This document shows, in pieces, positions 1 through 64,000 of a stretch of DNA of 64,000 nt. The position numbers and the translations under genes are program-made. Position 1 is the stretch's first letter. The number at the start of each line of letters is the position of its first letter. The notes under the pieces are model-generated. The model searched no databases. It saw only the letters and a list, made by a program, of their open reading frames with translations, and had not been told where the DNA came from. Origin of the DNA: Nitrospirae bacterium MYbinv3 (GTDB lineage Bacteria > Nitrospirota > Thermodesulfovibrionia > Thermodesulfovibrionales > Magnetobacteriaceae); NCBI GenBank assembly GCA_002753395.1, contig PEAB01000004.1:1-64000 (forward strand), read 5' to 3'.

Positions 1-240
1 AGTATTTTCGATAAAAGAGAAAGTTGAGTATTTTTTGCGTTAATAAATACACAATAGACCTTTTGAAAGTAGTAAAGTAGATGTTTTTAAAGTTCTTCTA
101 TTTTCTTTTTGCAAGAGGCTCAGTCTTATTACTAAATGCTATCATTGATTAGGGGAAAAACACAAGAAAATCTTTTAAAGATTAGTAAGCAGGGAGACGA
201 ATTTGCGTTGATAGGACAAATCAAAACTGAGTCAAGGTTA

Positions 241-257
241 GGGGGCATAACACCCCC
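241..257 (-). terminator. Hairpin downstream of the secreted-protein gene
   Basis: Five G and five C flank a 7-nt loop, 15 bp past the stop of the minus-strand gene that ends at 272. No T-run follows, so this is only a possible terminator. The remaining 240 bases to the left edge hold no convincing gene. Confidence 0.35.
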
Positions 258-271
258 ATTTCTCTGAGCCT

Positions 272-799
272 CTACCTACTAACGTCCTTGATCTTCTTAA
301 TCAGTTCTTTGACCTCTATGCTGTAATCGACACTTTGGGGGGAGTTGGCTAGAGAGAAGCCGCCTTTGACCGCCTTACCCTCCCTGTCGATAGCATAGAT
401 ACCCTGAGCCGAGCCTACGACCGTATACACACCCGTATCAGCACTGCGCACCTTGTCCTTCTTCTCTTCAAGGAACAGGAGCACCTCATCACCTGTCTTG
501 AGGTAGACCGTATCCGATACCATCAATCCCATACCGTCTACCTCGCCGCCCAACTGCTCTACCACCACCGAGGATGTGCCAACACCCTTGACGTACTCAC
601 TGACGTTGACCTCTGACCTGGTTACGATCTTCTTGCCGTCCTCACTCCACTGCGCCTTGACCTGACTAACCTTGCCGCGTATCACAACGTCAGCCCCACG
701 GGTCAAATCTTCTGTGCCCAAGGCCACCATCAACGCCATCGCTGGAATACCTACAATACATAATAACACCGTTATATATAATGTTCTTAATGCTGTCAT
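272..799 (-). CDS. Secreted protein of unknown function
   Basis: About 175 residues. The start is set at ATG 799 because a clear GGAGGAG lies just upstream (802-810); a longer reading to 838 has no such support. The N-terminus is a signal peptide (positive MTALR, then hydrophobic LYITVLLCIVGIPAMAL). The mature part reads as a beta-rich domain with the pattern GADVVIRGKV, then TRSEVNVSEYVKG, then GDEVLLFLEE. I have the impression of an unnamed family of exported proteins with this pattern, sometimes near metallopeptidases, but I cannot name a function. Single gene, followed by a possible terminator hairpin. Confidence 0.7.
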   Translation of the reverse strand: MTALRTLYITVLLCIVGIPAMALMVALGTEDLTRGADVVIRGKVSQVKAQWSEDGKKIVTRSEVNVSEYVKGVGTSSVVVEQLGGEVDGMGLMVSDTVYLKTGDEVLLFLEEKKDKVRSADTGVYTVVGSAQGIYAIDREGKAVKGGFSLANSPQSVDYSIEVKELIKKIKDVSR

Positions 800-885
800 C
801 TTTCTCCTCCGATTAGAGACCTCACGCCCTTGACTCAAACACGTGAGGTTATGTTGTACTCTTTATAATTTAGGAACTTATGCTA

Positions 886-1584
886 TCACATCACCTGCCT
901 GATGAGTTCAGCGATTTTAGGCTTCAGCTTTGGCAGGTCTTCATTGACGACATCCCATACGATTTTATTGTCTATACCGAAATACTCATGTGCAAACCTG
1001 TTCATCATGCCTTTCATCTCAGACCAAGGCATGTTTGGAACCTTGTCCCTGACTGGTTTGGGGATATGCCTTGAGGCTTCGCCGATGATTTCGAGGCTTC
1101 GTACCACTGCATTGATAGTCTTTCTATCTTTCTGAAACTCCCGATAAGTCATGCCATCTATGAAGGAAATGGCATCATCAATGGCCTCGGCGATATCGTT
1201 TATGTAATCCCTGTATTCACGCATATTTGTCGCTCCAGAGACTACCCCTTGCGATTGCTCACCTCTATCCATAAAGTCGTTAGGGTGACATACCTGACCT
1301 GTCATGTATACTATCTCTTCAAGAATGCGTTTGCCAATATATGGCTTTAGCGCTCCCTTTGTAACGAGGTCAACCCTGACGCCTAAAAGCTCACATAGAT
1401 ACCAATCAAGGCGCATGAACTCAATAAAGTCCACGTCGCCGCTGAACTCAACGAGGATGTCTATGTCACTTCGTTTCTTCTGCTGCCCACGGACGTAGGA
1501 ACCGAAAACCCCAATGGTCTTGACCTTGAATCTGGTCTCAATGATCTCCCTGTTGGCATCGATTAGCGCCCTTATCTCGGCCAT
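886..1584 (-). CDS. Fused MntA-type nucleotidyltransferase and HepT-type HEPN protein
   Basis: Residues 1-98 (numbered from an alternative GTG at 1593; ATG at 1584 is residue 4) are a minimal nucleotidyltransferase with an intact GSX10DXD motif (G31 S32, D43, D45). Residues 125-235 are a HepT-like HEPN domain. In MntA/HepT toxin-antitoxin pairs these are normally two genes; the MntA antitoxin adds AMP to a Tyr of the HepT RNase. Here one frame runs through both, joined by about 26 linker residues. The HEPN motif RX4HXY is altered: H202 and Y204 are present, but the Arg position is Met197 (codon ATG where AGG would give Arg). The protein may therefore be an inactive, fixed toxin-antitoxin remnant or a repurposed fusion. 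It lies next to the CODH/ACS operon but has no evident link to it. Confidence 0.8.
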   Translation of the reverse strand: MAEIRALIDANREIIETRFKVKTIGVFGSYVRGQQKKRSDIDILVEFSGDVDFIEFMRLDWYLCELLGVRVDLVTKGALKPYIGKRILEEIVYMTGQVCHPNDFMDRGEQSQGVVSGATNMREYRDYINDIAEAIDDAISFIDGMTYREFQKDRKTINAVVRSLEIIGEASRHIPKPVRDKVPNMPWSEMKGMMNRFAHEYFGIDNKIVWDVVNEDLPKLKPKIAELIRQVM

Positions 1585-1593
1585 TGTCTTCAC

Positions 1594-1895
1594 GGTGCGT
1601 CAACCATCACAACACTGTAATCATACATCCTTAAATACCCCTTCCAAATCGGAAGACATTTTCAACTTTGCCCTGGAGACCCTTATAAACAAAGAGCGAT
1701 TTGAGGCATTTGAGAGAACCTCCGGCACTTTCAAAGAGCAATAACGACCCTTAAGTTTATCGCTTACGATAGAAAATAGTCAATACGTACTTCGCCCCCA
1801 ATTTGTCAACCAGCTCTTGTCGGGGTCAAGGTGGCTGTGCTCCATTGCGAGGGGGTCTGAGGGGGAGCAGAGCTCCCCCTTTTCTCTTCTCTTCC
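1594..1895. other. Intergenic stretch with a partial family A element
   Basis: About 300 bases between nuoG-like and the NTase-HEPN gene. The right part (about 1813-1881) is a partial copy of family A: a GGGGTCAAGG core and a strong palindrome GGGGGAGC-AGA-GCTCCCCC at 1861-1879, which could also end the long acs/nuo transcript. No gene is convincing here. A plus-strand reading near 1650-1744 is open but unsupported. Confidence 0.6.
1861..1879 (-). terminator. GC-rich hairpin just past the acs/nuo operon
   Basis: A perfect 8-bp inverted repeat with a 3-nt loop, 17 bp beyond the stop of the last gene of the operon. On the plus strand it is followed by TTTTCTCTTCTC; on the minus strand (the transcribed one) no U-tract follows. 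It is part of a family A element, so its terminator role is uncertain. Confidence 0.35.
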
Positions 1896-3905
1896 TTAGA
1901 CCTGTGCGCAGGACAGCGCTTTTTCAGTCTCCTGTAGCCATAATAGGCGTGAGCCATTGACTACACTTGTGTTTACAATCTTTAACATCTCAACCGGATT
2001 TACCTTCAAAAGATCTCGTCTCTTAAACGCACCCGCCACAGCCGGTTTTACACGAGCAACGGCGGCCTTGTAAGCCTCTTCAACGTCCTTAGCCTTACCG
2101 TTCAAGCCACAATTATTGGCAATGCCAGTGATTACCTCTGTGGACGTCTTGACACCATCTGGGGGTTCGACTGCCTTTACCATCTTCTTAAGCCTGCCCG
2201 TGTAGTCAACGATCGAGCCGCTGGCCTCAAGATAGGCGGCCGCCGGTAACAACAGATCTGCCTGCTTCGCAAGCTCCGACATATGTGTACACGACACCAT
2301 AAAGAAATCCACCGCCGGCCTCTTTGTAAAAGGCATCTCGCCAACGGCTAGCAGCGTCTTGACCGAGCCGGCAAGCATTCCCTCATACGACTGCCCCTTA
2401 GGTGTAAGCCCCATCATCAACACACCTTTGGCATTAGCCTCTACCGGTATGGACAACGCCCTGCCCTTAATCAGACCAACAAGACACGCTGCCTCAAACA
2501 CATCCGGTGAAGCCAGCAATACTGGATTGGAAGCCGCTTTATAAAGCTCTGCAGCCTTATCAATCTCCTCAGTTACCGAGGCACCGCTTACGTCAAGCCC
2601 CGCCGGCAGATTCACTCCCTTGTCACCAAGGGCCTTTGCAAGTGCCTTTAAGCCATCGGCCTCGTCGCCCTTTATTGTGACGTCGGCTGCCTCGCTTATC
2701 TTGGCGTCGCCAGAGTTTATGACGATGAGTTTGGTCTTTCTATCTGCCTTGGTTCTTAAAAAGGCGTCAAGGGCCGGAAGGTTACGCTCCCACTGATTGG
2801 GGTTCAGACCTGCCAAGACAAAGAGGTCAGCCTCCTCAGGGTCTACCACCTCACCAATGAGTGAGGCATCATCGGCATACAGACTCACGGTAGTGTCGAC
2901 GTTGGCCACACCTGCACCGACGGCCAAGGCGTTTAATGCTGCGGCCTCCTCGTTTGTCAGAGCGCCAGTTGCGATTATCCCGCTGCCTGACTCCTTAAGC
3001 TTTGAGGCGGCCAACGCAAGGGCATCCTCCCAGGTGGTATCCACAAGATTACCGTTGACTCTCTTCATAGGCTGTAAAATACGCGTATCCGCTATCAGGC
3101 TATCAAAGCCAAAACGCCCTGTGGCGCAGGTGTAGTAGTCAGCCCTGCCGTCATCAGCCCCTGCCCTTATCATAACGATGCTGCCCTTTAAGGTGCTTAC
3201 CTTTAGATCGCACGCGTTTGAACAGTACAGACACACAGAGTCGAACCTGTCATAGTCCCATTCCCTGCCCTTTCGCCACCTGTCGGCCTCAAGTATTGCG
3301 TTGACGGGGCAGACGTCTACGCAGCTGCCACAGAATGTACAGCCCGACTGCTGAAGCGGCAGGTCGTTGGCGGTTGTGACCTTTGAACCAACGCCCCTGC
3401 CCATGAAGTCAAGGACTGAGGTGCCCTGCTCCTTACACACACGTACACATCTTCCACATAGGATGCAGTAGTCGGGGTCACGTTTGATGAATGGGTTGCC
3501 CTCATCAATTGGAAAATAAAAGCACTTGCGCGTGAATGTAGACTCCTTAAGGGCAAAGGCATAGGCATAGTCCTGAAGCTCACAGACGCCCGCCTTTGTG
3601 CACGTCATACAGTCTAGGGGGTGCATCGAGAGGATCAGGTCTACGACGAATTTACGCATCTCACCTAACTTTTCGTTCTCCGTAACTACATCCATGCCCT
3701 CTTTGGTCTTCATAATGCAGGCAGTCATCGTCTTGCCGTTTACCTCTACGACACACATGCGGCAGGCGCCAATCCCCTTCATCCCCTTTAGGTAGCAGAA
3801 GTTCCTGATGTGTACCCCCACGCTCTCTGCTGCGTCTATGAGGTTCATACCTGCCGGTACCTTGTATGGACTGCCGTTTATCTTTATGGTTACAAGTTCA
3901 GCCAT
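1896..3905 (-). CDS. NuoG-like iron-sulfur / molybdopterin-fold subunit
   Basis: 669 residues. Order: an N-terminal [2Fe-2S] ferredoxin domain (Cys in NFCYLKG, GACRMC, TAC), a His-Cys [4Fe-4S] motif (HPLDCMTCTKAGVC), two 4Fe-4S motifs (CILCGRCVRVC and CTFCGSCVDVC), then CX2CX3CX27C, the spacing of cluster N7 in NuoG. A molybdopterin-oxidoreductase-like fold follows (residues about 260-640), as in complex I subunit G, where it binds no metal. Last gene of the minus-strand run acsE to nuoG-like. No membrane subunits of complex I are near, so I infer a soluble electron-transfer unit with the NuoE/NuoF-like proteins that passes CODH electrons to or from NAD(P). A related formate dehydrogenase alpha subunit is less likely, since I see no catalytic Sec/Cys motif. 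Confidence 0.8.
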   Translation of the reverse strand: MAELVTIKINGSPYKVPAGMNLIDAAESVGVHIRNFCYLKGMKGIGACRMCVVEVNGKTMTACIMKTKEGMDVVTENEKLGEMRKFVVDLILSMHPLDCMTCTKAGVCELQDYAYAFALKESTFTRKCFYFPIDEGNPFIKRDPDYCILCGRCVRVCKEQGTSVLDFMGRGVGSKVTTANDLPLQQSGCTFCGSCVDVCPVNAILEADRWRKGREWDYDRFDSVCLYCSNACDLKVSTLKGSIVMIRAGADDGRADYYTCATGRFGFDSLIADTRILQPMKRVNGNLVDTTWEDALALAASKLKESGSGIIATGALTNEEAAALNALAVGAGVANVDTTVSLYADDASLIGEVVDPEEADLFVLAGLNPNQWERNLPALDAFLRTKADRKTKLIVINSGDAKISEAADVTIKGDEADGLKALAKALGDKGVNLPAGLDVSGASVTEEIDKAAELYKAASNPVLLASPDVFEAACLVGLIKGRALSIPVEANAKGVLMMGLTPKGQSYEGMLAGSVKTLLAVGEMPFTKRPAVDFFMVSCTHMSELAKQADLLLPAAAYLEASGSIVDYTGRLKKMVKAVEPPDGVKTSTEVITGIANNCGLNGKAKDVEEAYKAAVARVKPAVAGAFKRRDLLKVNPVEMLKIVNTSVVNGSRLLWLQETEKALSCAQV

Positions 3906-4013
3906 TGTTTGATTCTCCTTCTCTTTATCGCTCTCTTTTATAGCTTCAGGTCTGCACCTGTCTGCAAACAGGGTACTCGCCTGCTAAGTGTTGTTTACTT
4001 AATGATATATGAA

Positions 4014-4607
4014 TCACGCACCAACGGGTACCGCTTCCTTTGTATCAACTATCTCTATGGCTCCGTAGGTACACGCAGGTAGACATAGGCCGCATCTCGT
4101 GCAGCGCTTTTCGACTATTTCGTAAGGGATGTAGCCTACTAAGTACGACTTCTTTTTCTCGCCGATTATGGCAAAGTCCTTGCAGACCAAACGACAGTCA
4201 TCGCAGGAGACACATTTTTCACTGACTATCCTGTAGACAAACAACGACTTACACTCCTTATCGGGACAGACACCCTCGACATGTGCGGTGTAGAGGCCGG
4301 GTTGGTTTTCTAATGTGTCTATGATGAACTTGGCCGTGTCCTTGCCTTTTTTGCACATTGAGGAGTCAAGCATCAGTGGGGCTATGTGTTTAATTGCCTG
4401 TATGTCTGCTTCTTTGGCCTTGCCCTCGGATAGTCTGCGCATCCTGATACGCATCTCGTAGCTCCCCATAGGACAGGGTAGACACCTGGCACACATTGGA
4501 CCATCTATGAACTCGTCTAAAAACATGATGGCCTTTTGCACGGCACATTTGAACCTCTCCACGTCCTGAGCTATCTCTTTTAAGTCCTTTTCTTTCTTTT
4601 CTGTCAT
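4014..4607 (-). CDS. Ferredoxin-like subunit with a NuoF N3-type cysteine domain
   Basis: About 197 residues. ATG 4607 is chosen because GGGAGATAG sits just upstream; a reading from 4640 lacks this. The N-terminal half carries CARCLPCPMGSYEMR followed by a distant Cys (SSMCKKG). This closely resembles the CGKCPPCRIGTYQM loop that holds cluster N3 at the end of NuoF. The C-terminal half has two ferredoxin motifs (CVSCDDCRLVC and CTRCGLCLPAC). It lies 4 bp behind the NuoF-like gene and about 110 bp ahead of the NuoG-like gene, so it is probably an extra electron-wire subunit of the same complex. The combination of an N3-type domain without the flavin domain is unusual. No better family name is offered. 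Confidence 0.75.
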   Translation of the reverse strand: MTEKKEKDLKEIAQDVERFKCAVQKAIMFLDEFIDGPMCARCLPCPMGSYEMRIRMRRLSEGKAKEADIQAIKHIAPLMLDSSMCKKGKDTAKFIIDTLENQPGLYTAHVEGVCPDKECKSLFVYRIVSEKCVSCDDCRLVCKDFAIIGEKKKSYLVGYIPYEIVEKRCTRCGLCLPACTYGAIEIVDTKEAVPVGA

Positions 4608-4611
4608 AGTC

Positions 4612-6528
4612 CTATCTCCCGGCAGCCTGCGTTGTTTCAAGCATATTTGTCGATCCAGAACGCTTCTGGCTTACCTTGCCTATCTTAACAGCCCCAATTG
4701 GACAGGCCGTATAGCAGGCCTTACACTTGGTGCACTCATCCTGGTCAATAAAGTACATGCGTCTGGACTCCTTGACGGCGCCAAAGGCACATGCCTGTTT
4801 GCACAGACCACACAAGAAGCACATAGCGTTATCAATGGTAAAGGCGCCCAGGCCGCTGCAGACCTTAGCTCGACAGTACTTGTCGTGTACATGTTCCTCG
4901 TACTCCTCCCTGAAGTACTTTAGAGTGGAGAGGATGGGGTTTGGTGCGCTCTGACCAAGGCCGCACAGGGACATACGCTGTACCCTCGTACACAGCCATT
5001 CAAGGCGATCAAGGTCTTCAGGCTCACCCTTGCCAGAGGTTATTTTGTTTAGTATCTCAAGCATCTGATACGTGCCGATCCTGCATGGAGGGCATTTACC
5101 GCATGACTCCTCCTTTGTAAACGTGAGGAAGAACCGTGCCACATCCACCACACACGTATCCTCGTCCATGACAACCATACCGCCAGAGCCCATCATCGAC
5201 CCTACGCTTGAGAGCGAGTCAAAGTCCACGGCCAGGTCAAGGAACTCCTCTGGCAGACATCCGCCTGAGGGACCTCCAGTCTGTACGGCTTTAAACTTTT
5301 TGCCGTCCATGATCCCGCCGCCTATCTCAAATATTATCTCGCGCAGGGTTATGCCCATTGGGACTTCCACCAGGCCCGTGTTTTTGACCTTACCGGTGAG
5401 GGCAAACACCTTTGTCCCTGGCGAATTGGCCGTGCCGATGCTCTTAAACCAGTCTGCGCCCTTTTCGATGATGTGTGGCACACAGACAAAGGTCTCTATG
5501 TTGTTGAGGTTACTTGGGTAGCCCCAAACACCGCCGCCGAGTTCTGAGAGCCTTGGGGGTCTGGGACGCGGAAAGCCCCGCTCGCCCTCTATGGAGGCCA
5601 CTAGTGCCGTGGACTCGCCACAGACAAAGGCCCCAGCACCCTCTCTGGTGTCAAGAGAGAAGCTGAAGTTCGTTCCAAGTATGTTTTCACCTAAAAAGCC
5701 CATCTCGGTTGCCTGCTTAATGGCGTGCTTGAGGTTGACCACGGCCAGCGGGTATTCGTGTCTTACATATATATATCCGTACTGAGCGCCAATTGCGTAG
5801 GCGCATAGGAGCATCCCCTCTATGAGGCCGTGCGGGTCGCCCTCCATGATAGACCTGTCCATAAAGGCGCCCGGATCACCCTCATCCCCGTTGGCTATGA
5901 CGAATTTGATGGGGTAGTTGGAGCTCTTTACGTGTTTCCACTTCTTGCCGGCTGGGAAGCCCGCTCCACCGCGGCCTCTGAGATTTGCCTTGTCGACCTC
6001 GTTCAACACCTCATCGGGCGTCATGCTTGAAAGTGCCTTGGCAAAGGCTGTATAGCCGCCAACGGCTATGAAGTGGTGTATACTGCGGGGGTCTATGAGA
6101 CCGTTATTTTTAAGGGCGATCCTAACCTGTTTCTTGTAATATGGCAGCCCTTCCATTATTTCGATGGGTTCAACCATGACGGAGTCTCTGTACAGGAGCT
6201 TTCTTACAGGGAAGCCGGCTGATATTGTCGTTGTTACTATATCATGGGCATCAGTGGCCTTGACCAGTTGGTAGTAATAGCCCTGTGGTTCAACCTTCAT
6301 TACGGGTCCCTGCTGACAGAAACCTTGACAGCCGGTGTGGACGATCTCCACGTCATGGCCGGCGGCCTTGCTTTGTTCTTGCAGTTGCTGTCCGAGCTTC
6401 TTGGCCCCCGTTGCCATGCAGGCCGTACCCGTGCACATCCTGATGCGCGGTACGCCTTCCTTAAACACCTCTTCCTTTAGCAGCAGGCTGAGGTTATGAA
6501 ACGCCTCTATGCTCTTAATTTTTTCCAT
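4612..6528 (-). CDS. NuoF/HydB-like NAD(P)H-binding flavoprotein subunit
   Basis: 638 residues. Order: a thioredoxin-like [2Fe-2S] domain (CTGTAC and CQGFC, residues about 30-75), the FMN/NAD(H) domain with GRGGAGFPAGKKW, an SLBB domain, the N3 cluster loop (CGKCPPCRIGTYQM), and two C-terminal 4Fe-4S motifs (CFLCGLCKQAC, CTKCKACYTAC). This layout is that of HydB of trimeric hydrogenases and of NuoF-like subunits in soluble NAD(P)-linked formate dehydrogenases and hydrogenases. It overlaps the NuoE-like gene by 14 bp. No hydrogenase subunit is present, so the electron partner is probably the adjacent CO dehydrogenase or a ferredoxin. Whether the unit bifurcates electrons cannot be told from the sequence. 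Confidence 0.88.
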   Translation of the reverse strand: MEKIKSIEAFHNLSLLLKEEVFKEGVPRIRMCTGTACMATGAKKLGQQLQEQSKAAGHDVEIVHTGCQGFCQQGPVMKVEPQGYYYQLVKATDAHDIVTTTISAGFPVRKLLYRDSVMVEPIEIMEGLPYYKKQVRIALKNNGLIDPRSIHHFIAVGGYTAFAKALSSMTPDEVLNEVDKANLRGRGGAGFPAGKKWKHVKSSNYPIKFVIANGDEGDPGAFMDRSIMEGDPHGLIEGMLLCAYAIGAQYGYIYVRHEYPLAVVNLKHAIKQATEMGFLGENILGTNFSFSLDTREGAGAFVCGESTALVASIEGERGFPRPRPPRLSELGGGVWGYPSNLNNIETFVCVPHIIEKGADWFKSIGTANSPGTKVFALTGKVKNTGLVEVPMGITLREIIFEIGGGIMDGKKFKAVQTGGPSGGCLPEEFLDLAVDFDSLSSVGSMMGSGGMVVMDEDTCVVDVARFFLTFTKEESCGKCPPCRIGTYQMLEILNKITSGKGEPEDLDRLEWLCTRVQRMSLCGLGQSAPNPILSTLKYFREEYEEHVHDKYCRAKVCSGLGAFTIDNAMCFLCGLCKQACAFGAVKESRRMYFIDQDECTKCKACYTACPIGAVKIGKVSQKRSGSTNMLETTQAAGR

Positions 6529-7021
6529 AGTCTTTGCCCTCGTCTAGGTCGGTTATTATTTCCTTTAGCTTTTTGGCGTTTACCGTTCCTACTACATCCT
6601 CATTTACGGTAATAACGGGGGCCAGTCCACAGCAGCCAACACATCCAACCGTCTCAAGTGTCATCTTGAGGTCTTCAGTGGTGCTGCCGGCTTTTACATC
6701 AAAGTTATCTTCTAGGGCGTGAAGCACCTTAGATGCCCCTCTAACGTGGCAGGCCGTTCCTGTGCACACGCGCACGATGTTTTTGCCACGTGGCGTGAAA
6801 TGAAACTGCTTGTAGAAGCTTGCCACACTATAGATCTCGGCCAGGGGCAGCCCCAGCACCTTTGACAGCTCCTTGAGCGTATCTGAGGGCAGATAACCGT
6901 TGTCCGATTGTATCTTGTGCAGTGTTGGTATCAAAACACCTTTGTTCTTTTCATTGTCGGATATAATGTCCTTGACTACGCTCATTACTGTATTTATATC
7001 ATTCGTTTTTAGATCATCCAT
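6515..7021 (-). CDS. NuoE-like [2Fe-2S] subunit
   Basis: 168 residues, the usual size for NuoE/HydC (24 kDa-type). The N-terminal helical bundle (LHKIQSDNGYLP, then LPLAEIYSVASFYKQF) is followed by a thioredoxin-like [2Fe-2S] domain with CTGTAC and CVGCCG. It passes electrons between the NuoF-like flavin and other clusters. GGAGG lies about 10 nt before ATG 7021. The gene follows cooS after a 195-bp gap that holds a structured element (7088-7157), so it may share the acs transcript or have partly separate expression. Confidence 0.9.
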   Translation of the reverse strand: MDDLKTNDINTVMSVVKDIISDNEKNKGVLIPTLHKIQSDNGYLPSDTLKELSKVLGLPLAEIYSVASFYKQFHFTPRGKNIVRVCTGTACHVRGASKVLHALEDNFDVKAGSTTEDLKMTLETVGCVGCCGLAPVITVNEDVVGTVNAKKLKEIITDLDEGKDYGKN

Positions 7022-7087
7022 ACTCTACTATTCCTCCGCGCTATTATGTCTTCTGCGCCATTATGTCTTACACGTCATCATGCCCTA

Positions 7088-7157
7088 TTTGTCATTCCTG
7101 CGAAAACAGGAATCTCAACGCCCGGAGATTGCCGTGTCAAACACGGAAATGACAAAC
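7088..7157. repeat. Short family C-like palindromic element inside the acs/nuo operon
   Basis: The outer arms TTTGTCATT and AATGACAAA enclose two hairpins (CCTGCG-AAAA-CAGG and CCGTGT-CAA-ACACGG), so the RNA could form a three-way junction. A second copy of the same design lies at 9228-9299 and shows a compensatory base change in the second hairpin. Confidence 0.75.
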
Positions 7158-7216
7158 AGAGCTGTATTGTTATATCTCTTTATCAGGTTTCTGGTCTTTC
7201 CTGAGTGACATTATAC

Positions 7217-9193
7217 TCAGGAGGCCTGTTCCTTTTCGAGTTTTCTCCTGTCGGCCATGGTCATAAGCACCCTCTCTGCCCCGAACTTGCCCGGTTCGTA
7301 TTTCTTGAGTTTTAGGGCATCTCGCTTTGCATCTATTGCGGCAAGCGCCCTTTCAAGTATTGCCTGTGGGTCAGGTATGAACTCCAGTTTACCGCCAACC
7401 CTCTTCTCCCAGAAGTCCGTCATGAGCTTGACAACGGTATCACTGGCGCCCATGGGGCTTTCTGAGCCAAAGATGGTGTGCATCCCGGAGGCCACACAGT
7501 AGGTGCCGATAGCCAACGCCTTTTCGCTCATCCACTCTGGCGCTATGCCTATTGCTGGCAGGTCAAATATGTCATCCCCTAGGCCGCCTTCCTCGCACAT
7601 GTGTGATGCGATAGTCAGGATGCGGGAGTTATCCACGCATGAGCCTAAATGTAGTATGGGCGGTATACCTATGGCTACACAGACTTCTCTGAGACCCACG
7701 CCTGCCATATCAAGGGCATGCTCGGGTACCATGTAGCCGGCCTTTGCACAGGCCGCTGCCCCGCAGCCGGTTGACACCACTAAGACATCGTTGCGTATAA
7801 ACTCTGTGGCCAGAAAGTCGTGAAAGCTGTCCTGGGACGTCCGTGGGTTGTTGCAGCCAACTATGCCCGCAACGCCTCTGATGCGTCCGGCCATGATGGC
7901 ATCGTTAAGCGGTCTGAAGGAGCCTCTAAAGCTGCCCCCCTGCATGTACTCTATGTACTCGTGCGAAAATCCTGCTACAACAGGGGAGGACTGCGACGAT
8001 CTATGGCCCTTGGTTGTCCTATTGGGGAAGTTGTCACAGGCCATCCTCAGTATCTGCCGTGCCACCTCTTTTGCCCTGTGCTCGTCGTACTGGACATGGA
8101 TGGCGTCTACCATCTTGCCTTTATATGAGGTGGTTATTATCTTGGTGTGGAACTTCTTGGCTGCCTCAGCAATAGCCGGCATTATGCACTGAACGTCAAC
8201 GACCATTGCCTCAGCCAGTCCCGTCATTATGGCCAGCTCCTGATTAAGGAACCCGCCGGCTGTGGGGATGCCGTGGCGCATGAGCACCTCGTTTGCCGTA
8301 CAGCACATACCAACAAGGTTGATCCCCTTTGCCCCCTTGGAGACGGCGTAGGCCAGTATCTCCGGCTCTGAGGAGACGTCCACTATCATTTCGGCTAGAG
8401 TTGGCTCATGTCCATGCAGCACAACCGTAACCTCGTCCTCCTTCATCACGCCTAAGGAGGCCGTTGAGAGCTTGGGCATTGGAGTGCCAAAGAGTATGTC
8501 GGTGATGTCGGTGCTAAACATGCAGCCGCCCCAGCCATCGGCAAGAGACACCTTCAGGGCAGCCATCAGGAGGTTCTCCGGATCCTGATCAACGCCCATA
8601 TGCGTCCTGTGCAGGGCCTCGGCCACCTCTCTGTCTATACCGCGAGGTGTTATACCCCACTTCTTCCATATCTCCTGACGCTTTTTGGGAGCACGTCTTA
8701 CATAGGAAACCTCACCCTTCTGCTGACCAAAGTTTGCGATAATGGCCTCAGCCACTTCTTTGCCTAACTCGTTTTTGGTCTTATCAGCGGTGTCAATACC
8801 AAGGATGCCAGCTACCTTCTTCAACTTTTTTACATCCTTGATCTCAAAGTCCTTGGCCTCTCCCGTTGCGGCCTCCAGGAGGGTATAGGCCATGTCCCTG
8901 GCATGGTCGCTGTGGGCGGCTGTACCAACTGCGCACATCCTGAGGAAGTTTCTTGCCGCCACTACCGGCAAAGATGCCCCACACACGCCCCTTGCCTCCT
9001 CATCGGCATTGGGTCCAACCAGTCTGCACGGTCCCATAAAACATACCTTACAGCAGGCCCCGCCGTGTCCAATCGGACAAGGTTTCATGTCTTCGGCCCT
9101 ATCAAAGGCCGACTTTATTCCATGTGAATGCCCCCACTGTATGATATCTTCTGCCACAGGGTCGGCGCTCTTTACGTTCTTAAACTTATCCAT
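7217..9193 (-). CDS. cooS/acsA: Anaerobic CO dehydrogenase catalytic subunit (CODH/ACS beta)
   Basis: 658 residues, near the length of the Moorella CODH subunit. Interconverts CO2 and CO at the Ni-Fe-S C-cluster and sends CO down a tunnel to acetyl-CoA synthase. Near the N-terminus, C39 and C47 match the D-cluster ligands, and C48, C51, C56 and C71 the B-cluster ligands (PCPIGHGGACCKVCFMGPC, then GVC). C-cluster motifs are visible: LHGHEPTLAEM, GMCCTANEVL, STGCGAAAC and LHLGSCVDN. Located between acsB and the NuoE-like gene. No cooC/acsF nickel-insertion ATPase lies in this window. The gaps on both sides carry matching palindromic elements. Confidence 0.96.
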   Translation of the reverse strand: MDKFKNVKSADPVAEDIIQWGHSHGIKSAFDRAEDMKPCPIGHGGACCKVCFMGPCRLVGPNADEEARGVCGASLPVVAARNFLRMCAVGTAAHSDHARDMAYTLLEAATGEAKDFEIKDVKKLKKVAGILGIDTADKTKNELGKEVAEAIIANFGQQKGEVSYVRRAPKKRQEIWKKWGITPRGIDREVAEALHRTHMGVDQDPENLLMAALKVSLADGWGGCMFSTDITDILFGTPMPKLSTASLGVMKEDEVTVVLHGHEPTLAEMIVDVSSEPEILAYAVSKGAKGINLVGMCCTANEVLMRHGIPTAGGFLNQELAIMTGLAEAMVVDVQCIMPAIAEAAKKFHTKIITTSYKGKMVDAIHVQYDEHRAKEVARQILRMACDNFPNRTTKGHRSSQSSPVVAGFSHEYIEYMQGGSFRGSFRPLNDAIMAGRIRGVAGIVGCNNPRTSQDSFHDFLATEFIRNDVLVVSTGCGAAACAKAGYMVPEHALDMAGVGLREVCVAIGIPPILHLGSCVDNSRILTIASHMCEEGGLGDDIFDLPAIGIAPEWMSEKALAIGTYCVASGMHTIFGSESPMGASDTVVKLMTDFWEKRVGGKLEFIPDPQAILERALAAIDAKRDALKLKKYEPGKFGAERVLMTMADRRKLEKEQAS

Positions 9194-9227
9194 GCTACAC
9201 TCCTTTCGTAAAGCGTTGAATCCTCCT

Positions 9228-9299
9228 GTTTGTCATTCCTGCGAAAGCAGGAATCTCCATACTCGTGGATTACCGTATCAAGTACGGCAATGACAAACA
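9228..9299. repeat. Short family C-like palindromic element between cooS and acsB
   Basis: Outer arms GTTTGTCATT / AATGACAAAC with inner hairpins CCTGC-GAAA-GCAGG and CCGTAT-CAA-GTACGG. Same design as 7088-7157. One inner pair changed from G-C to A-T, which keeps the pairing. Confidence 0.75.
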
Positions 9300-9307
9300 G
9301 AGATGGC

Positions 9308-11506
9308 CTAAAACAGCGAATTCATGGTCAAGGCCGGATGATCTACTGTGGTTAAATGCTCTACCAGCTTCTCTGCATCCTCCGCTATTGACTCATCAGC
9401 GATCTTGTCAAGCAGGTCGGAGATGCCTTCTTCCTCTGCCCTCTTGATAAAGGCCTCCTTGACCCTTTCCTTCAATGACCTGGTCATCCAAACGATCCTC
9501 TTTATACCGCCATCAGCGAAGAGGAACTTCTTGCTAGTGATGAAGTTGACCCCGATACCCATAAAGCCTGGCGTCTGCATACCGCCTCCAACCGTGCCGG
9601 CCAAGGAGGAGAACTTCATCCCTATGGGGGTCATGCCGATATGTCCCCTCTGCACGATCATAACACCGTTTGCCTCGGGCACCACGGCTAAAATGCACTC
9701 AAAACACCCGCACGATGTCATCGGGTTTTCCATGATCGTATATGCGTTAAGGGACTCTACTGCTCCTCCGGTTGATGCCTTTAGGTAATCGTCAACACCC
9801 GTCCATCTTCCATAGGTGCCGTCAAGGGTCTCGCCCTTGGGTATGGGCTGATTACCGCCTGATGGGTCTATGCCAAAGGCCGCCTTGCAGTCAAGCCAGT
9901 TGTACGCCCCGCACAGCCCAAGTCTCTCCGGCGTTATAACGCACGTGTGACTTGGTGCAAAGGACTGGCATAGCAGACATGAGTAAAACGTATCGACGTT
10001 CTCATCCGTCAACGTCCCTATGCGTTCGTCCCTCTCACGCCATACCCTTCTGGCCTCTTCCCTGAATTTTAGAACCTCTGGCTCATCCATCATCAGTGTT
10101 ACCTGTACCTTGTCTACGATGGCCTTAAACCTGCTGTGTGTCATTGTGTACTGGATCTTGGCTATATCCTCAAGGGTAAAGCCGTCGTTTCTGGCCGATT
10201 TACTGATCCTTATCCAGTTGACATCCCTCTGGCCCATATGCCAGATACCTTGACCCTCGTTTATGTTATGGTGGAGCTTTCTCTCCATGATCGGCTCGTA
10301 GTCCGGCTGCGAATCCCTGCCTGCGACCTCTACAAGTATGCCAAGGGGCATCTTGCCGCCGGCCTCGTAACGTTCCTTCCAGTTTTCACCCTTTACAATG
10401 ATCTTGCCGTCTTCTATCTCGTCAAGCTCTCTGATCCTCAGAAATTCAAACGCTGGAGAGGCGTTGCCGCCAAACTCTATAAACGTGTCTTCCTTTCTGA
10501 CTCTCTCGCCCTCAAAGGCAGGCCCGTAGGCAACAGGGATATTGGGCTTGTGCGACACGACCTTAAGACCTCTGACCTCAATGGCCCGTGCGACGAGCTT
10601 CTGGTGGTTGAGTTCCTTGTCCACTTCCTCATACGTGGTAACGCCTGTGGGGTGGATGACTGGTACATCGGTGTCGCAGATGGCTGGAAAGCCCATGTTT
10701 ATCGCCCCTGCTCCGGTTGCCCACTTAACGTCATCCAGTGGTCCAAGGGGTAGTGCAAAGGCAAAGACCCTGTCCTTGGTGTACTTCAGGCAGCCCTTAA
10801 AGTCGCCGGGTTTCAGGCCGCCGTATATCATCGCCGCTCTGATCGACCAATCCAGGGCGTAGAGCGTGTGCTCCGTGTGCGTTCCAAGTGGGACGACGTA
10901 GGTATCCCATCCAAGGTCAACCTTTTTGCGCTGCAGCTGTCTGGTTATCGTCTCGCCGTTGGACATGCCGGATAGGAACACCAAGATGTTCTTTTCCTGT
11001 ATCTCTCTGACTATCCTTACGGCGGTGTCGTCATCGGGGGCGGCCCCTACGATGGCAGCAAAGCCAGGCATCCTGCCGTCAACGAGCTGTATACCTAGGT
11101 TTCTCTGTATGGTGTCAGTGATAAAGCCGTTGTACACCAGGCCGGTCTCGGGGTCCTTCTCAGGCTCGAGGCCTTCCATGTAGCGGCAGGCCAGCCATAT
11201 CTCTTCTGCAAACAACGTAGCCATTCCGCTGTCGAGTGCCTCGCCAAGGTATGGCGTCCACTGATCCTGGGACGGCTCGGGGTGAAGGTATTCCTTGGTC
11301 ATATTTAGCGCCTCTTGCATATCAGCAAGCGTCTTTACTGCAAACCCAGTCATAGCGTATATCATCGGCAGATAGAATGCGGTGTCGGGAAACTCAAAGA
11401 CGTAGTCCTTGCCCCTCTCCGCTATCGCCTTGTTCAAAAGCGTTTGCGCGTTGTCAAACACCCTGTGTGCGCCCCTGATGGCACCGGATGCTATAATTTT
11501 TGACAT
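9308..11506 (-). CDS. acsB: Acetyl-CoA synthase (CODH/ACS alpha subunit)
   Basis: 732 residues, nearly the Moorella length (729). Builds acetyl-CoA from CO, a corrinoid-bound methyl group and CoA at the A-cluster. The A-cluster [4Fe-4S] ligands are C510, C513, C522 and C532 (CLLCQSF...TC...GLC). The distal Ni site is C599-G-C601 (TSCGCFECI). The full N-terminal domain that contacts CODH is present, so this is the bacterial type and not the shorter archaeal CdhC. Upstream is AGGAGGAATAT. It sits between acsC and cooS in the operon. Confidence 0.96.
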   Translation of the reverse strand: MSKIIASGAIRGAHRVFDNAQTLLNKAIAERGKDYVFEFPDTAFYLPMIYAMTGFAVKTLADMQEALNMTKEYLHPEPSQDQWTPYLGEALDSGMATLFAEEIWLACRYMEGLEPEKDPETGLVYNGFITDTIQRNLGIQLVDGRMPGFAAIVGAAPDDDTAVRIVREIQEKNILVFLSGMSNGETITRQLQRKKVDLGWDTYVVPLGTHTEHTLYALDWSIRAAMIYGGLKPGDFKGCLKYTKDRVFAFALPLGPLDDVKWATGAGAINMGFPAICDTDVPVIHPTGVTTYEEVDKELNHQKLVARAIEVRGLKVVSHKPNIPVAYGPAFEGERVRKEDTFIEFGGNASPAFEFLRIRELDEIEDGKIIVKGENWKERYEAGGKMPLGILVEVAGRDSQPDYEPIMERKLHHNINEGQGIWHMGQRDVNWIRISKSARNDGFTLEDIAKIQYTMTHSRFKAIVDKVQVTLMMDEPEVLKFREEARRVWRERDERIGTLTDENVDTFYSCLLCQSFAPSHTCVITPERLGLCGAYNWLDCKAAFGIDPSGGNQPIPKGETLDGTYGRWTGVDDYLKASTGGAVESLNAYTIMENPMTSCGCFECILAVVPEANGVMIVQRGHIGMTPIGMKFSSLAGTVGGGMQTPGFMGIGVNFITSKKFLFADGGIKRIVWMTRSLKERVKEAFIKRAEEEGISDLLDKIADESIAEDAEKLVEHLTTVDHPALTMNSLF

Positions 11507-11544
11507 ATATTCCTCCTTATCTGTTTATAACAAACCCCGCAGGC

Positions 11545-12888
11545 TTAAGCGACCCTGCCCTTGAGGTAACTTGGTATGGCGTTGGCCTCACGGGGACCAA
11601 CGATTATCTTCCATCCTGGAAGTTTATCCTCTAACGCGCCGCTAAGGATTGCCACGTAGCCGGGGATAATTAGCTCCTTTTTGGCAATCTTGTTTTCCAC
11701 GCCGCTTTCATTAATAAATGCGGCTATCTTGCCGGCCGTAAACTTACCGGCAGCCCACGCCGTCAACACCGACAGCCCCTCGCAGTCCATAACGGCCAGG
11801 TATGTTGGCACCTTGCTGTTTTCTATCTCACCGGCGACGATGAAGTACGTCAGGGAGAAGTTGGTTGTCACCAGGAGCGGGGACTCCGGTTTTGTTGCCC
11901 CTATATCGTAGACCTTCTGCTCAACCTGCATCGGCACCTGCGGGTCTGTGTAGAGGTTTTGTCTGAGTGTGAAGGTTACGAGGTTTCTCCACTTCTCGGC
12001 TCCCGACAGTATCATTATCGAGGCGTACTTGGATATGCCAAGGCCAACCATGAGGGTCTCAAGCATGTGGTCCTGTCTGAGCATCGAGTTTATCACGGGA
12101 TATCCGAGGTCCTTGTTGCCCTTCTTTAAGACTGCCCGTCTGATGTAGGTGTTGTTTTCAATTATCTCCTTGGCCGTCTTGGCCCCTGAGTCCATGACCA
12201 TGTCTGCCACGCCAAGCCCCTTGACCTGGGTTGTTAGGTCGGTCAGCTCCGACAACCCGTTAGCCTTTACACCAGCCACGGCGCCGCTGTCCTTGATAAG
12301 CGCTGCCATCTCAGCAGCATTTGCGGCGGTTACACCATAGACCATAGGCTTCTTACCGGCATATGAGGCAAGGGCAGCCTTTGCGGCGGCCACGTCTTCA
12401 GTAGCCAAGATGGCCGGTACGTCGCCTGCCTTGGATGCCACGGCCTTGGCCAGCGCCTCAAACTTGCCGGCATCGCCTGAGTCGTTTATGAGGGCTAGGG
12501 CGTCTATCTTGAGCTTCTGCCCAACCCGCTCAATCTCAGAGGCAAAGCAGTCGTTTATCTTTTTATCTACCACGTCGGCGGCGTCATTGTCGCTGATAGC
12601 CAGGGCCAGCACGCATGGGTTTACGAACTTCTTTTCGTGCCGGAAGAGCACGGTCTCCTCACCAACCTTGACCGCCCGGGTGCCGGCGCCGATGGTTACA
12701 GCCCTGATGGGGGGAGCGGATGCCTCTCCAAGGGTCTTTCTGGCCGCCTCAGAGACGTCAGGGCAGGCGTCTAACGATACCTTCCTCTGTGCCAACTGCA
12801 TCGCAAAGGCCAGACACGTGGGAAAGCCACACTTCTTGCAGTTGGTCTTTGGTAACTGCTTAAAAATCTCTACTCCTGTTAGTGCCAT
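11545..12888 (-). CDS. acsC: Corrinoid iron-sulfur protein large subunit
   Basis: 447 residues, the usual length. The N-terminal [4Fe-4S] domain has C17, C20, C25 and C42, the same positions as in Moorella AcsC. A TIM-barrel and a C-terminal B12-binding domain follow. Carries the methyl group from methyl-tetrahydrofolate to acetyl-CoA synthase. Transcribed after acsD with a 44-bp gap. No acsV-type reductive activator of the corrinoid lies in the window, so it is presumably encoded elsewhere. Confidence 0.95.
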   Translation of the reverse strand: MALTGVEIFKQLPKTNCKKCGFPTCLAFAMQLAQRKVSLDACPDVSEAARKTLGEASAPPIRAVTIGAGTRAVKVGEETVLFRHEKKFVNPCVLALAISDNDAADVVDKKINDCFASEIERVGQKLKIDALALINDSGDAGKFEALAKAVASKAGDVPAILATEDVAAAKAALASYAGKKPMVYGVTAANAAEMAALIKDSGAVAGVKANGLSELTDLTTQVKGLGVADMVMDSGAKTAKEIIENNTYIRRAVLKKGNKDLGYPVINSMLRQDHMLETLMVGLGISKYASIMILSGAEKWRNLVTFTLRQNLYTDPQVPMQVEQKVYDIGATKPESPLLVTTNFSLTYFIVAGEIENSKVPTYLAVMDCEGLSVLTAWAAGKFTAGKIAAFINESGVENKIAKKELIIPGYVAILSGALEDKLPGWKIIVGPREANAIPSYLKGRVA

Positions 12889-12932
12889 ATGTTCTATCCT
12901 CCAGAGTCTATCTTCTAAATTATAATCAGAGT

Positions 12933-13874
12933 CTAAGACAGTTCATCTATAAACGCCTCAACCGTCCTGATGGCCTCAGGGTGGCGCATGATTACAAGCT
13001 CGGCTCCGGCCAACATCAGCGAAGCGGCCGTCTGAGCCTCCCACGCAATACCCCTTTCCTTGAGTGAGCCCCACTCCGGCAGTTGATCCTCCGTGGCGGA
13101 GACCTCCTTGATCTTCCATACGTAGACACCAACATCGGCAAGCATGGGCTGCTGCATAAGGGTATCGTTCTGGGTAAGCGCTGCTAGCCTGATCCTCTCC
13201 ATAACCGAGTACGTGTACTCCAGGCCGTAGCCAAGGGCTGAGCACATGGGGTCTACGATGATCCTGTCCTTGCTGAAGCCTAGCTGTGTGATCATTATGT
13301 TGAGCTGCTTGGACAGATTGATGTCCAGCTCAGACATGGCGATGAGTTTGTGGTCGTTGGCCATAGCGGAGGCGGCAATTGTCTTGTAGTTGGCCTCCTG
13401 TGCCTTGCCGATGATGCAGTTGTGTCCCTTTGCTACTTCAGATGCCTTTACTAGAACCTCCGTGTCCTTCTCGGCGTGGTTGCTGCCGATGATTATAAGC
13501 GGCACCTTGATGGCGTTAAGCACGTCCTTGACGACCTTGGCTGCATCGTCGGCTGAGCGGTTTTCGTTATCGGGGTGTGTGCCTGCTAGACGCAGCGCTA
13601 TCATCCTAGCATTTAGCGTTGTTTCGCAGTGCTGCGCCCATTTTACCGGATCATCCCCCACGCCGCTGTAGACCTCTTTGACTGTGTCGGGCCACTCCGC
13701 AGGCGGTATGTCCATGATCTCGCAGGCGATCACGGGTCTATTGGGGGTAACGCCCTCAAAGGAATGAAAGGGTAATACCGATTCCCCTCCCATGTTGACA
13801 GCCCTGTCTGCCTGCCCTATTGTGGTTGTATACACCTTGCCGGTGTACGTCTCTTTAGGTGGTGTAAATGCCAT
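12933..13874 (-). CDS. acsD: Corrinoid iron-sulfur protein small subunit
   Basis: 313 residues, usual for AcsD/CdhD. It forms the TIM-barrel partner of AcsC and helps hold the corrinoid and the methyltransferase. Recognisable segments include HPDNENRSADDAAKVV, IIGSNHAEKDTEV and DRIIVDPMCSALGYGLEY. GGAGGGG lies 5-6 nt before ATG 13874. Second gene of the run, between acsE and acsC. Confidence 0.95.
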   Translation of the reverse strand: MAFTPPKETYTGKVYTTTIGQADRAVNMGGESVLPFHSFEGVTPNRPVIACEIMDIPPAEWPDTVKEVYSGVGDDPVKWAQHCETTLNARMIALRLAGTHPDNENRSADDAAKVVKDVLNAIKVPLIIIGSNHAEKDTEVLVKASEVAKGHNCIIGKAQEANYKTIAASAMANDHKLIAMSELDINLSKQLNIMITQLGFSKDRIIVDPMCSALGYGLEYTYSVMERIRLAALTQNDTLMQQPMLADVGVYVWKIKEVSATEDQLPEWGSLKERGIAWEAQTAASLMLAGAELVIMRHPEAIRTVEAFIDELS

Positions 13875-13969
13875 AAACCCCTCCGATTATTCTTTATTTT
13901 ATCGATTCAATTCCTTGACTGTCACTATCAGTTGTCTATTGCCCATTGAATCTCTGTTGTGTTCTGACC

Positions 13970-14749
13970 TTACATCTCCAGGTACGAGTGTGCGTAAAGC
14001 GTATTGTTGAGCATAACGTCTACGGTCTTGACGGTGGTAATTAACTCCTCGGCGTCGCCTATTGCAGCTGTCAGGCCTTCGTACAAGAGGAGGGTCAGGA
14101 AGTGGTTGTTCAGTATGGGTCTTATCTTTTTGGGGCAGCCGTTTGAGATATTGCTCAGGCCAACGACGGTCTTCATCGGCGGGTCGTTGAGCTGCTGGAA
14201 CATGTTGATGGTCTTTATCACCTTGAGTGCTTGATCCTGAGTGGTAGCTATCTGCAGGACGAGGGGGTCGAGGTAGATGTTTTCCATCGGAACACCGTAT
14301 GAGCTGGCCAGAGCCATAAGTTCTGCCGCTATTCCGCATCTTTCCTCGGCGTCAGCGGGGAGGCCGCCTTTACCGACGGTGAGGGCAATGATGTCACTGT
14401 TGTACTTGGCGGCAAGCTCCATGATGGGGTGGCGTTCGGGATCGTTGGAGGTGGAATTGATGAGCGGCTTACCCCATTGGTTGTTGTGTACCTTGAGGCC
14501 CATTTCGAGGGCCTGGTAGTTGGTAGTATCGAGGCATACTGGCAGGTGTACGACCTCCTGGATAGTGGTAACCATCCATTCCATGAGGTCTTCCTGGCCT
14601 TCGGCAGGCCCGATGTTGGCATCTATCATGCCGGCTCCGTGAGCTTGTTGTGCCTTGGCTATCTCCTGAATGGGCCCCTTGTCCCGTTTCATCATGGCCT
14701 CTCTGACACGCTTGGCGATTATGCTCAACTTTTCACCGATAATAAGCAT
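13970..14749 (-). CDS. acsE: Methyltetrahydrofolate:corrinoid iron-sulfur protein methyltransferase
   Basis: 259 residues, the size of AcsE (about 262). A pterin-binding TIM barrel: IIGEKLSIIAKR, then MIDANIGPA, CLDTTNYQALEMG, INSTSNDPER, and VGLSNISNGCPKK. Transfers the methyl group from CH3-THF to Co(I) of AcsCD and so links the folate branch to acetyl-CoA. AAAGGAGAA precedes ATG 14749. First gene of the minus-strand operon; the promoter should lie between 14750 and about 14900, but I see no unambiguous -35/-10 pair. None of the folate-branch enzymes (fhs, folD, metF) is in the window. Confidence 0.95.
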   Translation of the reverse strand: MLIIGEKLSIIAKRVREAMMKRDKGPIQEIAKAQQAHGAGMIDANIGPAEGQEDLMEWMVTTIQEVVHLPVCLDTTNYQALEMGLKVHNNQWGKPLINSTSNDPERHPIMELAAKYNSDIIALTVGKGGLPADAEERCGIAAELMALASSYGVPMENIYLDPLVLQIATTQDQALKVIKTINMFQQLNDPPMKTVVGLSNISNGCPKKIRPILNNHFLTLLLYEGLTAAIGDAEELITTVKTVDVMLNNTLYAHSYLEM

Positions 14750-14918
14750 AAGATTCTCCTTTCAATTTACTTTTTCGTAACCAAAAAACACCGTTTAAGT
14801 TAAATGGTAATTTATCGGATACAAAAAAAACAATGGTTTAGTTAATAATTTTTTAAGAGCGTAGGGGATGTCTGAACCTTGATTAAACGGATTAGAGGAT
14901 TTACAGGATAGAGACAAG

Positions 14919-14978
14919 TTAATCCTCAGCATTGCAAATGACTCCATCTAATACGAGTGTCAGTTTAACGTCTTTCAT
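14919..14978 (-). CDS. 19-codon micro-ORF with a strong ribosome site
   Basis: A perfect AGGAGG (14985-14990) stands 6 nt before ATG 14978. The peptide starts MKDVKLTLVLDG and stops after 19 codons. Too short to place in a family. It may be the surviving 5' end of a deleted gene, or a leader peptide ahead of acsE (170 bp upstream on the same strand). Confidence 0.3.
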   Translation of the reverse strand: MKDVKLTLVLDGVICNAED

Positions 14979-15055
14979 GTGCTGCCTCCTAAAAATTATT
15001 CTCATGTGACTATTGTACTATACTTTTTCAAATATTTTCCTGAAAGCATTAGAAG

Positions 15056-15161
15056 GGGGCGCATAAGAAAGTCGTGGGGATTAGGAATATTATGATGGGG
15101 TCAAGGGGAGACAGAGTCTCCCCTTCTATTTCCGTAAACCCACGAGTTTCTTATGCGCCCC
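15056..15161. mobile_element. Complete family A MITE-like element
   Basis: 106 bp, with 23-bp terminal inverted repeats differing at one position. Each begins GGGGCGCATAAGAAA and continues TCGTGGG. The interior has the GGGGTCAAGGGGAGAC core and a palindrome AGACAGAGTCT. No coding capacity. This is the cleanest copy and can serve as the type element of family A in this window. Confidence 0.85.
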
Positions 15162-15170
15162 AGTGATTTT

Positions 15171-15205
15171 TTGAAATTGCGTTTAACCTACATCTCTGCT
15201 ATAAT
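15171..15205 (+). promoter_or_regulatory. Extended -10 promoter giving a leaderless Uma2 transcript
   Basis: TATAAT at 15200-15205 preceded by TG at 15197-15198 (extended -10). A weak TTGCGT stands 17 bp upstream and TTGAAA further out. A start site 7 nt after the -10 would be the A of the ATG at 15212, and no Shine-Dalgarno is present. The same design recurs at 55628-55655. Confidence 0.6.
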
Positions 15206-15211
15206 AGATTT

Positions 15212-15733
15212 ATGTTGACACAAACCTTAGAGAGGGATTTTGATCTAACAGAAATTATCAATGGGGAAGAGGTTATGTCGCCAAGCCCTTTTGGAAAGCA
15301 CCAGGATATTAGCCAAAACATAAATAGATTGTTGGTTAATCATGTATACAAAAATAAGTTAGGGAAGGTGTATTATTCCCCTCTTGATGTCATCCTCAAG
15401 GAGGGTGAGCAAAAATTACAGCCTGACCTGTTGTTTATCAAGAATGAGAATATGGCGATCTTTCAAGACTGGATACGGGGTGTTCCTGATATGGTCTGTG
15501 AGATTGTCTCTAAAGGCTCTTATCGGAAGGACACGACAATCAAGAAGCGGGTTTATGAGAGTTACAAAGTGCCGGAGTATTGGATCGTGATACCTGAGCT
15601 TGAGACTATCGAGGTATTGACCATTGAAGGTGACAAGTACGAAACGTTTTCTATTGCAGAAGGTGAGGGCGTTATCAGATCAAAGGTTATCGAGGGTCTG
15701 GATATTGACATAATGGATGTGTTCAAGGAGTAG
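15212..15733 (+). CDS. Uma2-family (DUF820) putative PD-(D/E)XK endonuclease
   Basis: 173 residues, usual for Uma2 proteins. Family hallmarks are MSPSPFGKHQDISQNI, then QPDLLFI, PDMVCEIVSKGS and KRVYESYKVPEYWIV. The Asp of QPD and the Glu of CEIVS correspond to restriction-fold catalytic residues. Function in bacteria is unclear; members spread widely in genomes with many repeats. Probably translated from a leaderless mRNA, as no ribosome site is seen. Confidence 0.85.
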   Translation: MLTQTLERDFDLTEIINGEEVMSPSPFGKHQDISQNINRLLVNHVYKNKLGKVYYSPLDVILKEGEQKLQPDLLFIKNENMAIFQDWIRGVPDMVCEIVSKGSYRKDTTIKKRVYESYKVPEYWIVIPELETIEVLTIEGDKYETFSIAEGEGVIRSKVIEGLDIDIMDVFKE

Positions 15734-15815
15734 ACAGTTTCTTACAGGAGAGGCTGATGGCAATGGAGAGAGTGTAAATCCATATTGCTATGGGGGATTA
15801 AGGCTATATGGAATT

Positions 15816-16151
15816 ATGACTGTTGTTGCACAGGACGTATTAAGTGATATAGTCAAGGCGATAGTGGACGCCGTGCATCCCTTAAAGGTCGTTTTGTTTG
15901 GTTCTTACGTCCATGACCAAGGCAGAGCAGGTTCCGATATTGATCTCCTTGTCATCGAGGAGGAGCCATTTGGAGCGGGCAGGAGCAGGAGAGAGCAGGT
16001 AGGGTTTATTTACAGAAATCTTCCGTTAAGTCTTATACCGGTTGATGTTGTTCTTTGCAGCAAGGATGAGTTTGACAAGTGGAAGGATGGTATAAACCAC
16101 GTCATAGCCCGTGCCTGTAGGGAAGGTAGAGTGGTGTATGAGAGGGATTGA
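15816..16151 (+). CDS. MntA-like nucleotidyltransferase domain protein
   Basis: 111 residues from ATG 15816. GSYVHDQGRAGSDID is a full GSX10DXD motif, followed by PVDVVLCSKDEF. The usual partner, a HEPN-domain protein, begins at 16138 and overlaps by 14 bp, but is broken (see next entry). In intact pairs this protein neutralises the HEPN RNase. An in-frame reading back to 15717 exists but is not homologous-looking. Confidence 0.8.
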   Translation: MTVVAQDVLSDIVKAIVDAVHPLKVVLFGSYVHDQGRAGSDIDLLVIEEEPFGAGRSRREQVGFIYRNLPLSLIPVDVVLCSKDEFDKWKDGINHVIARACREGRVVYERD

Positions 16152-16433
16152 AGAGGCGTTATTGACTCTAAGGATGGCGGGTAAAGACCTTCGGGCGCTT
16201 AATGTAATGCTCGCACCCGATTCGGTTGACGATGAAATCTTTGGTTTTCATGCCCAGCAGGCTGTTGAAAAATCGCTTAAGGCATGAATTACAGCGATTG
16301 GCCATGAGCACGCATATAAGCACGATCTCAAACCCCTGCTTGTTAAACTACAAGACCTTAACTGTGATGTAACTGACCTGTGGAAGTTAATTGACCTGGA
16401 CATATTTGCCGTTCAGTACAGATACGAGGGGAC
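16138..16433 (+). pseudogene. HEPN-domain partner, interrupted by an in-frame TGA and truncated
   Basis: Starts MRGIEEALLTLRMAGKD and reads as the HEPN small subunit of NTase/HEPN pairs (FHAQQAVEKSLKA). At 16285-16287 a TGA replaces what would normally be a Trp codon. The same frame then continues with family-like sequence (HDLKPLLVKLQDL, FAVQYRYEG) to about 16433, where a partial family A element (16429-16484) takes over the 3' end. So the gene carries two lesions: a nonsense codon and loss of the C-terminus. I infer that the toxin half is dead while its antitoxin gene remains open. Confidence 0.75.
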
Positions 16434-16484
16434 GAGTCCCCTTGCGAGAGGGTCTGAGGGGGAAAGACGTTCCCCCTTCTATAC
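16429..16484. repeat. Partial family A element
   Basis: GGGGACGAGTCCCC palindrome, then GGTCTGAGGGGGAA-GACG-TTCCCCC. No terminal repeats. It cuts off the HEPN pseudogene and reaches the 3' end of the Schlafen-type gene. Confidence 0.7.
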
Positions 16485-16485
16485 T

Positions 16486-17955
16486 CTATGCCCAGAAAGG
16501 GATATAACTTGCGTATTTCTTGGACTTACCGTTGGGGTCGTCTTCCTTGATTAAGTTCTCAGCAACAGTGTCTTTTATGATCCTCGATGCACTTGCCGAG
16601 TTACGCGGCTCAATCTTAAACCTTTTACGCAGGGTTTGATTGGTCATCTTTTCGTTTGTAACGTACCTAAGACAACAATGCTGATAACACGCCCGGATTC
16701 TATCCTTCCTGTCCATTTCATTAAAAGGCTTATGGGCATATATAACAGCCTTTGTGTGCCTCTCCTGTATCAAGAAATTAGGCGCAGGAAGCTGATAGAC
16801 CTCACAACTCGTTATTAACCTATCAATGCCGCTTCCTTTTTCCTCACAAATTCCCAATCTACGCATGATACCAGCTAACTCCTCATTCCTTGACTTGTAC
16901 TCATCAATAAATCGCTCTGGCCTTATCATGGGAAGACCGGGATTGGAGAACTCTATCCTATCGGAATAAATCTCAATAAACGGCGTCCCCTTTTCCTTGA
17001 AGTCCTGATGAATAATGGCATTAGCCACAAGCTCACGAATAGCTTCTACCGGGTACATCCTTACCGTCTCCCGCAATGCCTTACTGATCTCTTCATTTTG
17101 AGGCAGTTGAGCATTGATATAATCCACCACCCTTTCAAAGGCCACGGCGTAACCTTTTATCTCAGGTTGATCCTTAAGGGTCTTTAGCTTACCCTTACCC
17201 TGATATACAATCACCCTCAGAGACTCCCTTGGAAGACTGGGAAACTCACCAAGGTCCTTGGCCAAAAGTATAGCGCCAAGGTTAGTGATATCAAAATGTC
17301 CCTCTGTGTCTTTGTTTTTTACGATGAACCTTTCTTTTACAAACCGCTCAATAACTGCCTTCCTTGTGCTGGGATAAGGTAACCCCATCAACTCAAAATA
17401 ACAATGGGTATCCAAAAGGTTATCTACCGTCTCTGCATCTAATCTATCCAGGGCTATTCCTTTTTCAAATAACCTGTCTACCGGCTTGCTCCATATCTTA
17501 CGTGCGAATTCTGGAAAATCACGCAGTTTCCTGATTATACTACCAATCCTGATATAGGCCTCGTGCATAAACTCAACAGGCTGGTTGAACGTGGCAGGTA
17601 TTTTAAATATGACTATGTTTTTACCTTTGTAATCAAATTCGTAGATGCCTACGTCTAATCGAGGATTAAGTCGCTGGAGTAACCAATGTACCAGCTCGTC
17701 TTTCTTGTGTTTATGTGTCTTTGGTCTAAAAGAGGTACCTTCAACAAGAAAACTGGTGTCACTAATACCAAATACCATGTAGCCGTAGGATTGATTCTTT
17801 ACACAGGCCCCATTGGAAAGGGCAGAGAGCGTTTCTCCTATCTCCTCTGCTGAATGGAAATTGAGCTTAAACTCCAACCACTCACATTCTCGGCCTTCAC
17901 TTAATAACCTTTCAAGCAATGTTCTTAGTTCAGTAACTTCCATAATATCCACCAT
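16486..17955 (-). CDS. Schlafen/AlbA_2-domain putative transcriptional regulator (HATPase_c_4)
   Basis: About 489 residues. The N-terminal AlbA_2 domain (formerly divergent AAA-4) shows ECEWLEFKLNFHSAEEIG, YMVFGISD and AYIRIGS. The central part has the HATPase_c_4 pattern AIRELVANAIIHQDF, then IEIYSDRIEFSNPG, and the C-terminus a winged-helix-like region (NQTLRKRFKI). Likely a DNA-binding regulator with an ATPase-like dimer domain. Start uncertain: ATG 17955 or ATG 17943, the latter with GGTGGA 6-9 nt upstream. It stands alone, with family A debris at its 3' end and family C-like palindromes upstream. Confidence 0.82.
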   Translation of the reverse strand: MVDIMEVTELRTLLERLLSEGRECEWLEFKLNFHSAEEIGETLSALSNGACVKNQSYGYMVFGISDTSFLVEGTSFRPKTHKHKKDELVHWLLQRLNPRLDVGIYEFDYKGKNIVIFKIPATFNQPVEFMHEAYIRIGSIIRKLRDFPEFARKIWSKPVDRLFEKGIALDRLDAETVDNLLDTHCYFELMGLPYPSTRKAVIERFVKERFIVKNKDTEGHFDITNLGAILLAKDLGEFPSLPRESLRVIVYQGKGKLKTLKDQPEIKGYAVAFERVVDYINAQLPQNEEISKALRETVRMYPVEAIRELVANAIIHQDFKEKGTPFIEIYSDRIEFSNPGLPMIRPERFIDEYKSRNEELAGIMRRLGICEEKGSGIDRLITSCEVYQLPAPNFLIQERHTKAVIYAHKPFNEMDRKDRIRACYQHCCLRYVTNEKMTNQTLRKRFKIEPRNSASASRIIKDTVAENLIKEDDPNGKSKKYASYIPFWA

Positions 17956-17958
17956 CAA

Positions 17959-18294
17959 ATAACCATCAAATAAGAATATCTTTTTATAACAAGATGTTAC
18001 AACAAATAAAGCAACTTTTTCAAGATAGTGATCAAATAACTATACTTTTGCACTTTTTTGTAAACCAGCATTTTATGTAGCTCTTGAAAACAGATTCCCG
18101 CTTTCGCGGGAATGACAGCAAATAGCGTTTTTGACTGTTCTATATCATTCCTGCGTGAGCAGGAATCCAGAAAGTCCAAAACTATAGGTTGATAAATATC
18201 TTTGAGTTGTTATATACTTTTTAGGGTGGTAATTTCTATCGAGCCAGGCAGCCTGGAGTTTAGCGAATAAGAGAGGATTAAAAAAGAGTGTAAT
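17959..18294. other. Intergenic region with family C-like palindromes
   Basis: Holds two hairpins of the TCATTCCTGC type: CCCGC-TTTC-GCGGG near 18089-18105 and CCTGC-GTGA-GCAGG near 18150-18165, linked as in family C. No gene seen. Confidence 0.6.
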
Positions 18295-20232
18295 ATGGAA
18301 ATAACCGAAGGAAAGATAGTTCTAAACCGTAGGCGTAATCTGAGATATAGTTTAAATAAGCTGGTAGCGGGTGGACTTGGTAGTATCATTGAGGTCAGCA
18401 GAACTGGGACTAAACTAAGAAAGAACAAATCAGATATGTTCGATAAGCCAGAGACGATAATCCCTTTAGCAGGCAGACAGCTCAAGTGTCGGCTTATCTG
18501 GCAGGATGAAAAAATGGCAGGCCTGGAGTTCCTCACTCCATTTGAAGATGTCGACTTTATAATCAAAAACATCAAGCGCCTGAAAGACGCCGCCTTCAGG
18601 ACTCAAAAAAAATTATCGGACGAAGCAGTAACAGAGTTCATAAGAACCGAATCAACATCCACCATCATCAATCTGATGGCCGAACTTGAGTCTAAAAACA
18701 CTAATCTGAAAGTACTAAAAGAGTTGATTTATAAATTACCCGGGCTTACGAAGATGGTTACAGAGAAGGCAGGTATTTTTAAGAAGGATGATGATTTTAT
18801 TGAGAATGATGTGGATTTTGCTGTTAAACGCCTCGGCATAGATACGGTTAAAAAAACAGCCTCTGACTTTATAAAAATCGAAAATGACAAGTCAGATCAA
18901 GAGGAGGAGGACAACACCTTCGATATGCTTAAGATATTGAAGGCCGTGCTGATTCCAAAGTTATCTCCATTTTTTGGCTATAAGGACCAGAACGGCGAGG
19001 CCAGCGCCTTGATGTCTCTGGAAACAAAAGGAATAGAGATACTTTTAGCAAAGGGTGGAAATAGTTTACAATCCTTCTACAAGGATCCCTCACAGATATA
19101 TTCAGAGATGACAAGGTTTCTTGAAAAGATGGCCTATGATAAAGACCTGCTTCAGATAAACAGCTTGTACACAAATAATTTCAAGAAGACCTTGAGCAGC
19201 CTTTTTGACGGCTATTTACTCGCCCATCTATGTAGGAACCCCCACTACAACCCAGATAGGCAATTGAAGATCTGTGTCAGTAAGATAAACCTTAGCTTCG
19301 CATATATTGCGTATATCATCTTTTTAGCTGCTGAATCCATCATAGAGAGCAAAAAGGCCTCTATAAACATTTTATTAAACAGACTACTTAAGACGGGCAT
19401 GGATACTGACAGACTTATATCATTTATAGATAATAGTGTAAAGGAGGCGAACTCTATCCTGAAAGATATAGGCCGTCGGGGTAGCATTAAGACGATGAGT
19501 CTGACAAGAACATCCGTTAGGGCAAAGGACCTGTTTGCTAAGGACGCTCAGAGCACTAGGTTTATAAGTTGTATGAGTGCATTTGCTCAGACAAAAAGGT
19601 TGATCATTAGATATGAGGACGAGACCTACGCACACTATCTGCTCGGTAAGGTTATAGACTCCGAGGACTTCAGTATGTACTCCAGTGTTTTTTGTGTTAT
19701 ACCCTGTGAAAACATCTCACAAGATGAGTTATCCCCAGAGGCCTTCAGCTATTTCAATCTGGTCATTTTGAAGAACTTTGACAAACTCAACAAGAACCTG
19801 ATGCGAAGCCTTCTCAAGCTCTGGAATACGTTTGATGGCAGCATCATTCTAACCTTCTCCAGCTACAACATGGTTGACTATAGCATGAAGGATCTGTTTA
19901 ATTATTTTAAGGAGTTTGTTATTGACCTGCCATCTCCCTTCAGTGACGAAAGGGTTTACAAAAAAATGGTTGAGCACACCTTAGCCTACTCTAACCCATT
20001 CTCAGGTAACACAGATTTTGAGGGTGGTCAGTATCTTAATGACTTATTCTCGATGAACCAGATAAGAGGTAACGAGCTAATCCATAAGGTACAACAAGCA
20101 GCTAAACCACAACCAGACCCTAAACAGCTTCAACCATGCGTTAAACCACAATCAGGCACACAGGCACCCCCCGGAACCAAACTACAACCCGGTGTAGAGG
20201 CGATGCCTGGTTTTAAGAAAAAACTACCTTGA
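18295..20232 (+). CDS. Multidomain regulator: PilZ, HDOD-like region and AAA-like C-terminal domain
   Basis: 645 residues, not a named family. Residues 10-100 look like a PilZ domain: R13-xxx-R17 (RRNLR), E33-V-S35-x-x-G38 in place of [D/N]xSxxG, and a closing CRLIWQDEKMAGLEF. Residues about 105-410 are helical, with an HDOD-like stretch (LIYKLPGLTKMV, then VDFAVKRLGIDTVKK). Residues about 440-590 resemble an AAA+ core without a Walker A: YFNLVILKNFDKLNK (Walker B-like), then SIILTFSSYN (sensor 1-like), and VIDLPSPFSDERVY. The last 45 residues are Pro/Gln-rich near-repeats (QPDPKQLQP, KPQSGTQAPP, KLQPG). I infer a cytoplasmic c-di-GMP-responsive protein. GAGGATTAAAAAAGAG precedes the start, but the ribosome site is weak. 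Its 3' end faces the rhodanese gene. Confidence 0.6.
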   Translation: MEITEGKIVLNRRRNLRYSLNKLVAGGLGSIIEVSRTGTKLRKNKSDMFDKPETIIPLAGRQLKCRLIWQDEKMAGLEFLTPFEDVDFIIKNIKRLKDAAFRTQKKLSDEAVTEFIRTESTSTIINLMAELESKNTNLKVLKELIYKLPGLTKMVTEKAGIFKKDDDFIENDVDFAVKRLGIDTVKKTASDFIKIENDKSDQEEEDNTFDMLKILKAVLIPKLSPFFGYKDQNGEASALMSLETKGIEILLAKGGNSLQSFYKDPSQIYSEMTRFLEKMAYDKDLLQINSLYTNNFKKTLSSLFDGYLLAHLCRNPHYNPDRQLKICVSKINLSFAYIAYIIFLAAESIIESKKASINILLNRLLKTGMDTDRLISFIDNSVKEANSILKDIGRRGSIKTMSLTRTSVRAKDLFAKDAQSTRFISCMSAFAQTKRLIIRYEDETYAHYLLGKVIDSEDFSMYSSVFCVIPCENISQDELSPEAFSYFNLVILKNFDKLNKNLMRSLLKLWNTFDGSIILTFSSYNMVDYSMKDLFNYFKEFVIDLPSPFSDERVYKKMVEHTLAYSNPFSGNTDFEGGQYLNDLFSMNQIRGNELIHKVQQAAKPQPDPKQLQPCVKPQSGTQAPPGTKLQPGVEAMPGFKKKLP

Positions 20233-20243
20233 AGCATGAAGGG

Positions 20244-21065
20244 TTAGACCATTTGACCTAACACCCCAGCCATATGCTGTAAATGCAGAAGCTCATCACT
20301 GGCAAGTGTTTTAAAGAGCAGTCTTGGCTGCTCATCTTGCACCTTTCTCTCCAGATGTACGTACAGGTCGTAGGAGTTGGTCTCAATTGTCATCGCTAGT
20401 TCTATGATGTCGGCATCATCTCTGCTCTGACACCACTGTATGGTTTCCTCGATGTCTAAAAGAGCTTCCATAAGATGCGGTGTGCCCTTACCTACTCTTT
20501 CTACGTCGTATTTACCTGTGATACTGGCATACTGTCTTTCAATAGAGGTCTTGTGTTTGTCTTCTGCCGCAACGAGTTGCGTAAAGAGATCAACAACCTC
20601 TGATTTTTTCGATAATTCCTTGCACCTGCTGTAGAAGATGCGCGCCCCTTCCTCAAGTGACCACGCAAGAGAAACATAGGTCTCAAAAGATGCATCGTTA
20701 GGAAAAAAGAGACTCCTCACCTCTGGAAAACCGTATGCCGTAAGGCCATTGTAGGCGTTTATCCCGTCCTCTAGGCTGTATACATCAGTGAAATGGCTGT
20801 TTATAAGCATAGCCGCCGCCGACATGCTTCGCCTGCCACTGCGGCAGTAGACAATGGTTGTTTTACTCTTAGTCAGTTCTGAGATCCGCATGGGAAGCTC
20901 ACCTAAAGGGATGAGCACCGCTCCAGGTATGTGTCCCCTTTCGTACTCCTGGGGCTGCCGTACATCTATAAGGTTATAACAGTCCCGCTGCTGGTCCTTT
21001 ATAATCACTCGTAATTGTTCTACAGTCTTTGTTGGTATCTTTTTATAAAAATCAACTACAGGCAT
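20244..21065 (-). CDS. Rhodanese / ferritin-like diiron fusion protein
   Basis: 273 residues. Residues 12-115 are a rhodanese domain with the active-site loop C74-R-S-G-R-R. Residues 125-273 are a rubrerythrin-type ferritin-like four-helix bundle. All six expected iron ligands are present: E139, E168-xx-H171, E228 and E258-xx-H261. No rubredoxin domain is attached. Rhodanese suggests sulfur or persulfide handling; the diiron part suggests peroxide reduction. The combination fits defence against oxidants and sulfur species in an anaerobe, which is inference. AAGGAGAAAG precedes ATG 21065. Confidence 0.88.
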   Translation of the reverse strand: MPVVDFYKKIPTKTVEQLRVIIKDQQRDCYNLIDVRQPQEYERGHIPGAVLIPLGELPMRISELTKSKTTIVYCRSGRRSMSAAAMLINSHFTDVYSLEDGINAYNGLTAYGFPEVRSLFFPNDASFETYVSLAWSLEEGARIFYSRCKELSKKSEVVDLFTQLVAAEDKHKTSIERQYASITGKYDVERVGKGTPHLMEALLDIEETIQWCQSRDDADIIELAMTIETNSYDLYVHLERKVQDEQPRLLFKTLASDELLHLQHMAGVLGQMV

Positions 21066-21359
21066 ATCTTTCTCCTTGCAACTTTTTAACGCTCAATACA
21101 ATCTCTTAAAACTAACAGAATGCCCCCCCCCTGTCCAAGCATGGCGAGATCCTCTTTCACTGCGCTGTGAAGATGTAAAAAAAAATAGGGAGGGCTTTGC
21201 CTCTGCCGCAGGGGTTAGCAACCCCCTCCCTAGCCCCACGCACAATGGAACTCGTCCCCTTGACCCCGTAAATGTCAGGCGTGGTTACTTGACTCCGTAA
21301 AGAATCTTAGTTCACATGCTTTTCTTATAGACCTACACCTATTGTTGTCATTTATATCC

Positions 21360-21389
21360 TTGACAATTCAGGATATATAATTTTATATT
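21360..21389 (+). promoter_or_regulatory. Probable sigma-70 promoter of hppA
   Basis: A perfect TTGACA at 21360-21365, 18 bp, then TATATT at 21384-21389. It predicts a transcript start near 21396 and a long (about 185 nt) untranslated leader. Confidence 0.55.
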
Positions 21390-21523
21390 AGTTCAGTTTT
21401 TTAGGAAGGTTTTACCTATAGATGTTATCGTATAGGGCAAGTGGTGTGCATTGGACAAAGGGTCGCGGGATCGTTCTGTTTGAGCGAAGAGCCACACATG
21501 AAGTGGTATACAATGCTTGAAAT

Positions 21524-21540
21524 GTCATACGTTGTGTGAC
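21524..21540 (+). promoter_or_regulatory. Hairpin in the hppA leader
   Basis: GTCATAC-GTT-GTGTGAC: a 7-bp stem with one G-U pair, ending 42 nt before the hppA start. Upstream, GTGTG and CACAC segments (near 21447 and 21493) could pair. No riboswitch class is recognised. Confidence 0.35.
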
Positions 21541-21582
21541 TGTATTTAATAATAGATGGCATAAAAGAAGGAGAAAGAAGTT

Positions 21583-23733
<2,151 letters not shown>

Positions 23734-23773
23734 AACAAATGTACGTTAAGTCATACAAATAGTTAGTTGTGCA

Positions 23774-23801
23774 TAGGTGCATAGAAATTCTTATGCACCT
23801 A
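23774..23801 (+). terminator. Hairpin after hppA
   Basis: A perfect 10-bp stem TAGGTGCATA / TATGCACCTA with an 8-nt loop, extendable by a GCA/TGC outer stem. No U-tract, so it may be a terminator or a processing hairpin. Confidence 0.5.
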
Positions 23802-23893
23802 TTGTGCGTTGTCCAAAACACTTGACAAGATTGAGTTAATGGGGTCAAGGGGACAGCCATGCGACCTTAGTAAAGTTAGGAGGTAAACACTAT

Positions 23894-26404
23894 TTGGAGG
23901 AAAAATATAATCCATCGACAATCGAAGGCAAATGGCAGAGATACTGGTCAGACAACAAGATAGACATAACCATAAAGGACACTGAAAAAGAGAAGTTCTA
24001 CTGTCTAGAGATGTTTCCATACCCCTCCGGGAAGATTCACATGGGACACATCCGCAACTACGTCATAGGCGATGTTATAACACGGTACAAAAAGATGAGG
24101 GGCTATAGCGTACTGCACCCGATGGGATGGGACGCCTTTGGACTGCCTGCCGAGAACGCCGCTATCTTAAACAACGTGCATCCACGTCAATGGACTCTCA
24201 ATAACATTACCGCCATGAAGGCACAGATATCCTCAATAGGCTGCTCCTACGACTGGAGCCGCGAGCTTGCCACCTGTCTCCCTGAGTACTATAGGTGGAA
24301 CCAGTGGTTCTTTATACAGATGTACAACAAAGGGCTGGCTTACCGAAAGAAATCCTCTGTAAACTGGTGTCACTCGTGTAACACCGTCCTTGCCAACGAG
24401 CAGGTCATTGACGACAAGTGCTGGCGCTGTGACAGCGTAGTAGTTCAAAAGGAGTTAGAGCAGTGGTTTTTCAAGATAACCGCCTACGCGGAGGAACTGC
24501 TTGAGGGTTGCGACAAGCTGACCGGCTGGCCTGAGCACGTCGTTACGATGCAGAGAAACTGGATAGGTAAGAGTGTCGGTGCGGAGGTGTTGTTTGCTGT
24601 TGATGGCAGCAACGACACCATAAAGATCTTTACAACGCGGCCCGACACGCTATATGGAGCCACGTTTGTCTGCCTGGCCCCGCTGCATCCCCTAGCCGCC
24701 ACCCTGACGCAAGACAAAGACGCCCTCAACCGTATGCTCGATGTATACGGTAAGGAGGAAGAAAAACTCGGCCTCTTTACGGGAAGGTATGCCATTAATC
24801 CTGTCAACAACGAAAGCATTCCCATCTATATTGCAAACTTTGTCCTAATGGAGTATGGCACAGGAGCCATAATGTCGGTACCGGCACACGACCAGCGGGA
24901 TTTTGAGTTTGCCAAGAAATATGCCCTGCCAATCATGCAGGTTATCTTGGCCCCAGACAGTCAACCCGATAAAGAACTGAAGACGGCCTATGAGGAAAGC
25001 GGTACGATGTTTGACTCCGGCAGCTTTACCGGTATGAATAGTGAAGAGGCCAAGGAGCTTATAACCAAATCGCTGGAAGGCAAGGGGCTTGGCAAGGCCG
25101 TAACAAACTATAAACTGAGAGACTGGGGGATATCAAGACAGCGCTTCTGGGGTACCCCCATTCCTGTCATATACTGCGATACGTGCGGCATCGTACCTGT
25201 CAAGGATGAAGACCTGCCAGTCATCCTGCCTGAGGACGTTGTACTTACGGGTAAAGGCACATCACCACTTGGAGTTGTCCAAGAGTTCGTAAACGCTAAA
25301 TGTCCCACCTGCGGTGCTCCGGCAAGGCGTGAGACGGATACGATGGACACGTTTGTGGACTCATCGTGGTACTTCATCCGGTTTTGCTCAACTAAGGATG
25401 AATCACCCCTACAGCAGGACAACATAGATTACTTTATGCCTATAGATCAGTACATAGGCGGGGTTGAGCACGCCGTCTTGCATCTGCTGTATTCGAGGTT
25501 CTTTACGCGTGTACTGAGGGACATAGGGATTGTTAAGTTTGACGAACCATTTGTCAGGCTCTTGACCCAGGGTATGGTCTGTAAAGAGACGTGGAAGTGT
25601 CCCGCTGACGGCTGGCTCTTCCCCGATGAGGTCAGGGACAGCAAGTGTCTGACCTGCGGAGGTGAGGTTGCAAGGGGCAGGACTGAGAAGATGTCCAAGT
25701 CCAAGAAGAACGTCGTAGCCCCTGACGAGCTTACTGCTAAGTACGGGGCAGACACGGCAAGGGTCTTTTCCCTCTTTGCAGCCCCACCAGAGAAGGATAT
25801 TGAGTGGTCGGATCAAGGGGTTGAAGGCTCTCACAGATTTTTAAATCGCCTGTGGGCACTCGTCTTTAACAACCTCGACTGCATCAGGGATCTAAAGGAC
25901 ACCTCAACTGCAAAGGGCAGCATCTTTAGAAAGACCCATCAGACCATCAAGAAGGTCACCACGTCCATTGAGAAGGACTATCACTTTAACACGGCCATAG
26001 CGGCCATGATGGAGCTGCTTAACGATTTGACCGGATTTAGGGTTTCCAGCAAGGAGGACGCTGTGGCGATGGGCTTTGCCCTTGAGAGTTTGATCCTGTT
26101 GCTTGCACCTTTTGCCCCACACGTGTGTGAGGAGCTATGGGGTGTTGCAGGCAGGCGTCCATCGGTGTTTCAGCACCCCTGGCCTCAGTGGGATGAGCTT
26201 GCCACAAAGGAGGAGGAGATCGAGCTTGTTATACAGGTTGACGGCAAGGTAAGGGCAAAGCAGTTGATCAACGCCACCCTCTCCGATGACGAAAAGAAGG
26301 AACTCGCCCTCGGTAACGCAAAGGTACAGGAATACATAAGAGGCAAACACCTCAAAAACGTACTTGTCGTTCGCGGCCGCCTTGTAAGCATCGTAACAGC
26401 GTGA
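23894..26404 (+). CDS. leuS: Leucyl-tRNA synthetase
   Basis: 836 residues, usual for bacterial LeuRS. Class I signatures are PYPSGKIHMGHIRNY near the N-terminus and KMSKSKKN near residue 600. The editing (CP1) domain, with TTRPDTLYGATF, and zinc-type Cys pairs (CHSCNT..CWRC, CPTCG) are visible. The start is TTG at 23894, decided by AGGAGGT at 23878-23884 and the family start EEKYNPSTIEGKWQ. A small family A fragment (GGGGTCAAGGGGAC, 23841-23854) lies just upstream. Its TGA overlaps a GTG (GTGA) that opens the lptE frame. Confidence 0.97.
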   Translation: MEEKYNPSTIEGKWQRYWSDNKIDITIKDTEKEKFYCLEMFPYPSGKIHMGHIRNYVIGDVITRYKKMRGYSVLHPMGWDAFGLPAENAAILNNVHPRQWTLNNITAMKAQISSIGCSYDWSRELATCLPEYYRWNQWFFIQMYNKGLAYRKKSSVNWCHSCNTVLANEQVIDDKCWRCDSVVVQKELEQWFFKITAYAEELLEGCDKLTGWPEHVVTMQRNWIGKSVGAEVLFAVDGSNDTIKIFTTRPDTLYGATFVCLAPLHPLAATLTQDKDALNRMLDVYGKEEEKLGLFTGRYAINPVNNESIPIYIANFVLMEYGTGAIMSVPAHDQRDFEFAKKYALPIMQVILAPDSQPDKELKTAYEESGTMFDSGSFTGMNSEEAKELITKSLEGKGLGKAVTNYKLRDWGISRQRFWGTPIPVIYCDTCGIVPVKDEDLPVILPEDVVLTGKGTSPLGVVQEFVNAKCPTCGAPARRETDTMDTFVDSSWYFIRFCSTKDESPLQQDNIDYFMPIDQYIGGVEHAVLHLLYSRFFTRVLRDIGIVKFDEPFVRLLTQGMVCKETWKCPADGWLFPDEVRDSKCLTCGGEVARGRTEKMSKSKKNVVAPDELTAKYGADTARVFSLFAAPPEKDIEWSDQGVEGSHRFLNRLWALVFNNLDCIRDLKDTSTAKGSIFRKTHQTIKKVTTSIEKDYHFNTAIAAMMELLNDLTGFRVSSKEDAVAMGFALESLILLLAPFAPHVCEELWGVAGRRPSVFQHPWPQWDELATKEEEIELVIQVDGKVRAKQLINATLSDDEKKELALGNAKVQEYIRGKHLKNVLVVRGRLVSIVTA

Positions 26405-26436
26405 CTATTATGTTGGGAGGGAGAAGAAAAAGAATA

Positions 26437-26505
26437 GAAAAGGTAGGGCTTTGCCCTCCCTCAGACCCTCCCACAAGGGGACCAGTCCCCTTGACCCCAT
26501 CAAAA
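26437..26505. repeat. Family A element between leuS and lptE
   Basis: AGGGCTTTGCCCTCCCTCAG, then CCACAAGGGGACCAGTCCCC, then TTGACCCCAT. It separates two genes that are usually adjacent, and has no stop codon in the lptE frame. Confidence 0.75.
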
Positions 26506-26994
26506 GTGAACAGAGTCTTGTGGTATATATTAGTACTCTTTATTATCAGTTTACTTGGGTGTGGGTATACCTTTGTTAGTAAGGCCAGTTTGCCTTTTGA
26601 CAGTGTAAGGATTGGCAATATTGCAAACATCACGTCGGAGCCGAAGTTACAGGACAAGTTGTATGAGGCTTTGGCGGTGCAGTTTATGAAGCGTGGTGTG
26701 AGGGTGTCTGATAGTTCGGACAATGTGTTTGAGGGCAGGATTAACTTCTTTTCTGTCTTTACCCTAACGGAGAAGAAGGGGTATGCCTCAGATTACGAGG
26801 TTGTTGCTAAGGGGGATTTTACACTGCGCAGAGCTGATGGAACCGTACGAAACCTCAAGGGGATGACCTCGGTATTTTCAGAGACCTTTGAGAGTGCAGA
26901 CAGGTTAAACGAGCTTGTGGCGCACCAGGAGAGCGCTGATGACAGGGCGATTGAGGGTCTTGCCCTGCGTATAATATCTGAGTTATTGTATTGA
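26506..26994 (+). CDS. lptE: LPS-assembly lipoprotein LptE
   Basis: About 163 residues from GTG 26506. A lipoprotein signal (VLWYILVLFIISLLGC) ends in a lipobox with Cys at residue 19 counted from this start. The remaining beta-sandwich (SVRIGNIANITSEPKLQDKL, then KGDFTLRRADG) fits LptE, the outer-membrane partner of LptD. Position between leuS and holA is the classic one. The frame is open back to GTG 26401, overlapping the leuS stop; that would add 35 residues encoded largely by a family A element, implausible before a signal peptide. No good ribosome site is seen for either start. Confidence 0.82.
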   Translation: MNRVLWYILVLFIISLLGCGYTFVSKASLPFDSVRIGNIANITSEPKLQDKLYEALAVQFMKRGVRVSDSSDNVFEGRINFFSVFTLTEKKGYASDYEVVAKGDFTLRRADGTVRNLKGMTSVFSETFESADRLNELVAHQESADDRAIEGLALRIISELLY

Positions 26995-27015
26995 TAGCTC
27001 GGTCACGTTCGGTAT

Positions 27016-27885
27016 ATGGCATTTGAAAAATTCCTAAAGGAAAGGGCTTCTGGTTTTCCAGCCCCCATCTATCTACTTAGCTACACTCAGGCTTTCTTCC
27101 TTACTCAGGCAATAATGGTCTTGAAGGAGGCACAGGCAGAGCTTGACGTCTTTGACCTCGACGACAAGTCTCAGAGTACATCAATGAAGACAGTTATTGA
27201 GACCTTAAATCAAACTTCTATGTTCTGCCCCAGGCCATGTGTTATTATCAAGAACTATCAGAAGATTAAGAAGGCAGATCAGGGCCTCTTAGACAGATAC
27301 ATAGAAAACCCCTCAGATCGTTCAATACTCGTCCTGTTTTATAGCGGTGAGTTAAAAAAGGTCGATACCAAGGGCATAAAGCGCATAGACTTGGACCTTA
27401 ACAGATCTGCTCTGCCAATATGGGTGCAAGAGCGTGTTGGTCATTACGGGATAAGACTCTCAGCTGAGCTGATAAATTATGTATGTGAAATCTATGCCGA
27501 AGACCTGACAGCGCTGGATAACGAACTCAACAAGCTCTCTTTATATGGTAGGAAGGAGTTATCCTTAGAGGATGCCTGTGAGGTATTTTATGGAACGAGG
27601 CAATACACCCCATTTCAGTTTACAAGGGCCATAGCAGAGGCCAACATCGGCAAGGCGCTGACCATCTTCAGGGGGCTTGAGGAGCACACAGAGACGTTTA
27701 CACTCATGGGGGCTATTAATTGGGAGATATCAAAGTTGAACCTACCAGTAGCAACCGCTGTCAAGTGTTACAAGCTCCTCTCCGACGCCGACATCCAGGT
27801 CAGGATAAACCCTGATTACCCTGTTGAGGTTCTAATCACCAGCCTTTGTAGCGCATTAAAGAGGAACAAAAAGCCACCCGCTTGA
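27016..27885 (+). CDS. holA: DNA polymerase III delta subunit (clamp-loader)
   Basis: 289 residues, somewhat shorter than the common 330-340. Family segments: PIYLLSYTQAFFLTQAI at the start, CPRPCVIIKNYQKIKK, LSAELINYVCEIYAEDLTALDNELNKL, and FQFTRAIAEANIGKALTI. It opens the beta clamp in the clamp-loader complex. Third gene of leuS-lptE-holA, 21 bp behind lptE. The Walker A region is naturally absent in this subunit. Confidence 0.85.
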   Translation: MAFEKFLKERASGFPAPIYLLSYTQAFFLTQAIMVLKEAQAELDVFDLDDKSQSTSMKTVIETLNQTSMFCPRPCVIIKNYQKIKKADQGLLDRYIENPSDRSILVLFYSGELKKVDTKGIKRIDLDLNRSALPIWVQERVGHYGIRLSAELINYVCEIYAEDLTALDNELNKLSLYGRKELSLEDACEVFYGTRQYTPFQFTRAIAEANIGKALTIFRGLEEHTETFTLMGAINWEISKLNLPVATAVKCYKLLSDADIQVRINPDYPVEVLITSLCSALKRNKKPPA

Positions 27886-27987
27886 TCTGAAGAGCTTAAT
27901 TATCTCAGGTGAACGATCGACTCTTCATCACTCTCTAAAAAATGTTATGATAGCATCAATGATATCGTTGTACTTCTGTGGTTTTAA

Positions 27988-28260
27988 TTAGCCTGCCTTG
28001 TATAAAACAATATGCTCATCAGCTGTAAATAGCCTATTTGGTCGTATGTTGCTTACTTGCTTCAATCCTCCATATTGAAAATCCTCATCGGCTAGCAAAA
28101 TAGCGTACGTATCGCTTATGTACTGACTCGTTATTTGGCATAAGATCAAATCATTGCTGTCAAGTCCAACTAAGACAAGTGCTGTAAGCTTTTTGGTCTG
28201 CGTTAAATCAGAAAACGGAAAAGGTACGACAACAATATCGCCCCTTATAAATCTTCCCAC
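27988..28260 (-). CDS. PemK/MazF-like toxin
   Basis: 90 residues with a GTG start. RGDIVVVPFPFSDLTQTKKLTALVLV is the typical N-terminus of MazF-type endoribonucleases, and LILCQITSQ matches the second conserved strand. Shorter than the usual 110, with a compact C-terminus. The upstream antitoxin gene overlaps it by 16 bp, as in toxin-antitoxin pairs. Likely cleaves mRNA at short motifs; the target is unknown. Confidence 0.78.
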   Translation of the reverse strand: MGRFIRGDIVVVPFPFSDLTQTKKLTALVLVGLDSNDLILCQITSQYISDTYAILLADEDFQYGGLKQVSNIRPNRLFTADEHIVLYKAG

Positions 28261-28418
28261 GCCTTACTTTCCACATCTGTTAACCAATCCTTGGCCAATA
28301 GTGCTTCACTTGCCATCATGCACTGAAGCGCCTTCTGCTTGTTCATTGACTTCAGACACTGTGCAAAACCAATCACTTCATCAATCAGATCATCTGAAAA
28401 CAGATCAATCTCTCTCAT
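28245..28418 (-). CDS. Antitoxin partner of the PemK-like toxin (DUF2281-like)
   Basis: About 57 residues from ATG 28418 (MREIDLFSDDL), or 65 from ATG 28442. LIDEVIGFAQCLKSMNKQKA resembles the short helical antitoxins that precede MazF/PemK genes. Its 3' end overlaps the toxin start. No strong ribosome site for either start. Confidence 0.65.
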   Translation of the reverse strand: MREIDLFSDDLIDEVIGFAQCLKSMNKQKALQCMMASEALLAKDWLTDVESKAWEDL

Positions 28419-28547
28419 TATGCAATCTTTTTTACTATTCATTTATTAGGTTTATATGTAAAATCCAACACTTCTTCATATATTGATATTTGACTTCGCT
28501 ATATTCTAATATGTGCAAATGGTATAAGCAATCTTTAAATTACAGCA

Positions 28548-28715
28548 GGGTGCATAAAAAGCACATGGGAGTAAAATATTACGGGGTCAAGGGGACGAGT
28601 TCCCTTGTGGGAGGGTCTAAGGGAGGGCAAAGCCCTCCCTATCTTTCATCTTTATAGCCTTAAGTCAACAGCATTAGGTCTGAGGGGGGGCGGAGCGCCC
28701 CCTTCTCTCTCCCTC
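28548..28715. mobile_element. Family A element with the CTTAAGTCAACAGCATTA module
   Basis: Begins GGGTGCATAAAAAGCAC (decayed terminal repeat), then the GGGGTCAAGGGGACGAG core, GGAGGGCAAAGCCCTCC, and at 28659-28680 the 22-bp module shared with four other sites. Ends GGGGGGCGGAGCGCCCCC. Non-coding. Confidence 0.75.
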
Positions 28716-28726
28716 TCTCTCGTTTA

Positions 28727-29983
28727 CTACCCTCTCAACTGACCGTTTCCAAAGACAACGAACTTGTTGCATGTGAGTTCTTCGATACCCATGGGGCCGC
28801 GGGCATGTATCTTGTCTGTTGATATCCCTATCTCTGCGCCGAGGCCAAACTGTCCGCCATCGTTCATGCGGGTTGAGGCGTTAATCAGCACTGCCGATGA
28901 ATCCACCTCACGTAGAAACCGCATAGCCCGCTCATGGTTGTTCGTAACTATAGTATCGGTGTGATTAGAGCTGTACCTTGCGATGTGCTCAATGGCCTCA
29001 TCCATCGTCTTTACAACCCTTGTGTTCATCTTCAATGACAGATACTCGTTGTAATAGTCCTGATCCGATACCGGCTTTAGCAACGGGACAATCTTGATCG
29101 TCTCAGGGCAGCCCAAAAGCTCCACACCGGCATCGAGGAAACGTTGTACCATCTGCGGCAGAAACGCCTCGGCTACAGCGGCATTAACCAACATGGTCTC
29201 CATTGCGTTACACGTGCCGGGGCGCTGTACCTTTGCATTAAAGCATATATCCTCGGCCATCTTGAGGCTACAATCGGCGTCGACATAGACGTGACACACG
29301 CCCTTGTAGTGTTTAAGGACGGGGACTTGGGCGTTTTCGGTAACCGATCGTATAAGCCCCTCCCCACCTCTTGGTATGACCAGGTCTACGAGGCCTTCGA
29401 GCTTGATAAGCTCCATAACGGCTGTCCTCTCCGTGTTGTCTATAAACGTAATGGCGCCAGCGTCAAGTCCCTCCGATGTGAGCGTCTTCCGCAGGAGTGA
29501 GACGATTGACATATTGGAGTGTATCGCCTCAGAGCCGCCCTTGAGTATGACGGCATTACCCGCCTTTAGGCAAAGCCCTGCTGCATCGGCTGTAACGTTT
29601 GGGCGTGATTCGTAGATGATGCAGACAACCCCAATGGGGACCCGCATCCTGCCTACCATCATATCGTTTGGCCTTCTTTGTAGGTTCGTTATCTCTCCAA
29701 CTGGGTCTTTCATGTCAGAGACCTCCATCAGACCAGCGGCCATCTCCTCTATGCGTTTGTCGTTGAGGGTCAGTCTGTCGATCATGGCCTCAGTCAATCC
29801 TTTTGTCTTTGCAGCGGCAACGTCCTTGTTGTTTTCGCTTATGATCAACGCAGAGTTGCTGCGGATTGACTCAGCCATCTTGACAAGCACCCTCTTCTTA
29901 AGCTGCCCCGACGCCTTAGCCAAGGACCTTGCCCCCTCCTTAGCCTCGGTAGCCTTCCTAACTACGTACTCTCTTAGATCCAT
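28727..29983 (-). CDS. proA: Gamma-glutamyl phosphate reductase
   Basis: 418 residues from ATG 29983, fixed by AAGGAG 7 nt upstream; the frame stays open to 30067 without support. An aldehyde-dehydrogenase fold with the catalytic Cys in QRPGTCNAMET, plus ARSLAKASGQLKKRVL, VPIGVVCIIYESRPNVT and GPMGIEELTCNKFV. Reduces glutamyl-5-phosphate with NADPH in proline synthesis. No proB is adjacent in the window. Confidence 0.95.
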   Translation of the reverse strand: MDLREYVVRKATEAKEGARSLAKASGQLKKRVLVKMAESIRSNSALIISENNKDVAAAKTKGLTEAMIDRLTLNDKRIEEMAAGLMEVSDMKDPVGEITNLQRRPNDMMVGRMRVPIGVVCIIYESRPNVTADAAGLCLKAGNAVILKGGSEAIHSNMSIVSLLRKTLTSEGLDAGAITFIDNTERTAVMELIKLEGLVDLVIPRGGEGLIRSVTENAQVPVLKHYKGVCHVYVDADCSLKMAEDICFNAKVQRPGTCNAMETMLVNAAVAEAFLPQMVQRFLDAGVELLGCPETIKIVPLLKPVSDQDYYNEYLSLKMNTRVVKTMDEAIEHIARYSSNHTDTIVTNNHERAMRFLREVDSSAVLINASTRMNDGGQFGLGAEIGISTDKIHARGPMGIEELTCNKFVVFGNGQLRG

Positions 29984-30001
29984 ATAGTAACTCCTTAATA
30001 A

Positions 30002-30150
30002 TAAAATAGTATCCTCTTTAAAAAACATGGTAAAAATTTTTATGGTTTCAAGACTATAGATTCCCACTTTCGTGGGAATGACTGGAATAGCCGTTTTCCA
30101 AATATGTCATTCCTGTGTAAACAGGAATCCAGAAAGCGCAAAACTACAGA
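30002..30150. mobile_element. Family C element
   Basis: About 150 bp: ATGGTAAAAATTTTTATGGT, then GATTCCCACTTTCGTGGGAA, GCCGTTTTCCAAATATGTCA, then a CCTGT-GTAAACAGG-type hairpin and AATCCAGAAAGC. Two hairpins joined by a conserved spacer. Close copies lie at 40253-40420, 48800-48945, 58110-58312 and 59425-59580. Confidence 0.75.
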
Positions 30151-30170
30151 ATAAGTTTATCAAAAACCAT

Positions 30171-31496
30171 TTACCTCTTTATCAGCTTAACGATATTTTT
30201 GAGTTCAGAGCGTCTTATTACCAACACGTCTTTAAACGAAATATTTGACAGCGACATATACTTAACAAGCATTATCATCGTTGAAAGCCAATAGGCGACC
30301 GACGAGCTAAATGCAGCCCCCTCGATCCCATACATGGGTATAACGTAAAAATAGTTCAACCCAACGTTTACAACCAGCGAGGTCAACTCGGTCCACGAGA
30401 CAAACCCAGGGAGGTTATGGCTGTACATGTCTGACTTCAAAAAACCGTGTATGCTTAAGGCAATCATCCCAGGCAGCAGCCACAACAAAGAATGATAGGC
30501 GTTAAGAAATCTCTTTCCAAACATCACAAAGATTATCAGCTTGCCCCCCACAGCCACACACACACATACCACCAGCATGACAAACACCACGTGTCTGATC
30601 ACTATCGGGGTGAACTCGGAGGCGTCCTCCTTAGCCAGCCCAAGCCTGATTGGTAGAAAGGGCAGGTTCAGCGCCTGTGGTATCGACAGTATAATCTCGG
30701 CCAACGAGACGCTCACGGTATATAACCCCAGTGACTCAGCTCCAAGCATGGAGGAGACAAACACGTAATCTATACGTTTGACCAAAACGCCTGCAAAGAT
30801 GCTGAAAAACCCCCTTCCCCCGTAAAACAGAGCCTCCTTAAAATAAGCGCCTGAGACGCCAAATCTAAAGCCCTGTTCACTCGATACACTAATAAAGGCA
30901 GCCACACTTACAACCAAGACGCTGACTGCCCACGCAAGCAAGGCCGATATAAGGGTCTTACACGTAAGCAGCCAGAACACTACAATAAGCGCTATGGGCA
31001 GGAACGAAAAGAGTGTGTTAAGGCGGTTCAGGAAATGTATCTTCTTGATGCTAGTCAGAAGATCCTCGCCAAAACGCTGTAACAACACAAAAGGGATTAT
31101 TACTAATGCAAAGGGGGCAAGCCCGCGTACCATGTCGTTGTTGTCCTTAAGTATCCCCTCAAAGTGAAAGAGCACATAGCCTATGCCCACCATCAGAAAG
31201 CCTGCGCCAAGGGTAAAGACAAGGATGTTTCCCACTATCTTGCGCATATCGTACTGTTTGTTTGCCACGAGGTAGACACTCCCCAAGCCAAAACCCAGGT
31301 TGCCAAAACTGACTATCAAGTCTGGGATAGTGGTAAGCAGTCCAAAGACACCTCGCTCTGCTGGCCCCAGGACACGCGTAAAGACTACGTTTTTTGCAAT
31401 GCGAAGGCCAAAGCGTATAATTGTGGTAGCAAAGGTAAAAAGAGAAAACCCAGCAAGGCTCTTAAGTGCGTCCTTGGTCTTACTATTTACGTCCAT
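30171..31496 (-). CDS. Polysaccharide flippase (Wzx/MATE-like)
   Basis: 441 residues with about 12-14 hydrophobic segments and few charges between them, as in Wzx flippases. Begins MDVNSKTKDALKSLAGFSLF and has VFTRVLGPAERGVFGL, a common start for the family. ATG 31496 is preceded by TTTGGAG; it overlaps the upstream GT2 gene by 14 bp. Moves lipid-linked sugar units across the inner membrane. Last gene of the exopolysaccharide cluster. Confidence 0.85.
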   Translation of the reverse strand: MDVNSKTKDALKSLAGFSLFTFATTIIRFGLRIAKNVVFTRVLGPAERGVFGLLTTIPDLIVSFGNLGFGLGSVYLVANKQYDMRKIVGNILVFTLGAGFLMVGIGYVLFHFEGILKDNNDMVRGLAPFALVIIPFVLLQRFGEDLLTSIKKIHFLNRLNTLFSFLPIALIVVFWLLTCKTLISALLAWAVSVLVVSVAAFISVSSEQGFRFGVSGAYFKEALFYGGRGFFSIFAGVLVKRIDYVFVSSMLGAESLGLYTVSVSLAEIILSIPQALNLPFLPIRLGLAKEDASEFTPIVIRHVVFVMLVVCVCVAVGGKLIIFVMFGKRFLNAYHSLLWLLPGMIALSIHGFLKSDMYSHNLPGFVSWTELTSLVVNVGLNYFYVIPMYGIEGAAFSSSVAYWLSTMIMLVKYMSLSNISFKDVLVIRRSELKNIVKLIKR

Positions 31497-32511
31497 TAGC
31501 TCCAAATAGATAGCTATCCCTTACTCTTAGGAATATCTTCCTATCTTCAAGCCTTGTAAGCCCACGCACCGTGCCAATCAGTCTACTTGTCATATGGAGA
31601 AACTCGACTGCCAACACGGCTCCAAAGATTATAATGCGTTTGACAACAGAGGGTGCCGCCGGGGAGCGTCTTAAAAAGATTCTCATCGACTTGAAGGTCT
31701 TCCTAAACCAGTAGGCTAAGACCACAACGGGTACTATGTACAAGAGCGGGGGATACGCCGATGATATCACAGTCGTGATGGCAAGGACAGCAGGCAGGAT
31801 AATCGTTGCCTTGTATCTAAACACACTTTCAGACTCCCTGAACTTGGCCTTCTGATATTCGATCTGCCTTTTCACAATATCTGCAAGCGTTGGCCCGATC
31901 TGCCAGTAGATCCATGCGTTGCGAACAAAGGTGGTTTTTGCATTTAAGCGCAGGGCCTTTGTCACAAAAAGCATATCCTCAGCCACTCTGAGTTCCTCCG
32001 GGAAGCCGCCAACCATCTGCCACACATCCCGCTTATATGCAACGCAGGCACCGCCTCCTATGTACTTTTTCTCCATGATTGTTGGAAACATCGACGCCCC
32101 ATAGACCTGAGCCAGGTCGATCTCTATCCCAAGTATCTTTTTGGGGATCGGCATGAACCTGAGTCCTCCGATAGAATACTCGGCCTCACCCCTGATTATG
32201 GGGGCACAGAGAAGCTCAAGCCACTTGGCATCTGGCAAGTTGCCGCCGTCTATCTGGGCGATGATATCAGCATCTGTGCTCATAACACCAACGTTGCGGC
32301 CTCGACCGGGGAGAGCTTCGGCGCTCTGTATCAACCTGACCACGGGATTATCCCTGTAGCGGCTCTGCAGAAGCTCAACGCTGCCGTCGGTAGAGCCAGC
32401 ATCCACAAAAATGACCTCATCAGGTTGGAGGGTCTGACTCAGGAGGGATTGAACAAGTTCTTCCAGGCCATCTATCTCGTTCTTTATAGGGATGACTACG
32501 GCTATCTTCAC
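31483..32511 (-). CDS. Family 2 glycosyltransferase with C-terminal membrane segments
   Basis: 342 residues. The GT-A start is IAVVIPIKNEIDGLEELVQS, with FVDAGSTDGS and a late QIDGGN motif at the DxD position. The region around residue 240 is hydrophobic (ILPAVLAITTVISSAY), which suggests membrane anchoring. Adds a sugar to the lipid-linked unit; the donor sugar cannot be read. A family B and a family A element separate it from the ligase gene upstream. Confidence 0.85.
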   Translation of the reverse strand: MKIAVVIPIKNEIDGLEELVQSLLSQTLQPDEVIFVDAGSTDGSVELLQSRYRDNPVVRLIQSAEALPGRGRNVGVMSTDADIIAQIDGGNLPDAKWLELLCAPIIRGEAEYSIGGLRFMPIPKKILGIEIDLAQVYGASMFPTIMEKKYIGGGACVAYKRDVWQMVGGFPEELRVAEDMLFVTKALRLNAKTTFVRNAWIYWQIGPTLADIVKRQIEYQKAKFRESESVFRYKATIILPAVLAITTVISSAYPPLLYIVPVVVLAYWFRKTFKSMRIFLRRSPAAPSVVKRIIIFGAVLAVEFLHMTSRLIGTVRGLTRLEDRKIFLRVRDSYLFGANGRK

Positions 32512-32817
32512 GTATCCATGGGGTTTGCAAGCTCTCCCCTCTGACCTAATGCTGTTGACTTAAGGCAGTGAAGATGAATAATACTAAGTTGCATCCAAAA
32601 AAGTTGAACTTTAATGGGGTCAAGGGGACTGGTCCCCTTGCAGAGAGGTCTGAGGGGAGACAGGGACTCCCCTTCTATACTAATACTGGTATAAACGCAA
32701 CTTGATATAAGGAGGGCTTTGCCTCTGCCGCAGGGGTTCGCAACGCCCTCCCTAGACCCTCCCACAAGGGAACTCGTCCCGTTGGCCCCGTAAATAATCG
32801 TAGTTCCCACGTTTTTC
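32512..32817. other. Element-filled gap in the exopolysaccharide cluster
   Basis: 306 bases almost wholly composed of the 22-bp module (32543-32564), a complete family B element (32586-32703) and a family A element (32704-32827). No gene. The elements lie inside what would otherwise be one operon. Confidence 0.7.
32586..32703. mobile_element. Family B MITE-like element
   Basis: 118 bp. Ends are AAGTTGCATCC and its counterpart ACGCAACTT; inside are GTTGAACTTTAATGGGG, GGGGACTGGTCCCC and TATACTAATACTGGTATAAA. Near-identical copies at 60492-60604 and 62634-62751 in the opposite orientation. Confidence 0.8.
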
Positions 32818-32827
32818 TTATGCACCC
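32704..32827. mobile_element. Family A element reaching into the ligase gene
   Basis: Contains GCCTCTGCCGCAGGGG, the GAACTCGTCCCG and GGCCCCGTAAAT segments, then CCCACGTTTTTCTTATGCACCC, the terminal repeat. That terminal repeat encodes the last codons and the TAA of the O-antigen ligase-like gene. Confidence 0.75.
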
Positions 32828-34248
32828 TCCTTAACATTTTGAGTGCGTACTGCATGTAACGCCACCTGGGAGAGCGCCATAAGCAGCCATATGTACTTTT
32901 GATACACGAAGCTCAAAAACAAATAAAACATTGCCTGTGAGATAAAGGAGATAAGATATGTCTTAGCAAGTAAGGCATGCTCTGAATCCCCCGTTGACAA
33001 GAACTCCCTGATACTCTTACGATAGTTTCTAACAACCAAGCCAAATATTAAGAGGATTGTCAATAGCCCCCCTGCCCCCATGCCTGTCATAATCTCCACA
33101 TAGGAGTTATGAGCATCTCTGTAGTATTCGATATATTCTCGTTCGCCCGTTTCTTCTATGTACGCGGCTACATATTTTGAACGTGCGTATAGTTCGTTAA
33201 AGGTACCAGGTCCTGTACCTACGAGGGGGTTGTGTATAAATGCGTCCCATCCCACGTAAAGGTATGTAAGTCTGCGCGATAAGGATTGGTCAGAGGTTTC
33301 ATAGAGATTTAACTGTCGCTGCCAGAACTTATCTGGTATCGTTACCTTTACTACGATTAAGACTAAAACAAAAAAAAGCAAAAAGAACCCTATCTGTCTT
33401 ATCTTTACCTTATGTCTGTAAATAAGCAGCGAGGCGATGATTATAAAGGTAAAGATCAACACGCCGGCACGTGAATAAGTCAACACCAACGCCCCTAAGT
33501 TTATGCCCAAAAAAAAGAAAGCCATGACCTTTGTCTTGACGTTGTACCTACCAAATAAACGATTAATAATAAAAGGTATCACAAAGATTATCATAGAGGA
33601 AAAAAAGTTGGGATCGTTAGAGAGGCCGACGCCTCGTTCTAAGGTCTTCTCACCGGCGTCCATGACCAAAAGAGGTATCTTGAAGAAATAACCCACGATT
33701 GAAAACAGCGAGGCGATTGAAATGCTCCAGATAAACACGCTTGGCAGGGTTTTTTTGAAATGCTCATCCGTTATAACTGCCAAGGAGAGGAAGAAAAATA
33801 CAAAAACGGTCAACATCTTTCTGACGTCGTTAAAGGCCGTCTCTTGATAATCAGACATCGTTGCAGAGATTAAAGCAAAGAGAAAAAACAAGAAAAATAA
33901 AAACCAAAAGTTAGACTTCAACCTGTTTGCTTCCTGTTTGTATAAAACAAATCTTAAAAACACTATTGATAATAACATTATACCTAAGAATTTTGAGATT
34001 GACAGAAACTTATACGTACTTAACCCCTCTCTAAATATATCAAACGGGATTAAAAATACCATTAAAAAAAGTGCAAGTTGAGGTCTTTTATAAAAAGCAA
34101 AAAGCAAGATTACAACAATAGCAGGCACAAATGCAAACGTGTAATAAGGGGTTATGAAGAGATATAGTATAGATAGAACGACAACAATAAAGAGGGTATT
34201 AGAAAAGAGAGCACCAAAAGTTCTACTAAAAAACTGAGTATTATACAT
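32818..34248 (-). CDS. O-antigen ligase / Wzy-type polymerase family membrane protein
   Basis: 476 residues with about 11-12 hydrophobic helices and a large periplasmic loop near residues 300-370. The family motif is visible: VGTGPGTFNELYARSKY, then EYYRDAHNSYVEIMTGMG. Polymerises or ligates polysaccharide units. Its last residues (EGA, stop) come from the terminal repeat of a family A element, so the natural C-terminus may have been changed. It overlaps the upstream GT2 gene by 8 bp. Confidence 0.85.
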   Translation of the reverse strand: MYNTQFFSRTFGALFSNTLFIVVVLSILYLFITPYYTFAFVPAIVVILLFAFYKRPQLALFLMVFLIPFDIFREGLSTYKFLSISKFLGIMLLSIVFLRFVLYKQEANRLKSNFWFLFFLFFLFALISATMSDYQETAFNDVRKMLTVFVFFFLSLAVITDEHFKKTLPSVFIWSISIASLFSIVGYFFKIPLLVMDAGEKTLERGVGLSNDPNFFSSMIIFVIPFIINRLFGRYNVKTKVMAFFFLGINLGALVLTYSRAGVLIFTFIIIASLLIYRHKVKIRQIGFFLLFFVLVLIVVKVTIPDKFWQRQLNLYETSDQSLSRRLTYLYVGWDAFIHNPLVGTGPGTFNELYARSKYVAAYIEETGEREYIEYYRDAHNSYVEIMTGMGAGGLLTILLIFGLVVRNYRKSIREFLSTGDSEHALLAKTYLISFISQAMFYLFLSFVYQKYIWLLMALSQVALHAVRTQNVKEGA

Positions 34249-35224
34249 TGTGGCTTCTAAATCTAAAGAGCTTAACGATCTGCACTAGCAATGAGACCCC
34301 CGATACGTTCCACCGGATGAAGGTTAATAAAAAAAAAGAGAAGAACCATCCTAGGCCAAAATATTCTATGTTTCTCCCTGCTTTTTTTAATGCAATCAGT
34401 AAAGCAGGCAATAACCATAGCGCCAGAGTTACAAGACTATACAAGAATGTCCCTGCCCTGGCATAAAGTAGAAGCGATGATATAAAGAGTAAAAAGAAGC
34501 CAACGTGCCAGAGACTCAACAGTGGATTTCGCAGCGTGCTTGGTGCAAAGCGCCAGTGTCTGGCAAACATAAGGGTGGAGCCTTGTCTCCAGAACTCCTT
34601 CCGAATAAACTCAGACAGGTCTCTCTCATATCCAAGGTGTATGACGTTGATTTCGTAGGAGGTGATTAGGGAGTAGCCTGCTTTTGCTACGCGCATGGTA
34701 AAGTCCTTGTCTTCATTTGTATTAAGAAGTTCATCAAAGCCGCCGACCTCCTCAAACACAATCTTTTTTATAAAGATGTTACTTCCCCCTAAAAAGTCGA
34801 CCTCAACCTTTCTTTCACGCTTAGAGTTCAAAGGCTGCCCCCACGTCCTTGCCACCCACCCTGAGTCGGATGGCACTATAATGGCAAACCCCAATGCCCC
34901 CATAAATCCACTGTCAAAATATTTCTTGCCTTTGTTGATAAAGTCCTCCGGTACGACCATGTCGGCGTCTAAGAACACTAACAGCTCACCCTTGGCGCAC
35001 CTGGCTCCTGAGTTTCTTAAGGCAGAGATTGTAGCCTTTGGTTTACTTAGTACAGTAACCCCCATGACTTTGGCTATCTCAGCCGTAGCGTCTTTTGAAC
35101 CGTTGTCAACGACGATGATCTCATGCTGTACATCTGTGTTTTTTAAGATGGAGGCTATGCACTTGCCTATATTCTCTGCCTCATTGTAGGCAGGGATTAT
35201 TATTGACGCCTGTACGTCAACCAT
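34241..35224 (-). CDS. Family 2 glycosyltransferase
   Basis: 327 residues. GT-A start ASIIIPAYNEAENIGKCIAS, then EIIVVDNGSKDAT, and FLDADMVVP as the DxD motif. GGFDELLNTNEDKDFTMRV is the acceptor-side ED motif. Two or three C-terminal hydrophobic segments suggest membrane attachment. Starts 2 bp after the sugar transferase gene, so the two are likely translated together. Confidence 0.88.
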   Translation of the reverse strand: MVDVQASIIIPAYNEAENIGKCIASILKNTDVQHEIIVVDNGSKDATAEIAKVMGVTVLSKPKATISALRNSGARCAKGELLVFLDADMVVPEDFINKGKKYFDSGFMGALGFAIIVPSDSGWVARTWGQPLNSKRERKVEVDFLGGSNIFIKKIVFEEVGGFDELLNTNEDKDFTMRVAKAGYSLITSYEINVIHLGYERDLSEFIRKEFWRQGSTLMFARHWRFAPSTLRNPLLSLWHVGFFLLFISSLLLYARAGTFLYSLVTLALWLLPALLIALKKAGRNIEYFGLGWFFSFFLLTFIRWNVSGVSLLVQIVKLFRFRSHNV

Positions 35225-35226
35225 AC

Positions 35227-36342
35227 TCAGGAGACGCTTTCAAATATCAGATACTTGTTTATCAAATAGCTGCTGAACTTAGATACCGGTATGTACATGA
35301 TCACGTAATAGAACTCGTTAACTCCGTCTTGATCCTTCTTCTCATAGTCTTTATAGTAGTATCCAAAAACCCGTGCAATCTTCTTACGGATTTTACCCCG
35401 TTTCTTTATAGTAATCTCCAATATCATAGAGCTCTTATCGAATTTCTCTAGTTTTTCTCTGGACTTAATAAGAAATGCCTCATTGTTGATATCAACTAGG
35501 GTGACCTCTCTTAGATGGTTGAGATCCTCTGCATACTCTTGAAGTTTCTCATACGTATCTTCCTGCATACGCTCCATTTCCTTAGAAAAACTCACTATAA
35601 ATATAGCAGCGTTGTCATGGTCTATCCTTTCGTACTTACGCTTTTCGTTATATCTGCCAAATAGCTTTCCATTGATTACGTTTACCCTTAAAGCCTTTGA
35701 CGTCCTTTGCATCACCTTAGTAAACAGCTTGAAAAATGTATAACCAATGAAAAACAGGTCATACAAAAAACTCTGACGCATATTTAAAAACCTGTTATCT
35801 ATAAGGGTTCTTATCCTTTTATCAGCGCTGTATGGCGTAAACACCTGTGAGTATCCTATAAGCCCCGGCTTAACATTGAAGCGTTTGTCGTAGCCGTCTA
35901 TATGCCTGCAGATGGTCTCGTAGATGAGAGGACGTTCAGGTCGTGGGCCTACGAAGTTCATATCCCCTTTCAGGACATTGATCAGTTGCGGTAGTTCGTC
36001 TAGGCGTGTGTCTCTTAAGAATCTCCCGTATCGGGTCTCCAACTTATCGCCAGGTTCAAGGAGCCTGGCGCCTACAATCTTCTCAGCATCAGGAACCAGT
36101 GTACGAAACTTATACATCTTAAAGGTCTTTTTATCCTTACCCAGTCTGTCGCCTCTATAGAATATCTCTCCCTTGTCAGTTAGCTTTATTATCAAAGTAA
36201 CAATTACAAAGATGGGCAGCGTTACAGCTAACAGTATCAATGCAACCACAAAGTTGAAGCCCCTGTTCAGAGTCGAGGAGAAAGTTGAGTAACCCCTCTC
36301 TGTTATAATTCTGTCTATATTTACATTGACTGCTGAAATCAT
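35227..36342 (-). CDS. Initiating sugar-phosphate transferase with a C-terminal PilZ-like domain
   Basis: 371 residues from ATG 36342 (GAGGAG 8 nt upstream). The N-terminal 210 residues are the bacterial sugar transferase domain: one membrane helix (FVVALILLAVTLPIFVIVTL), then GEIFYRGDRLGKDKKTF, KMYKFRTLVPDAE, RDTRLDELPQLINVL and GDMNFVGPRPERP. It loads the first sugar phosphate onto undecaprenyl phosphate. The last 130 residues look like a degenerate PilZ domain: RKYER (RxxxR), then VDINNEAFLI where [D/N]xSxxG is usual. The short class lacks a regulator in most members, so this fusion suggests direct c-di-GMP control of export initiation. First gene of the exopolysaccharide run. Confidence 0.85.
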   Translation of the reverse strand: MISAVNVNIDRIITERGYSTFSSTLNRGFNFVVALILLAVTLPIFVIVTLIIKLTDKGEIFYRGDRLGKDKKTFKMYKFRTLVPDAEKIVGARLLEPGDKLETRYGRFLRDTRLDELPQLINVLKGDMNFVGPRPERPLIYETICRHIDGYDKRFNVKPGLIGYSQVFTPYSADKRIRTLIDNRFLNMRQSFLYDLFFIGYTFFKLFTKVMQRTSKALRVNVINGKLFGRYNEKRKYERIDHDNAAIFIVSFSKEMERMQEDTYEKLQEYAEDLNHLREVTLVDINNEAFLIKSREKLEKFDKSSMILEITIKKRGKIRKKIARVFGYYYKDYEKKDQDGVNEFYYVIMYIPVSKFSSYLINKYLIFESVS

Positions 36343-36681
36343 AATAAAACTCCTCGCCCTCTCCAGTGGCATACATTTTGTTGTGTAACCGCAATGTAAT
36401 GTTGGATCATCATGGTGAAATGCTGCTACATTTTAATATTTCTTGCCAATATATAACGGATAGCAGATTGTTAAGAAGCGAATAAGTTTTTAGAATAAAA
36501 ACTAAGCCCTTAAGGAATGCTTTAGAATGTGTTAAGAAACAAACTAAAACACCAAAGGGCTATGAATAATGTAACTCAACTTACAAATATCCAAGTGTAT
36601 AATCAACCTCCTGTTCTTTAAATCAATAGCGTATCGTCGTTTAGAGGGTATATATCTGCATACACAACCGTTAAAACACTA
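36343..36681. other. Intergenic region upstream of the exopolysaccharide cluster
   Basis: 340 bases, AT-rich and without a gene. Contains a possible terminator of the cyclic-nucleotide-fold genes (36495-36561) and presumably the promoter of the polysaccharide genes. Confidence 0.5.
36495..36561 (-). terminator. Possible terminator of the CNMP-fold gene pair
   Basis: On the minus strand AGCCCTT and AAGGGCT arms (36555-36561 and 36505-36511) are followed by TAGTTTTTATTCT. The loop is long (43 nt), so this is tentative. Confidence 0.35.
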
Positions 36682-37209
36682 TTAATTGCCCATCAGGGCT
36701 TTAAGTATTCTCTTGTCAAGCAGGCGAACGTTGCTGGACATGCCCTTTGCAATAGCCCTCATAACCTTGACCATCATTAGAGGGGATGCTGTCTCTAGTT
36801 TATTAAAATCTTCTGCTTTTAAAAGAAATAGATGGCTTTCCTCTACGGAAACGGCTTCTGCTGAGTGTTTCTTTCTGTTTTCTATTACGGACAACTCACC
36901 GAAGAACTGCCCCTTTTCCACCGTGGCAAAACGATTCTCCCAACCGTGTGAGGTGTGTCTTACCTCATCGCTCTGAATATTACGCAACATTATCAACATC
37001 TTTGTCTTTGTATCAAGCTGCAACTTCCTTTTTATCTCTATTTTACCGGTGGTAACCATATAAATCCCAGATGTTGAATCACCTTCCTTGAAGACAAATC
37101 CACCTTTAGTATAAATCCTTTCTTCAACATATTGAGCAATCTCACTTACTTCCATTTCGTTGAGCCCCTCAAAAAGACTCTGCTTAACTAACTCATCAAC
37201 AAGGGCCAT
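36682..37209 (-). CDS. Cyclic-nucleotide-binding-fold protein (stand-alone)
   Basis: 176 residues; ATG 37209 follows GAGGTGGGA. One CNMP-type beta-roll (SGIYMVTTGKIEIKRKL, then GQFFGELSVIENRKKHSAEA) and C-terminal helices, but no DNA-binding domain. In the phosphate-binding cassette GELSVIENRKKHSAEA, the Arg that normally holds the cyclic phosphate is not where expected (H before S). It may bind another ligand or only mediate contacts. Paralogue of the upstream gene at 37297-37827, about 87 bp away. The pair precedes the exopolysaccharide genes. Confidence 0.82.
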   Translation of the reverse strand: MALVDELVKQSLFEGLNEMEVSEIAQYVEERIYTKGGFVFKEGDSTSGIYMVTTGKIEIKRKLQLDTKTKMLIMLRNIQSDEVRHTSHGWENRFATVEKGQFFGELSVIENRKKHSAEAVSVEESHLFLLKAEDFNKLETASPLMMVKVMRAIAKGMSSNVRLLDKRILKALMGN

Positions 37210-37296
37210 TCCCACCTCACCACATCTTTACTCTGTGTTTAAATAATGCCTTTTTCATCTGACTACCTAAGTTCATTTTACGACTACCACTTGCTC

Positions 37297-37827
37297 CTAA
37301 AAACCAATTAACAGCTTTAACAACTGTCTGTCTAAATAACGCATCGTTTTTGACGAGACCCTGGCAATAGTACGCAGTACCTTTAACATCATTAGAGGGT
37401 TCTTCAGCTCTATGTCGTTAAAGTGATTGCTCCTTATGAGATAGATCTCACAATCGTCTACGGCATCAGCATCAGCACCATGATTCTTCTTCCCCTCGAC
37501 CACAGACAACTCTCCAAAATACTGGCCCTCTATAAGAGAGGCAAACACCTGTCTCCATCCGTAGGGGGTCTTACGTATTTCACAGCAGTTTTGCATGTTT
37601 CTGACGGTAATAAGCATCTTTGTCTTCAAATCAATGGGAAGCTTTTTGGTTATTTCCACCTCACCGCTCTTAATCAGGTAAATGCCCCTGGTGGGTTCCT
37701 TTTCTCTGAATACCGGAGCACCCTTCTCGTAGCTCTCCTGCTCTACCAGTTCAGCTACTATTGCCAACTCATCGTCGTTTAGACCTTCAAACAATATCTG
37801 TTTCTTCAGTTCTTCAACTATACTCAT
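37297..37827 (-). CDS. Cyclic-nucleotide-binding-fold protein (paralogue)
   Basis: 176 residues, similar to the next gene throughout. One CNMP roll (RGIYLIKSGEVEITKKL, then GQYFGELSVVEGKKNHGADA) and C-terminal helices with no DNA-binding motif. The cassette again lacks the Arg-Ser/Thr-Ala pattern (NHGADA). A tandem duplication is the simplest origin. Both may sense a signal and act by protein contact. Confidence 0.82.
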   Translation of the reverse strand: MSIVEELKKQILFEGLNDDELAIVAELVEQESYEKGAPVFREKEPTRGIYLIKSGEVEITKKLPIDLKTKMLITVRNMQNCCEIRKTPYGWRQVFASLIEGQYFGELSVVEGKKNHGADADAVDDCEIYLIRSNHFNDIELKNPLMMLKVLRTIARVSSKTMRYLDRQLLKLLIGF

Positions 37828-37929
37828 CTGCTACCGTTATCCTTGCTCCATGATTCATAAACACTTCCTTTAACTATTTTACATTATAATCTAATTAATT
37901 AAGAATTGTCAAGACGGAATTGCCTTGGC

Positions 37930-38067
37930 CAGCGATTCTCACTGATAATGAATATAATTTATTGATATATAAGCAATATACTATAAAAAACACCGCGAAA
38001 AATATTTTTCATATAAATAGTAAAATCCTTATAAAAAGCCATTATGCAAATTCAGTGAGAATTGCTG
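37930..38067. mobile_element. AT-rich MITE-like element, single copy here
   Basis: 138 bp bounded by CAGCGATTCTCACTGA and its inverted partner TCAGTGAGAATTGCTG (15 of 16 pairs match). The inside is over 75 percent AT and non-coding. Unlike families A to D it occurs once in this window. Confidence 0.65.
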
Positions 38068-38072
38068 TGCCT

Positions 38073-38294
38073 GGGCGCATAAGAAAGTCGTGGGGATTTT
38101 GGAATAGAATCGAGGGCTTTGCCTCTGCCGCAGGGATTCGCAACCCCCTCCCTCAGACCTAATGCTGTTGACTTAAAGGATATAAAGATGCAAAAAAAAA
38201 GAGAGGGCTTTGCCCTCCCTAGACCCACCCACAAGGGGAGCAGTCCACTTGATCCCCATTAATTTCTATTGTCCCCCATGAAATTTATATGCAC
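38073..38294. mobile_element. Family A element, composite form
   Basis: Left end GGGCGCATAAGAAAGTCGTG, then GCCTCTGCCGCAGGGA, the 22-bp GACCTAATGC module (38156-38177), GAGGGCTTTGCCCTCC, and a decayed right end CCATGAAATTTATATGCAC. Starts 5 bp after the preceding inverted-repeat element. Confidence 0.75.
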
Positions 38295-38434
38295 TCAATT
38301 GCCTCTGGAGTGTGTTAAATTTACGTTCAGCACTACTTGTACAGGACGACCCCCAAGTTTTTTTATTGAAATGTTATGGCCCTCCTAAAAAATGTTACAA
38401 ATTTATCTGCACAATAAGCTAAAATATATGTGGA

Positions 38435-40252
38435 ATGATAGAGGGCATAAATGGGCTTGAGCTAATCAGAAGCGATAACAGTCAGGACACTCGCAGAGAA
38501 CTGGAGATGACTGCGCTGCTGGAGGGAGCACGTGCCGTCCTGCAGTACAAAAAATTTCAGGATGCCGCTCGTGCTATATTTGATAAGTGCAAGGAGATGA
38601 CAGGCGCCACTAGCGGATACGTTGCCCTGTTAAGCGCCGACGGCTCTGAGAACGAGGTACTCTTTCTAGACCCTGGCGGGCGTAAATGTATTGTTGACCC
38701 TGAGCTTCCAATGCCTATACGCGGACTACGTGAAACTGCTTACCGGTTTGGCAAGGCGGTATGTGAGAACAACTTTGCAACCAGTAAGTGGTGGGACTAT
38801 CTACCTGAGGGGCATGTAACTTTAGATAACGTCTTGTTCTCCCCTTTAATTATAGGGGGTAAGGTTGTTGGGTTGATTGGGCTGGCCAACAAACCCTGCG
38901 ACTTTGACGAAAACGACTTACGTATAGCTACGGCATTTGGAGAGTTTGCTGCAATTGCTCTCTACAACAGTCAAACCCTTAAACGCTTGGAAAACAGTGA
39001 GCAACGCTTCCGAAACGTGGTTGAGGCAGCAGGGGACGCCATAATATCAATTGATAGTGATGACAATATCACCACGTGGAACAGGTCGGCAGAAGTCATG
39101 TTTGGTTACACAACACATGAGGCATTAAGCAGTCCTGTTACAATCATAATCCCTCAGCAGTTTCGAGACGCACACAAAAAAGGTATCCACAATGTAGCTA
39201 CAACAGGAATATCAAAATACTCTGGTAAAATACTGGACTTGGAGGGAATCAGAAGAGATGGCACTGTGTTTCCATTGGAACTCTCTCTGACCAAATGGTA
39301 TATAGGGGATAAGTTATATTTCACAGCAATAATAAGGGACATTACTAAACGCAGACAGGATGAGGATGAATTAAAGAGATTTCAGACCCAACTGCAAGAT
39401 CTCGTTTATCAACGAACGGCGTCGCTTATACAGACCAACAAGTCGCTTGAAGAGGAGATCGGCCGCCGCTTGAAAATAGAACAGGAACTACAGGCGTTAA
39501 ACAGAAATCTTACTAGAGTGGTCAACGAGGAGGTTAGAAAAAACAGGGAAAAAGAACAGTTGATGTTTGAGCAGAGTCGTCAGTTGGCCCTGAGCGAGTT
39601 GCTGATTAGCATTGCCCATCATTGGAGACAGCCTCTTAGCGCCATAGGGGCCATTGTCCAGAACCTTGAGGACGCATTCGACTATAATGAGATAGATGAG
39701 GAGTTCTTTCACAACTCGGTCAAGAAAATCGTAGATGAGCTTATTTATCTTTCAAAGACTATTGATAACTTCAGCAGTTTCTACCGTAGAGACAAAGAAA
39801 AAAAACTTTTTAGCGTTTATGATTGCCTCGAAAAAAACCTGATTATTAACGACGATTACATTAAGTCAAAAAAGATAACGGTAGAGATAGAGAGGGAAGA
39901 AGATATACAGATAGAAGGATATTTCAATGAATTTTCGAGGGTAATATTAAACGTCTTTAATAATATAAAGGACGTCTTTGACGAACGAGATATAAACAAC
40001 GGATACATAAAGATACGGATATTCAAAGACATAGAGACCGGCAAGACAACGCTCTCCATAGCTGACAACGGGGGGGGGATAAGCAGAGATATCAGACCTA
40101 TGATATTCGATCCGTACTTCACGACAAAACATAAATCCAGGGGTACTGGTCTTGGTTTATATATGGCAAAGGTTATTATAGAAAACAACTTCAATGGTAA
40201 CATAAGGGTAAACAGCACTGAAGATGGTTCAGAATTTATAATAGAGGTATAA
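38435..40252 (+). CDS. GAF-PAS sensor histidine kinase
   Basis: 605 residues. GAF domain (about 25-180, SGYVALLSADGSE), PAS domain with PAC (about 188-310, RDITKRR), a long coiled linker (315-385), then a kinase core with SIAHHWRQPLSAIG. His395 is the likely phosphorylation site, and the ATP site has DNGGGISRD and GTGLGLYMAK. No membrane segment, so it is cytoplasmic. The partner is probably the receiver gene 176 bp downstream, also on the plus strand. A family C element lies in the gap. No ribosome site is obvious. Confidence 0.88.
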   Translation: MIEGINGLELIRSDNSQDTRRELEMTALLEGARAVLQYKKFQDAARAIFDKCKEMTGATSGYVALLSADGSENEVLFLDPGGRKCIVDPELPMPIRGLRETAYRFGKAVCENNFATSKWWDYLPEGHVTLDNVLFSPLIIGGKVVGLIGLANKPCDFDENDLRIATAFGEFAAIALYNSQTLKRLENSEQRFRNVVEAAGDAIISIDSDDNITTWNRSAEVMFGYTTHEALSSPVTIIIPQQFRDAHKKGIHNVATTGISKYSGKILDLEGIRRDGTVFPLELSLTKWYIGDKLYFTAIIRDITKRRQDEDELKRFQTQLQDLVYQRTASLIQTNKSLEEEIGRRLKIEQELQALNRNLTRVVNEEVRKNREKEQLMFEQSRQLALSELLISIAHHWRQPLSAIGAIVQNLEDAFDYNEIDEEFFHNSVKKIVDELIYLSKTIDNFSSFYRRDKEKKLFSVYDCLEKNLIINDDYIKSKKITVEIEREEDIQIEGYFNEFSRVILNVFNNIKDVFDERDINNGYIKIRIFKDIETGKTTLSIADNGGGISRDIRPMIFDPYFTTKHKSRGTGLGLYMAKVIIENNFNGNIRVNSTEDGSEFIIEV

Positions 40253-40420
40253 GGTGTCTTCTTTAAAAAGCAGGGTAAAAATGTTCATGGTCTCAAGACT
40301 ATGGATTCCCACTCTCGAGGGAATGACAGAAATGACCGTTTTCCAAATATGTCATTCCTGTTTAAGCAGGAATCAAGAAAGCGTAAAAGCATAGTTACCA
40401 TGAAACATAAAAAAGATAAG
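40253..40420. mobile_element. Family C element between kinase and receiver
   Basis: Outer arms CTTCTTTAAAAAGC and CATGAAACATAAAAAAGAT, inner GATTCCCACTCTCGAGGGAA and CATTCCTGTTTAAGCAGGAA hairpins, joined by GACCGTTTTCCAAATATGTC. Almost the whole gap is element. Confidence 0.75.
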
Positions 40421-40428
40421 GTATAAGA

Positions 40429-40803
40429 ATGGATCCTAACCAATTGTTTAAGACTAAAAGCCTCTTATACGTGGAAGATGATGATATAGTCCGAGTCAAC
40501 ATAGCGCATTTCCTAAGACGTAGATTCAAGGAAGTTGCAGAGGCGGAAAACGGACAGGCAGGCCTGGCACTTTATTCATCAAAAGCCTACGATATAGTAA
40601 TTACAGACATAGAAATGCCTATAATGAACGGGCTAAAGATGATTGACAAGATACAGGAGATTGATTTAAATCAGGTTATAATAATCACAACTGGTTATAA
40701 TGATGACGAACACAAAAGCAATAAGGCTTGTGTAAACATAATAAAACCTATCATAAAAGACATCCTCCTCAGCGCAATCTACAAGTGCCTGCTGGGCAAT
40801 TAG
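40429..40803 (+). CDS. Stand-alone response regulator receiver
   Basis: 124 residues, one CheY-like domain. D17/D18 (YVEDDD), phosphoacceptor D60 in VITDIEMP, Thr in IIITTGYND and Lys in IIKPI. No output domain, so it probably works in a phosphorelay or by protein contact. Starts after the GAF-PAS kinase and converges with the PocR-PAS kinase, leaving 1 bp between the two stop codons. Confidence 0.92.
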   Translation: MDPNQLFKTKSLLYVEDDDIVRVNIAHFLRRRFKEVAEAENGQAGLALYSSKAYDIVITDIEMPIMNGLKMIDKIQEIDLNQVIIITTGYNDDEHKSNKACVNIIKPIIKDILLSAIYKCLLGN

Positions 40804-40804
40804 C

Positions 40805-43800
40805 CTATACCCTCTCTAATCCAAATTCTATGGTAAAGATAGAACCTTCACCTGTTGTTTTGGCATATAATTTACCGCCTAAACTCTCCTCAATGATTAT
40901 CTTGGACATATAGAGTCCAATCCCTGTGCCTTTATCGGCCTTAGTGGTAAAGTATAATTCAAACATCTTATCTATAACGTCCTCAGGGATTCCGCCACCG
41001 TTGTCACTTATCTCTACCCTCAGTGTTCTGTCATCTTTAAAACAATCAACTGCAATCATTCCCGCTGTCGTTAACAATCCATTTTCTCTTCTTTCGATAA
41101 TAGCATCCTTTGCGTTTGTTATTAAGTTTAACATAACGTGTGCTAATTGGTTTTTATATGTCGTAATTAAAGTGTCGTTACAAGGCATTATCATAGAACA
41201 ATCTCTGTAAGTCTTGTTATGGATATGGCATGTGAGGCTGTAGGAGATCGAGTTGGTTTTGAACTGCGATGAGAGCATTGAAAATACCTCTGAGGATATT
41301 TCCAGTAAGTCAAAGGTCTCTTTCTTCTTTGAGGGTTTGAAGAAGTTCCTGAATTCATCTATCGTCTTTGACATAAATTCAATCTGTTTCATTGCATTTG
41401 TCACAGTATCATCTATATAATTGGCATCAAGTTCTCCAAATTCATAAGCGTCTTTCAAGTCTTGGATCATAAGGCCAAGACCATTCAAAGGCTGTCTCCA
41501 TTGGTGGGCTATTGCGCCTATCATCTCACCCATTGCGGCCATCTTTGACTGTTGGATGAGAAGCTGTTCTTTACGCCTTATTTCCTCAACTTTATTCTTA
41601 ACTAGTGATTCAAGATTCTCGTTCAGCCGTCTAAGTGTGTAGGTCTTTAATTGTAGCTCCTCCTCTGACGCCTTTAATGCTTCTTCAGCCATCTTCTCAT
41701 CAGTTATATCCCTTGCTATCTCTATCGCCGATGCAATGCTGCCTGAGGCGTCCCTAATTGGTGATGCGATAACACTGAAATAAGCAGTATTGCCGTCATG
41801 TTTTACAACTCTTCTTATGCTTCTATGAATATCGCCATCTTTAAATACTTCACGTACAGGACAGCCATCGCACACTTGATCGTTGTTTTCGTAAACCCTA
41901 TAACAATACTCGCCAATGCGGTCGCCAAAGATGTCTTTTACGACCTGATTTTGATAAGCTATCCTGTAGCTAGTGTCTTGAATCGTCACTCCATCGCCTA
42001 TAGCCATAAGTATGGCCTTGGTTTTTTCATTTTCTGTAAACAACTGATTCTGTATATATTTCATATGGCTGACATCTCGAGCGAGGTGGATTAACCCGTA
42101 GGGCGTTCCATCTGGGTTACGTAAGGGGGTTTTGGTTACCATAAAATATCCGTTTAGACGTTCCTCATATATTTCAATAGTATGTTCTATACCTTCTTCA
42201 ATTAAGTTCTGGTTAGAGCAGATATCCAATGGCTTATCTGTTGAGTGAACAACTTCGTGGCAGATTTTCCCAATTGCCTCTTCTGGGTTTATGTTTAACT
42301 TCTTAGCCATTGTTTCGTTAATTTTCATTATTTTATGATTGCTGTCCAATATCATCAAAAGATCAGGGATAGTATTAAATGTCATTTCCCAGTCATTTTT
42401 TGCCTGGATCAGAGACTGTTCTTTTAACTTAAGTTTAGTAATATCACGTGCAGCAGCAAATATACCTATTACCTTTCCAGTCTCATCCTTGTATACAGAT
42501 GCATTATATAAAACCGGTGTAATGTGTCCATTCCTATGTCTAATAAAAAGTTCGTAATCCTGTACCCTGCCATATTCAAACACTGCTTGATAACCGATTC
42601 TTGCAGTGTCAGGTTCAGTAAAGTAATCGGAGAAATCAGTCCCTATCAATTCATACCGTGAATATCCCGTAACTGTCTCAGTTGCAGTGTTCACGTCGCC
42701 TATTTTACCATAAGTGGTTATCGTTACTAACGGGTCAAGACTCGCCTCTATCAAACTCCTATTGTATAAACTCGATAACTTTAAAGATTCGCTGAGACGT
42801 TTATAGTTAGTGATATCGGTTGCCACACCACATACACCGTAAGGATTTCCATTAACGTCTAATAAAACAAATTTCATAGATATGTACGTGTGTAAACCAT
42901 CGTCATGGGGTACGATCTCCTCAAACTCCATAGGTCTCATACCATTTAATACAGTCATGTCGTTTTCTCTAAAGTTGTCTGCCAACTCCTTTGGAAAGAC
43001 ATCATAATCAGTTTTACCAATGATACCAAATTTGGTTATATGAAAGAGTTCCTCGTATTGACGATTAATCAATAAGTAACGCCCTTCTGTATCTTTTAGA
43101 AAGATAACGGCAGTTGTATTGTCTATTATGGATTGTAATTGTTCTCTGGTTTCTTTTAACTTATCTTCCAATAACTGACGCTCAGTTATATCCCTTACAA
43201 TCTCTAGACACGAGACTATATTTCCGTTGGCATCCCTGATGGGGTTGGCTGTGTTTTCAAAAAATGCAGTTTTTCCGTTAGGCGTTAACACCTTTCTCAC
43301 TGAGGTATGCGACGCCCCGTCTTTGAAAGCCATCTGCACGGGACATCCATCACAAATCTTATCGTTACCTTCAAAAACTTGATAACATTTCTCTCCCAGC
43401 CGCTCACCAAATAAAGATCCAACTTTTTCACTTTGATAAACGATGTTATATTCCAAATCCTGAATGATAACGTCATGTTCCATAGCGTCAATAATAGACT
43501 TAAGTTTATTTCGCTCTGCAGATAACTCTTTATCTACATTTGTGCGTTCTTCGATTTCCCTTTGAAGTGTAGATGTACGTTCTTTAACCAATTCTTCAAT
43601 GTGTTCCTCATACCATATGAGCTCTTCTTTCTCCTGATTACGTAGAAAAATGTTTGCAATCGTACTGGCGGCTATTGTAATGTGTTTTCTGCATGCGTTA
43701 AACACATACTCCGGTCTGGGTGTGTATTGCTTAGATAGTCTAAGCAACTCAACTGGAGATACTTTGTAGATATCAGCTATCTGTCTGATCTTGTTCTCAT

Positions 43801-44239
43801 CGGTAGGCGGGTTTGAAATGCCAGCGTTATTTGAACCGATGACCATGCCATCTGCAATGATTGGAGCGGCGTATATAGCAATACCACCAGAACACTCCAT
43901 TTCAAAAGGTCTTTTTTCCTTTATGCTCTTAAGGCTTGTTGCCCAACAATCTTCATGGCATATCCACTTGCCTGACTTCAGCGCCTCTTCCTCTGAGACG
44001 TTGCTACACAGCCGCATGGACGCCTGATTAAGAAAATCGCACCAGCCGGAGGTGAAAAGACTTACCGCATAATCTCCATTTACCTCATAAATAGAAGCAG
44101 AAGATTCTATATACTGTAAATAGGAATCCTGAATGTCCTTTAACTGTTCTTCACCTATAGCCAGTTTTAAACTGAGGCGTCTTTTAGATGTAAACATCTT
44201 CCTGTCTAGTTCTTTTGCATTGTTTGGCGATATCAACAT
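40805..44239 (-). CDS. PocR-PAS multi-sensor histidine kinase
   Basis: 1144 residues. A PocR-type sensory domain at about 28-190 (LKDIQDSYLQYIESSASIYE, then GWCDFLNQASMRLC), followed by five PAS/PAC units. The first and last share CDGCPV...FKDG cysteine motifs (CYQVFEGNDKICDGCP and CYRVYENNDQVCDGCP). A kinase core follows with GAIAHQWRQPLNGLG (His912), DNGGGIPEDV and GTGIGLYMSK. No transmembrane segments. PocR domains often sense small carbon or aromatic molecules, and the Cys-containing PAS units could bind metal or redox ligands. Likely feeds the adjacent receiver. Confidence 0.88.
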   Translation of the reverse strand: MLISPNNAKELDRKMFTSKRRLSLKLAIGEEQLKDIQDSYLQYIESSASIYEVNGDYAVSLFTSGWCDFLNQASMRLCSNVSEEEALKSGKWICHEDCWATSLKSIKEKRPFEMECSGGIAIYAAPIIADGMVIGSNNAGISNPPTDENKIRQIADIYKVSPVELLRLSKQYTPRPEYVFNACRKHITIAASTIANIFLRNQEKEELIWYEEHIEELVKERTSTLQREIEERTNVDKELSAERNKLKSIIDAMEHDVIIQDLEYNIVYQSEKVGSLFGERLGEKCYQVFEGNDKICDGCPVQMAFKDGASHTSVRKVLTPNGKTAFFENTANPIRDANGNIVSCLEIVRDITERQLLEDKLKETREQLQSIIDNTTAVIFLKDTEGRYLLINRQYEELFHITKFGIIGKTDYDVFPKELADNFRENDMTVLNGMRPMEFEEIVPHDDGLHTYISMKFVLLDVNGNPYGVCGVATDITNYKRLSESLKLSSLYNRSLIEASLDPLVTITTYGKIGDVNTATETVTGYSRYELIGTDFSDYFTEPDTARIGYQAVFEYGRVQDYELFIRHRNGHITPVLYNASVYKDETGKVIGIFAAARDITKLKLKEQSLIQAKNDWEMTFNTIPDLLMILDSNHKIMKINETMAKKLNINPEEAIGKICHEVVHSTDKPLDICSNQNLIEEGIEHTIEIYEERLNGYFMVTKTPLRNPDGTPYGLIHLARDVSHMKYIQNQLFTENEKTKAILMAIGDGVTIQDTSYRIAYQNQVVKDIFGDRIGEYCYRVYENNDQVCDGCPVREVFKDGDIHRSIRRVVKHDGNTAYFSVIASPIRDASGSIASAIEIARDITDEKMAEEALKASEEELQLKTYTLRRLNENLESLVKNKVEEIRRKEQLLIQQSKMAAMGEMIGAIAHQWRQPLNGLGLMIQDLKDAYEFGELDANYIDDTVTNAMKQIEFMSKTIDEFRNFFKPSKKKETFDLLEISSEVFSMLSSQFKTNSISYSLTCHIHNKTYRDCSMIMPCNDTLITTYKNQLAHVMLNLITNAKDAIIERRENGLLTTAGMIAVDCFKDDRTLRVEISDNGGGIPEDVIDKMFELYFTTKADKGTGIGLYMSKIIIEESLGGKLYAKTTGEGSIFTIEFGLERV

Positions 44240-44612
44240 AACTCTATTATATCACATCACTCATAGGTACGTAATTTCTCCCCGTAAATGGGCGCATAAG
44301 AAAGTCGTGGGGTTTGTCAAAGAAGGGGAGGCTCTGCCCACTGTCGCAGGGGTTCGCAACCTCTCCCCTCAGACCTAATGCTGTTGACTTAAGCAATCAT
44401 GCCTGACATTTACGGGGTCAAGGGGACTGGTCCCCTTGTGGGTGGGTCTAGGGAGGGCAAAGCCCACCCTATTCATTTTCACAGCCTTAAGTCAACAGCA
44501 TTACCCCTCAGACCCCTCCGCAAGCGCTACGCTCATTGATCAGTCCACTCCCTACGGTCGATAGGCAGTCCCTTTGACCCCATTAAAGTATGTTTTTGTT
44601 CCCATAAGTTTC
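44240..44612. other. Gap filled by a family A element
   Basis: Except for about 50 bases next to the kinase gene, the whole gap is the element 44290-44624. No gene. Confidence 0.7.
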
Positions 44613-44624
44613 TTATGCGCCCCC
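44290..44624. mobile_element. Large composite family A element
   Basis: 335 bp. Left end GGGCGCATAAGAAAGTCGTG, right end CCCATAAGTTTCTTATGCGC then CCCC. Inside are two oppositely oriented copies of the 22-bp module (44372-44393 and 44486-44503), the GGGGTCAAGGGGACTGGTCC core and GGGAGGGCAAAGCCCACCC. The arrangement suggests nested or duplicated element units. Confidence 0.78.
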
Positions 44625-47060
44625 GTGAATCTTCAACAGACGCCCTCTTAGCCTCTGCGCTGTTATAAGTGCAACAGTCGTTAGCAGACTGACAAGCATT
44701 ATAATTTCCCAAGAGTTGTTTTCAAGTGTCATTATCTCATAAAAGCCTTTGATCTCTCGGATTACAATATTATTGACCTCGACACTCACAAGAGCAAAAT
44801 ACACTAAAAGCATAAAGAAGCTGTATATCAGGTGTTTTATCTTGCTTGTATCAAACCTGTCTATAACCACTGCAAGAAAGTTGGCTATGGAGGCCACAAC
44901 TATTATCGAGAGCATTACCATCTCTGAGTTGTCGTGATTACTATGAAACCTTTTTGTCAGGAAAAAACCGGCATAACCTGACAGCACAATGATATAGGCA
45001 GAAAGGGATACGTAGGACAGAATGTCTACGGTAAAACGCCTGTAGGGAGCCGTGTTTTTATTATTGAGGGCAATCATCACAGAAGGCAGGGTAATGGCAA
45101 AGATGTTAATGAGGGTCACGCGGCGCGGGGTCAGGGGGAATTCCATGTCAAGAAAGATAAACAATAAACTTAGATATATCACCATGAAGTTCTTTGTCAG
45201 CAGGAGCTTTGCAACCATGCTTACCGTGTTTACGATCTTGTTGCCCTCATCGAAGATGGCTGGCAACAGCGAAAAGCGGTTCTCAAGCAAGACAACATCG
45301 GCAACCTCCTTGGTTATGGCGCTGCCCTCCTGCATGGCTATACCCATGTCTGCCTCCTTGATGGCCGGTAGATCGTTTACACCATCCCCTATCATAACGG
45401 TGTAGAGGCCGTTTTGCCGAAGTTCCTTGACGATCCTCGACTTATGATCGGGTTTCAGACGCGCAAAGACCATCTTGTCCCTCACAACCTCGGCAAACCC
45501 GTACTGGTTGAGACCATCAAGCTCCCCACCGGTTACGACATCCTCAGCTCCTACGTCCCAACCTATCTCACGACAAACCGACTGCACGGCCTCTGCGGAG
45601 TCACCTGATAGTATCTTAAACCCTATACCCCTTTCCTCAAACAAACTGAGCGTCTCATAGGCGTCCTCCCGTATCTTATCCGCGATGGATACAATACACA
45701 ACGGTTCTATTTTGGTGCTAGCGCTTAAAAACTCATCCAACTCAGTATCGTTACCTGCAAGCCGGCCAAAGAGGAGGTTTCTGTAGATGCCAAGGCGGTT
45801 GACCACGAATAACTTGCGCGCTACAACTGCGTCTTGGTCCTCCAATCGCTCAACAAGGACGTCGTAGGCACCCAAGATGTAGGTCTCAACGCCAGCGGCA
45901 CAACGCATCCTAAGGATGCTCAACTTCCTGACGGAATTAAAGGGAAGCTCGTCTATCACCTCTATGCCGTGATCTGGTTCGCAGATCTCTAGAGCCTGGA
46001 TGGTGGTGTTTTTGTCCGCCGTGTGGCAGGCGTAAGTGGCCAGGGCTTTTTCGATGGACTCAAGCCCCTTGGCCTCCGTAAGTGACATGATAGCACGGAG
46101 ACTGAGCTTGTTCTGCGTCAGCGTACCGGTCTTGTCCATGCAGATCACGGCCACATTTGAAAAGGACTCCACTGCATTGAGTTTCTGTACGATTGCCCCG
46201 ATCCTGCTTATCCGAAAAACGCCAAGGGCAAAGGCAACTGAGGACATCAACACAAGCCCCTGCGGTATAAGGCCAAGCATTATGGTTGCAACCTGCCTGA
46301 CAAAATCTATCGAAAAAGCCTTCCCTCCCTTCAACATAAACGCAAAGACAACAAGCGCAGCACAGACCACAAACAGGGTCTTTATGATAAAGTTGATCCT
46401 CCTTTGCAGCGGGGTTATGGTAAACTTGTACTTCTTTGCGAGCTTTGTAAACTGAGCGGCATAGCTGTCATAACCGACCTTTACGGCCTTGTAGTACCCG
46501 CAGCCAGAGACACAGAAGCTGCCAGAGAGAAGCTGTTCGCCCGTATTTTTCAATAACGCCACAGATTCGCCAGTCAACAACGACTCGTCTATCTCAAGAC
46601 GGCTTGACTGCAAGACACCTCCGTCCACCACAACCTGATCACCCCGTTGTATACGGATAACATCGTCAATTACAATATCTCTGGCATCAATTGACTGCAT
46701 CATACCATCCCTTAAGACGGACACCTCCCGTTTTAAGAGGAGATTGACCTTATCTAGCGCCTGTTTGGCTCGAATCTCCTGATACACTGCTATTAACGTG
46801 TTTAAAAATGCCACAGAGAACACCCCTATTGAATCAAGCAAGAGCCTGAAGTCGCTGCTCCTGAAGTAGAAAAACACGAGAAATAGTACTACAATGCCTA
46901 TTATAAGATTAAAAACGGAGAATACGTTTTCTAGTATTATATGAGGTACCGTTTTTGTCTTCTTAGAGGCGGGTTTATTGTATAACCCCCTCCTATACCT
47001 CTGCGCTGCCTCCTCCGAGGTAAGACCAACGAGAAGTGGGTCTATCTTATTATCCCCCAT
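44613..47060 (-). CDS. P-type cation-transporting ATPase (CtpE/Ca-type-like)
   Basis: 815 residues, about ten membrane segments. Actuator loop ESLLTGESVALLKN, phosphorylation motif CMDKTGTLTQNKL, hinge GDGVNDLPAIKEADMGIAM, and LIPQGLVLMSS in the fourth membrane segment (PEGL in Ca/Mg pumps). No heavy-metal CPC motif and no N-terminal metal domain, so Ca2+ or Mg2+ is likelier than Cu or Zn. The C-terminal HGGA plus stop is encoded by the terminal repeat of a family A element. Lies 38 bp behind the HEPN gene on the same strand. Confidence 0.88.
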   Translation of the reverse strand: MGDNKIDPLLVGLTSEEAAQRYRRGLYNKPASKKTKTVPHIILENVFSVFNLIIGIVVLFLVFFYFRSSDFRLLLDSIGVFSVAFLNTLIAVYQEIRAKQALDKVNLLLKREVSVLRDGMMQSIDARDIVIDDVIRIQRGDQVVVDGGVLQSSRLEIDESLLTGESVALLKNTGEQLLSGSFCVSGCGYYKAVKVGYDSYAAQFTKLAKKYKFTITPLQRRINFIIKTLFVVCAALVVFAFMLKGGKAFSIDFVRQVATIMLGLIPQGLVLMSSVAFALGVFRISRIGAIVQKLNAVESFSNVAVICMDKTGTLTQNKLSLRAIMSLTEAKGLESIEKALATYACHTADKNTTIQALEICEPDHGIEVIDELPFNSVRKLSILRMRCAAGVETYILGAYDVLVERLEDQDAVVARKLFVVNRLGIYRNLLFGRLAGNDTELDEFLSASTKIEPLCIVSIADKIREDAYETLSLFEERGIGFKILSGDSAEAVQSVCREIGWDVGAEDVVTGGELDGLNQYGFAEVVRDKMVFARLKPDHKSRIVKELRQNGLYTVMIGDGVNDLPAIKEADMGIAMQEGSAITKEVADVVLLENRFSLLPAIFDEGNKIVNTVSMVAKLLLTKNFMVIYLSLLFIFLDMEFPLTPRRVTLINIFAITLPSVMIALNNKNTAPYRRFTVDILSYVSLSAYIIVLSGYAGFFLTKRFHSNHDNSEMVMLSIIVVASIANFLAVVIDRFDTSKIKHLIYSFFMLLVYFALVSVEVNNIVIREIKGFYEIMTLENNSWEIIMLVSLLTTVALITAQRLRGRLLKIHGGA

Positions 47061-47098
47061 AGCTCTTATTGAAATTCACAAGACGTAAGAGACAAGTT

Positions 47099-47575
47099 CT
47101 ATCTATAATGCTGACGTATAGCCTCTATAATGTACTCACAGAATCTAACGGCATCTTTTACCCTTCTTAGTGTTATCTCATGTTGGGTTTCTCCAGCGTG
47201 AGATATCTCATTTCTCGCTGCCATTATATTGCTATAGATCTCTTTTAATCGTTCAAAGTCATCATCTCTTGATAGTTGTTGTTGCACAAACTCTTCTATA
47301 TTATTCCAGAATGAATCTTGGAAATTGCTTCTTATGTCACTATACTTAAGCGCTCTGACAACGCCCTTTGCTATTGTCTTTTTGAAGTCAGCAGTCACAT
47401 GATTACATACCGTTTGATCATAAATCAATGATTTAACCCGTGTTTCAACTTCAGCATGAAATAAGATTATCGAGTATTCACATAGTTTACAGGTTAGATA
47501 ATCGTTTTCACGCAATGTTCCACCTGAGATCATTGAATCGATCTCCTCTAACAGATTTCTTGTTTTGCTTAACAT
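47099..47575 (-). CDS. HEPN-domain protein (MAE_28990/MAE_18760-like putative RNase)
   Basis: 158 residues. The HEPN motif is intact: R121-N-E-I-S-H126 (RX4H). Helical throughout, with NDYLTCKLCEYSIILFHAEVE at the start. These proteins are thought to be metal-independent RNases used as toxins or defence effectors. It follows the DUF262 gene after 13 bp, so the two form one unit. I have the impression that this DUF262 + HEPN pairing recurs in genomes; I cannot check here. No ribosome site of note. Confidence 0.78.
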   Translation of the reverse strand: MLSKTRNLLEEIDSMISGGTLRENDYLTCKLCEYSIILFHAEVETRVKSLIYDQTVCNHVTADFKKTIAKGVVRALKYSDIRSNFQDSFWNNIEEFVQQQLSRDDDFERLKEIYSNIMAARNEISHAGETQHEITLRRVKDAVRFCEYIIEAIRQHYR

Positions 47576-47588
47576 AATCGTTCAGTAG

Positions 47589-48746
47589 CTATTTCTCAGA
47601 TTCCAATAGCTTATATAACAAACCTTCTAACGTGTCAAATCTTGTTTTTAACACTTTCTCAACAATGTTTACCCGACTTCTAACACTATCAATGTACTTA
47701 TCACTTTTTCGCATCTCTTCATAAAGTTGTATGACTCTTTGTTTGTTTAATTTATCAATGTGTTTACTGACAATTACCATAAAAGAATCCAGTAATGCTA
47801 AGTTTAACCTATCACTTAGGATGTGAAATGGTTTATCTCCAAGAGAGTTGTGTATCAAATTACATGTATTTTCAAAGCTCTCTCTCTTTTGATTACATTC
47901 TGTATCGGTTAGTTGTCTATTTTTTCTTATGTATTTATTTAGATATTCCTTCATTGGTTCCTTATACGTCTTCCAATCGTGAAGAGAAAAAAATCGTAAA
48001 ATCCATTCAATATCTCTTAAATCTTGATCAGGTACAAACTTATTTGTTAGTTTTTTCCAAGTTTGCAAGTTATTAAGTTCAATAAGTAGTTCAAAAAAGT
48101 TTCCATAATATATTGCCTTTCTTATTTCCATGGGCGTCAACAACAGCCCGCCAGTGTTTAACCGTTCAAATATATAAAATATACCCTTTTCATCATCTGG
48201 TATTATCTGCCTGAAAATAATAGCCCCTAAAATCCTGCTATCCAACCAGAGTTTATCGTCTTCAGCGAGTGTTTCGTATGTTTTTCCTTTCCATTGCTCC
48301 TTAACGTTTTCGAGTTCAAAATTCTCAAAATTTTCACTTTCGTAAAATATACTGCCGCTTGATAAATTCGTCAAACTAATGTCATGCTTAGGAAATAGCC
48401 CCTTATAAAAAAAGTAAACACTAAAGAGCCTTTGTTGTCCATCTATTATTACCGATCTATTTGTAACTTTCTCTTGGTGAACCATTATCGGAGGCACAGG
48501 TAGACCCAGAAGAAAAGACTCTATTAACTTACTAGCCTTTGACTTTTCCCATTTGTAAGCCCTCTGAAAAGGTGGTATTTTTATAGGTACTGACTTACTC
48601 TCTATTCTATTAATCCAGTTTGACAAATCCACGTCACTATGATAAACAGTGAAATCGTTTCTTTCTATTTCCAGATTATCTGACTCACTGGGCAATTCAC
48701 CATCTACAGCATTATCACTCATATCATTTATAGACGAGTCATTCAT
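47589..48746 (-). CDS. DUF262 (GmrSD-type, ParB-like NTPase/nuclease) protein
   Basis: 385 residues. The N-terminal DUF262 core shows IPPFQRAYKWEKSKASKLIE (P58-x-F60-Q61-R62) and SVIIDGQQRLFSV (D102-G-Q-Q-R106). In GmrS and relatives this fold hydrolyses NTPs and controls a nuclease. The C-terminal half (about 200-385) is helical and lacks the GmrD HNH domain, so the effector may be the next gene, the HEPN protein. AAGGAGAAAGA precedes ATG 48746. Flanked by family C and D elements and an Rpn nuclease gene, a setting typical of mobile defence genes. Confidence 0.85.
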   Translation of the reverse strand: MNDSSINDMSDNAVDGELPSESDNLEIERNDFTVYHSDVDLSNWINRIESKSVPIKIPPFQRAYKWEKSKASKLIESFLLGLPVPPIMVHQEKVTNRSVIIDGQQRLFSVYFFYKGLFPKHDISLTNLSSGSIFYESENFENFELENVKEQWKGKTYETLAEDDKLWLDSRILGAIIFRQIIPDDEKGIFYIFERLNTGGLLLTPMEIRKAIYYGNFFELLIELNNLQTWKKLTNKFVPDQDLRDIEWILRFFSLHDWKTYKEPMKEYLNKYIRKNRQLTDTECNQKRESFENTCNLIHNSLGDKPFHILSDRLNLALLDSFMVIVSKHIDKLNKQRVIQLYEEMRKSDKYIDSVRSRVNIVEKVLKTRFDTLEGLLYKLLESEK

Positions 48747-48799
48747 TTCTTTCTCCTTGTCTAATTTTAGATTGTATTAAATTTAAACAATTTCTGTAT

Positions 48800-48945
48800 C
48801 TTCCTTATATTTCATGGTAATTATACTTTTATGCTTTCTGGATTCCTGTTTACACAGTAATGACATGCTTGAAAAACGGCGATTGTTGTCATTCCCGCGA
48901 AAGCGGGAATCCATAGTCTTGAAGCCATAAAAAAATGGTAGTCCT
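48800..48945. mobile_element. Family C element
   Basis: TTATATTTCATGGTAATTAT and ATGCTTTCTGGATTCCTG, then AACGGCGATTG and a perfect TCATTCCCGCGAAAGCGGGA hairpin, ending GTCTTGAAGCCATA. Reverse orientation to the 30002 copy. Confidence 0.75.
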
Positions 48946-49047
48946 GCACAAGTAGTGGTGACACTTAGCTTGACACCCTCCCCTAGCCCCTCCCATCAAG
49001 GGAGGGGAATTGAATACCACTATCTCTGCAGGTCTACCAAAGAAATC
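48935..49047. mobile_element. Family D element
   Basis: Ends TGGTAGTCCTGCA and TGCAGGTCTACCA are inverted repeats. Inside are CCCTCCCCTAGCCCCTCCC and AGGGAGGGGAATTGAA. A partial second copy in reverse orientation lies at about 62771-62880. Confidence 0.7.
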
Positions 49048-49117
49048 TACCATACTTTTTTGAAGAGGATACCAATTTCTAATTATAGTTGTCAACAACA
49101 AATCAACGATTTAACAT

Positions 49118-50047
49118 TTACGGTGTTTCAAGCGTCTTAAACAAATCATCTACCGAACTAGACTTCTTTATTAGCTCCTTAAACTCCTCCAATTTCTCTA
49201 TGCCTCCAAGATTCCTGACGCTGCCCATAAGCTCACGCCCTTTATCTCCGTACTTGATCTCCAGCATCCCTTCGATCCCTTCTATCAACCCTTCGAGTTT
49301 TCCTTCTATCAACCCCTCAAGTTTTCCCTTACGCTCTCCTTCTTCAAAGGCATATTCTCTGGCCCCTCTCTCATCCTGTAATCTCATCAGCCAATAGTCG
49401 TAGATATCAAGCTCCTCTTTGTTCCACTGCATCTTATTCGCTATATCATACGCCTCCCTTATCTCCATAAAGTCTGCACTCTTGGGTATCGCCTGCAGAG
49501 AACTAGCGTTCTTTATGAAGTGTATCCACTTATCTACAACGCTCTCCAGCTCATCCTCTCTCAGGTTAAACTTGGGCAGCTCTATGAAACTAAATTCAAA
49601 GTCCTTCAACTCTTGCTTAAACGTGTCTTTATTTAGTATCAGATGCCTCGTCAGATACCTGGCGCCTTCAAATATATCAAAGTCCACTATCCCTATATAT
49701 ATCACCTGATTCAACTTGGGATAATCATCGCCCTTCTCTAACTGACTAACATATGCCTTACTCGTATAGTACAGCACACGCTTTTCAAATCCCTTCCGCT
49801 TTTGGAGCTGTATCTCCACTATAAAAGTTACCTTTCTCTTGTCTGTTGCTCTAATGTCTAATATAGTCTCTTTTAATGCCTCTATCTTTGGCGCTTGATA
49901 GGGATTCAGTATCGTTATGTCATCAATCTCTCTATCACCTGTGAGGTCTAATACCGCATTTAAAAAGGATATCAATATCTCCTTCTTGTTTTCATTGCCA
50001 AATACCTTCTTAAATGCTATATCACTTCTTATGTCTACAAACTGCAT
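49118..50047 (-). CDS. Rpn-family recombination-promoting nuclease / PD-(D/E)XK transposase-like protein
   Basis: 309 residues. The N-terminus DIRSDIAFKKVFGNENKKEI is typical of the family. The PD-(D/E)XK core is D64 (ILDIRATDKRKV) and E78-x-Q80 (FIVEIQL), then YYTSKAYVSQLEKGDDY. The C-terminus contains an 8-residue repeat (GKLEGLIE twice), coded by two tandem 24-bp units at 49278-49325. Rpn proteins are nucleases tied to horizontal gene movement and phage defence, and vary in their repeat tails. Marks the island as mobile. Confidence 0.88.
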   Translation of the reverse strand: MQFVDIRSDIAFKKVFGNENKKEILISFLNAVLDLTGDREIDDITILNPYQAPKIEALKETILDIRATDKRKVTFIVEIQLQKRKGFEKRVLYYTSKAYVSQLEKGDDYPKLNQVIYIGIVDFDIFEGARYLTRHLILNKDTFKQELKDFEFSFIELPKFNLREDELESVVDKWIHFIKNASSLQAIPKSADFMEIREAYDIANKMQWNKEELDIYDYWLMRLQDERGAREYAFEEGERKGKLEGLIEGKLEGLIEGIEGMLEIKYGDKGRELMGSVRNLGGIEKLEEFKELIKKSSSVDDLFKTLETP

Positions 50048-50144
50048 ATCCCTAACCTTACCATACTTTGTAATAGATGTTTAGTAGAGAATCACCTCAG
50101 CATGATATATTTTAACACATATCGTAATGGTTTAGGCTCACCAA

Positions 50145-50240
50145 GGGTGCATAAGAAAAACGTGGGGACAAGAATATTATAATGGGGTCAAGGGGACTGG
50201 TCCCCTTGCAGAGGGGTCTGAGGGGAGACAGAGTCTCCCC
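50145..50240. mobile_element. Family A element (right end lost)
   Basis: Begins GGGTGCATAAGAAAAACGTG, then AATATTATAATGGGGTCAAG, GGACTGGTCCCC and TCTGAGGGGAGACAGAGTCT. The right terminal repeat is missing. It encodes the tail of the small ORF at 50188-50403. Confidence 0.7.
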
Positions 50241-50403
50241 TGCTTTCCTCCTCTTCAAGGTTGACGGTTGAATACAGATGGTAGGCGCAGTCGGGGCCTA
50301 CGAGTTTAACGGCAGCGCAGTAGGGGAGGTTTGACTTGCCCCTCATAACCAGCCTCCTATAAAAGTATTTAAGACGTATCTGTTGTCCTTTCTCCGTTTC
50401 CAT
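50188..50403 (-). CDS. Small hypothetical ORF directly after glgA
   Basis: 71 residues, ATG 3 bp past the glgA stop, with AGGGGA about 10 nt upstream. Begins METEKGQQIRLKYFYRRLVM and has two Cys in the middle (PYCAAVKLVGPDCAYHL). The last 18 or so residues (RGDSVSPQTPLQGDQSP) come from a family A element, so the original C-terminus was probably replaced. I do not recognise the family. Could be a real, truncated gene or chance. Confidence 0.4.
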   Translation of the reverse strand: METEKGQQIRLKYFYRRLVMRGKSNLPYCAAVKLVGPDCAYHLYSTVNLEEEESRGDSVSPQTPLQGDQSP

Positions 50404-50406
50404 CGA

Positions 50407-51903
50407 TTAGTTCCCCTTTCGCTTGTTAATGGCCTTATTGTATAGTTCTACGTATTTCATAGCTGCGTCAGCCCAAGAAAAACGTCTTTTCATAGCCCGC
50501 TGGATCATTGCCTCCATCACGCGCTTCTGATTGTAATACGTATAAATTGCCCATCCCACTGTATCTATTAATGCCCCGACATTAAGGTCGTCAAACTTGA
50601 ATCCTGTACCCACGTCCTCTTTAACATTCAGATTCTCTACGGTATCGTCCAGACCACCAACAGCCCTTACTATAGGTATGGTGCCGTAACGGAGACTGTA
50701 CATCTGGTTCAAGCCACACGGTTCAAACAGAGACGGCATCAAGAAAAAGTCCGCGCCTGCCTCTATCTTGTGCGCCAGTGTGTTGTTGTAGCCAATATAG
50801 CAAGCAAACTTATCAGGATACTGATTAGGCAGATCGCCAAAGTAAAAATTTGCCCACACCTCCCCTGTCCCCAACAACACTACCTGTATATCATACTCAA
50901 GCAGTGAATGAATGGCCTCGGCCAGGATATCAACTCCCTTTTGCTTTACGAGCCTGGTAACCAATCCGATTACCGGTACGTCAGCCCGCTTTGGCAAACC
51001 GAAGCTGCCTTGAAGGTCTGCCTTACAAATGGTCTTACCGCTTAGATCATCAGCATTGTAGTTGGCAGCAATCATCTTATCGGTCTGTGGGTCCCATTCC
51101 TCGTAATCCACACCGTTTACGATACCGTAGAGGTCGTCGGTCCTGTCGCGCAGCACGCCGTCTAACTCAAAGCCATACTCAGGTGTCTGAATCTGGCTGG
51201 CGTAACACTCACTGACGGTATTGACAATTGTAGCGTGATAGATGCCGCCCTTAAGAAGGTTAGTATTACCATCCTTTTCAAGCCCTCGGATATGAAAGTG
51301 CTCCCAGCCGATGCCAAGGACGTCCATCACCCCCTCGTCGAACTCCCCCTGATGCTGGAGGTTATGTATAGTCAACAATGTAGCGCTGCTGCCCACTGTT
51401 GGCTCATCCCTGTAATCCGTGTTGACTAGCACCGGTACAGCGGCCGTATGCCAATCGTGGACATGTATACAATCTGGCCTAAACCCCACGTGCTTACACA
51501 GCTCTATGGATGCCCGACAGAGGAAAATAAAGCGGTTGTCGTTGTCCATGTAGCCATCGCCGTTTATGTTGGAATAGAAGCCACCGTCCCTGCTGAAAAG
51601 CTGATGATGCTCAATTGCATAAACAACCCCTCTGCCCCCTTCTGTGTCATCGATGGGGCACTGCCAAACGGAGCAGCCCATCTCTCCGATCACTCCCATA
51701 GGCACCGGCACATGACTGACTGCCAATTTTAGGTTGAACCTCTGTGCATTGATCGTCAAGTATCTTGGAATGACCACCCTGACGTCATGCCCCAAACGGA
51801 CTAGCTCCCTTGAGAGAGAACCAACCACGTCGGCCAACCCTCCCTCCTTGGCAAATGGCACCATCTCTGAGGCTACCATTAATATGTTTAGTTTCTTTGA
51901 CAT
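50407..51903 (-). CDS. glgA: Glycogen/starch synthase (ADP-glucose type)
   Basis: 498 residues. GT5 start LNILMVASEMVPFAKEGGLA (the KxGGL loop here KEGGL), then DVVGSLSRELVRLGHDVRVV, HVHDWHTAAVP, and the C-terminal PSLFEPCGLNQMYSLRYG motif with the nucleotide-binding Glu. Elongates glucan chains from ADP-glucose. GGGGGT lies near the start. Single glycogen gene in the window. Confidence 0.95.
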   Translation of the reverse strand: MSKKLNILMVASEMVPFAKEGGLADVVGSLSRELVRLGHDVRVVIPRYLTINAQRFNLKLAVSHVPVPMGVIGEMGCSVWQCPIDDTEGGRGVVYAIEHHQLFSRDGGFYSNINGDGYMDNDNRFIFLCRASIELCKHVGFRPDCIHVHDWHTAAVPVLVNTDYRDEPTVGSSATLLTIHNLQHQGEFDEGVMDVLGIGWEHFHIRGLEKDGNTNLLKGGIYHATIVNTVSECYASQIQTPEYGFELDGVLRDRTDDLYGIVNGVDYEEWDPQTDKMIAANYNADDLSGKTICKADLQGSFGLPKRADVPVIGLVTRLVKQKGVDILAEAIHSLLEYDIQVVLLGTGEVWANFYFGDLPNQYPDKFACYIGYNNTLAHKIEAGADFFLMPSLFEPCGLNQMYSLRYGTIPIVRAVGGLDDTVENLNVKEDVGTGFKFDDLNVGALIDTVGWAIYTYYNQKRVMEAMIQRAMKRRFSWADAAMKYVELYNKAINKRKGN

Positions 51904-51947
51904 CTTTTACCCCCATTGTTATCTTTCACGATTATTAAAGGGTGTGT

Positions 51948-52892
51948 CTATAGCCTGCCTATAACGACAACCGTTTCTGTCAACAGATTGTGTGTGATAT
52001 GCTGAAATCCGGCCTCCTTAAGCCATCCTGCCATCTCGCCAACGGTGTAACACCTGCCTGCCTCAGTGGCAACCAACATGTTTATCGAAAACATGGCGCT
52101 GTTGAAGGGCTGCGTCATGCTGTCCTCTATGTAGAACTCGTGGATAACGACCTTTCCGTTTGGATTTAAGGCATCTTTTACAGCCTTGATAAGTTCCACG
52201 TTTTCCTGGATCGACCCTGAATGAACGACTTGACTTATAAGGGCTAGGTCGTAGCCGCTTCCTATTGAGTGGGTAGTAAAGTCCCCAGGCAGAAACTTGA
52301 TGCCTTCCACACCAGCCCCTGTGATAACCTCCGATGCAATGTCGATAGTCTCCTGCCTGTCAAAGAGGGTAACCGATATACCCCGTCTTGCCATCTCGAT
52401 CGCGTAGGTGCCAGGGCCACCTCCAATGTCGATGGCGCTCTTAACCCCATATAGGTCGATTACATCGAAAAGCTCTTTGACCTTCAAGGAGGCCAGGTTG
52501 TGCATCCCCATGATAAAGGCCCTGTGGTCGTGTGCCACCCTGTTTGATTTACCGGTTCTTACGACGTCGTCCAATCCTGACCAGTTCTTCCAGAGGCTAT
52601 CATTGTGACTTATGATGTCTGTCTGTGTCAGCGGGCCTCCGGTTACGAGACATTGGGACGCTATAGAGGTGTTTACGTACAGGCTGCCCTCTTTTGTTAT
52701 CAGATCGATTGAAACAAGGGCGTCCAAGAGTATTGTGGTAGCCCGTAAGTCTGCACCAAGGCGTTGTGCAACGTCTTTGGCAGAGGTCAGGTAAGCCAGT
52801 TGGTCAAAGACCTTCAGGTTGTTTGCGGTAAAGAGTATCCTGCTCTTACGATATGCCCCCATGTAGTCTTTTATTATTGATAGTTCCTCCAT
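51948..52892 (-). CDS. SAM-dependent methyltransferase (O-methyltransferase family 2-like)
   Basis: 314 residues. A winged-helix-like dimerisation domain at 1-95 (LKVFDQLAYLTSAKDVAQRL) and a class I SAM-binding domain from about 150 (SAIDIGGGPGTYAIEMARRG), with LISQVVHSGS and VVIHEFYIED following. Same architecture as acetylserotonin/hydroxyindole methyltransferases. The substrate is unknown. AAGGAGGATAA precedes ATG 52892. Alone between glgA and queC. Confidence 0.85.
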   Translation of the reverse strand: MEELSIIKDYMGAYRKSRILFTANNLKVFDQLAYLTSAKDVAQRLGADLRATTILLDALVSIDLITKEGSLYVNTSIASQCLVTGGPLTQTDIISHNDSLWKNWSGLDDVVRTGKSNRVAHDHRAFIMGMHNLASLKVKELFDVIDLYGVKSAIDIGGGPGTYAIEMARRGISVTLFDRQETIDIASEVITGAGVEGIKFLPGDFTTHSIGSGYDLALISQVVHSGSIQENVELIKAVKDALNPNGKVVIHEFYIEDSMTQPFNSAMFSINMLVATEAGRCYTVGEMAGWLKEAGFQHITHNLLTETVVVIGRL

Positions 52893-53010
52893 TTATCCTC
52901 CTTAGAACATTCTCATTTCTTTATCCTTTTCATCCTAAAAATATGTCTGAACCAAGATTTAACGGATTAAGGGATTACCATGATTGATTAAAATCTCTTT
53001 CACGTAAATC

Positions 53011-53691
53011 CTATAATCCTAGTCCAGAAGCCTCTTTTAACCCTTTTTCTCTGATAGCGCAGCTATCGCATCTGAGACACGGTTTGCCCTCAGGGGTTGG
53101 GTCATAGCAGCTCCAGGTCATGGAGTAATCCAGACCTAGGGACAGACCCTTTCGTATAATATCCACCTTGGTCATGAAAATAAGTGGGGTGCGTATCTTA
53201 AACCTGAGCCTTCCCTCCACTGAGACCTTGGTTGCCAGGTTTGCCATATCCTCGAAGGCATGGATGAACTCCGGGCGGCAATCGGGGTAACCGCTGTAGT
53301 CTACCACGTTTGCTCCCATGAAGATAGTATCTGCCTCAAGCGCCTCTGCCCAAGATAGTGCAAGGGAGAGAAAGATAGTATTTCTTGCAGGTACGTAAGT
53401 AACAGGAATAGGGTGCGGCGCTCCAAGGGGGATGGGAATCGTATCTTTGGGGACGTCTATATCCGTTGATGTAAGGGCTGAACCGCCTATACCTCTCATG
53501 TCAACGGACAGGATAAGGTGTTTTTTTACGGCATACTTTTGTGCAATTGCCTTTGCACACTCTATCTCAAGCCTGTGTCGCTGCCGGTAATCAATTGTCA
53601 GGGCATAGAGTTCAAACCCCTCTTTGTGGGCTGTGGCTAACGTCGTTGCCGAATCAATCCCGCCGCTTAATAATACTACGCATCTATTCAT
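53011..53691 (-). CDS. queC: 7-cyano-7-deazaguanine synthase
   Basis: 226 residues, usual length. PP-loop LLSGGIDSATTLATAHKEG and the C-terminal zinc site with four Cys (CYDPTPEGKPCLRCDSCAIR). Makes preQ0 for queuosine in tRNA or for deazaguanine DNA modification. Its start overlaps the plsY stop (ATGA), so it is translated with that gene. No queD/queE/queF in the window, and no dpd genes. Confidence 0.95.
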   Translation of the reverse strand: MNRCVVLLSGGIDSATTLATAHKEGFELYALTIDYRQRHRLEIECAKAIAQKYAVKKHLILSVDMRGIGGSALTSTDIDVPKDTIPIPLGAPHPIPVTYVPARNTIFLSLALSWAEALEADTIFMGANVVDYSGYPDCRPEFIHAFEDMANLATKVSVEGRLRFKIRTPLIFMTKVDIIRKGLSLGLDYSMTWSCYDPTPEGKPCLRCDSCAIREKGLKEASGLGL

Positions 53692-54296
53692 TTGGCCGCC
53701 TTTTGTCCGATCTTTTTCTCCGTACCCTTTAGTAGCCTGTCAATATTGTCTTTGTGCTTAAATAGAATTATTAGTGTTACGAATATACTGATTACTATCT
53801 TAATCCTTGAGTGATCAAAAATAAATACGTATAAAGGCAAGAACACAAACGCTATTAACGCGGCAAGCGACGAGTACCTCGTAGTAAAGGCAGACACCAG
53901 CCAAGTGATAACGGTTAACCCCCACGCTAAAGGACTGTAGATGAGAAACACCCCTAGGGCCGTGGCAACACCCTTGCCTCCTTTGAAACTCAAAAATATG
54001 GAAAAAATGTGTCCTAAGATTGCGCAGAGACCTATAAGCCCTTCAACAGCCACTCCTACATTTAGGTACTTACCAACTGCCACGAAGACGGCTCCTTTAA
54101 AGATATCACACAAGAGTGTAAAGAGGGCTGCCCCCTTGCCCACACTGCGCAGGACATTTGTGGCGCCTATGTTACCGCTGCCCATCGTTCTTAGATCAAC
54201 ACCCCTGGTTTTAGCTATCAACAGACCAAACGGGATCGACCCGGTTAAAAACGCACCCACATACAAAATTATATTTAAGGGGTGGGGGTCAGGCAT
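53688..54296 (-). CDS. plsY: Acyl-phosphate:glycerol-3-phosphate acyltransferase
   Basis: 202 residues with five membrane helices. Motifs SIPFGLLIAK, GSGNIGATNVLRSVGK and FKGGKGVATALG. Starts membrane phospholipid synthesis by acylating glycerol-3-phosphate. Gene order kdsC-pgsA-plsY-queC on the minus strand, with 36 bp to pgsA and a 4-bp overlap with queC. Confidence 0.94.
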   Translation of the reverse strand: MPDPHPLNIILYVGAFLTGSIPFGLLIAKTRGVDLRTMGSGNIGATNVLRSVGKGAALFTLLCDIFKGAVFVAVGKYLNVGVAVEGLIGLCAILGHIFSIFLSFKGGKGVATALGVFLIYSPLAWGLTVITWLVSAFTTRYSSLAALIAFVFLPLYVFIFDHSRIKIVISIFVTLIILFKHKDNIDRLLKGTEKKIGQKAAK

Positions 54297-54332
54297 TGAA
54301 CGGTCTATCGCCTATCTGTGTAAGTTCGACTA

Positions 54333-54866
54333 TCATATCTTTTTCCAAAAGAAAACGGTATACTGTACTCCAGAAACCACAGCCAGTACAACCGATATCC
54401 ATACCATAACCAGGCCAATGCCGTACAGGTTGATACCAAACAAAGTATCCTCTAATATCAGACATAGAATACCGGTGATCTGGGCAATCGTCTTTAGTTT
54501 ACCCCCAAGCTCTGCCTTTATCACGATGTTTTTTGACAGGGCAACAACTCTCAGTGTCGTTATTAAAAACTCCCTCACGGTGATGATGTTAGCAGGCCAC
54601 ACGGAGAGGCTTCCCATACTGACCAGCAAGAACAATGCCGATATCACTAAGAACTTATCAGCTATTGGGTCCATTATTACACCAAATTCGGTAATCTGTC
54701 CCAGGCGCCGGGCAAGATATCCGTCCAAAAAATCCGTTATAGAGGCAATACCAAACACCACCGCCCCCCAAAATGGATAATTAGGCGTTACGAGTATAAA
54801 CACAGGGATAAGGACTATCCTGCTAAACGTCAGAAGCGTAGGTATATTAAACCTTAGCGTACTCAT
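54333..54866 (-). CDS. pgsA: CDP-diacylglycerol-glycerol-3-phosphate phosphatidyltransferase
   Basis: 177 residues. The CDP-alcohol phosphotransferase motif appears as FGIASITDFLDGYLARRLGQ then GVIMDPIADK (D..DG...AR..G...D..D). Several membrane helices. ATG 54866 overlaps the end of kdsC by 20 bp; no strong ribosome site, so coupled translation is likely. Makes phosphatidylglycerol phosphate. Confidence 0.93.
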   Translation of the reverse strand: MSTLRFNIPTLLTFSRIVLIPVFILVTPNYPFWGAVVFGIASITDFLDGYLARRLGQITEFGVIMDPIADKFLVISALFLLVSMGSLSVWPANIITVREFLITTLRVVALSKNIVIKAELGGKLKTIAQITGILCLILEDTLFGINLYGIGLVMVWISVVLAVVSGVQYTVFFWKKI

Positions 54867-55383
54867 CAACTATTTGGTCAAGCAGACCCTTTGCCTTAAG
54901 TATTATCTCACACACCTCTCTGACAGCACCTCTGCCACCGGGTCTTACCGTAACGTAGTGACAGTGTTTTCTGGTCAGCTCATCGCCATCTGCCACGGTG
55001 ATGGCCAACCCTGCCCGCTTAAGCATCACGAGGTCGGCTATGTCATCCCCCATGCAGGCAATCTCATCATCGACGAGCTGGTGCTTGGCCTTGAACTGTT
55101 CGTATGCCCAGCCCTTGTGCTCGCAACCGGCAAAGAGGTCAAGGATCTTGAGTTCAGCGGCTCGTCTTTCAACAGCCTTAGATGCCCTACCAGAGATTAT
55201 GCAAACAATAACACCAGCCCTTTGGAGCATCTTTACACCTTGCCCATCCCTGACGTTAAAGGTCTTAAGCTCTTTGCCCTGCGCATCGATGACAATGCTT
55301 CCATCCGTAAGCACACCATCAACGTCTAAGATCAGGGCATTTACCCTTAAGCATCTATCCACTATTTCAAGAGGCACTTCCAT
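54847..55383 (-). CDS. kdsC: 3-deoxy-D-manno-octulosonate 8-phosphate phosphatase
   Basis: 178 residues, HAD-IIIA type. LILDVDGVLTDGSI is motif I, ISGRAS motif II, and MGDDIADLVMLKRAGL motif III/IV. Dephosphorylates KDO-8-phosphate for LPS inner core. First gene of the kdsC-pgsA-plsY-queC run. Weak ribosome site. A family A element lies upstream. Confidence 0.93.
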   Translation of the reverse strand: MEVPLEIVDRCLRVNALILDVDGVLTDGSIVIDAQGKELKTFNVRDGQGVKMLQRAGVIVCIISGRASKAVERRAAELKILDLFAGCEHKGWAYEQFKAKHQLVDDEIACMGDDIADLVMLKRAGLAITVADGDELTRKHCHYVTVRPGGRGAVREVCEIILKAKGLLDQIVDEYAKV

Positions 55384-55486
55384 AGTCTATATTATACACG
55401 TGCGGTCTTTGGAAAGAGAAGGGGGGGACAGGGCATTTAATCCTTGACATTTTAAGATAAAGCAATTAAAATTTACCAAGGGTGTT

Positions 55487-55609
55487 GGGGCGCATAAGAA
55501 ATTTATGGGAACAAAAACATACTTTAACGGGGTCAAGGGGACTTCTTTGTGGCCGGGGTGCCTCACCCCTCCATTCTATTTCTAAACCTATGAAATTCTT
55601 AAACACCCC
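55487..55609. mobile_element. Family A element between kdsC and the aminotransferase gene
   Basis: Left end GGGGCGCATAAGAAATTTAT, then AACGGGGTCAAGGGGAC and a decayed right end GAAATTCTTAAACACCCC. Ends 40 bp before the -10 box of the next gene, much as the 15056-15161 copy does for Uma2. Confidence 0.72.
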
Positions 55610-55627
55610 TTTTTGTCCATACATATT

Positions 55628-55655
55628 TTGAAAAAAAAATATTTTGTGGTATAAT
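55628..55655 (+). promoter_or_regulatory. Extended -10 promoter giving a leaderless aminotransferase transcript
   Basis: TTGAAA at 55628-55633, 16 bp, TATAAT at 55650-55655 with TG at 55647-55648. Exactly 6 nt separate the -10 box from ATG 55662, so the predicted start site is the A of ATG. No Shine-Dalgarno. Confidence 0.65.
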
Positions 55656-55661
55656 GTCTAC

Positions 55662-56834
55662 ATGTTTAAATTTAATAGGATAAATAGGCTGCCTCCTTAC
55701 GTATTTGCCGTTGTAAACAACCTTAAAAGCGAGGCAAGGAGAAAGGGGGAAGATATAATTGACCTTGGGATGGGTAATCCTGATTTACCCACACCTGAAC
55801 ACATAGTAAGTAAATTACGTGAGGCAGCAAAGAATCCGAAAAATCACAGATATTCAGCATCAAGAGGGATCACCCAACTGAGAATGGCCATGTGTGAGTG
55901 GTACGAGAGAAGATACAACATATCACTTAACCCTGATGAAAACACAGTGGTGACTATCGGCTCCAAAGAGGGCTTGAGCCACCTGATACTTGCGATGATC
56001 GAACCTGGCGACGTGGCGCTTACACCAACGCCCGCCTACCCAATCCACCCATACAGCGTTATTATTGCCGGCGGACAGATTAGAAATATCCCAATAGGCG
56101 CGGGCATAAACTTCTTTGACGAGATGGAAAACGCCTATAAAAATACGTGGCCAAGACCAAAGCTCCTGATACTAAACTTCCCACACAACCCAACTACAGA
56201 GGTCATTGGCGTAGAGTTTTTTGAAAAGGTGGTGGATTTTGCAAAGGAAAACAACCTTATCGTGATCCATGATCTCGCCTATGCAGACCTCGTCTTTGAC
56301 GGTTATAAGGCCCCAAGTCTTCTACAGGTAAAGGGCGCAATAGACGTTGGCGTTGAGTTCTTTTCAATGACCAAGAGCTATTCTATGGCCGGCTGGCGGG
56401 TTGGCTTTTGTACAGGTAACAAGGAGATCGTCGGTGCGCTGACAAAGCTCAAGAGCTACCTTGACTACGGTATGTTTCAACCAATACAGATAGCCTCTAT
56501 CGTTGCCCTAAGAGAGAAACAAGAAATCGTGGAGAAGATCTGTGCCACATATGAAAAGAGAAGAAACGTCCTGATCGACGGTCTACACAAGGCTGGTTGG
56601 ATTGTCCCACCGCCAAAGGCCACGATGTTTGTCTGGGCACAGATACCAGAACGATATAGAAAGATGGGATCGCTTGAGTTCTGTAAGCTCATGCTTATGG
56701 AGGCAAAGGTGGCTGTAGCGCCAGGCATCGGATTTGGCGAGGGAGGCGACGAACACGTACGCTTTGCCCTGGTTGAAAACGAGCATAGGATTAAGCAGGC
56801 CACTAAGGGAATCAGGAGGTTATTAAGCAAATGA
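55662..56834 (+). CDS. Class I/II aminotransferase (AlaC-like)
   Basis: 390 residues from ATG 55662 (the frame extends to 55644 without support). PLP Lys in [26 protein letters not shown], and [16 protein letters not shown] at the start. Close to the alanine/glutamate-pyruvate type, so AlaC-like is the best guess; aspartate or methionine specificity is not excluded. Its stop overlaps the next start (ATGA), which ties it to homoserine dehydrogenase. Transcript probably leaderless. Confidence 0.88.
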
Positions 56835-58105
56835 CAAACGTGGGCATAATTGGATTCGGCACTGTAGGCGGAGGTACAGCAAGGATACTCCTTGAAAATT
56901 GCGATCTGATAAAAAAACGCACTGGCGTTGAGGTTAGATTAAAAAAGATAGCCGACCTTGACATAGAAAGAGACAGGGGGGTCACGCTCCCCTCCGGTGT
57001 CTTAACCACAGATGCCTACGAAATTATCAACGACCCTGAGATAGACGTTGTAGTGGAACTTGTAGGCGGCTTTAAACCAGCAAAGACCTTTATCCTCGAT
57101 GCACTGAAAAAAGGTAAACACGTTGTAACAGCCAACAAGGCCCTTCTCGCTCAGGAGGGTCAAGAGATATTTGCAGAGGCACAGAGACAAAATAAAACAG
57201 TAGGGTTTGAGGCAGCTGTGGCAGGGGGTATCCCTATCATCAAGGTTCTAAGGGAAGGGCTTGCCGCTAACAATATCGTCGCTATATATGGGATTATCAA
57301 TGGAACTTCCAATTACATCCTGACAAAGATGACCAGAGAGGGTATCGGTTTCGACTCTGCCCTTAGGGAGGCACAGGCACTGGGTTACGCAGAGGCCAAT
57401 CCAGCCTTTGACATTGAAGGCATAGACACAGCCCATAAGCTCACGCTCCTGTCATCGCTTGCCTACGGGATCGACCTGTCTTACGATAAGGTATACAAGG
57501 AGGGCATCACTGCAATCACCCCGCGAAATATACAGTTTGCAAGGGAATTAGGTTACAAGATAAAACTCTTGGCTATAACCAAGAGTGTTGATTCGGAGAT
57601 AGAGCTTAGAGTGCATCCCACTATGATACCGGAGAGCTATCTTATCTCAAAGGTTGATGAGGTGCTTAACGCTGTTTATGTCATTGGCGACGCCGTAGGT
57701 GAGACCATGTACTATGGCAGGGGCGCTGGAGACATGCCAACTGGAAGCGCCGTTGTCAGCGACATCATTGATATAGCCAGGGGAAACCATCATACCCTGA
57801 AGCAGTACAACGCTGGCGTATATAAGATAAAAGACATGAAAGACGTACACTCGATGTACTACTTTAGGTTTACGGCGTTGGACAGGCCAGGTGTGCTTTC
57901 AAAGATATCTGGCGTGCTTGGTGAGCATAACATAAGCATCTCTGCCGTAATTCAGAGGGAAAGAAGAGAGGGGGAGGCCGTCCCTCTTGTTGTACTAACC
58001 CACAAGGCAAGGGAAAGGGACGTCCTAGACGCCGTTATGAAGATAGATAAACTTCCTGTTGTGGCCGATACCACAAAGTTTATAAGGGTAGAGGGAAAGG
58101 AATAA
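56831..58105 (+). CDS. hom: Homoserine dehydrogenase
   Basis: 424 residues, usual for the mono-functional type. NAD(P) fold [16 protein letters not shown], catalytic region [10 protein letters not shown] and [13 protein letters not shown], then ING(TSNYI) and [18 protein letters not shown]-terminal ACT domain (about 345-424, [15 protein letters not shown]) suggests feedback control by threonine. Makes homoserine for Thr and Met. Confidence 0.95.
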
Positions 58106-58109
58106 TCTT

Positions 58110-58312
58110 AAAGAGTATCATCTTAAACAAACATGGTAAATTTATTTTTATGGTTTCAAAACATGGATTCCCACTTTCGTTGGGAATGACAGTAATAGGT
58201 GTTTTCCAAGTATGTCATTCCACAGCCTGCCCCTGGCTTGAACAGGGGTAAGCAGGAATCCAGAAAGCTTAAAAGCATAATTACCATGAAATATAAAGAA
58301 GATACGAAGATA
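58110..58312. mobile_element. Family C element with an extra inner hairpin
   Basis: Same frame as the other family C copies (GATTCCCACTTTCG, then GTTTTCCAAGTATGTCATTC, AATCCAGAAAGC, AATTACCATGAAATATAAAG), but it carries an additional CCCCTG-GCTTGAA-CAGGGG hairpin inside the second hairpin. Confidence 0.72.
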
Positions 58313-58354
58313 CCTTAAAAAGCTGTTAAGAACTCTATTGGAGACAACTCAATA

Positions 58355-58600
58355 ATGGAAGATATAATACCAAATAAGCGGATAGATATAAGAGGGCTTC
58401 ATTGTCCCTATACGTTTGTAAAGTCTAAGCTCGCCATAGAATCGATGAACGTTGGCGAGGTCTTGGAGATAGTTCTTGATTATCCAGAGGCCTCGGTCAG
58501 TATTCCAAAGTCGATGCAGGACCACGGACATAAGGTACTGAAGGTTGACAAGATCAGCGAAAAGGATTGGTTACTGTTAATCAGAAAGGAAAAGGAGTAG
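58355..58600 (+). CDS. TusA/SirA-family sulfur-carrier protein
   Basis: 81 residues, the usual size. DIRGLHCPYTFVKSKLAIES aligns with the family site RGLxCPxP, keeping the sulfur-accepting Cys but with Tyr-Thr after CP. LEIVLDYPEASVSIPKSMQDHG is the next conserved strand-helix. Likely relays persulfide sulfur. Lies 11 bp before the HesA/ThiF gene, so the two may act together in sulfur transfer. Confidence 0.85.
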   Translation: MEDIIPNKRIDIRGLHCPYTFVKSKLAIESMNVGEVLEIVLDYPEASVSIPKSMQDHGHKVLKVDKISEKDWLLLIRKEKE

Positions 58601-58611
58601 GTTAGGTTCTT

Positions 58612-59412
58612 ATGGATTTTACTGAAGATCAGATATTGCGTTATAGCCGGCATATAATCCTGCCAGAGGTTGGGGGCAAGGGGCAGGCCAAGATTTCTAC
58701 AGCAAAGGTATTTTTAGTTGGTGCTGGCGGACTTGGCTGTCCTGTTGGATATTTCTTAACAGCGGCGGGTGTGGGCAAGATTGCCATCATAGATGACGAC
58801 CACGTTGAGTTAAGCAACCTACAGCGTCAGATAGCCCATAGCACAAAGACCCTGGGGATGCCTAAGGTGCAGTCCGCCAAGGAGACCTTTAACGCGCTAA
58901 ACCCAGAGGTCGAGATCGTCCCCTTAAAACAGAGATTGACTAAGGATAACATCTTAGGACTCATAAGTGATTACGATATAGTTGTAGATGGCAGCGATAA
59001 CTTCCCAACAAGGTATCTTGTAAACGATGCCTGTGTGATAGCTGGTAAACCGCTGGTCAGCGGCGCAATCTTGAGGTTTGAGGGACAGGTAACGACGATA
59101 CTGCCACATCAGGGGCACTGCTATAGATGTCTGTTTGAGGAGATGCCGCCGCCCGGTCTTGTTCCATCGTGTCAGGAAGCGGGGGTATTAGGCGTTTTGC
59201 CTGGTATCGTTGGGGGGCTGCAGGCGATGGAAGTCCTTAAGCTAATCATTGGTCAGGGCGATGTGCTAAAAGAGACACTGTTGATCATAGATGCCCTTAA
59301 GACAACGTTTAGGAAGGTCAAGGTGCCAAAGAATCCAAAATGTCCCGTGTGCGGTGAAAACCCAACCATTACGGAGCTGTTAGACTACAACGCTGCTTAC
59401 TGTAGCGCTTAA
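58612..59412 (+). CDS. HesA/MoeB/ThiF-family E1-like adenylyltransferase
   Basis: 266 residues. Nucleotide-binding GAGGLGCPVGYFLTAAGVGK, then DDDHVELSNLQRQIAHS and DGSDNFPTRYLVNDAC. Two zinc-type Cys pairs (CYRC and CPVC). It adenylates the C-terminal Gly of a ubiquitin-like sulfur carrier in thiamin, molybdopterin or cysteine/methionine synthesis. The carrier is not in the window. MoeB-like by order of motifs; no rhodanese domain. Confidence 0.87.
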   Translation: MDFTEDQILRYSRHIILPEVGGKGQAKISTAKVFLVGAGGLGCPVGYFLTAAGVGKIAIIDDDHVELSNLQRQIAHSTKTLGMPKVQSAKETFNALNPEVEIVPLKQRLTKDNILGLISDYDIVVDGSDNFPTRYLVNDACVIAGKPLVSGAILRFEGQVTTILPHQGHCYRCLFEEMPPPGLVPSCQEAGVLGVLPGIVGGLQAMEVLKLIIGQGDVLKETLLIIDALKTTFRKVKVPKNPKCPVCGENPTITELLDYNAAYCSA

Positions 59413-59424
59413 GGCATTTTACGC

Positions 59425-59580
59425 ATCTTCTTTATATTTCATGGTAACTATGCTTTTAAGCTTTATAGATTCCTGCTTCCGCAGGAAGGACATACTTGGA
59501 AAACGGCTATTGCTGTCATTCCTAAGAAAGTGGGAATCCATGTCTTGAAACTATAAAAATAGCATGTTTTTTTAAGAGAA
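59425..59580. mobile_element. Family C element
   Basis: CATCTTCTTTATATTTCATG and GCTTTATAGATTCCTGCTTC, then AAACGGCTATTGCTGTCATT and GGGAATCCATGTCTTGAAAC. Reverse orientation, like the 48800 copy. Fills most of the gap before the amidase. Confidence 0.72.
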
Positions 59581-59582
59581 TA

Positions 59583-59600
59583 CCGTTTTACTATAAACGG
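59583..59600. promoter_or_regulatory. Short inverted repeat ahead of the amidase leader ORF
   Basis: CCGTTT-TACTAT-AAACGG: 6-bp arms with a 6-bp spacer, 22 bp before the leader ORF start. A possible operator; no regulator can be named. Confidence 0.3.
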
Positions 59601-59621
59601 CATATACAATAAGGAGTGAAA

Positions 59622-59690
59622 ATGAGAGAGTGTGGGTTTACGGTGTTTGTTCTGCGTTTCCTGACTCTTAACAATAACATTACCCTTTGA
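59622..59690 (+). CDS. 22-codon leader ORF overlapping the amidase start
   Basis: AAGGAG (59611-59616) stands 5 nt before ATG 59622. The peptide starts MRECGFTVFVLRFLTL. Its TGA (59688-59690) overlaps the TTG at 59687 and lies 2 bp before ATG 59693 of the amidase, an arrangement expected of translational coupling. The amidase itself has no other ribosome site. No family can be assigned. Confidence 0.4.
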   Translation: MRECGFTVFVLRFLTLNNNITL

Positions 59691-59692
59691 TT

Positions 59693-60490
59693 ATGCTATG
59701 CCGGATGACTATCTTCCGTTTAGATCAAAATAGCAGGTGTAGCGCCAGCCTGACGGTTTCTAGCATAATCGTTGGGTTGTTTGTCTGTGTGCTGACGTCT
59801 GTATCGTATACAGAGGCAGGTTGTGATAATGCCTCCTTTGTTGTAGCAATTGATGTTGGACACAGCAGAAAATCTCCTGGGGCAACCAGTGCTAGAGGCG
59901 AGGGGGAATACTATTTCAATAAGGCTGTTGGGACGCTCCTGCTTGAGGAGCTGCGCGGCGCTGGTTTCACAAAGGCCTTTATTATCGACGCTGACAGCAT
60001 CTCGTTGAAAGAGAGGGTCCAAGCAGCAAATTCGATGAAGGCTGATCTTTTCATATCTATCCACCATGATTCAGTTCAGCCTGTTTACCTTTCCAAGTGG
60101 AATTATAACGGAGTGGAGCACCGTTACAGCGATATTTTTAAGGGTTATTCCATCTTTTACTCAGAAAGAAACGCATTTCCAATGGAAAGTATGCTTTTTG
60201 CAAGTATAATGGGACAGATCTTGTTAGATAAGGGATTACGACCTACACTGCATCACGCAGAAAAGATACCTGGCGAAAATCGTGAAATAGTCGATGAGAC
60301 AAAAGGCTTATACAGGTATGACGATTTGGTCGTCTTAGCAAACACGCAGATGCCCGCCATATTATTGGAGTGTGGTGTGATTGTTCACAGAGAGGAAGAG
60401 GTACTATTAAAATCTACGTACAGGAGTATAATTGTCTTTGCCATTATTAACGCTATTGCGACATACATAGGAGGATGTGAGGAACGATGA
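59693..60490 (+). CDS. N-acetylmuramoyl-L-alanine amidase (Amidase_3)
   Basis: About 265 residues. An N-terminal hydrophobic segment (LTVSSIIVGLFVCVLTSVS) is a signal or anchor. The Amidase_3 zinc site is visible: VAIDVGHSRKSPGATSARGE (His and Glu), SIHHDS, and ILLECGVIVHREEE (catalytic Glu). Cleaves the peptide from MurNAc in the periplasm. Start may be TTG 59687, ATG 59693 or ATG 59705; translation is probably coupled to the leader ORF. A family B element begins 1 bp after the stop. Confidence 0.88.
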   Translation: MLCRMTIFRLDQNSRCSASLTVSSIIVGLFVCVLTSVSYTEAGCDNASFVVAIDVGHSRKSPGATSARGEGEYYFNKAVGTLLLEELRGAGFTKAFIIDADSISLKERVQAANSMKADLFISIHHDSVQPVYLSKWNYNGVEHRYSDIFKGYSIFYSERNAFPMESMLFASIMGQILLDKGLRPTLHHAEKIPGENREIVDETKGLYRYDDLVVLANTQMPAILLECGVIVHREEEVLLKSTYRSIIVFAIINAIATYIGGCEER

Positions 60491-60491
60491 T

Positions 60492-60604
60492 GTTGGATAC
60501 CTGTATTAGTATAGAAGGGGAGACCCTGTCTCCCCTCAGACCCCCTCCGCAAGGGGACCAGTCCCCTTGACCCCATTAAAATTCAACTTTTTTGGATGCA
60601 ACTT
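60492..60604. mobile_element. Family B MITE-like element
   Basis: 113 bp: TTGGATACCTGTATTAGTAT, then GGGGAGACCCTGTCTCCCC, GGGGACCAGTCCCC and TCAACTTTTTTGGATGCAAC. The same as the 62634 copy apart from a few positions. Confidence 0.8.
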
Positions 60605-60639
60605 AATATGACTTGTGAAAAAGACTGATTGAACTCACA

Positions 60640-60670
60640 TTGAATATTAACATGGCAATGTGCTTATAAT
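60640..60670 (+). promoter_or_regulatory. Possible promoter of the FG-GAP protein gene
   Basis: TTGAAT at 60640-60645 and TATAAT at 60665-60670, spaced 19 bp (slightly long). The leader would be about 45 nt and include AAGGAG. Confidence 0.4.
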
Positions 60671-60720
60671 AAGTAAAGGTTGTTTCACAACTTAACCACT
60701 AATAAATAAGGAGATGTTTT

Positions 60721-61959
60721 ATGTTTTCAAGGAAGGGTTATCTAATTAAGATGTTTGTACTGTGCTGGGTTATGGTTTTAAGCCTGTCTGTAGCTGAGGC
60801 TGCCACAACCTACACCCTCATGATTACTAAATTAGGCAATGGTTCTGGCACTGTTACGACATCCACTGGGACGATCACGTGGAATGGCTCAGTCGGTACC
60901 GCAACCTACAATACTGGGACACAGGTAACACTGACGGCCACAGCAGATGCCGGTTCTCTATTTACAAACTGGACTGGATGCAGTCCAACTACAACTGCAA
61001 CATGTGTGCTTTTAATGACCTCGAATAAGGATATCACAGTCAACTTTAACCTCAATGCCAGTTCCAGAAAGAGTGACTTCGACGGCGATGGCAAGGGCGA
61101 TATTGTCCTGCAGAACCTAAAGACCGGAGAAACTTACATATGGTTTATGAATGGAACGGTAATCACTAGTGGAGGTGCCCCTGCAACAGTAGCCCTTACA
61201 TGGCAGATAAAGGGTGTCGGAGACCTCGATGGCGATGGTAAAAGCGACATCGTCTTGCAGGACCTCACTACGGGTCAGATTGTTATCTGGCTTATGAACG
61301 GTTACACAATCAAATCTATAGGGTCCCCTGCAACCGTTGACCTCACTTGGCAAATAATGGGAGTGGGTGACCTTGACGGCGACGGTAAAAGCGATATCGT
61401 TTTCCAAAACCTCACAACTGGTCAGATCTACGTCTGGCTGATGAATGGTACAACTATAAAAGACAAGGGTTCACCCGCAACAGTAGAACTTACCTGGATC
61501 ATAAAGGGAGTAGGTGATTTCGATGGCGATGGCAAGAGCGACATTGTATTCCAAAACATGACAACAGGATATGTATATGTATGGCTTATGAACGGTTATA
61601 CAGTATTAGGCGGGGGCTCGCCTGCAACCGTTGATTATCTAACATGGCAGATTAAGGGAGTGGGTGACTTTGACAATGACGGTAAAAACGACATAGTTCT
61701 ACAAAACCTTAAAACAGGACAGATATACATATGGTTTATGAATGGCTATACAGTATCAGGCGGGGGGTCTCCTGCGACCGTTGATTACCTAACATGGCAA
61801 ATTAAAAACGTTAGCGACTATGACGGCAACGGCAAGAGCGATATTGTCTTCCAAAACCTTTATACAGGAGAGGTTTATATCTGGCTTATGAATGGTGCAA
61901 CGGTAGAGATCGGTGCCTCCCCTGCAACCGTCGATTATCAAACATGGCAGATTAAATAG
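60721..61959 (+). CDS. Secreted FG-GAP/VCBS repeat protein with an InlB-type beta domain
   Basis: 412 residues. Signal peptide 1-27 (MFVLCWVMVLSLSVAEA). Residues 30-112 form a domain of the InlB B-repeat type (LGNGSGTVTTSTG, then FTNWTGCSPTTTATC). From about 117 six units of about 49 residues follow, each starting D-x-D-G-D-G-K-x-D-I-V and containing W-x-MNG and SPATVD. The Asp pattern is a calcium-binding loop, and the repeats should form a beta-propeller. Unit DNA is also highly repetitive. Surface or secreted; a role in adhesion or polysaccharide contact is inference. AAGGAG gives a good start. Confidence 0.88.
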   Translation: MFSRKGYLIKMFVLCWVMVLSLSVAEAATTYTLMITKLGNGSGTVTTSTGTITWNGSVGTATYNTGTQVTLTATADAGSLFTNWTGCSPTTTATCVLLMTSNKDITVNFNLNASSRKSDFDGDGKGDIVLQNLKTGETYIWFMNGTVITSGGAPATVALTWQIKGVGDLDGDGKSDIVLQDLTTGQIVIWLMNGYTIKSIGSPATVDLTWQIMGVGDLDGDGKSDIVFQNLTTGQIYVWLMNGTTIKDKGSPATVELTWIIKGVGDFDGDGKSDIVFQNMTTGYVYVWLMNGYTVLGGGSPATVDYLTWQIKGVGDFDNDGKNDIVLQNLKTGQIYIWFMNGYTVSGGGSPATVDYLTWQIKNVSDYDGNGKSDIVFQNLYTGEVYIWLMNGATVEIGASPATVDYQTWQIK

Positions 61960-62226
61960 TAGTGTTGCTGAGTTGTCTTGAACTCTGATTAGAATGATCA
62001 GATGAGAGCTATGATTAAACAGCAAGATCAGCCTTTTATTGTTGTACTCATAGCTCATCAATCCATCATATAAATCACCGTTCAAGACAGAGGGCATATT
62101 TAAACATGCCTTAGACCCCTCCCTCTCTAAAAATCAGAGTTATATGTTTTATACAGACTGAGAACTTGCACCATCAACGTGTATGATCTTTCTTCTGTGG
62201 CAGCTTTCAATCTCGGACATACTGTG

Positions 62227-62412
62227 TTATTTTAGCATCACATTGTTGCAAGCAAGCTCACTTACATAGTAGCCACACCAAAAGCAGCTGCTATTGTCCG
62301 ACAACTGAATATCCACACACTCAGTGCAGAACAAGTGTTTTGATTTGCTAATACACCAAATTTTATATCGGCCTAAAAAAGATTCAAAACGCAAACTAAG
62401 CTCTTTTTGCAC
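62227..62412 (-). CDS. Small Cys-rich hypothetical protein
   Basis: 61 residues from GTG 62412, which has GGAGGGA 5-9 nt upstream; an open reading back to 62469 lacks support. Six Cys, with C-x2-C (CTEC) and C-x2-C (CFWC) 11 residues apart, as in a zinc ribbon or rubredoxin-like knuckle. Ends VSELACNNVMLK. I do not recognise a family. It could be the remnant of a longer gene. Confidence 0.4.
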   Translation of the reverse strand: MQKELSLRFESFLGRYKIWCISKSKHLFCTECVDIQLSDNSSCFWCGYYVSELACNNVMLK

Positions 62413-62633
62413 TTTTTCCCTCCAATAACAAGTATCGTCTATTGAGTTAAATCCACTGTATGATTGCAACAGGTATAGATTCCTGTCTTCGCTTGAATGT
62501 CACATAACATAATGACACATACATAACGTAGTAATTACTTAAGCTTTGTTTGCAAGTACTATGCCTTCTTATTACTGTAGAGATAAAGCTATGAAAATGT
62601 TTGCTTTAGCTTAGGCAAACGTTGTAATATACC

Positions 62634-62751
62634 AAGTTGCGTTTATACCAGTATTAGTATAGATGGGGAGACCCTGTCTCCCCTCAGACCCCTCTGCAAG
62701 GGGACCAGTCCCCTTGACCCCATTAAAGTTCAACTTTTTAGGATGAAACTT
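62634..62751. mobile_element. Family B MITE-like element
   Basis: 118 bp: AAGTTGCGTTTATACCAGTA at the left, GGGGAGACCCTGTCTCCCC, GGGGACCAGTCCCC, and TTAGGATGAAACTT at the right. Nearly the reverse complement of 32586-32703. Confidence 0.8.
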
Positions 62752-62770
62752 AGTAATAGACATAAAAATT

Positions 62771-62880
62771 TGGTAGTCTTGCAGAGGTAGTGATATTCAA
62801 TCCCCCTCCCTTGATGGGAGGGGTTAGGGGTGGGTGTTACGAACCCCTGCGGCAGTAGGCAAAGCCATCCATTTTTAATA
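62771..62880. repeat. Partial family D copy joined to a family A module
   Basis: GGTAGTCTTGCAGAGGTAGT then TCAATCCCCCTCCCTTGATG matches the inverted 3' half of the 48935 element. It runs on into ACGAACCCCTGCGGCAGTAG, the reverse of the family A module. Confidence 0.6.
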
Positions 62881-62928
62881 CAAACGGGTGAACTGTTATG
62901 TTTTTGTGCAGTTCTCTGCACGATGTAC

Positions 62929-64000
62929 TTATTTCTGTTTATTTGCGCTTTGGGCAGCTCTTTGTTTAATGAGCCTCTTACAATCATTTATTGCCTCAAT
63001 AAGCTCTTTGCCTGTCTGATATCTTTGATCTGCGTTTTTAGCAAGCAGTTTGTTAATTATATTGGCAATACAAGTTGGCACCTTTGGGTCAACATCTTTT
63101 ATGTTTGGCGCTGGAGAGCTTGTTATGTTGTACATGATGGTTGCAATCCTATTGTCGCCTTTAAATGGTTTTTCGCATACTAACAGTTCATAAAACACTA
63201 TCCCAAGTGAGAACAGGTCAGATCTGCCGTCAACCTTTTTACCTGCTATCTGTTCTGGTGACATGTAGCTTGGTGTTCCTATGACCATTCCTGTTTGCGT
63301 CTTTGGAGACTCCATTATTCTAGCAACACCAAAATCAGTAACCCGGATCTCCTTGTTAGTGAGCATCATGATGTTTGCCGGCTTAATGTCCCTGTGAACC
63401 ACTCCCTTGCTGTGGGCGTAGTCCAAGGCGTCAGCCACGGTGATGATGGTTTTGATTACATCCCTGGGATGCAGACGTTTGTCCTTTGTGCAGAAGGCAG
63501 CAAGATCAGTTCCATCGAGGAATTCCATTGCTATGTAGGCTATCTCCTTATTGTTTTCAACGTGCGTGCCAACGTCAAAGATCTTAACGATGTTGGGATG
63601 AAACAACTTGCCGGCCGCCTCGGCCTCCCGTCTGAACCTGCCTTCGACCTCTTCTTTAACGTCCTCATCCACCTCCGCATAATCCAGCGTCTTAAGTGCC
63701 ACATCCCTGTTAATCTCAGGGTCTCTACTGTGGTAGACTATACCCATAGCGCCGCGCCCAAGCTCCTTGTAGATTTCATAGCGGCCCAGCTTGAACACGT
63801 ACATACCCTCCGCCTTGTTGTTGAATATAACAGTTGAGTCCTTCTTAGCAGAGTCAATGATAACGGTCTCACCGCTTGTCCGAACCTTCTTTACACGATC
63901 GTTGAGGTCCTTATAGGGACCGGAGCTTAATACATATTCATACACGGCCAGTGCCTTATCCTGCATCCTCTTTTTTTCATAATCGACGCCCAGGTTGTAA
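62929..64000 (-). CDS. Ser/Thr protein kinase, N-terminus beyond the window
   Basis: At least 356 residues; the frame is open to the right edge (YNLGVDYEKKRM upstream of an internal Met), so the true start lies outside. The visible N-terminus is TPR-like (KALAVYEYVLSSGPYKDL). The kinase domain follows: GRYEIYKELGRGAMGIVYHSRD, VALKTLD, HRDIKPANIMM, VTDFGVARI and GTPSYMSPEQ. All catalytic residues (Lys, Asp, Asp of DFG) are present. Probably a longer sensor kinase with an extracellular domain such as CHASE2. Ends with polar residues (SANKQK). Confidence 0.88.
   Translation of the reverse strand, partial: YNLGVDYEKKRMQDKALAVYEYVLSSGPYKDLNDRVKKVRTSGETVIIDSAKKDSTVIFNNKAEGMYVFKLGRYEIYKELGRGAMGIVYHSRDPEINRDVALKTLDYAEVDEDVKEEVEGRFRREAEAAGKLFHPNIVKIFDVGTHVENNKEIAYIAMEFLDGTDLAAFCTKDKRLHPRDVIKTIITVADALDYAHSKGVVHRDIKPANIMMLTNKEIRVTDFGVARIMESPKTQTGMVIGTPSYMSPEQIAGKKVDGRSDLFSLGIVFYELLVCEKPFKGDNRIATIMYNITSSPAPNIKDVDPKVPTCIANIINKLLAKNADQRYQTGKELIEAINDCKRLIKQRAAQSANKQK

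Follow-up and report, generated by a model that had tools for sequence, protein, structure and literature searches.

Family A, the dispersed non-coding repeat typified by the element at 15057-15160 of the window (the whole 64,000-nucleotide stretch of DNA analysed here, C99:1-64000), is in our reading a group of MITEs moved in trans by a transposase of the ISKra4 family (prokaryotic Mutator superfamily, p-MULT 4) with insertion linked to promoters, and we put the probability of this reading at about 0.94. The assignment to MITEs as such is solid: the copies are short DNA with 22-23 bp inverted ends (GGG...CCC) and no transposase gene, which is what defines a MITE. In that sense family A is ordinary: it adds a new, abundant branch of MITEs to a known IS family and obeys the target rule published for it. 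The unusual part is not family A itself, it is a hairpin cassette common to MITEs of different ends.

The genome to which the window belongs (G000) is a 3.71 Mb assembly in 175 contigs. It was compared with 59 relatives, namely three members of the same genus (G001, G002 and the 56% complete G003) and 56 genomes outside it, including G007 from another genus of the same family; gene identity among the species of the genus was ~71-82% in the better matches. Elements were studied in 634 kb of G000, comprising the window and a further 570 kb, and since the sampled contigs had been selected partly for having matches, densities in this sample are inflated.

The first-pass annotation had described a recurrent, internally modular element with 23-bp inverted ends differing by one mismatch at 15056-15161, and this was borne out: 15056-15078 and 15139-15161 are inverted copies of one another at 22 of 23 positions. 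Across the 3.7 Mb of G000 the end GGGCGCATAAGAAANNNNTGGG occurs 397 times with up to three mismatches, against three occurrences of the reversed pattern, which places the genome-wide count far above chance. In the window alone, 20 matches at 15/23 or better stand near the noise of 1-9 found in 20 base-composition shuffles, and eight ends reach at least 19/23 (at 15056, 15139, 32806, 38072, 44289, 44601, 50144 and 55487). The corresponding counts (up to three mismatches) were 22, 39 and 92 in G001, G002 and G003. Beyond the genus, each of the 56 genomes had 0-6, similar to the control counts; family A is thus confined to the genus, with copy number uneven among lineages. Among the named genomes scanned, the exact end was found only in Nitrospirae bacterium nMYbin3, on three contigs.

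Evidence of insertion came from the flanks of 45 paired copies in the 634 kb, one element being entered twice on account of its two right ends. Exact target duplications of at least 7 bp flank 20 of the 45 (ten of 8 bp, eight of 9 bp, one each of 7 and 13 bp), and if one mismatch is allowed, 27 are flanked by duplications of 8 or 9 bp, as compared with means of 0.4 (maximum 3) and 0.5 (maximum 2), respectively, when right flanks were shuffled among elements in 200 trials. Examples are GAAATAGAA at L079:759-891, CTTTGTTCA at L071:13084-13216 and TTTTCTCAG at L073:17905-18027. Among the exact duplications, 18 of 20 have the 8- or 9-bp length of ISKra4-family direct repeats; the 13-bp one falls outside this rule and counts against the assignment. 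No exact duplication was seen in 25 of the 45 elements, including the type element, and in 18 there was none at one mismatch either. Three family A elements have both flanks represented in a relative: for one (L158:3103-3296, duplication TCCACTCAT) G002 has the same place without the element, and at the two others the relative holds the bare cassette. Fixation at the same sites with no sign of insertion, which would speak against mobility, does not describe family A. The two sites with a bare cassette count in part against it, as do some cassettes without family A ends that share their place with relatives. In 22 syntenic intergenic spaces compared between G000 and a relative, too few for statistics, neither side had a cassette in 14; three had family A with its cassette in G000 and a cassette in the same orientation in the relative, three had a cassette in the relative only and two in G000 only. 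The genes beside the element at 55488 are split between contigs in G001, and in G002 and G003 they stand where contigs start.

Family A sits preferentially ~15-16 bp upstream of a -35-like box, as published for the ISKra4 group. With a simple -35/-10 score of our own and a threshold of 9, the 89 flanks (one counted twice) gave peaks at offsets 15 and 16 (11 matches each), where base-composition shuffles averaged 0.26 per offset. At a threshold of 8.4, to which the score was later lowered for counts per element, 28 of 43 distinct elements (29 of 44 rows) had a match at offsets 14-17; for the 29 of 44, seven other 4-base windows gave 3-7 and shuffles 3.5 (maximum 9). The remaining 15 of the 43 had no promoter-like match at these offsets, and at threshold 9 families D, E and C (25, 47 and 36 flanks) had none there. 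In the window, the sigma-70-like promoter next to the type element lies upstream of a Uma2-like ORF (15212-15733), and the element at 44290 has a promoter-like match in its left flank, upstream of the ORF at 40805-44239 (minus strand). In the right flank of the 55488 element the match at offsets 14-17 scores 9.1, and the best match, at offset 19, scores 11.1. According to Guerillot et al. 2014 (PMC3942029), p-MULT elements have ends of 18-39 bp and duplications of 8 or 9 bp, some members of the ISKra4 group keep a constant distance when inserting upstream of sigma-A promoters, and for the related TnGBS group this is 15-17 bp before the -35 box (13-17 in a figure legend); elements with nearly identical ends have promoters on either side. 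Nitrospirae are one of the phyla from which that source reports p-MULT 4 elements. With so many natural, promoter-linked MITE insertions available in a single genome, the ISKra4 targeting rule becomes accessible to study from sequence at the level of single bases.

It had been noted earlier that no transposase with matching ends was visible, which holds for the window and fails for the genus as well as for pieces at contig ends of G000. A full-length candidate is present in G001, where L129:907-2355 is a 1449-bp IS with inverted ends GGGTGCATAAATTTTTGGTGGC and GGGTGCATAAAAAAGTAGTGGC of the same kind as those of family A. Its single ORF encodes 444 aa and matches NF033572 (transpos_ISKra4) with 269.5 bits at a cut-off of 205; the protein had no match in Pfam-A, and no target duplication is visible around this complete IS. 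The G001 and G000 ends have GGGTGCATAA in common, beyond which they are only partly alike. At L127 and L131, shorter elements retain the ends of the G001 IS around other DNA. In G000 itself we found 14 matches to the G001 transposase (47-86% identity), many of them at contig ends, and the exact 22-base end GGGTGCATAAGAAATTCATGGG lies beside eight of these matches (C57, C49, C25, C35, C107, C124, C153 and C84) and also terminates a 133-bp MITE at C53:24856-24988; hence the IS and the MITEs of G000 have an exact end in common, a match that rests on the genome's own broken copies. No intact ISKra4 transposase was found in the G000 assembly, whose contigs end in these repeats: the longest copy (C57) begins at a contig edge and has two in-frame stops, and the remaining copies are short or cut. 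The position of transposase pieces and exact ends at contig edges indicates that the assembly breaks at the IS. As a separate observation, the ISKra4-type transposase copy at L163 (G002:C114) seems interrupted near its start, is cut at its far side, and has an end, GGGTGCATCAAAAATTAAGGGG, unlike the G000 type. As to mechanism, the transposase would recognise the end GGG(C/T)GCATAAGAAAnnnnTGGGG and direct insertion to sites upstream of promoters, which would usually leave the genes beyond with their promoter; the cassette would most likely be a transcription-stopping or transcript-end structure making the insertion tolerable.

The cassette is ~58 bp long and consists of GGGGTC, a stem AAGGGGAC/GTCCCCTT, a linker, GGGTCTGAGGG, a variable second stem (GAGGGAGGGC/GCCCTCCC, GGGGAGGC/GCCTCCCC, GGGGAGAC/GTCTCCCC or longer forms) and a T-rich stretch. 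Its stems are G+C-rich, and as single-stranded DNA it forms two hairpins (z -3.1 to -4.8 in three examples); the whole type element folds as a single strand with z -10.4. The inner content of the 45 copies was scored by the loose motif AAGGGG or CCCCTT and then by eye. The double-hairpin cassette was found in 37, seven of which also carry family E sequence, and of the other eight, seven read as a CATTCCTGC-type hairpin pair and one is a 49-bp remnant. Variation in size, earlier given as 70 to 335 bp, extends to 49-395 bp among the paired copies, because the second hairpin varies, a unit may be missing, the CATTCCTGC-type pair replaces the cassette, or family E inserts. The gain and loss of inner modules proposed at first thus comes down mostly to one cassette with a variable second hairpin, plus a nested element.

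Elements of the window and the cassettes found outside family A are collected in Table 1. Ends had been claimed for ten further places besides the type element. Six of these have them, 28548 in decayed form and 32704 by way of the end at 32806, together with 38073, 44290, 50145 and 55487; the other four (1813, 16429, 21180 and 26437) have no end at 15/23 or better and hold the cassette. The list thus mixed true family A elements with cassettes standing alone or within other end families, and in such genomes the ends and the cargo of repeat families are better defined separately.

Table 1. Family A elements, cassettes and associated features in the window
Feature	Position	Strand	Remarks
Type element, family A (ISKra4-type) MITE, 104 bp, single-unit cassette inside	15057-15160	+	No visible target duplication
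Sigma-70-like promoter, starting 16 bp outside the type element	15177-15205	+	-35 TTGCGT 15177-15182, -10 TATAAT 15200-15205
Family A MITE, 333 bp, family E MITE nested in its cassette	44290-44622	+	Flanks CCGTAAAT / CCGTGAAT, 8 bp, one mismatch
Nested family E MITE, 128 bp, own cassette, inverted ends TAATGCTGTTGACTTAAG	44376-44503	+	11-bp duplication CCCCTCAGACC on both sides
Family A element, right end decayed (38275-38297, 15/23)	38073-38297	.	One family E end and cassette in minus orientation
Family A element, right end decayed (55587-55609, 16/23)	55488-55609	+	Upstream of aminotransferase ORF 55644-56834
Left family A end and cassette 50184-50241	50145-50241	+	Right end not found
Decayed left family A end (16/23) and cassette 28583-28640, then family E end fragment	28548-28640	+	
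Family A end 32806-32828 (19/23) and cassette	32732-32828	-	
Cassette inside end family C (TACTAAGTTGCATCC ... GCAACTTGATA)	32581-32709	+	
Cassette inside end family C	62629-62756	-	
Cassette adjoining partial family C end	60497-60609	-	
Cassette without family A ends, between leucyl-tRNA synthetase ORF and LptE-like ORF	26441-26498	-	
Truncated cassette upstream of leucyl-tRNA synthetase ORF	23838-23853	+	Same place in G002 and G003: full cassette
Cassette with degenerate first hairpin, without family A ends	1822-1879	+	
Cassette without family A ends	16427-16480	+	
Cassette with expanded second hairpin, without family A ends	21185-21271	-	

Besides family A (T), the cassette occurs inside five other end families, one of them of the IS66 type, and also in flanks without known ends. 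Counted as distinct paired elements at a strict cassette threshold, it was present in G000 in 27 of 39 T, 8 of 9 C, 7 of 8 D, 9 of 10 E and 2 of 2 F elements, and in G002 in 6 of 6 F, 3 of 3 G and 0 of 2 T elements; within one end family its distances to the ends are nearly fixed. D ends bound an IS66 element at L090:15571-17009, both ends of which are GTAATAGTTCACC, the first 11 bases being common to D elements. Its broken transposase matches PF03050 in two pieces (50.9 and 44.5 bits, cut-off 23.1), and the elements with the cassette thus belong to two or more unrelated transposase families; D-end pairs at IS-like spacing were L090, which was examined, and L155:548-3141. For families C, E, F and G no autonomous element (800-3000 bp, open stretch of more than 200 codons) was found in the sampled loci, and the coordinates of six T pairs at 800-3000 bp read as spanning neighbouring MITEs. 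One identical 56-bp version of the cassette recurs at 24 places in G000, one in G001, nine in G002 and five in G003, in spite of the ~71-82% gene identity among these species. Of these 39 copies, the 14 in sampled loci lie partly within T, D or F ends and partly in flanks where no known end was recognised; this version was picked for its frequency, by which its identity across species is partly selected and its sharing across ends is not. Its presence in MITEs with other ends, and without known ends, means that the cassette is not derived from the ISKra4 element. Such sharing across unrelated transposases makes it testable why geneless elements become abundant, through good ends or through harmless cargo.

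Nesting adds to this mosaic. Family E comprises 10 paired elements of 105-166 bp, six of them with an exact 11-bp duplication (for example GGTCTGAGGGG, CCCCTCAGACC and GGGGTTAGGGG), and the duplicated sequences show that E has both the cassette itself and another G-rich repeat as targets. The single E end in the element at 38073 is what would be expected if the two cassettes of such a nest had recombined. Another nested element may be represented by a ~66-bp sequence (CACCATGACCTTACGGACACAACAAGCAATGAAA...) which splits the family A end itself at L076:7675-7894 and L158:6378-6595.

The distribution of the first hairpin differs from that of the family A ends. Its counts (up to three mismatches) are 469, 103, 462 and 196 in G000, G001, G002 and G003, and 173 in G007, where family A ends are at background level only; other members of the family have 0-9, the 41 genomes of the order's other families have none, and the reversed control gave 0. 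Some sites are counted on both strands in these figures, the hairpin being nearly palindromic. The cassette may be a transposase-independent passenger with its own spreading route, forming the common cargo of at least six end types and having its stems kept by compensatory change, although the odds are somewhat against this full description. If it is right, the cassette would either hitch-hike on mini-transposons or be a host transcript-end element by which stray IS ends become successful MITEs.

The second of these forms, in which the cassette would be a host gene-end element (a terminator or a transcript-stabilising structure, REP-like in function) captured or exchanged by MITEs through recombination, is possible, at somewhat less than even chances. 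In the leuS-lptE interval a cassette occupies the same place and orientation in all four species of the genus, with stems that differ and still pair by eye. Five genomes supplied 144 first-hairpin sequences, counted once each per genome; pairing is kept in 1231 of 1296 cells (mean 1174, maximum 1184 with shuffled columns), and 47 cells show double changes against a shuffle mean of 5.6 (maximum 13), the shuffle ignoring relatedness and both readings of one palindrome possibly being counted. With genes taken as long, uncurated ORFs, none of the 59 G007 cassettes lies between divergent genes as compared with 29 of 170 intergenic spaces (p = 1.5e-4), and 32 of the 59 have a gene end facing the second-hairpin side within 60 bp. 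The T-rich right side and terminator-like calls at three window cassettes (28620-28640, 15105-15121 and 26457-26445) suggest a terminator role, and the mixed element at 38073 may be a chimaera of two nested cassettes; exchange of the cassette among MITEs by recombination would be explained by the hundreds of near-identical copies. These data fit an old gene-end element that MITEs may have redistributed in G000. On the other hand, cassettes are not depleted between divergent genes in G000 (25 of 96 against 56 of 255, p = 0.48) or in G002 (6 of 54 against 24 of 160, p = 0.65). At L214 of G002 one cassette of four is terminator-like and the calls do not exceed those in shuffles (10 against 12.4). 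Cassettes show no significant bias in their orientation to the promoter (14:7, p = 0.19), which thus lends a terminator role no support. Moreover, if capture was by chance, some reason is needed why cassettes should be favoured near the middle in six end families. It should be added that G007 cassettes also form head-to-head pairs with starts ~85 bp apart and an A+T-rich spacer (for example L195:13736 and 13821, L202:10364 and 10448, L207:11558 and 11642), perhaps a pair unit of their own.

Rather unlikely, in our view, is a mobile single-strand hairpin element similar to IS200/IS605 PATEs or REP sequences, which would have inserted beside pentamers of the ATTAT/TTAC type without target duplication, entered each MITE founder once and then been amplified with it. 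PATEs of the IS200/IS605 type have no target duplication, fixed left target bases, subterminal hairpins and an HUH enzyme. In keeping with this, the bases left of GGGGTC in G002 are constrained (A 44, T 41, T 36 and A 48 of 50 at -5, -4, -3 and -2) and those farther out and to the right of TCTT far less so; in G000, TTAC, TAAT or TTAT precedes the cassette in 83 of 103 cases. The same pentamer could, however, be part of the cassette unit. Copies in flanks without recognised ends, and a cassette present in G002 and absent in G000 (L226/L089), would likewise be accounted for. Against it stands the search for the Y1 transposase (PF01797) in eight distinct genomes, which gave no match in G000, G001 and G003 and one fragment with a stop in G002, in spite of the 103-469 first-hairpin counts in these four, and in G007 five matches, four above the cut-off, with a cassette in the same locus in two of the five and not adjacent.

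An origin of family A as a whole as a REP/BIME system moved by a RAYT, to which hundreds of intergenic palindromes and the head-to-head pairs of G007 might point, is highly improbable and was rejected. The ends of family A are classical inverted repeats, target duplications are seen and the partner IS encodes an ISKra4-family transposase; the lack of Y1 matches in G000, G001 and G003 makes a REP system unlikely. That family A represents fixed regulatory or structural RNAs rather than mobile DNA is equally remote: the strong fold and the two sites where a relative has just the bare cassette would suit it, but target duplications, genus-limited and uneven copy number, the G002 site lacking the element of L158:3103-3296, the few places compared, none of which showed these ends at a matching site in different species, and an Rfam scan of the window with 0 matches above the gathering score all oppose it.

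Returning to MITEs moved by an ISKra4-family transposase, family A agrees with the ISKra4 group (p-MULT 4) in transposase model, end length, 8- or 9-bp repeats, promoter distance and near-perfect ends, and differs in being geneless with a hairpin cassette; PMC3942029 describes IS and transposons, and its main text does not use the word MITE. Bacterial MITEs such as those of Thiomargarita (PMC4853749) are similarly short, geneless and numerous, with inverted ends, a duplication and hairpins, and are thought to be moved in trans; here, in contrast, one cassette is common to six end types and insertion is promoter-linked. The Tn3-derived TIMEs (PMC4133298) resemble the present elements in being non-autonomous mosaics with conserved ends and less conserved cores, but they are usually single-copy and have Tn3-type ends, whereas here one core occurs with many end types in hundreds of copies. 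REP/BIME sequences with RAYT (PMC2817692) are also high-copy intergenic palindromes, sometimes paired, unlike the two tandem hairpins found here, carried in MITEs of DDE-type families in a genome (G000) without a Y1 match. Searches of open-access literature gave no report of promoter-targeting ISKra4 MITEs or of one cassette in several MITE families. BOX elements of Streptococcus pneumoniae are modular intergenic hairpin repeats whose modules belong to one family; the likeness lies in the modular intergenic hairpins and the difference in ends that come here from different transposase families.

Several minor observations concern the surroundings of these elements. The P-type ATPase-like ORF at 44613-47060 (minus strand) has its stop codon supplied by the right family A end at 44601-44622, and the insertion may therefore have altered the C-terminus of this ORF. 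Near the family A end at 50145 lies an ORF (49118-50047, minus strand) for a Rpn family recombination-promoting nuclease/putative transposase (TIGR01784). The ORF at 60721-61959 contains six tandem repeats of 147/150 bp and has no NCBIfam match. The window also holds another dispersed repeat of ~135-147 bp with CATTCCTG...CAGGAATG hairpins, at 40254-40428, 30009-30143, 48788-48931 and 59415-59541; its copy at ~40260-40428 is missing at the same place in G002 and G003 and so looks like an insertion.
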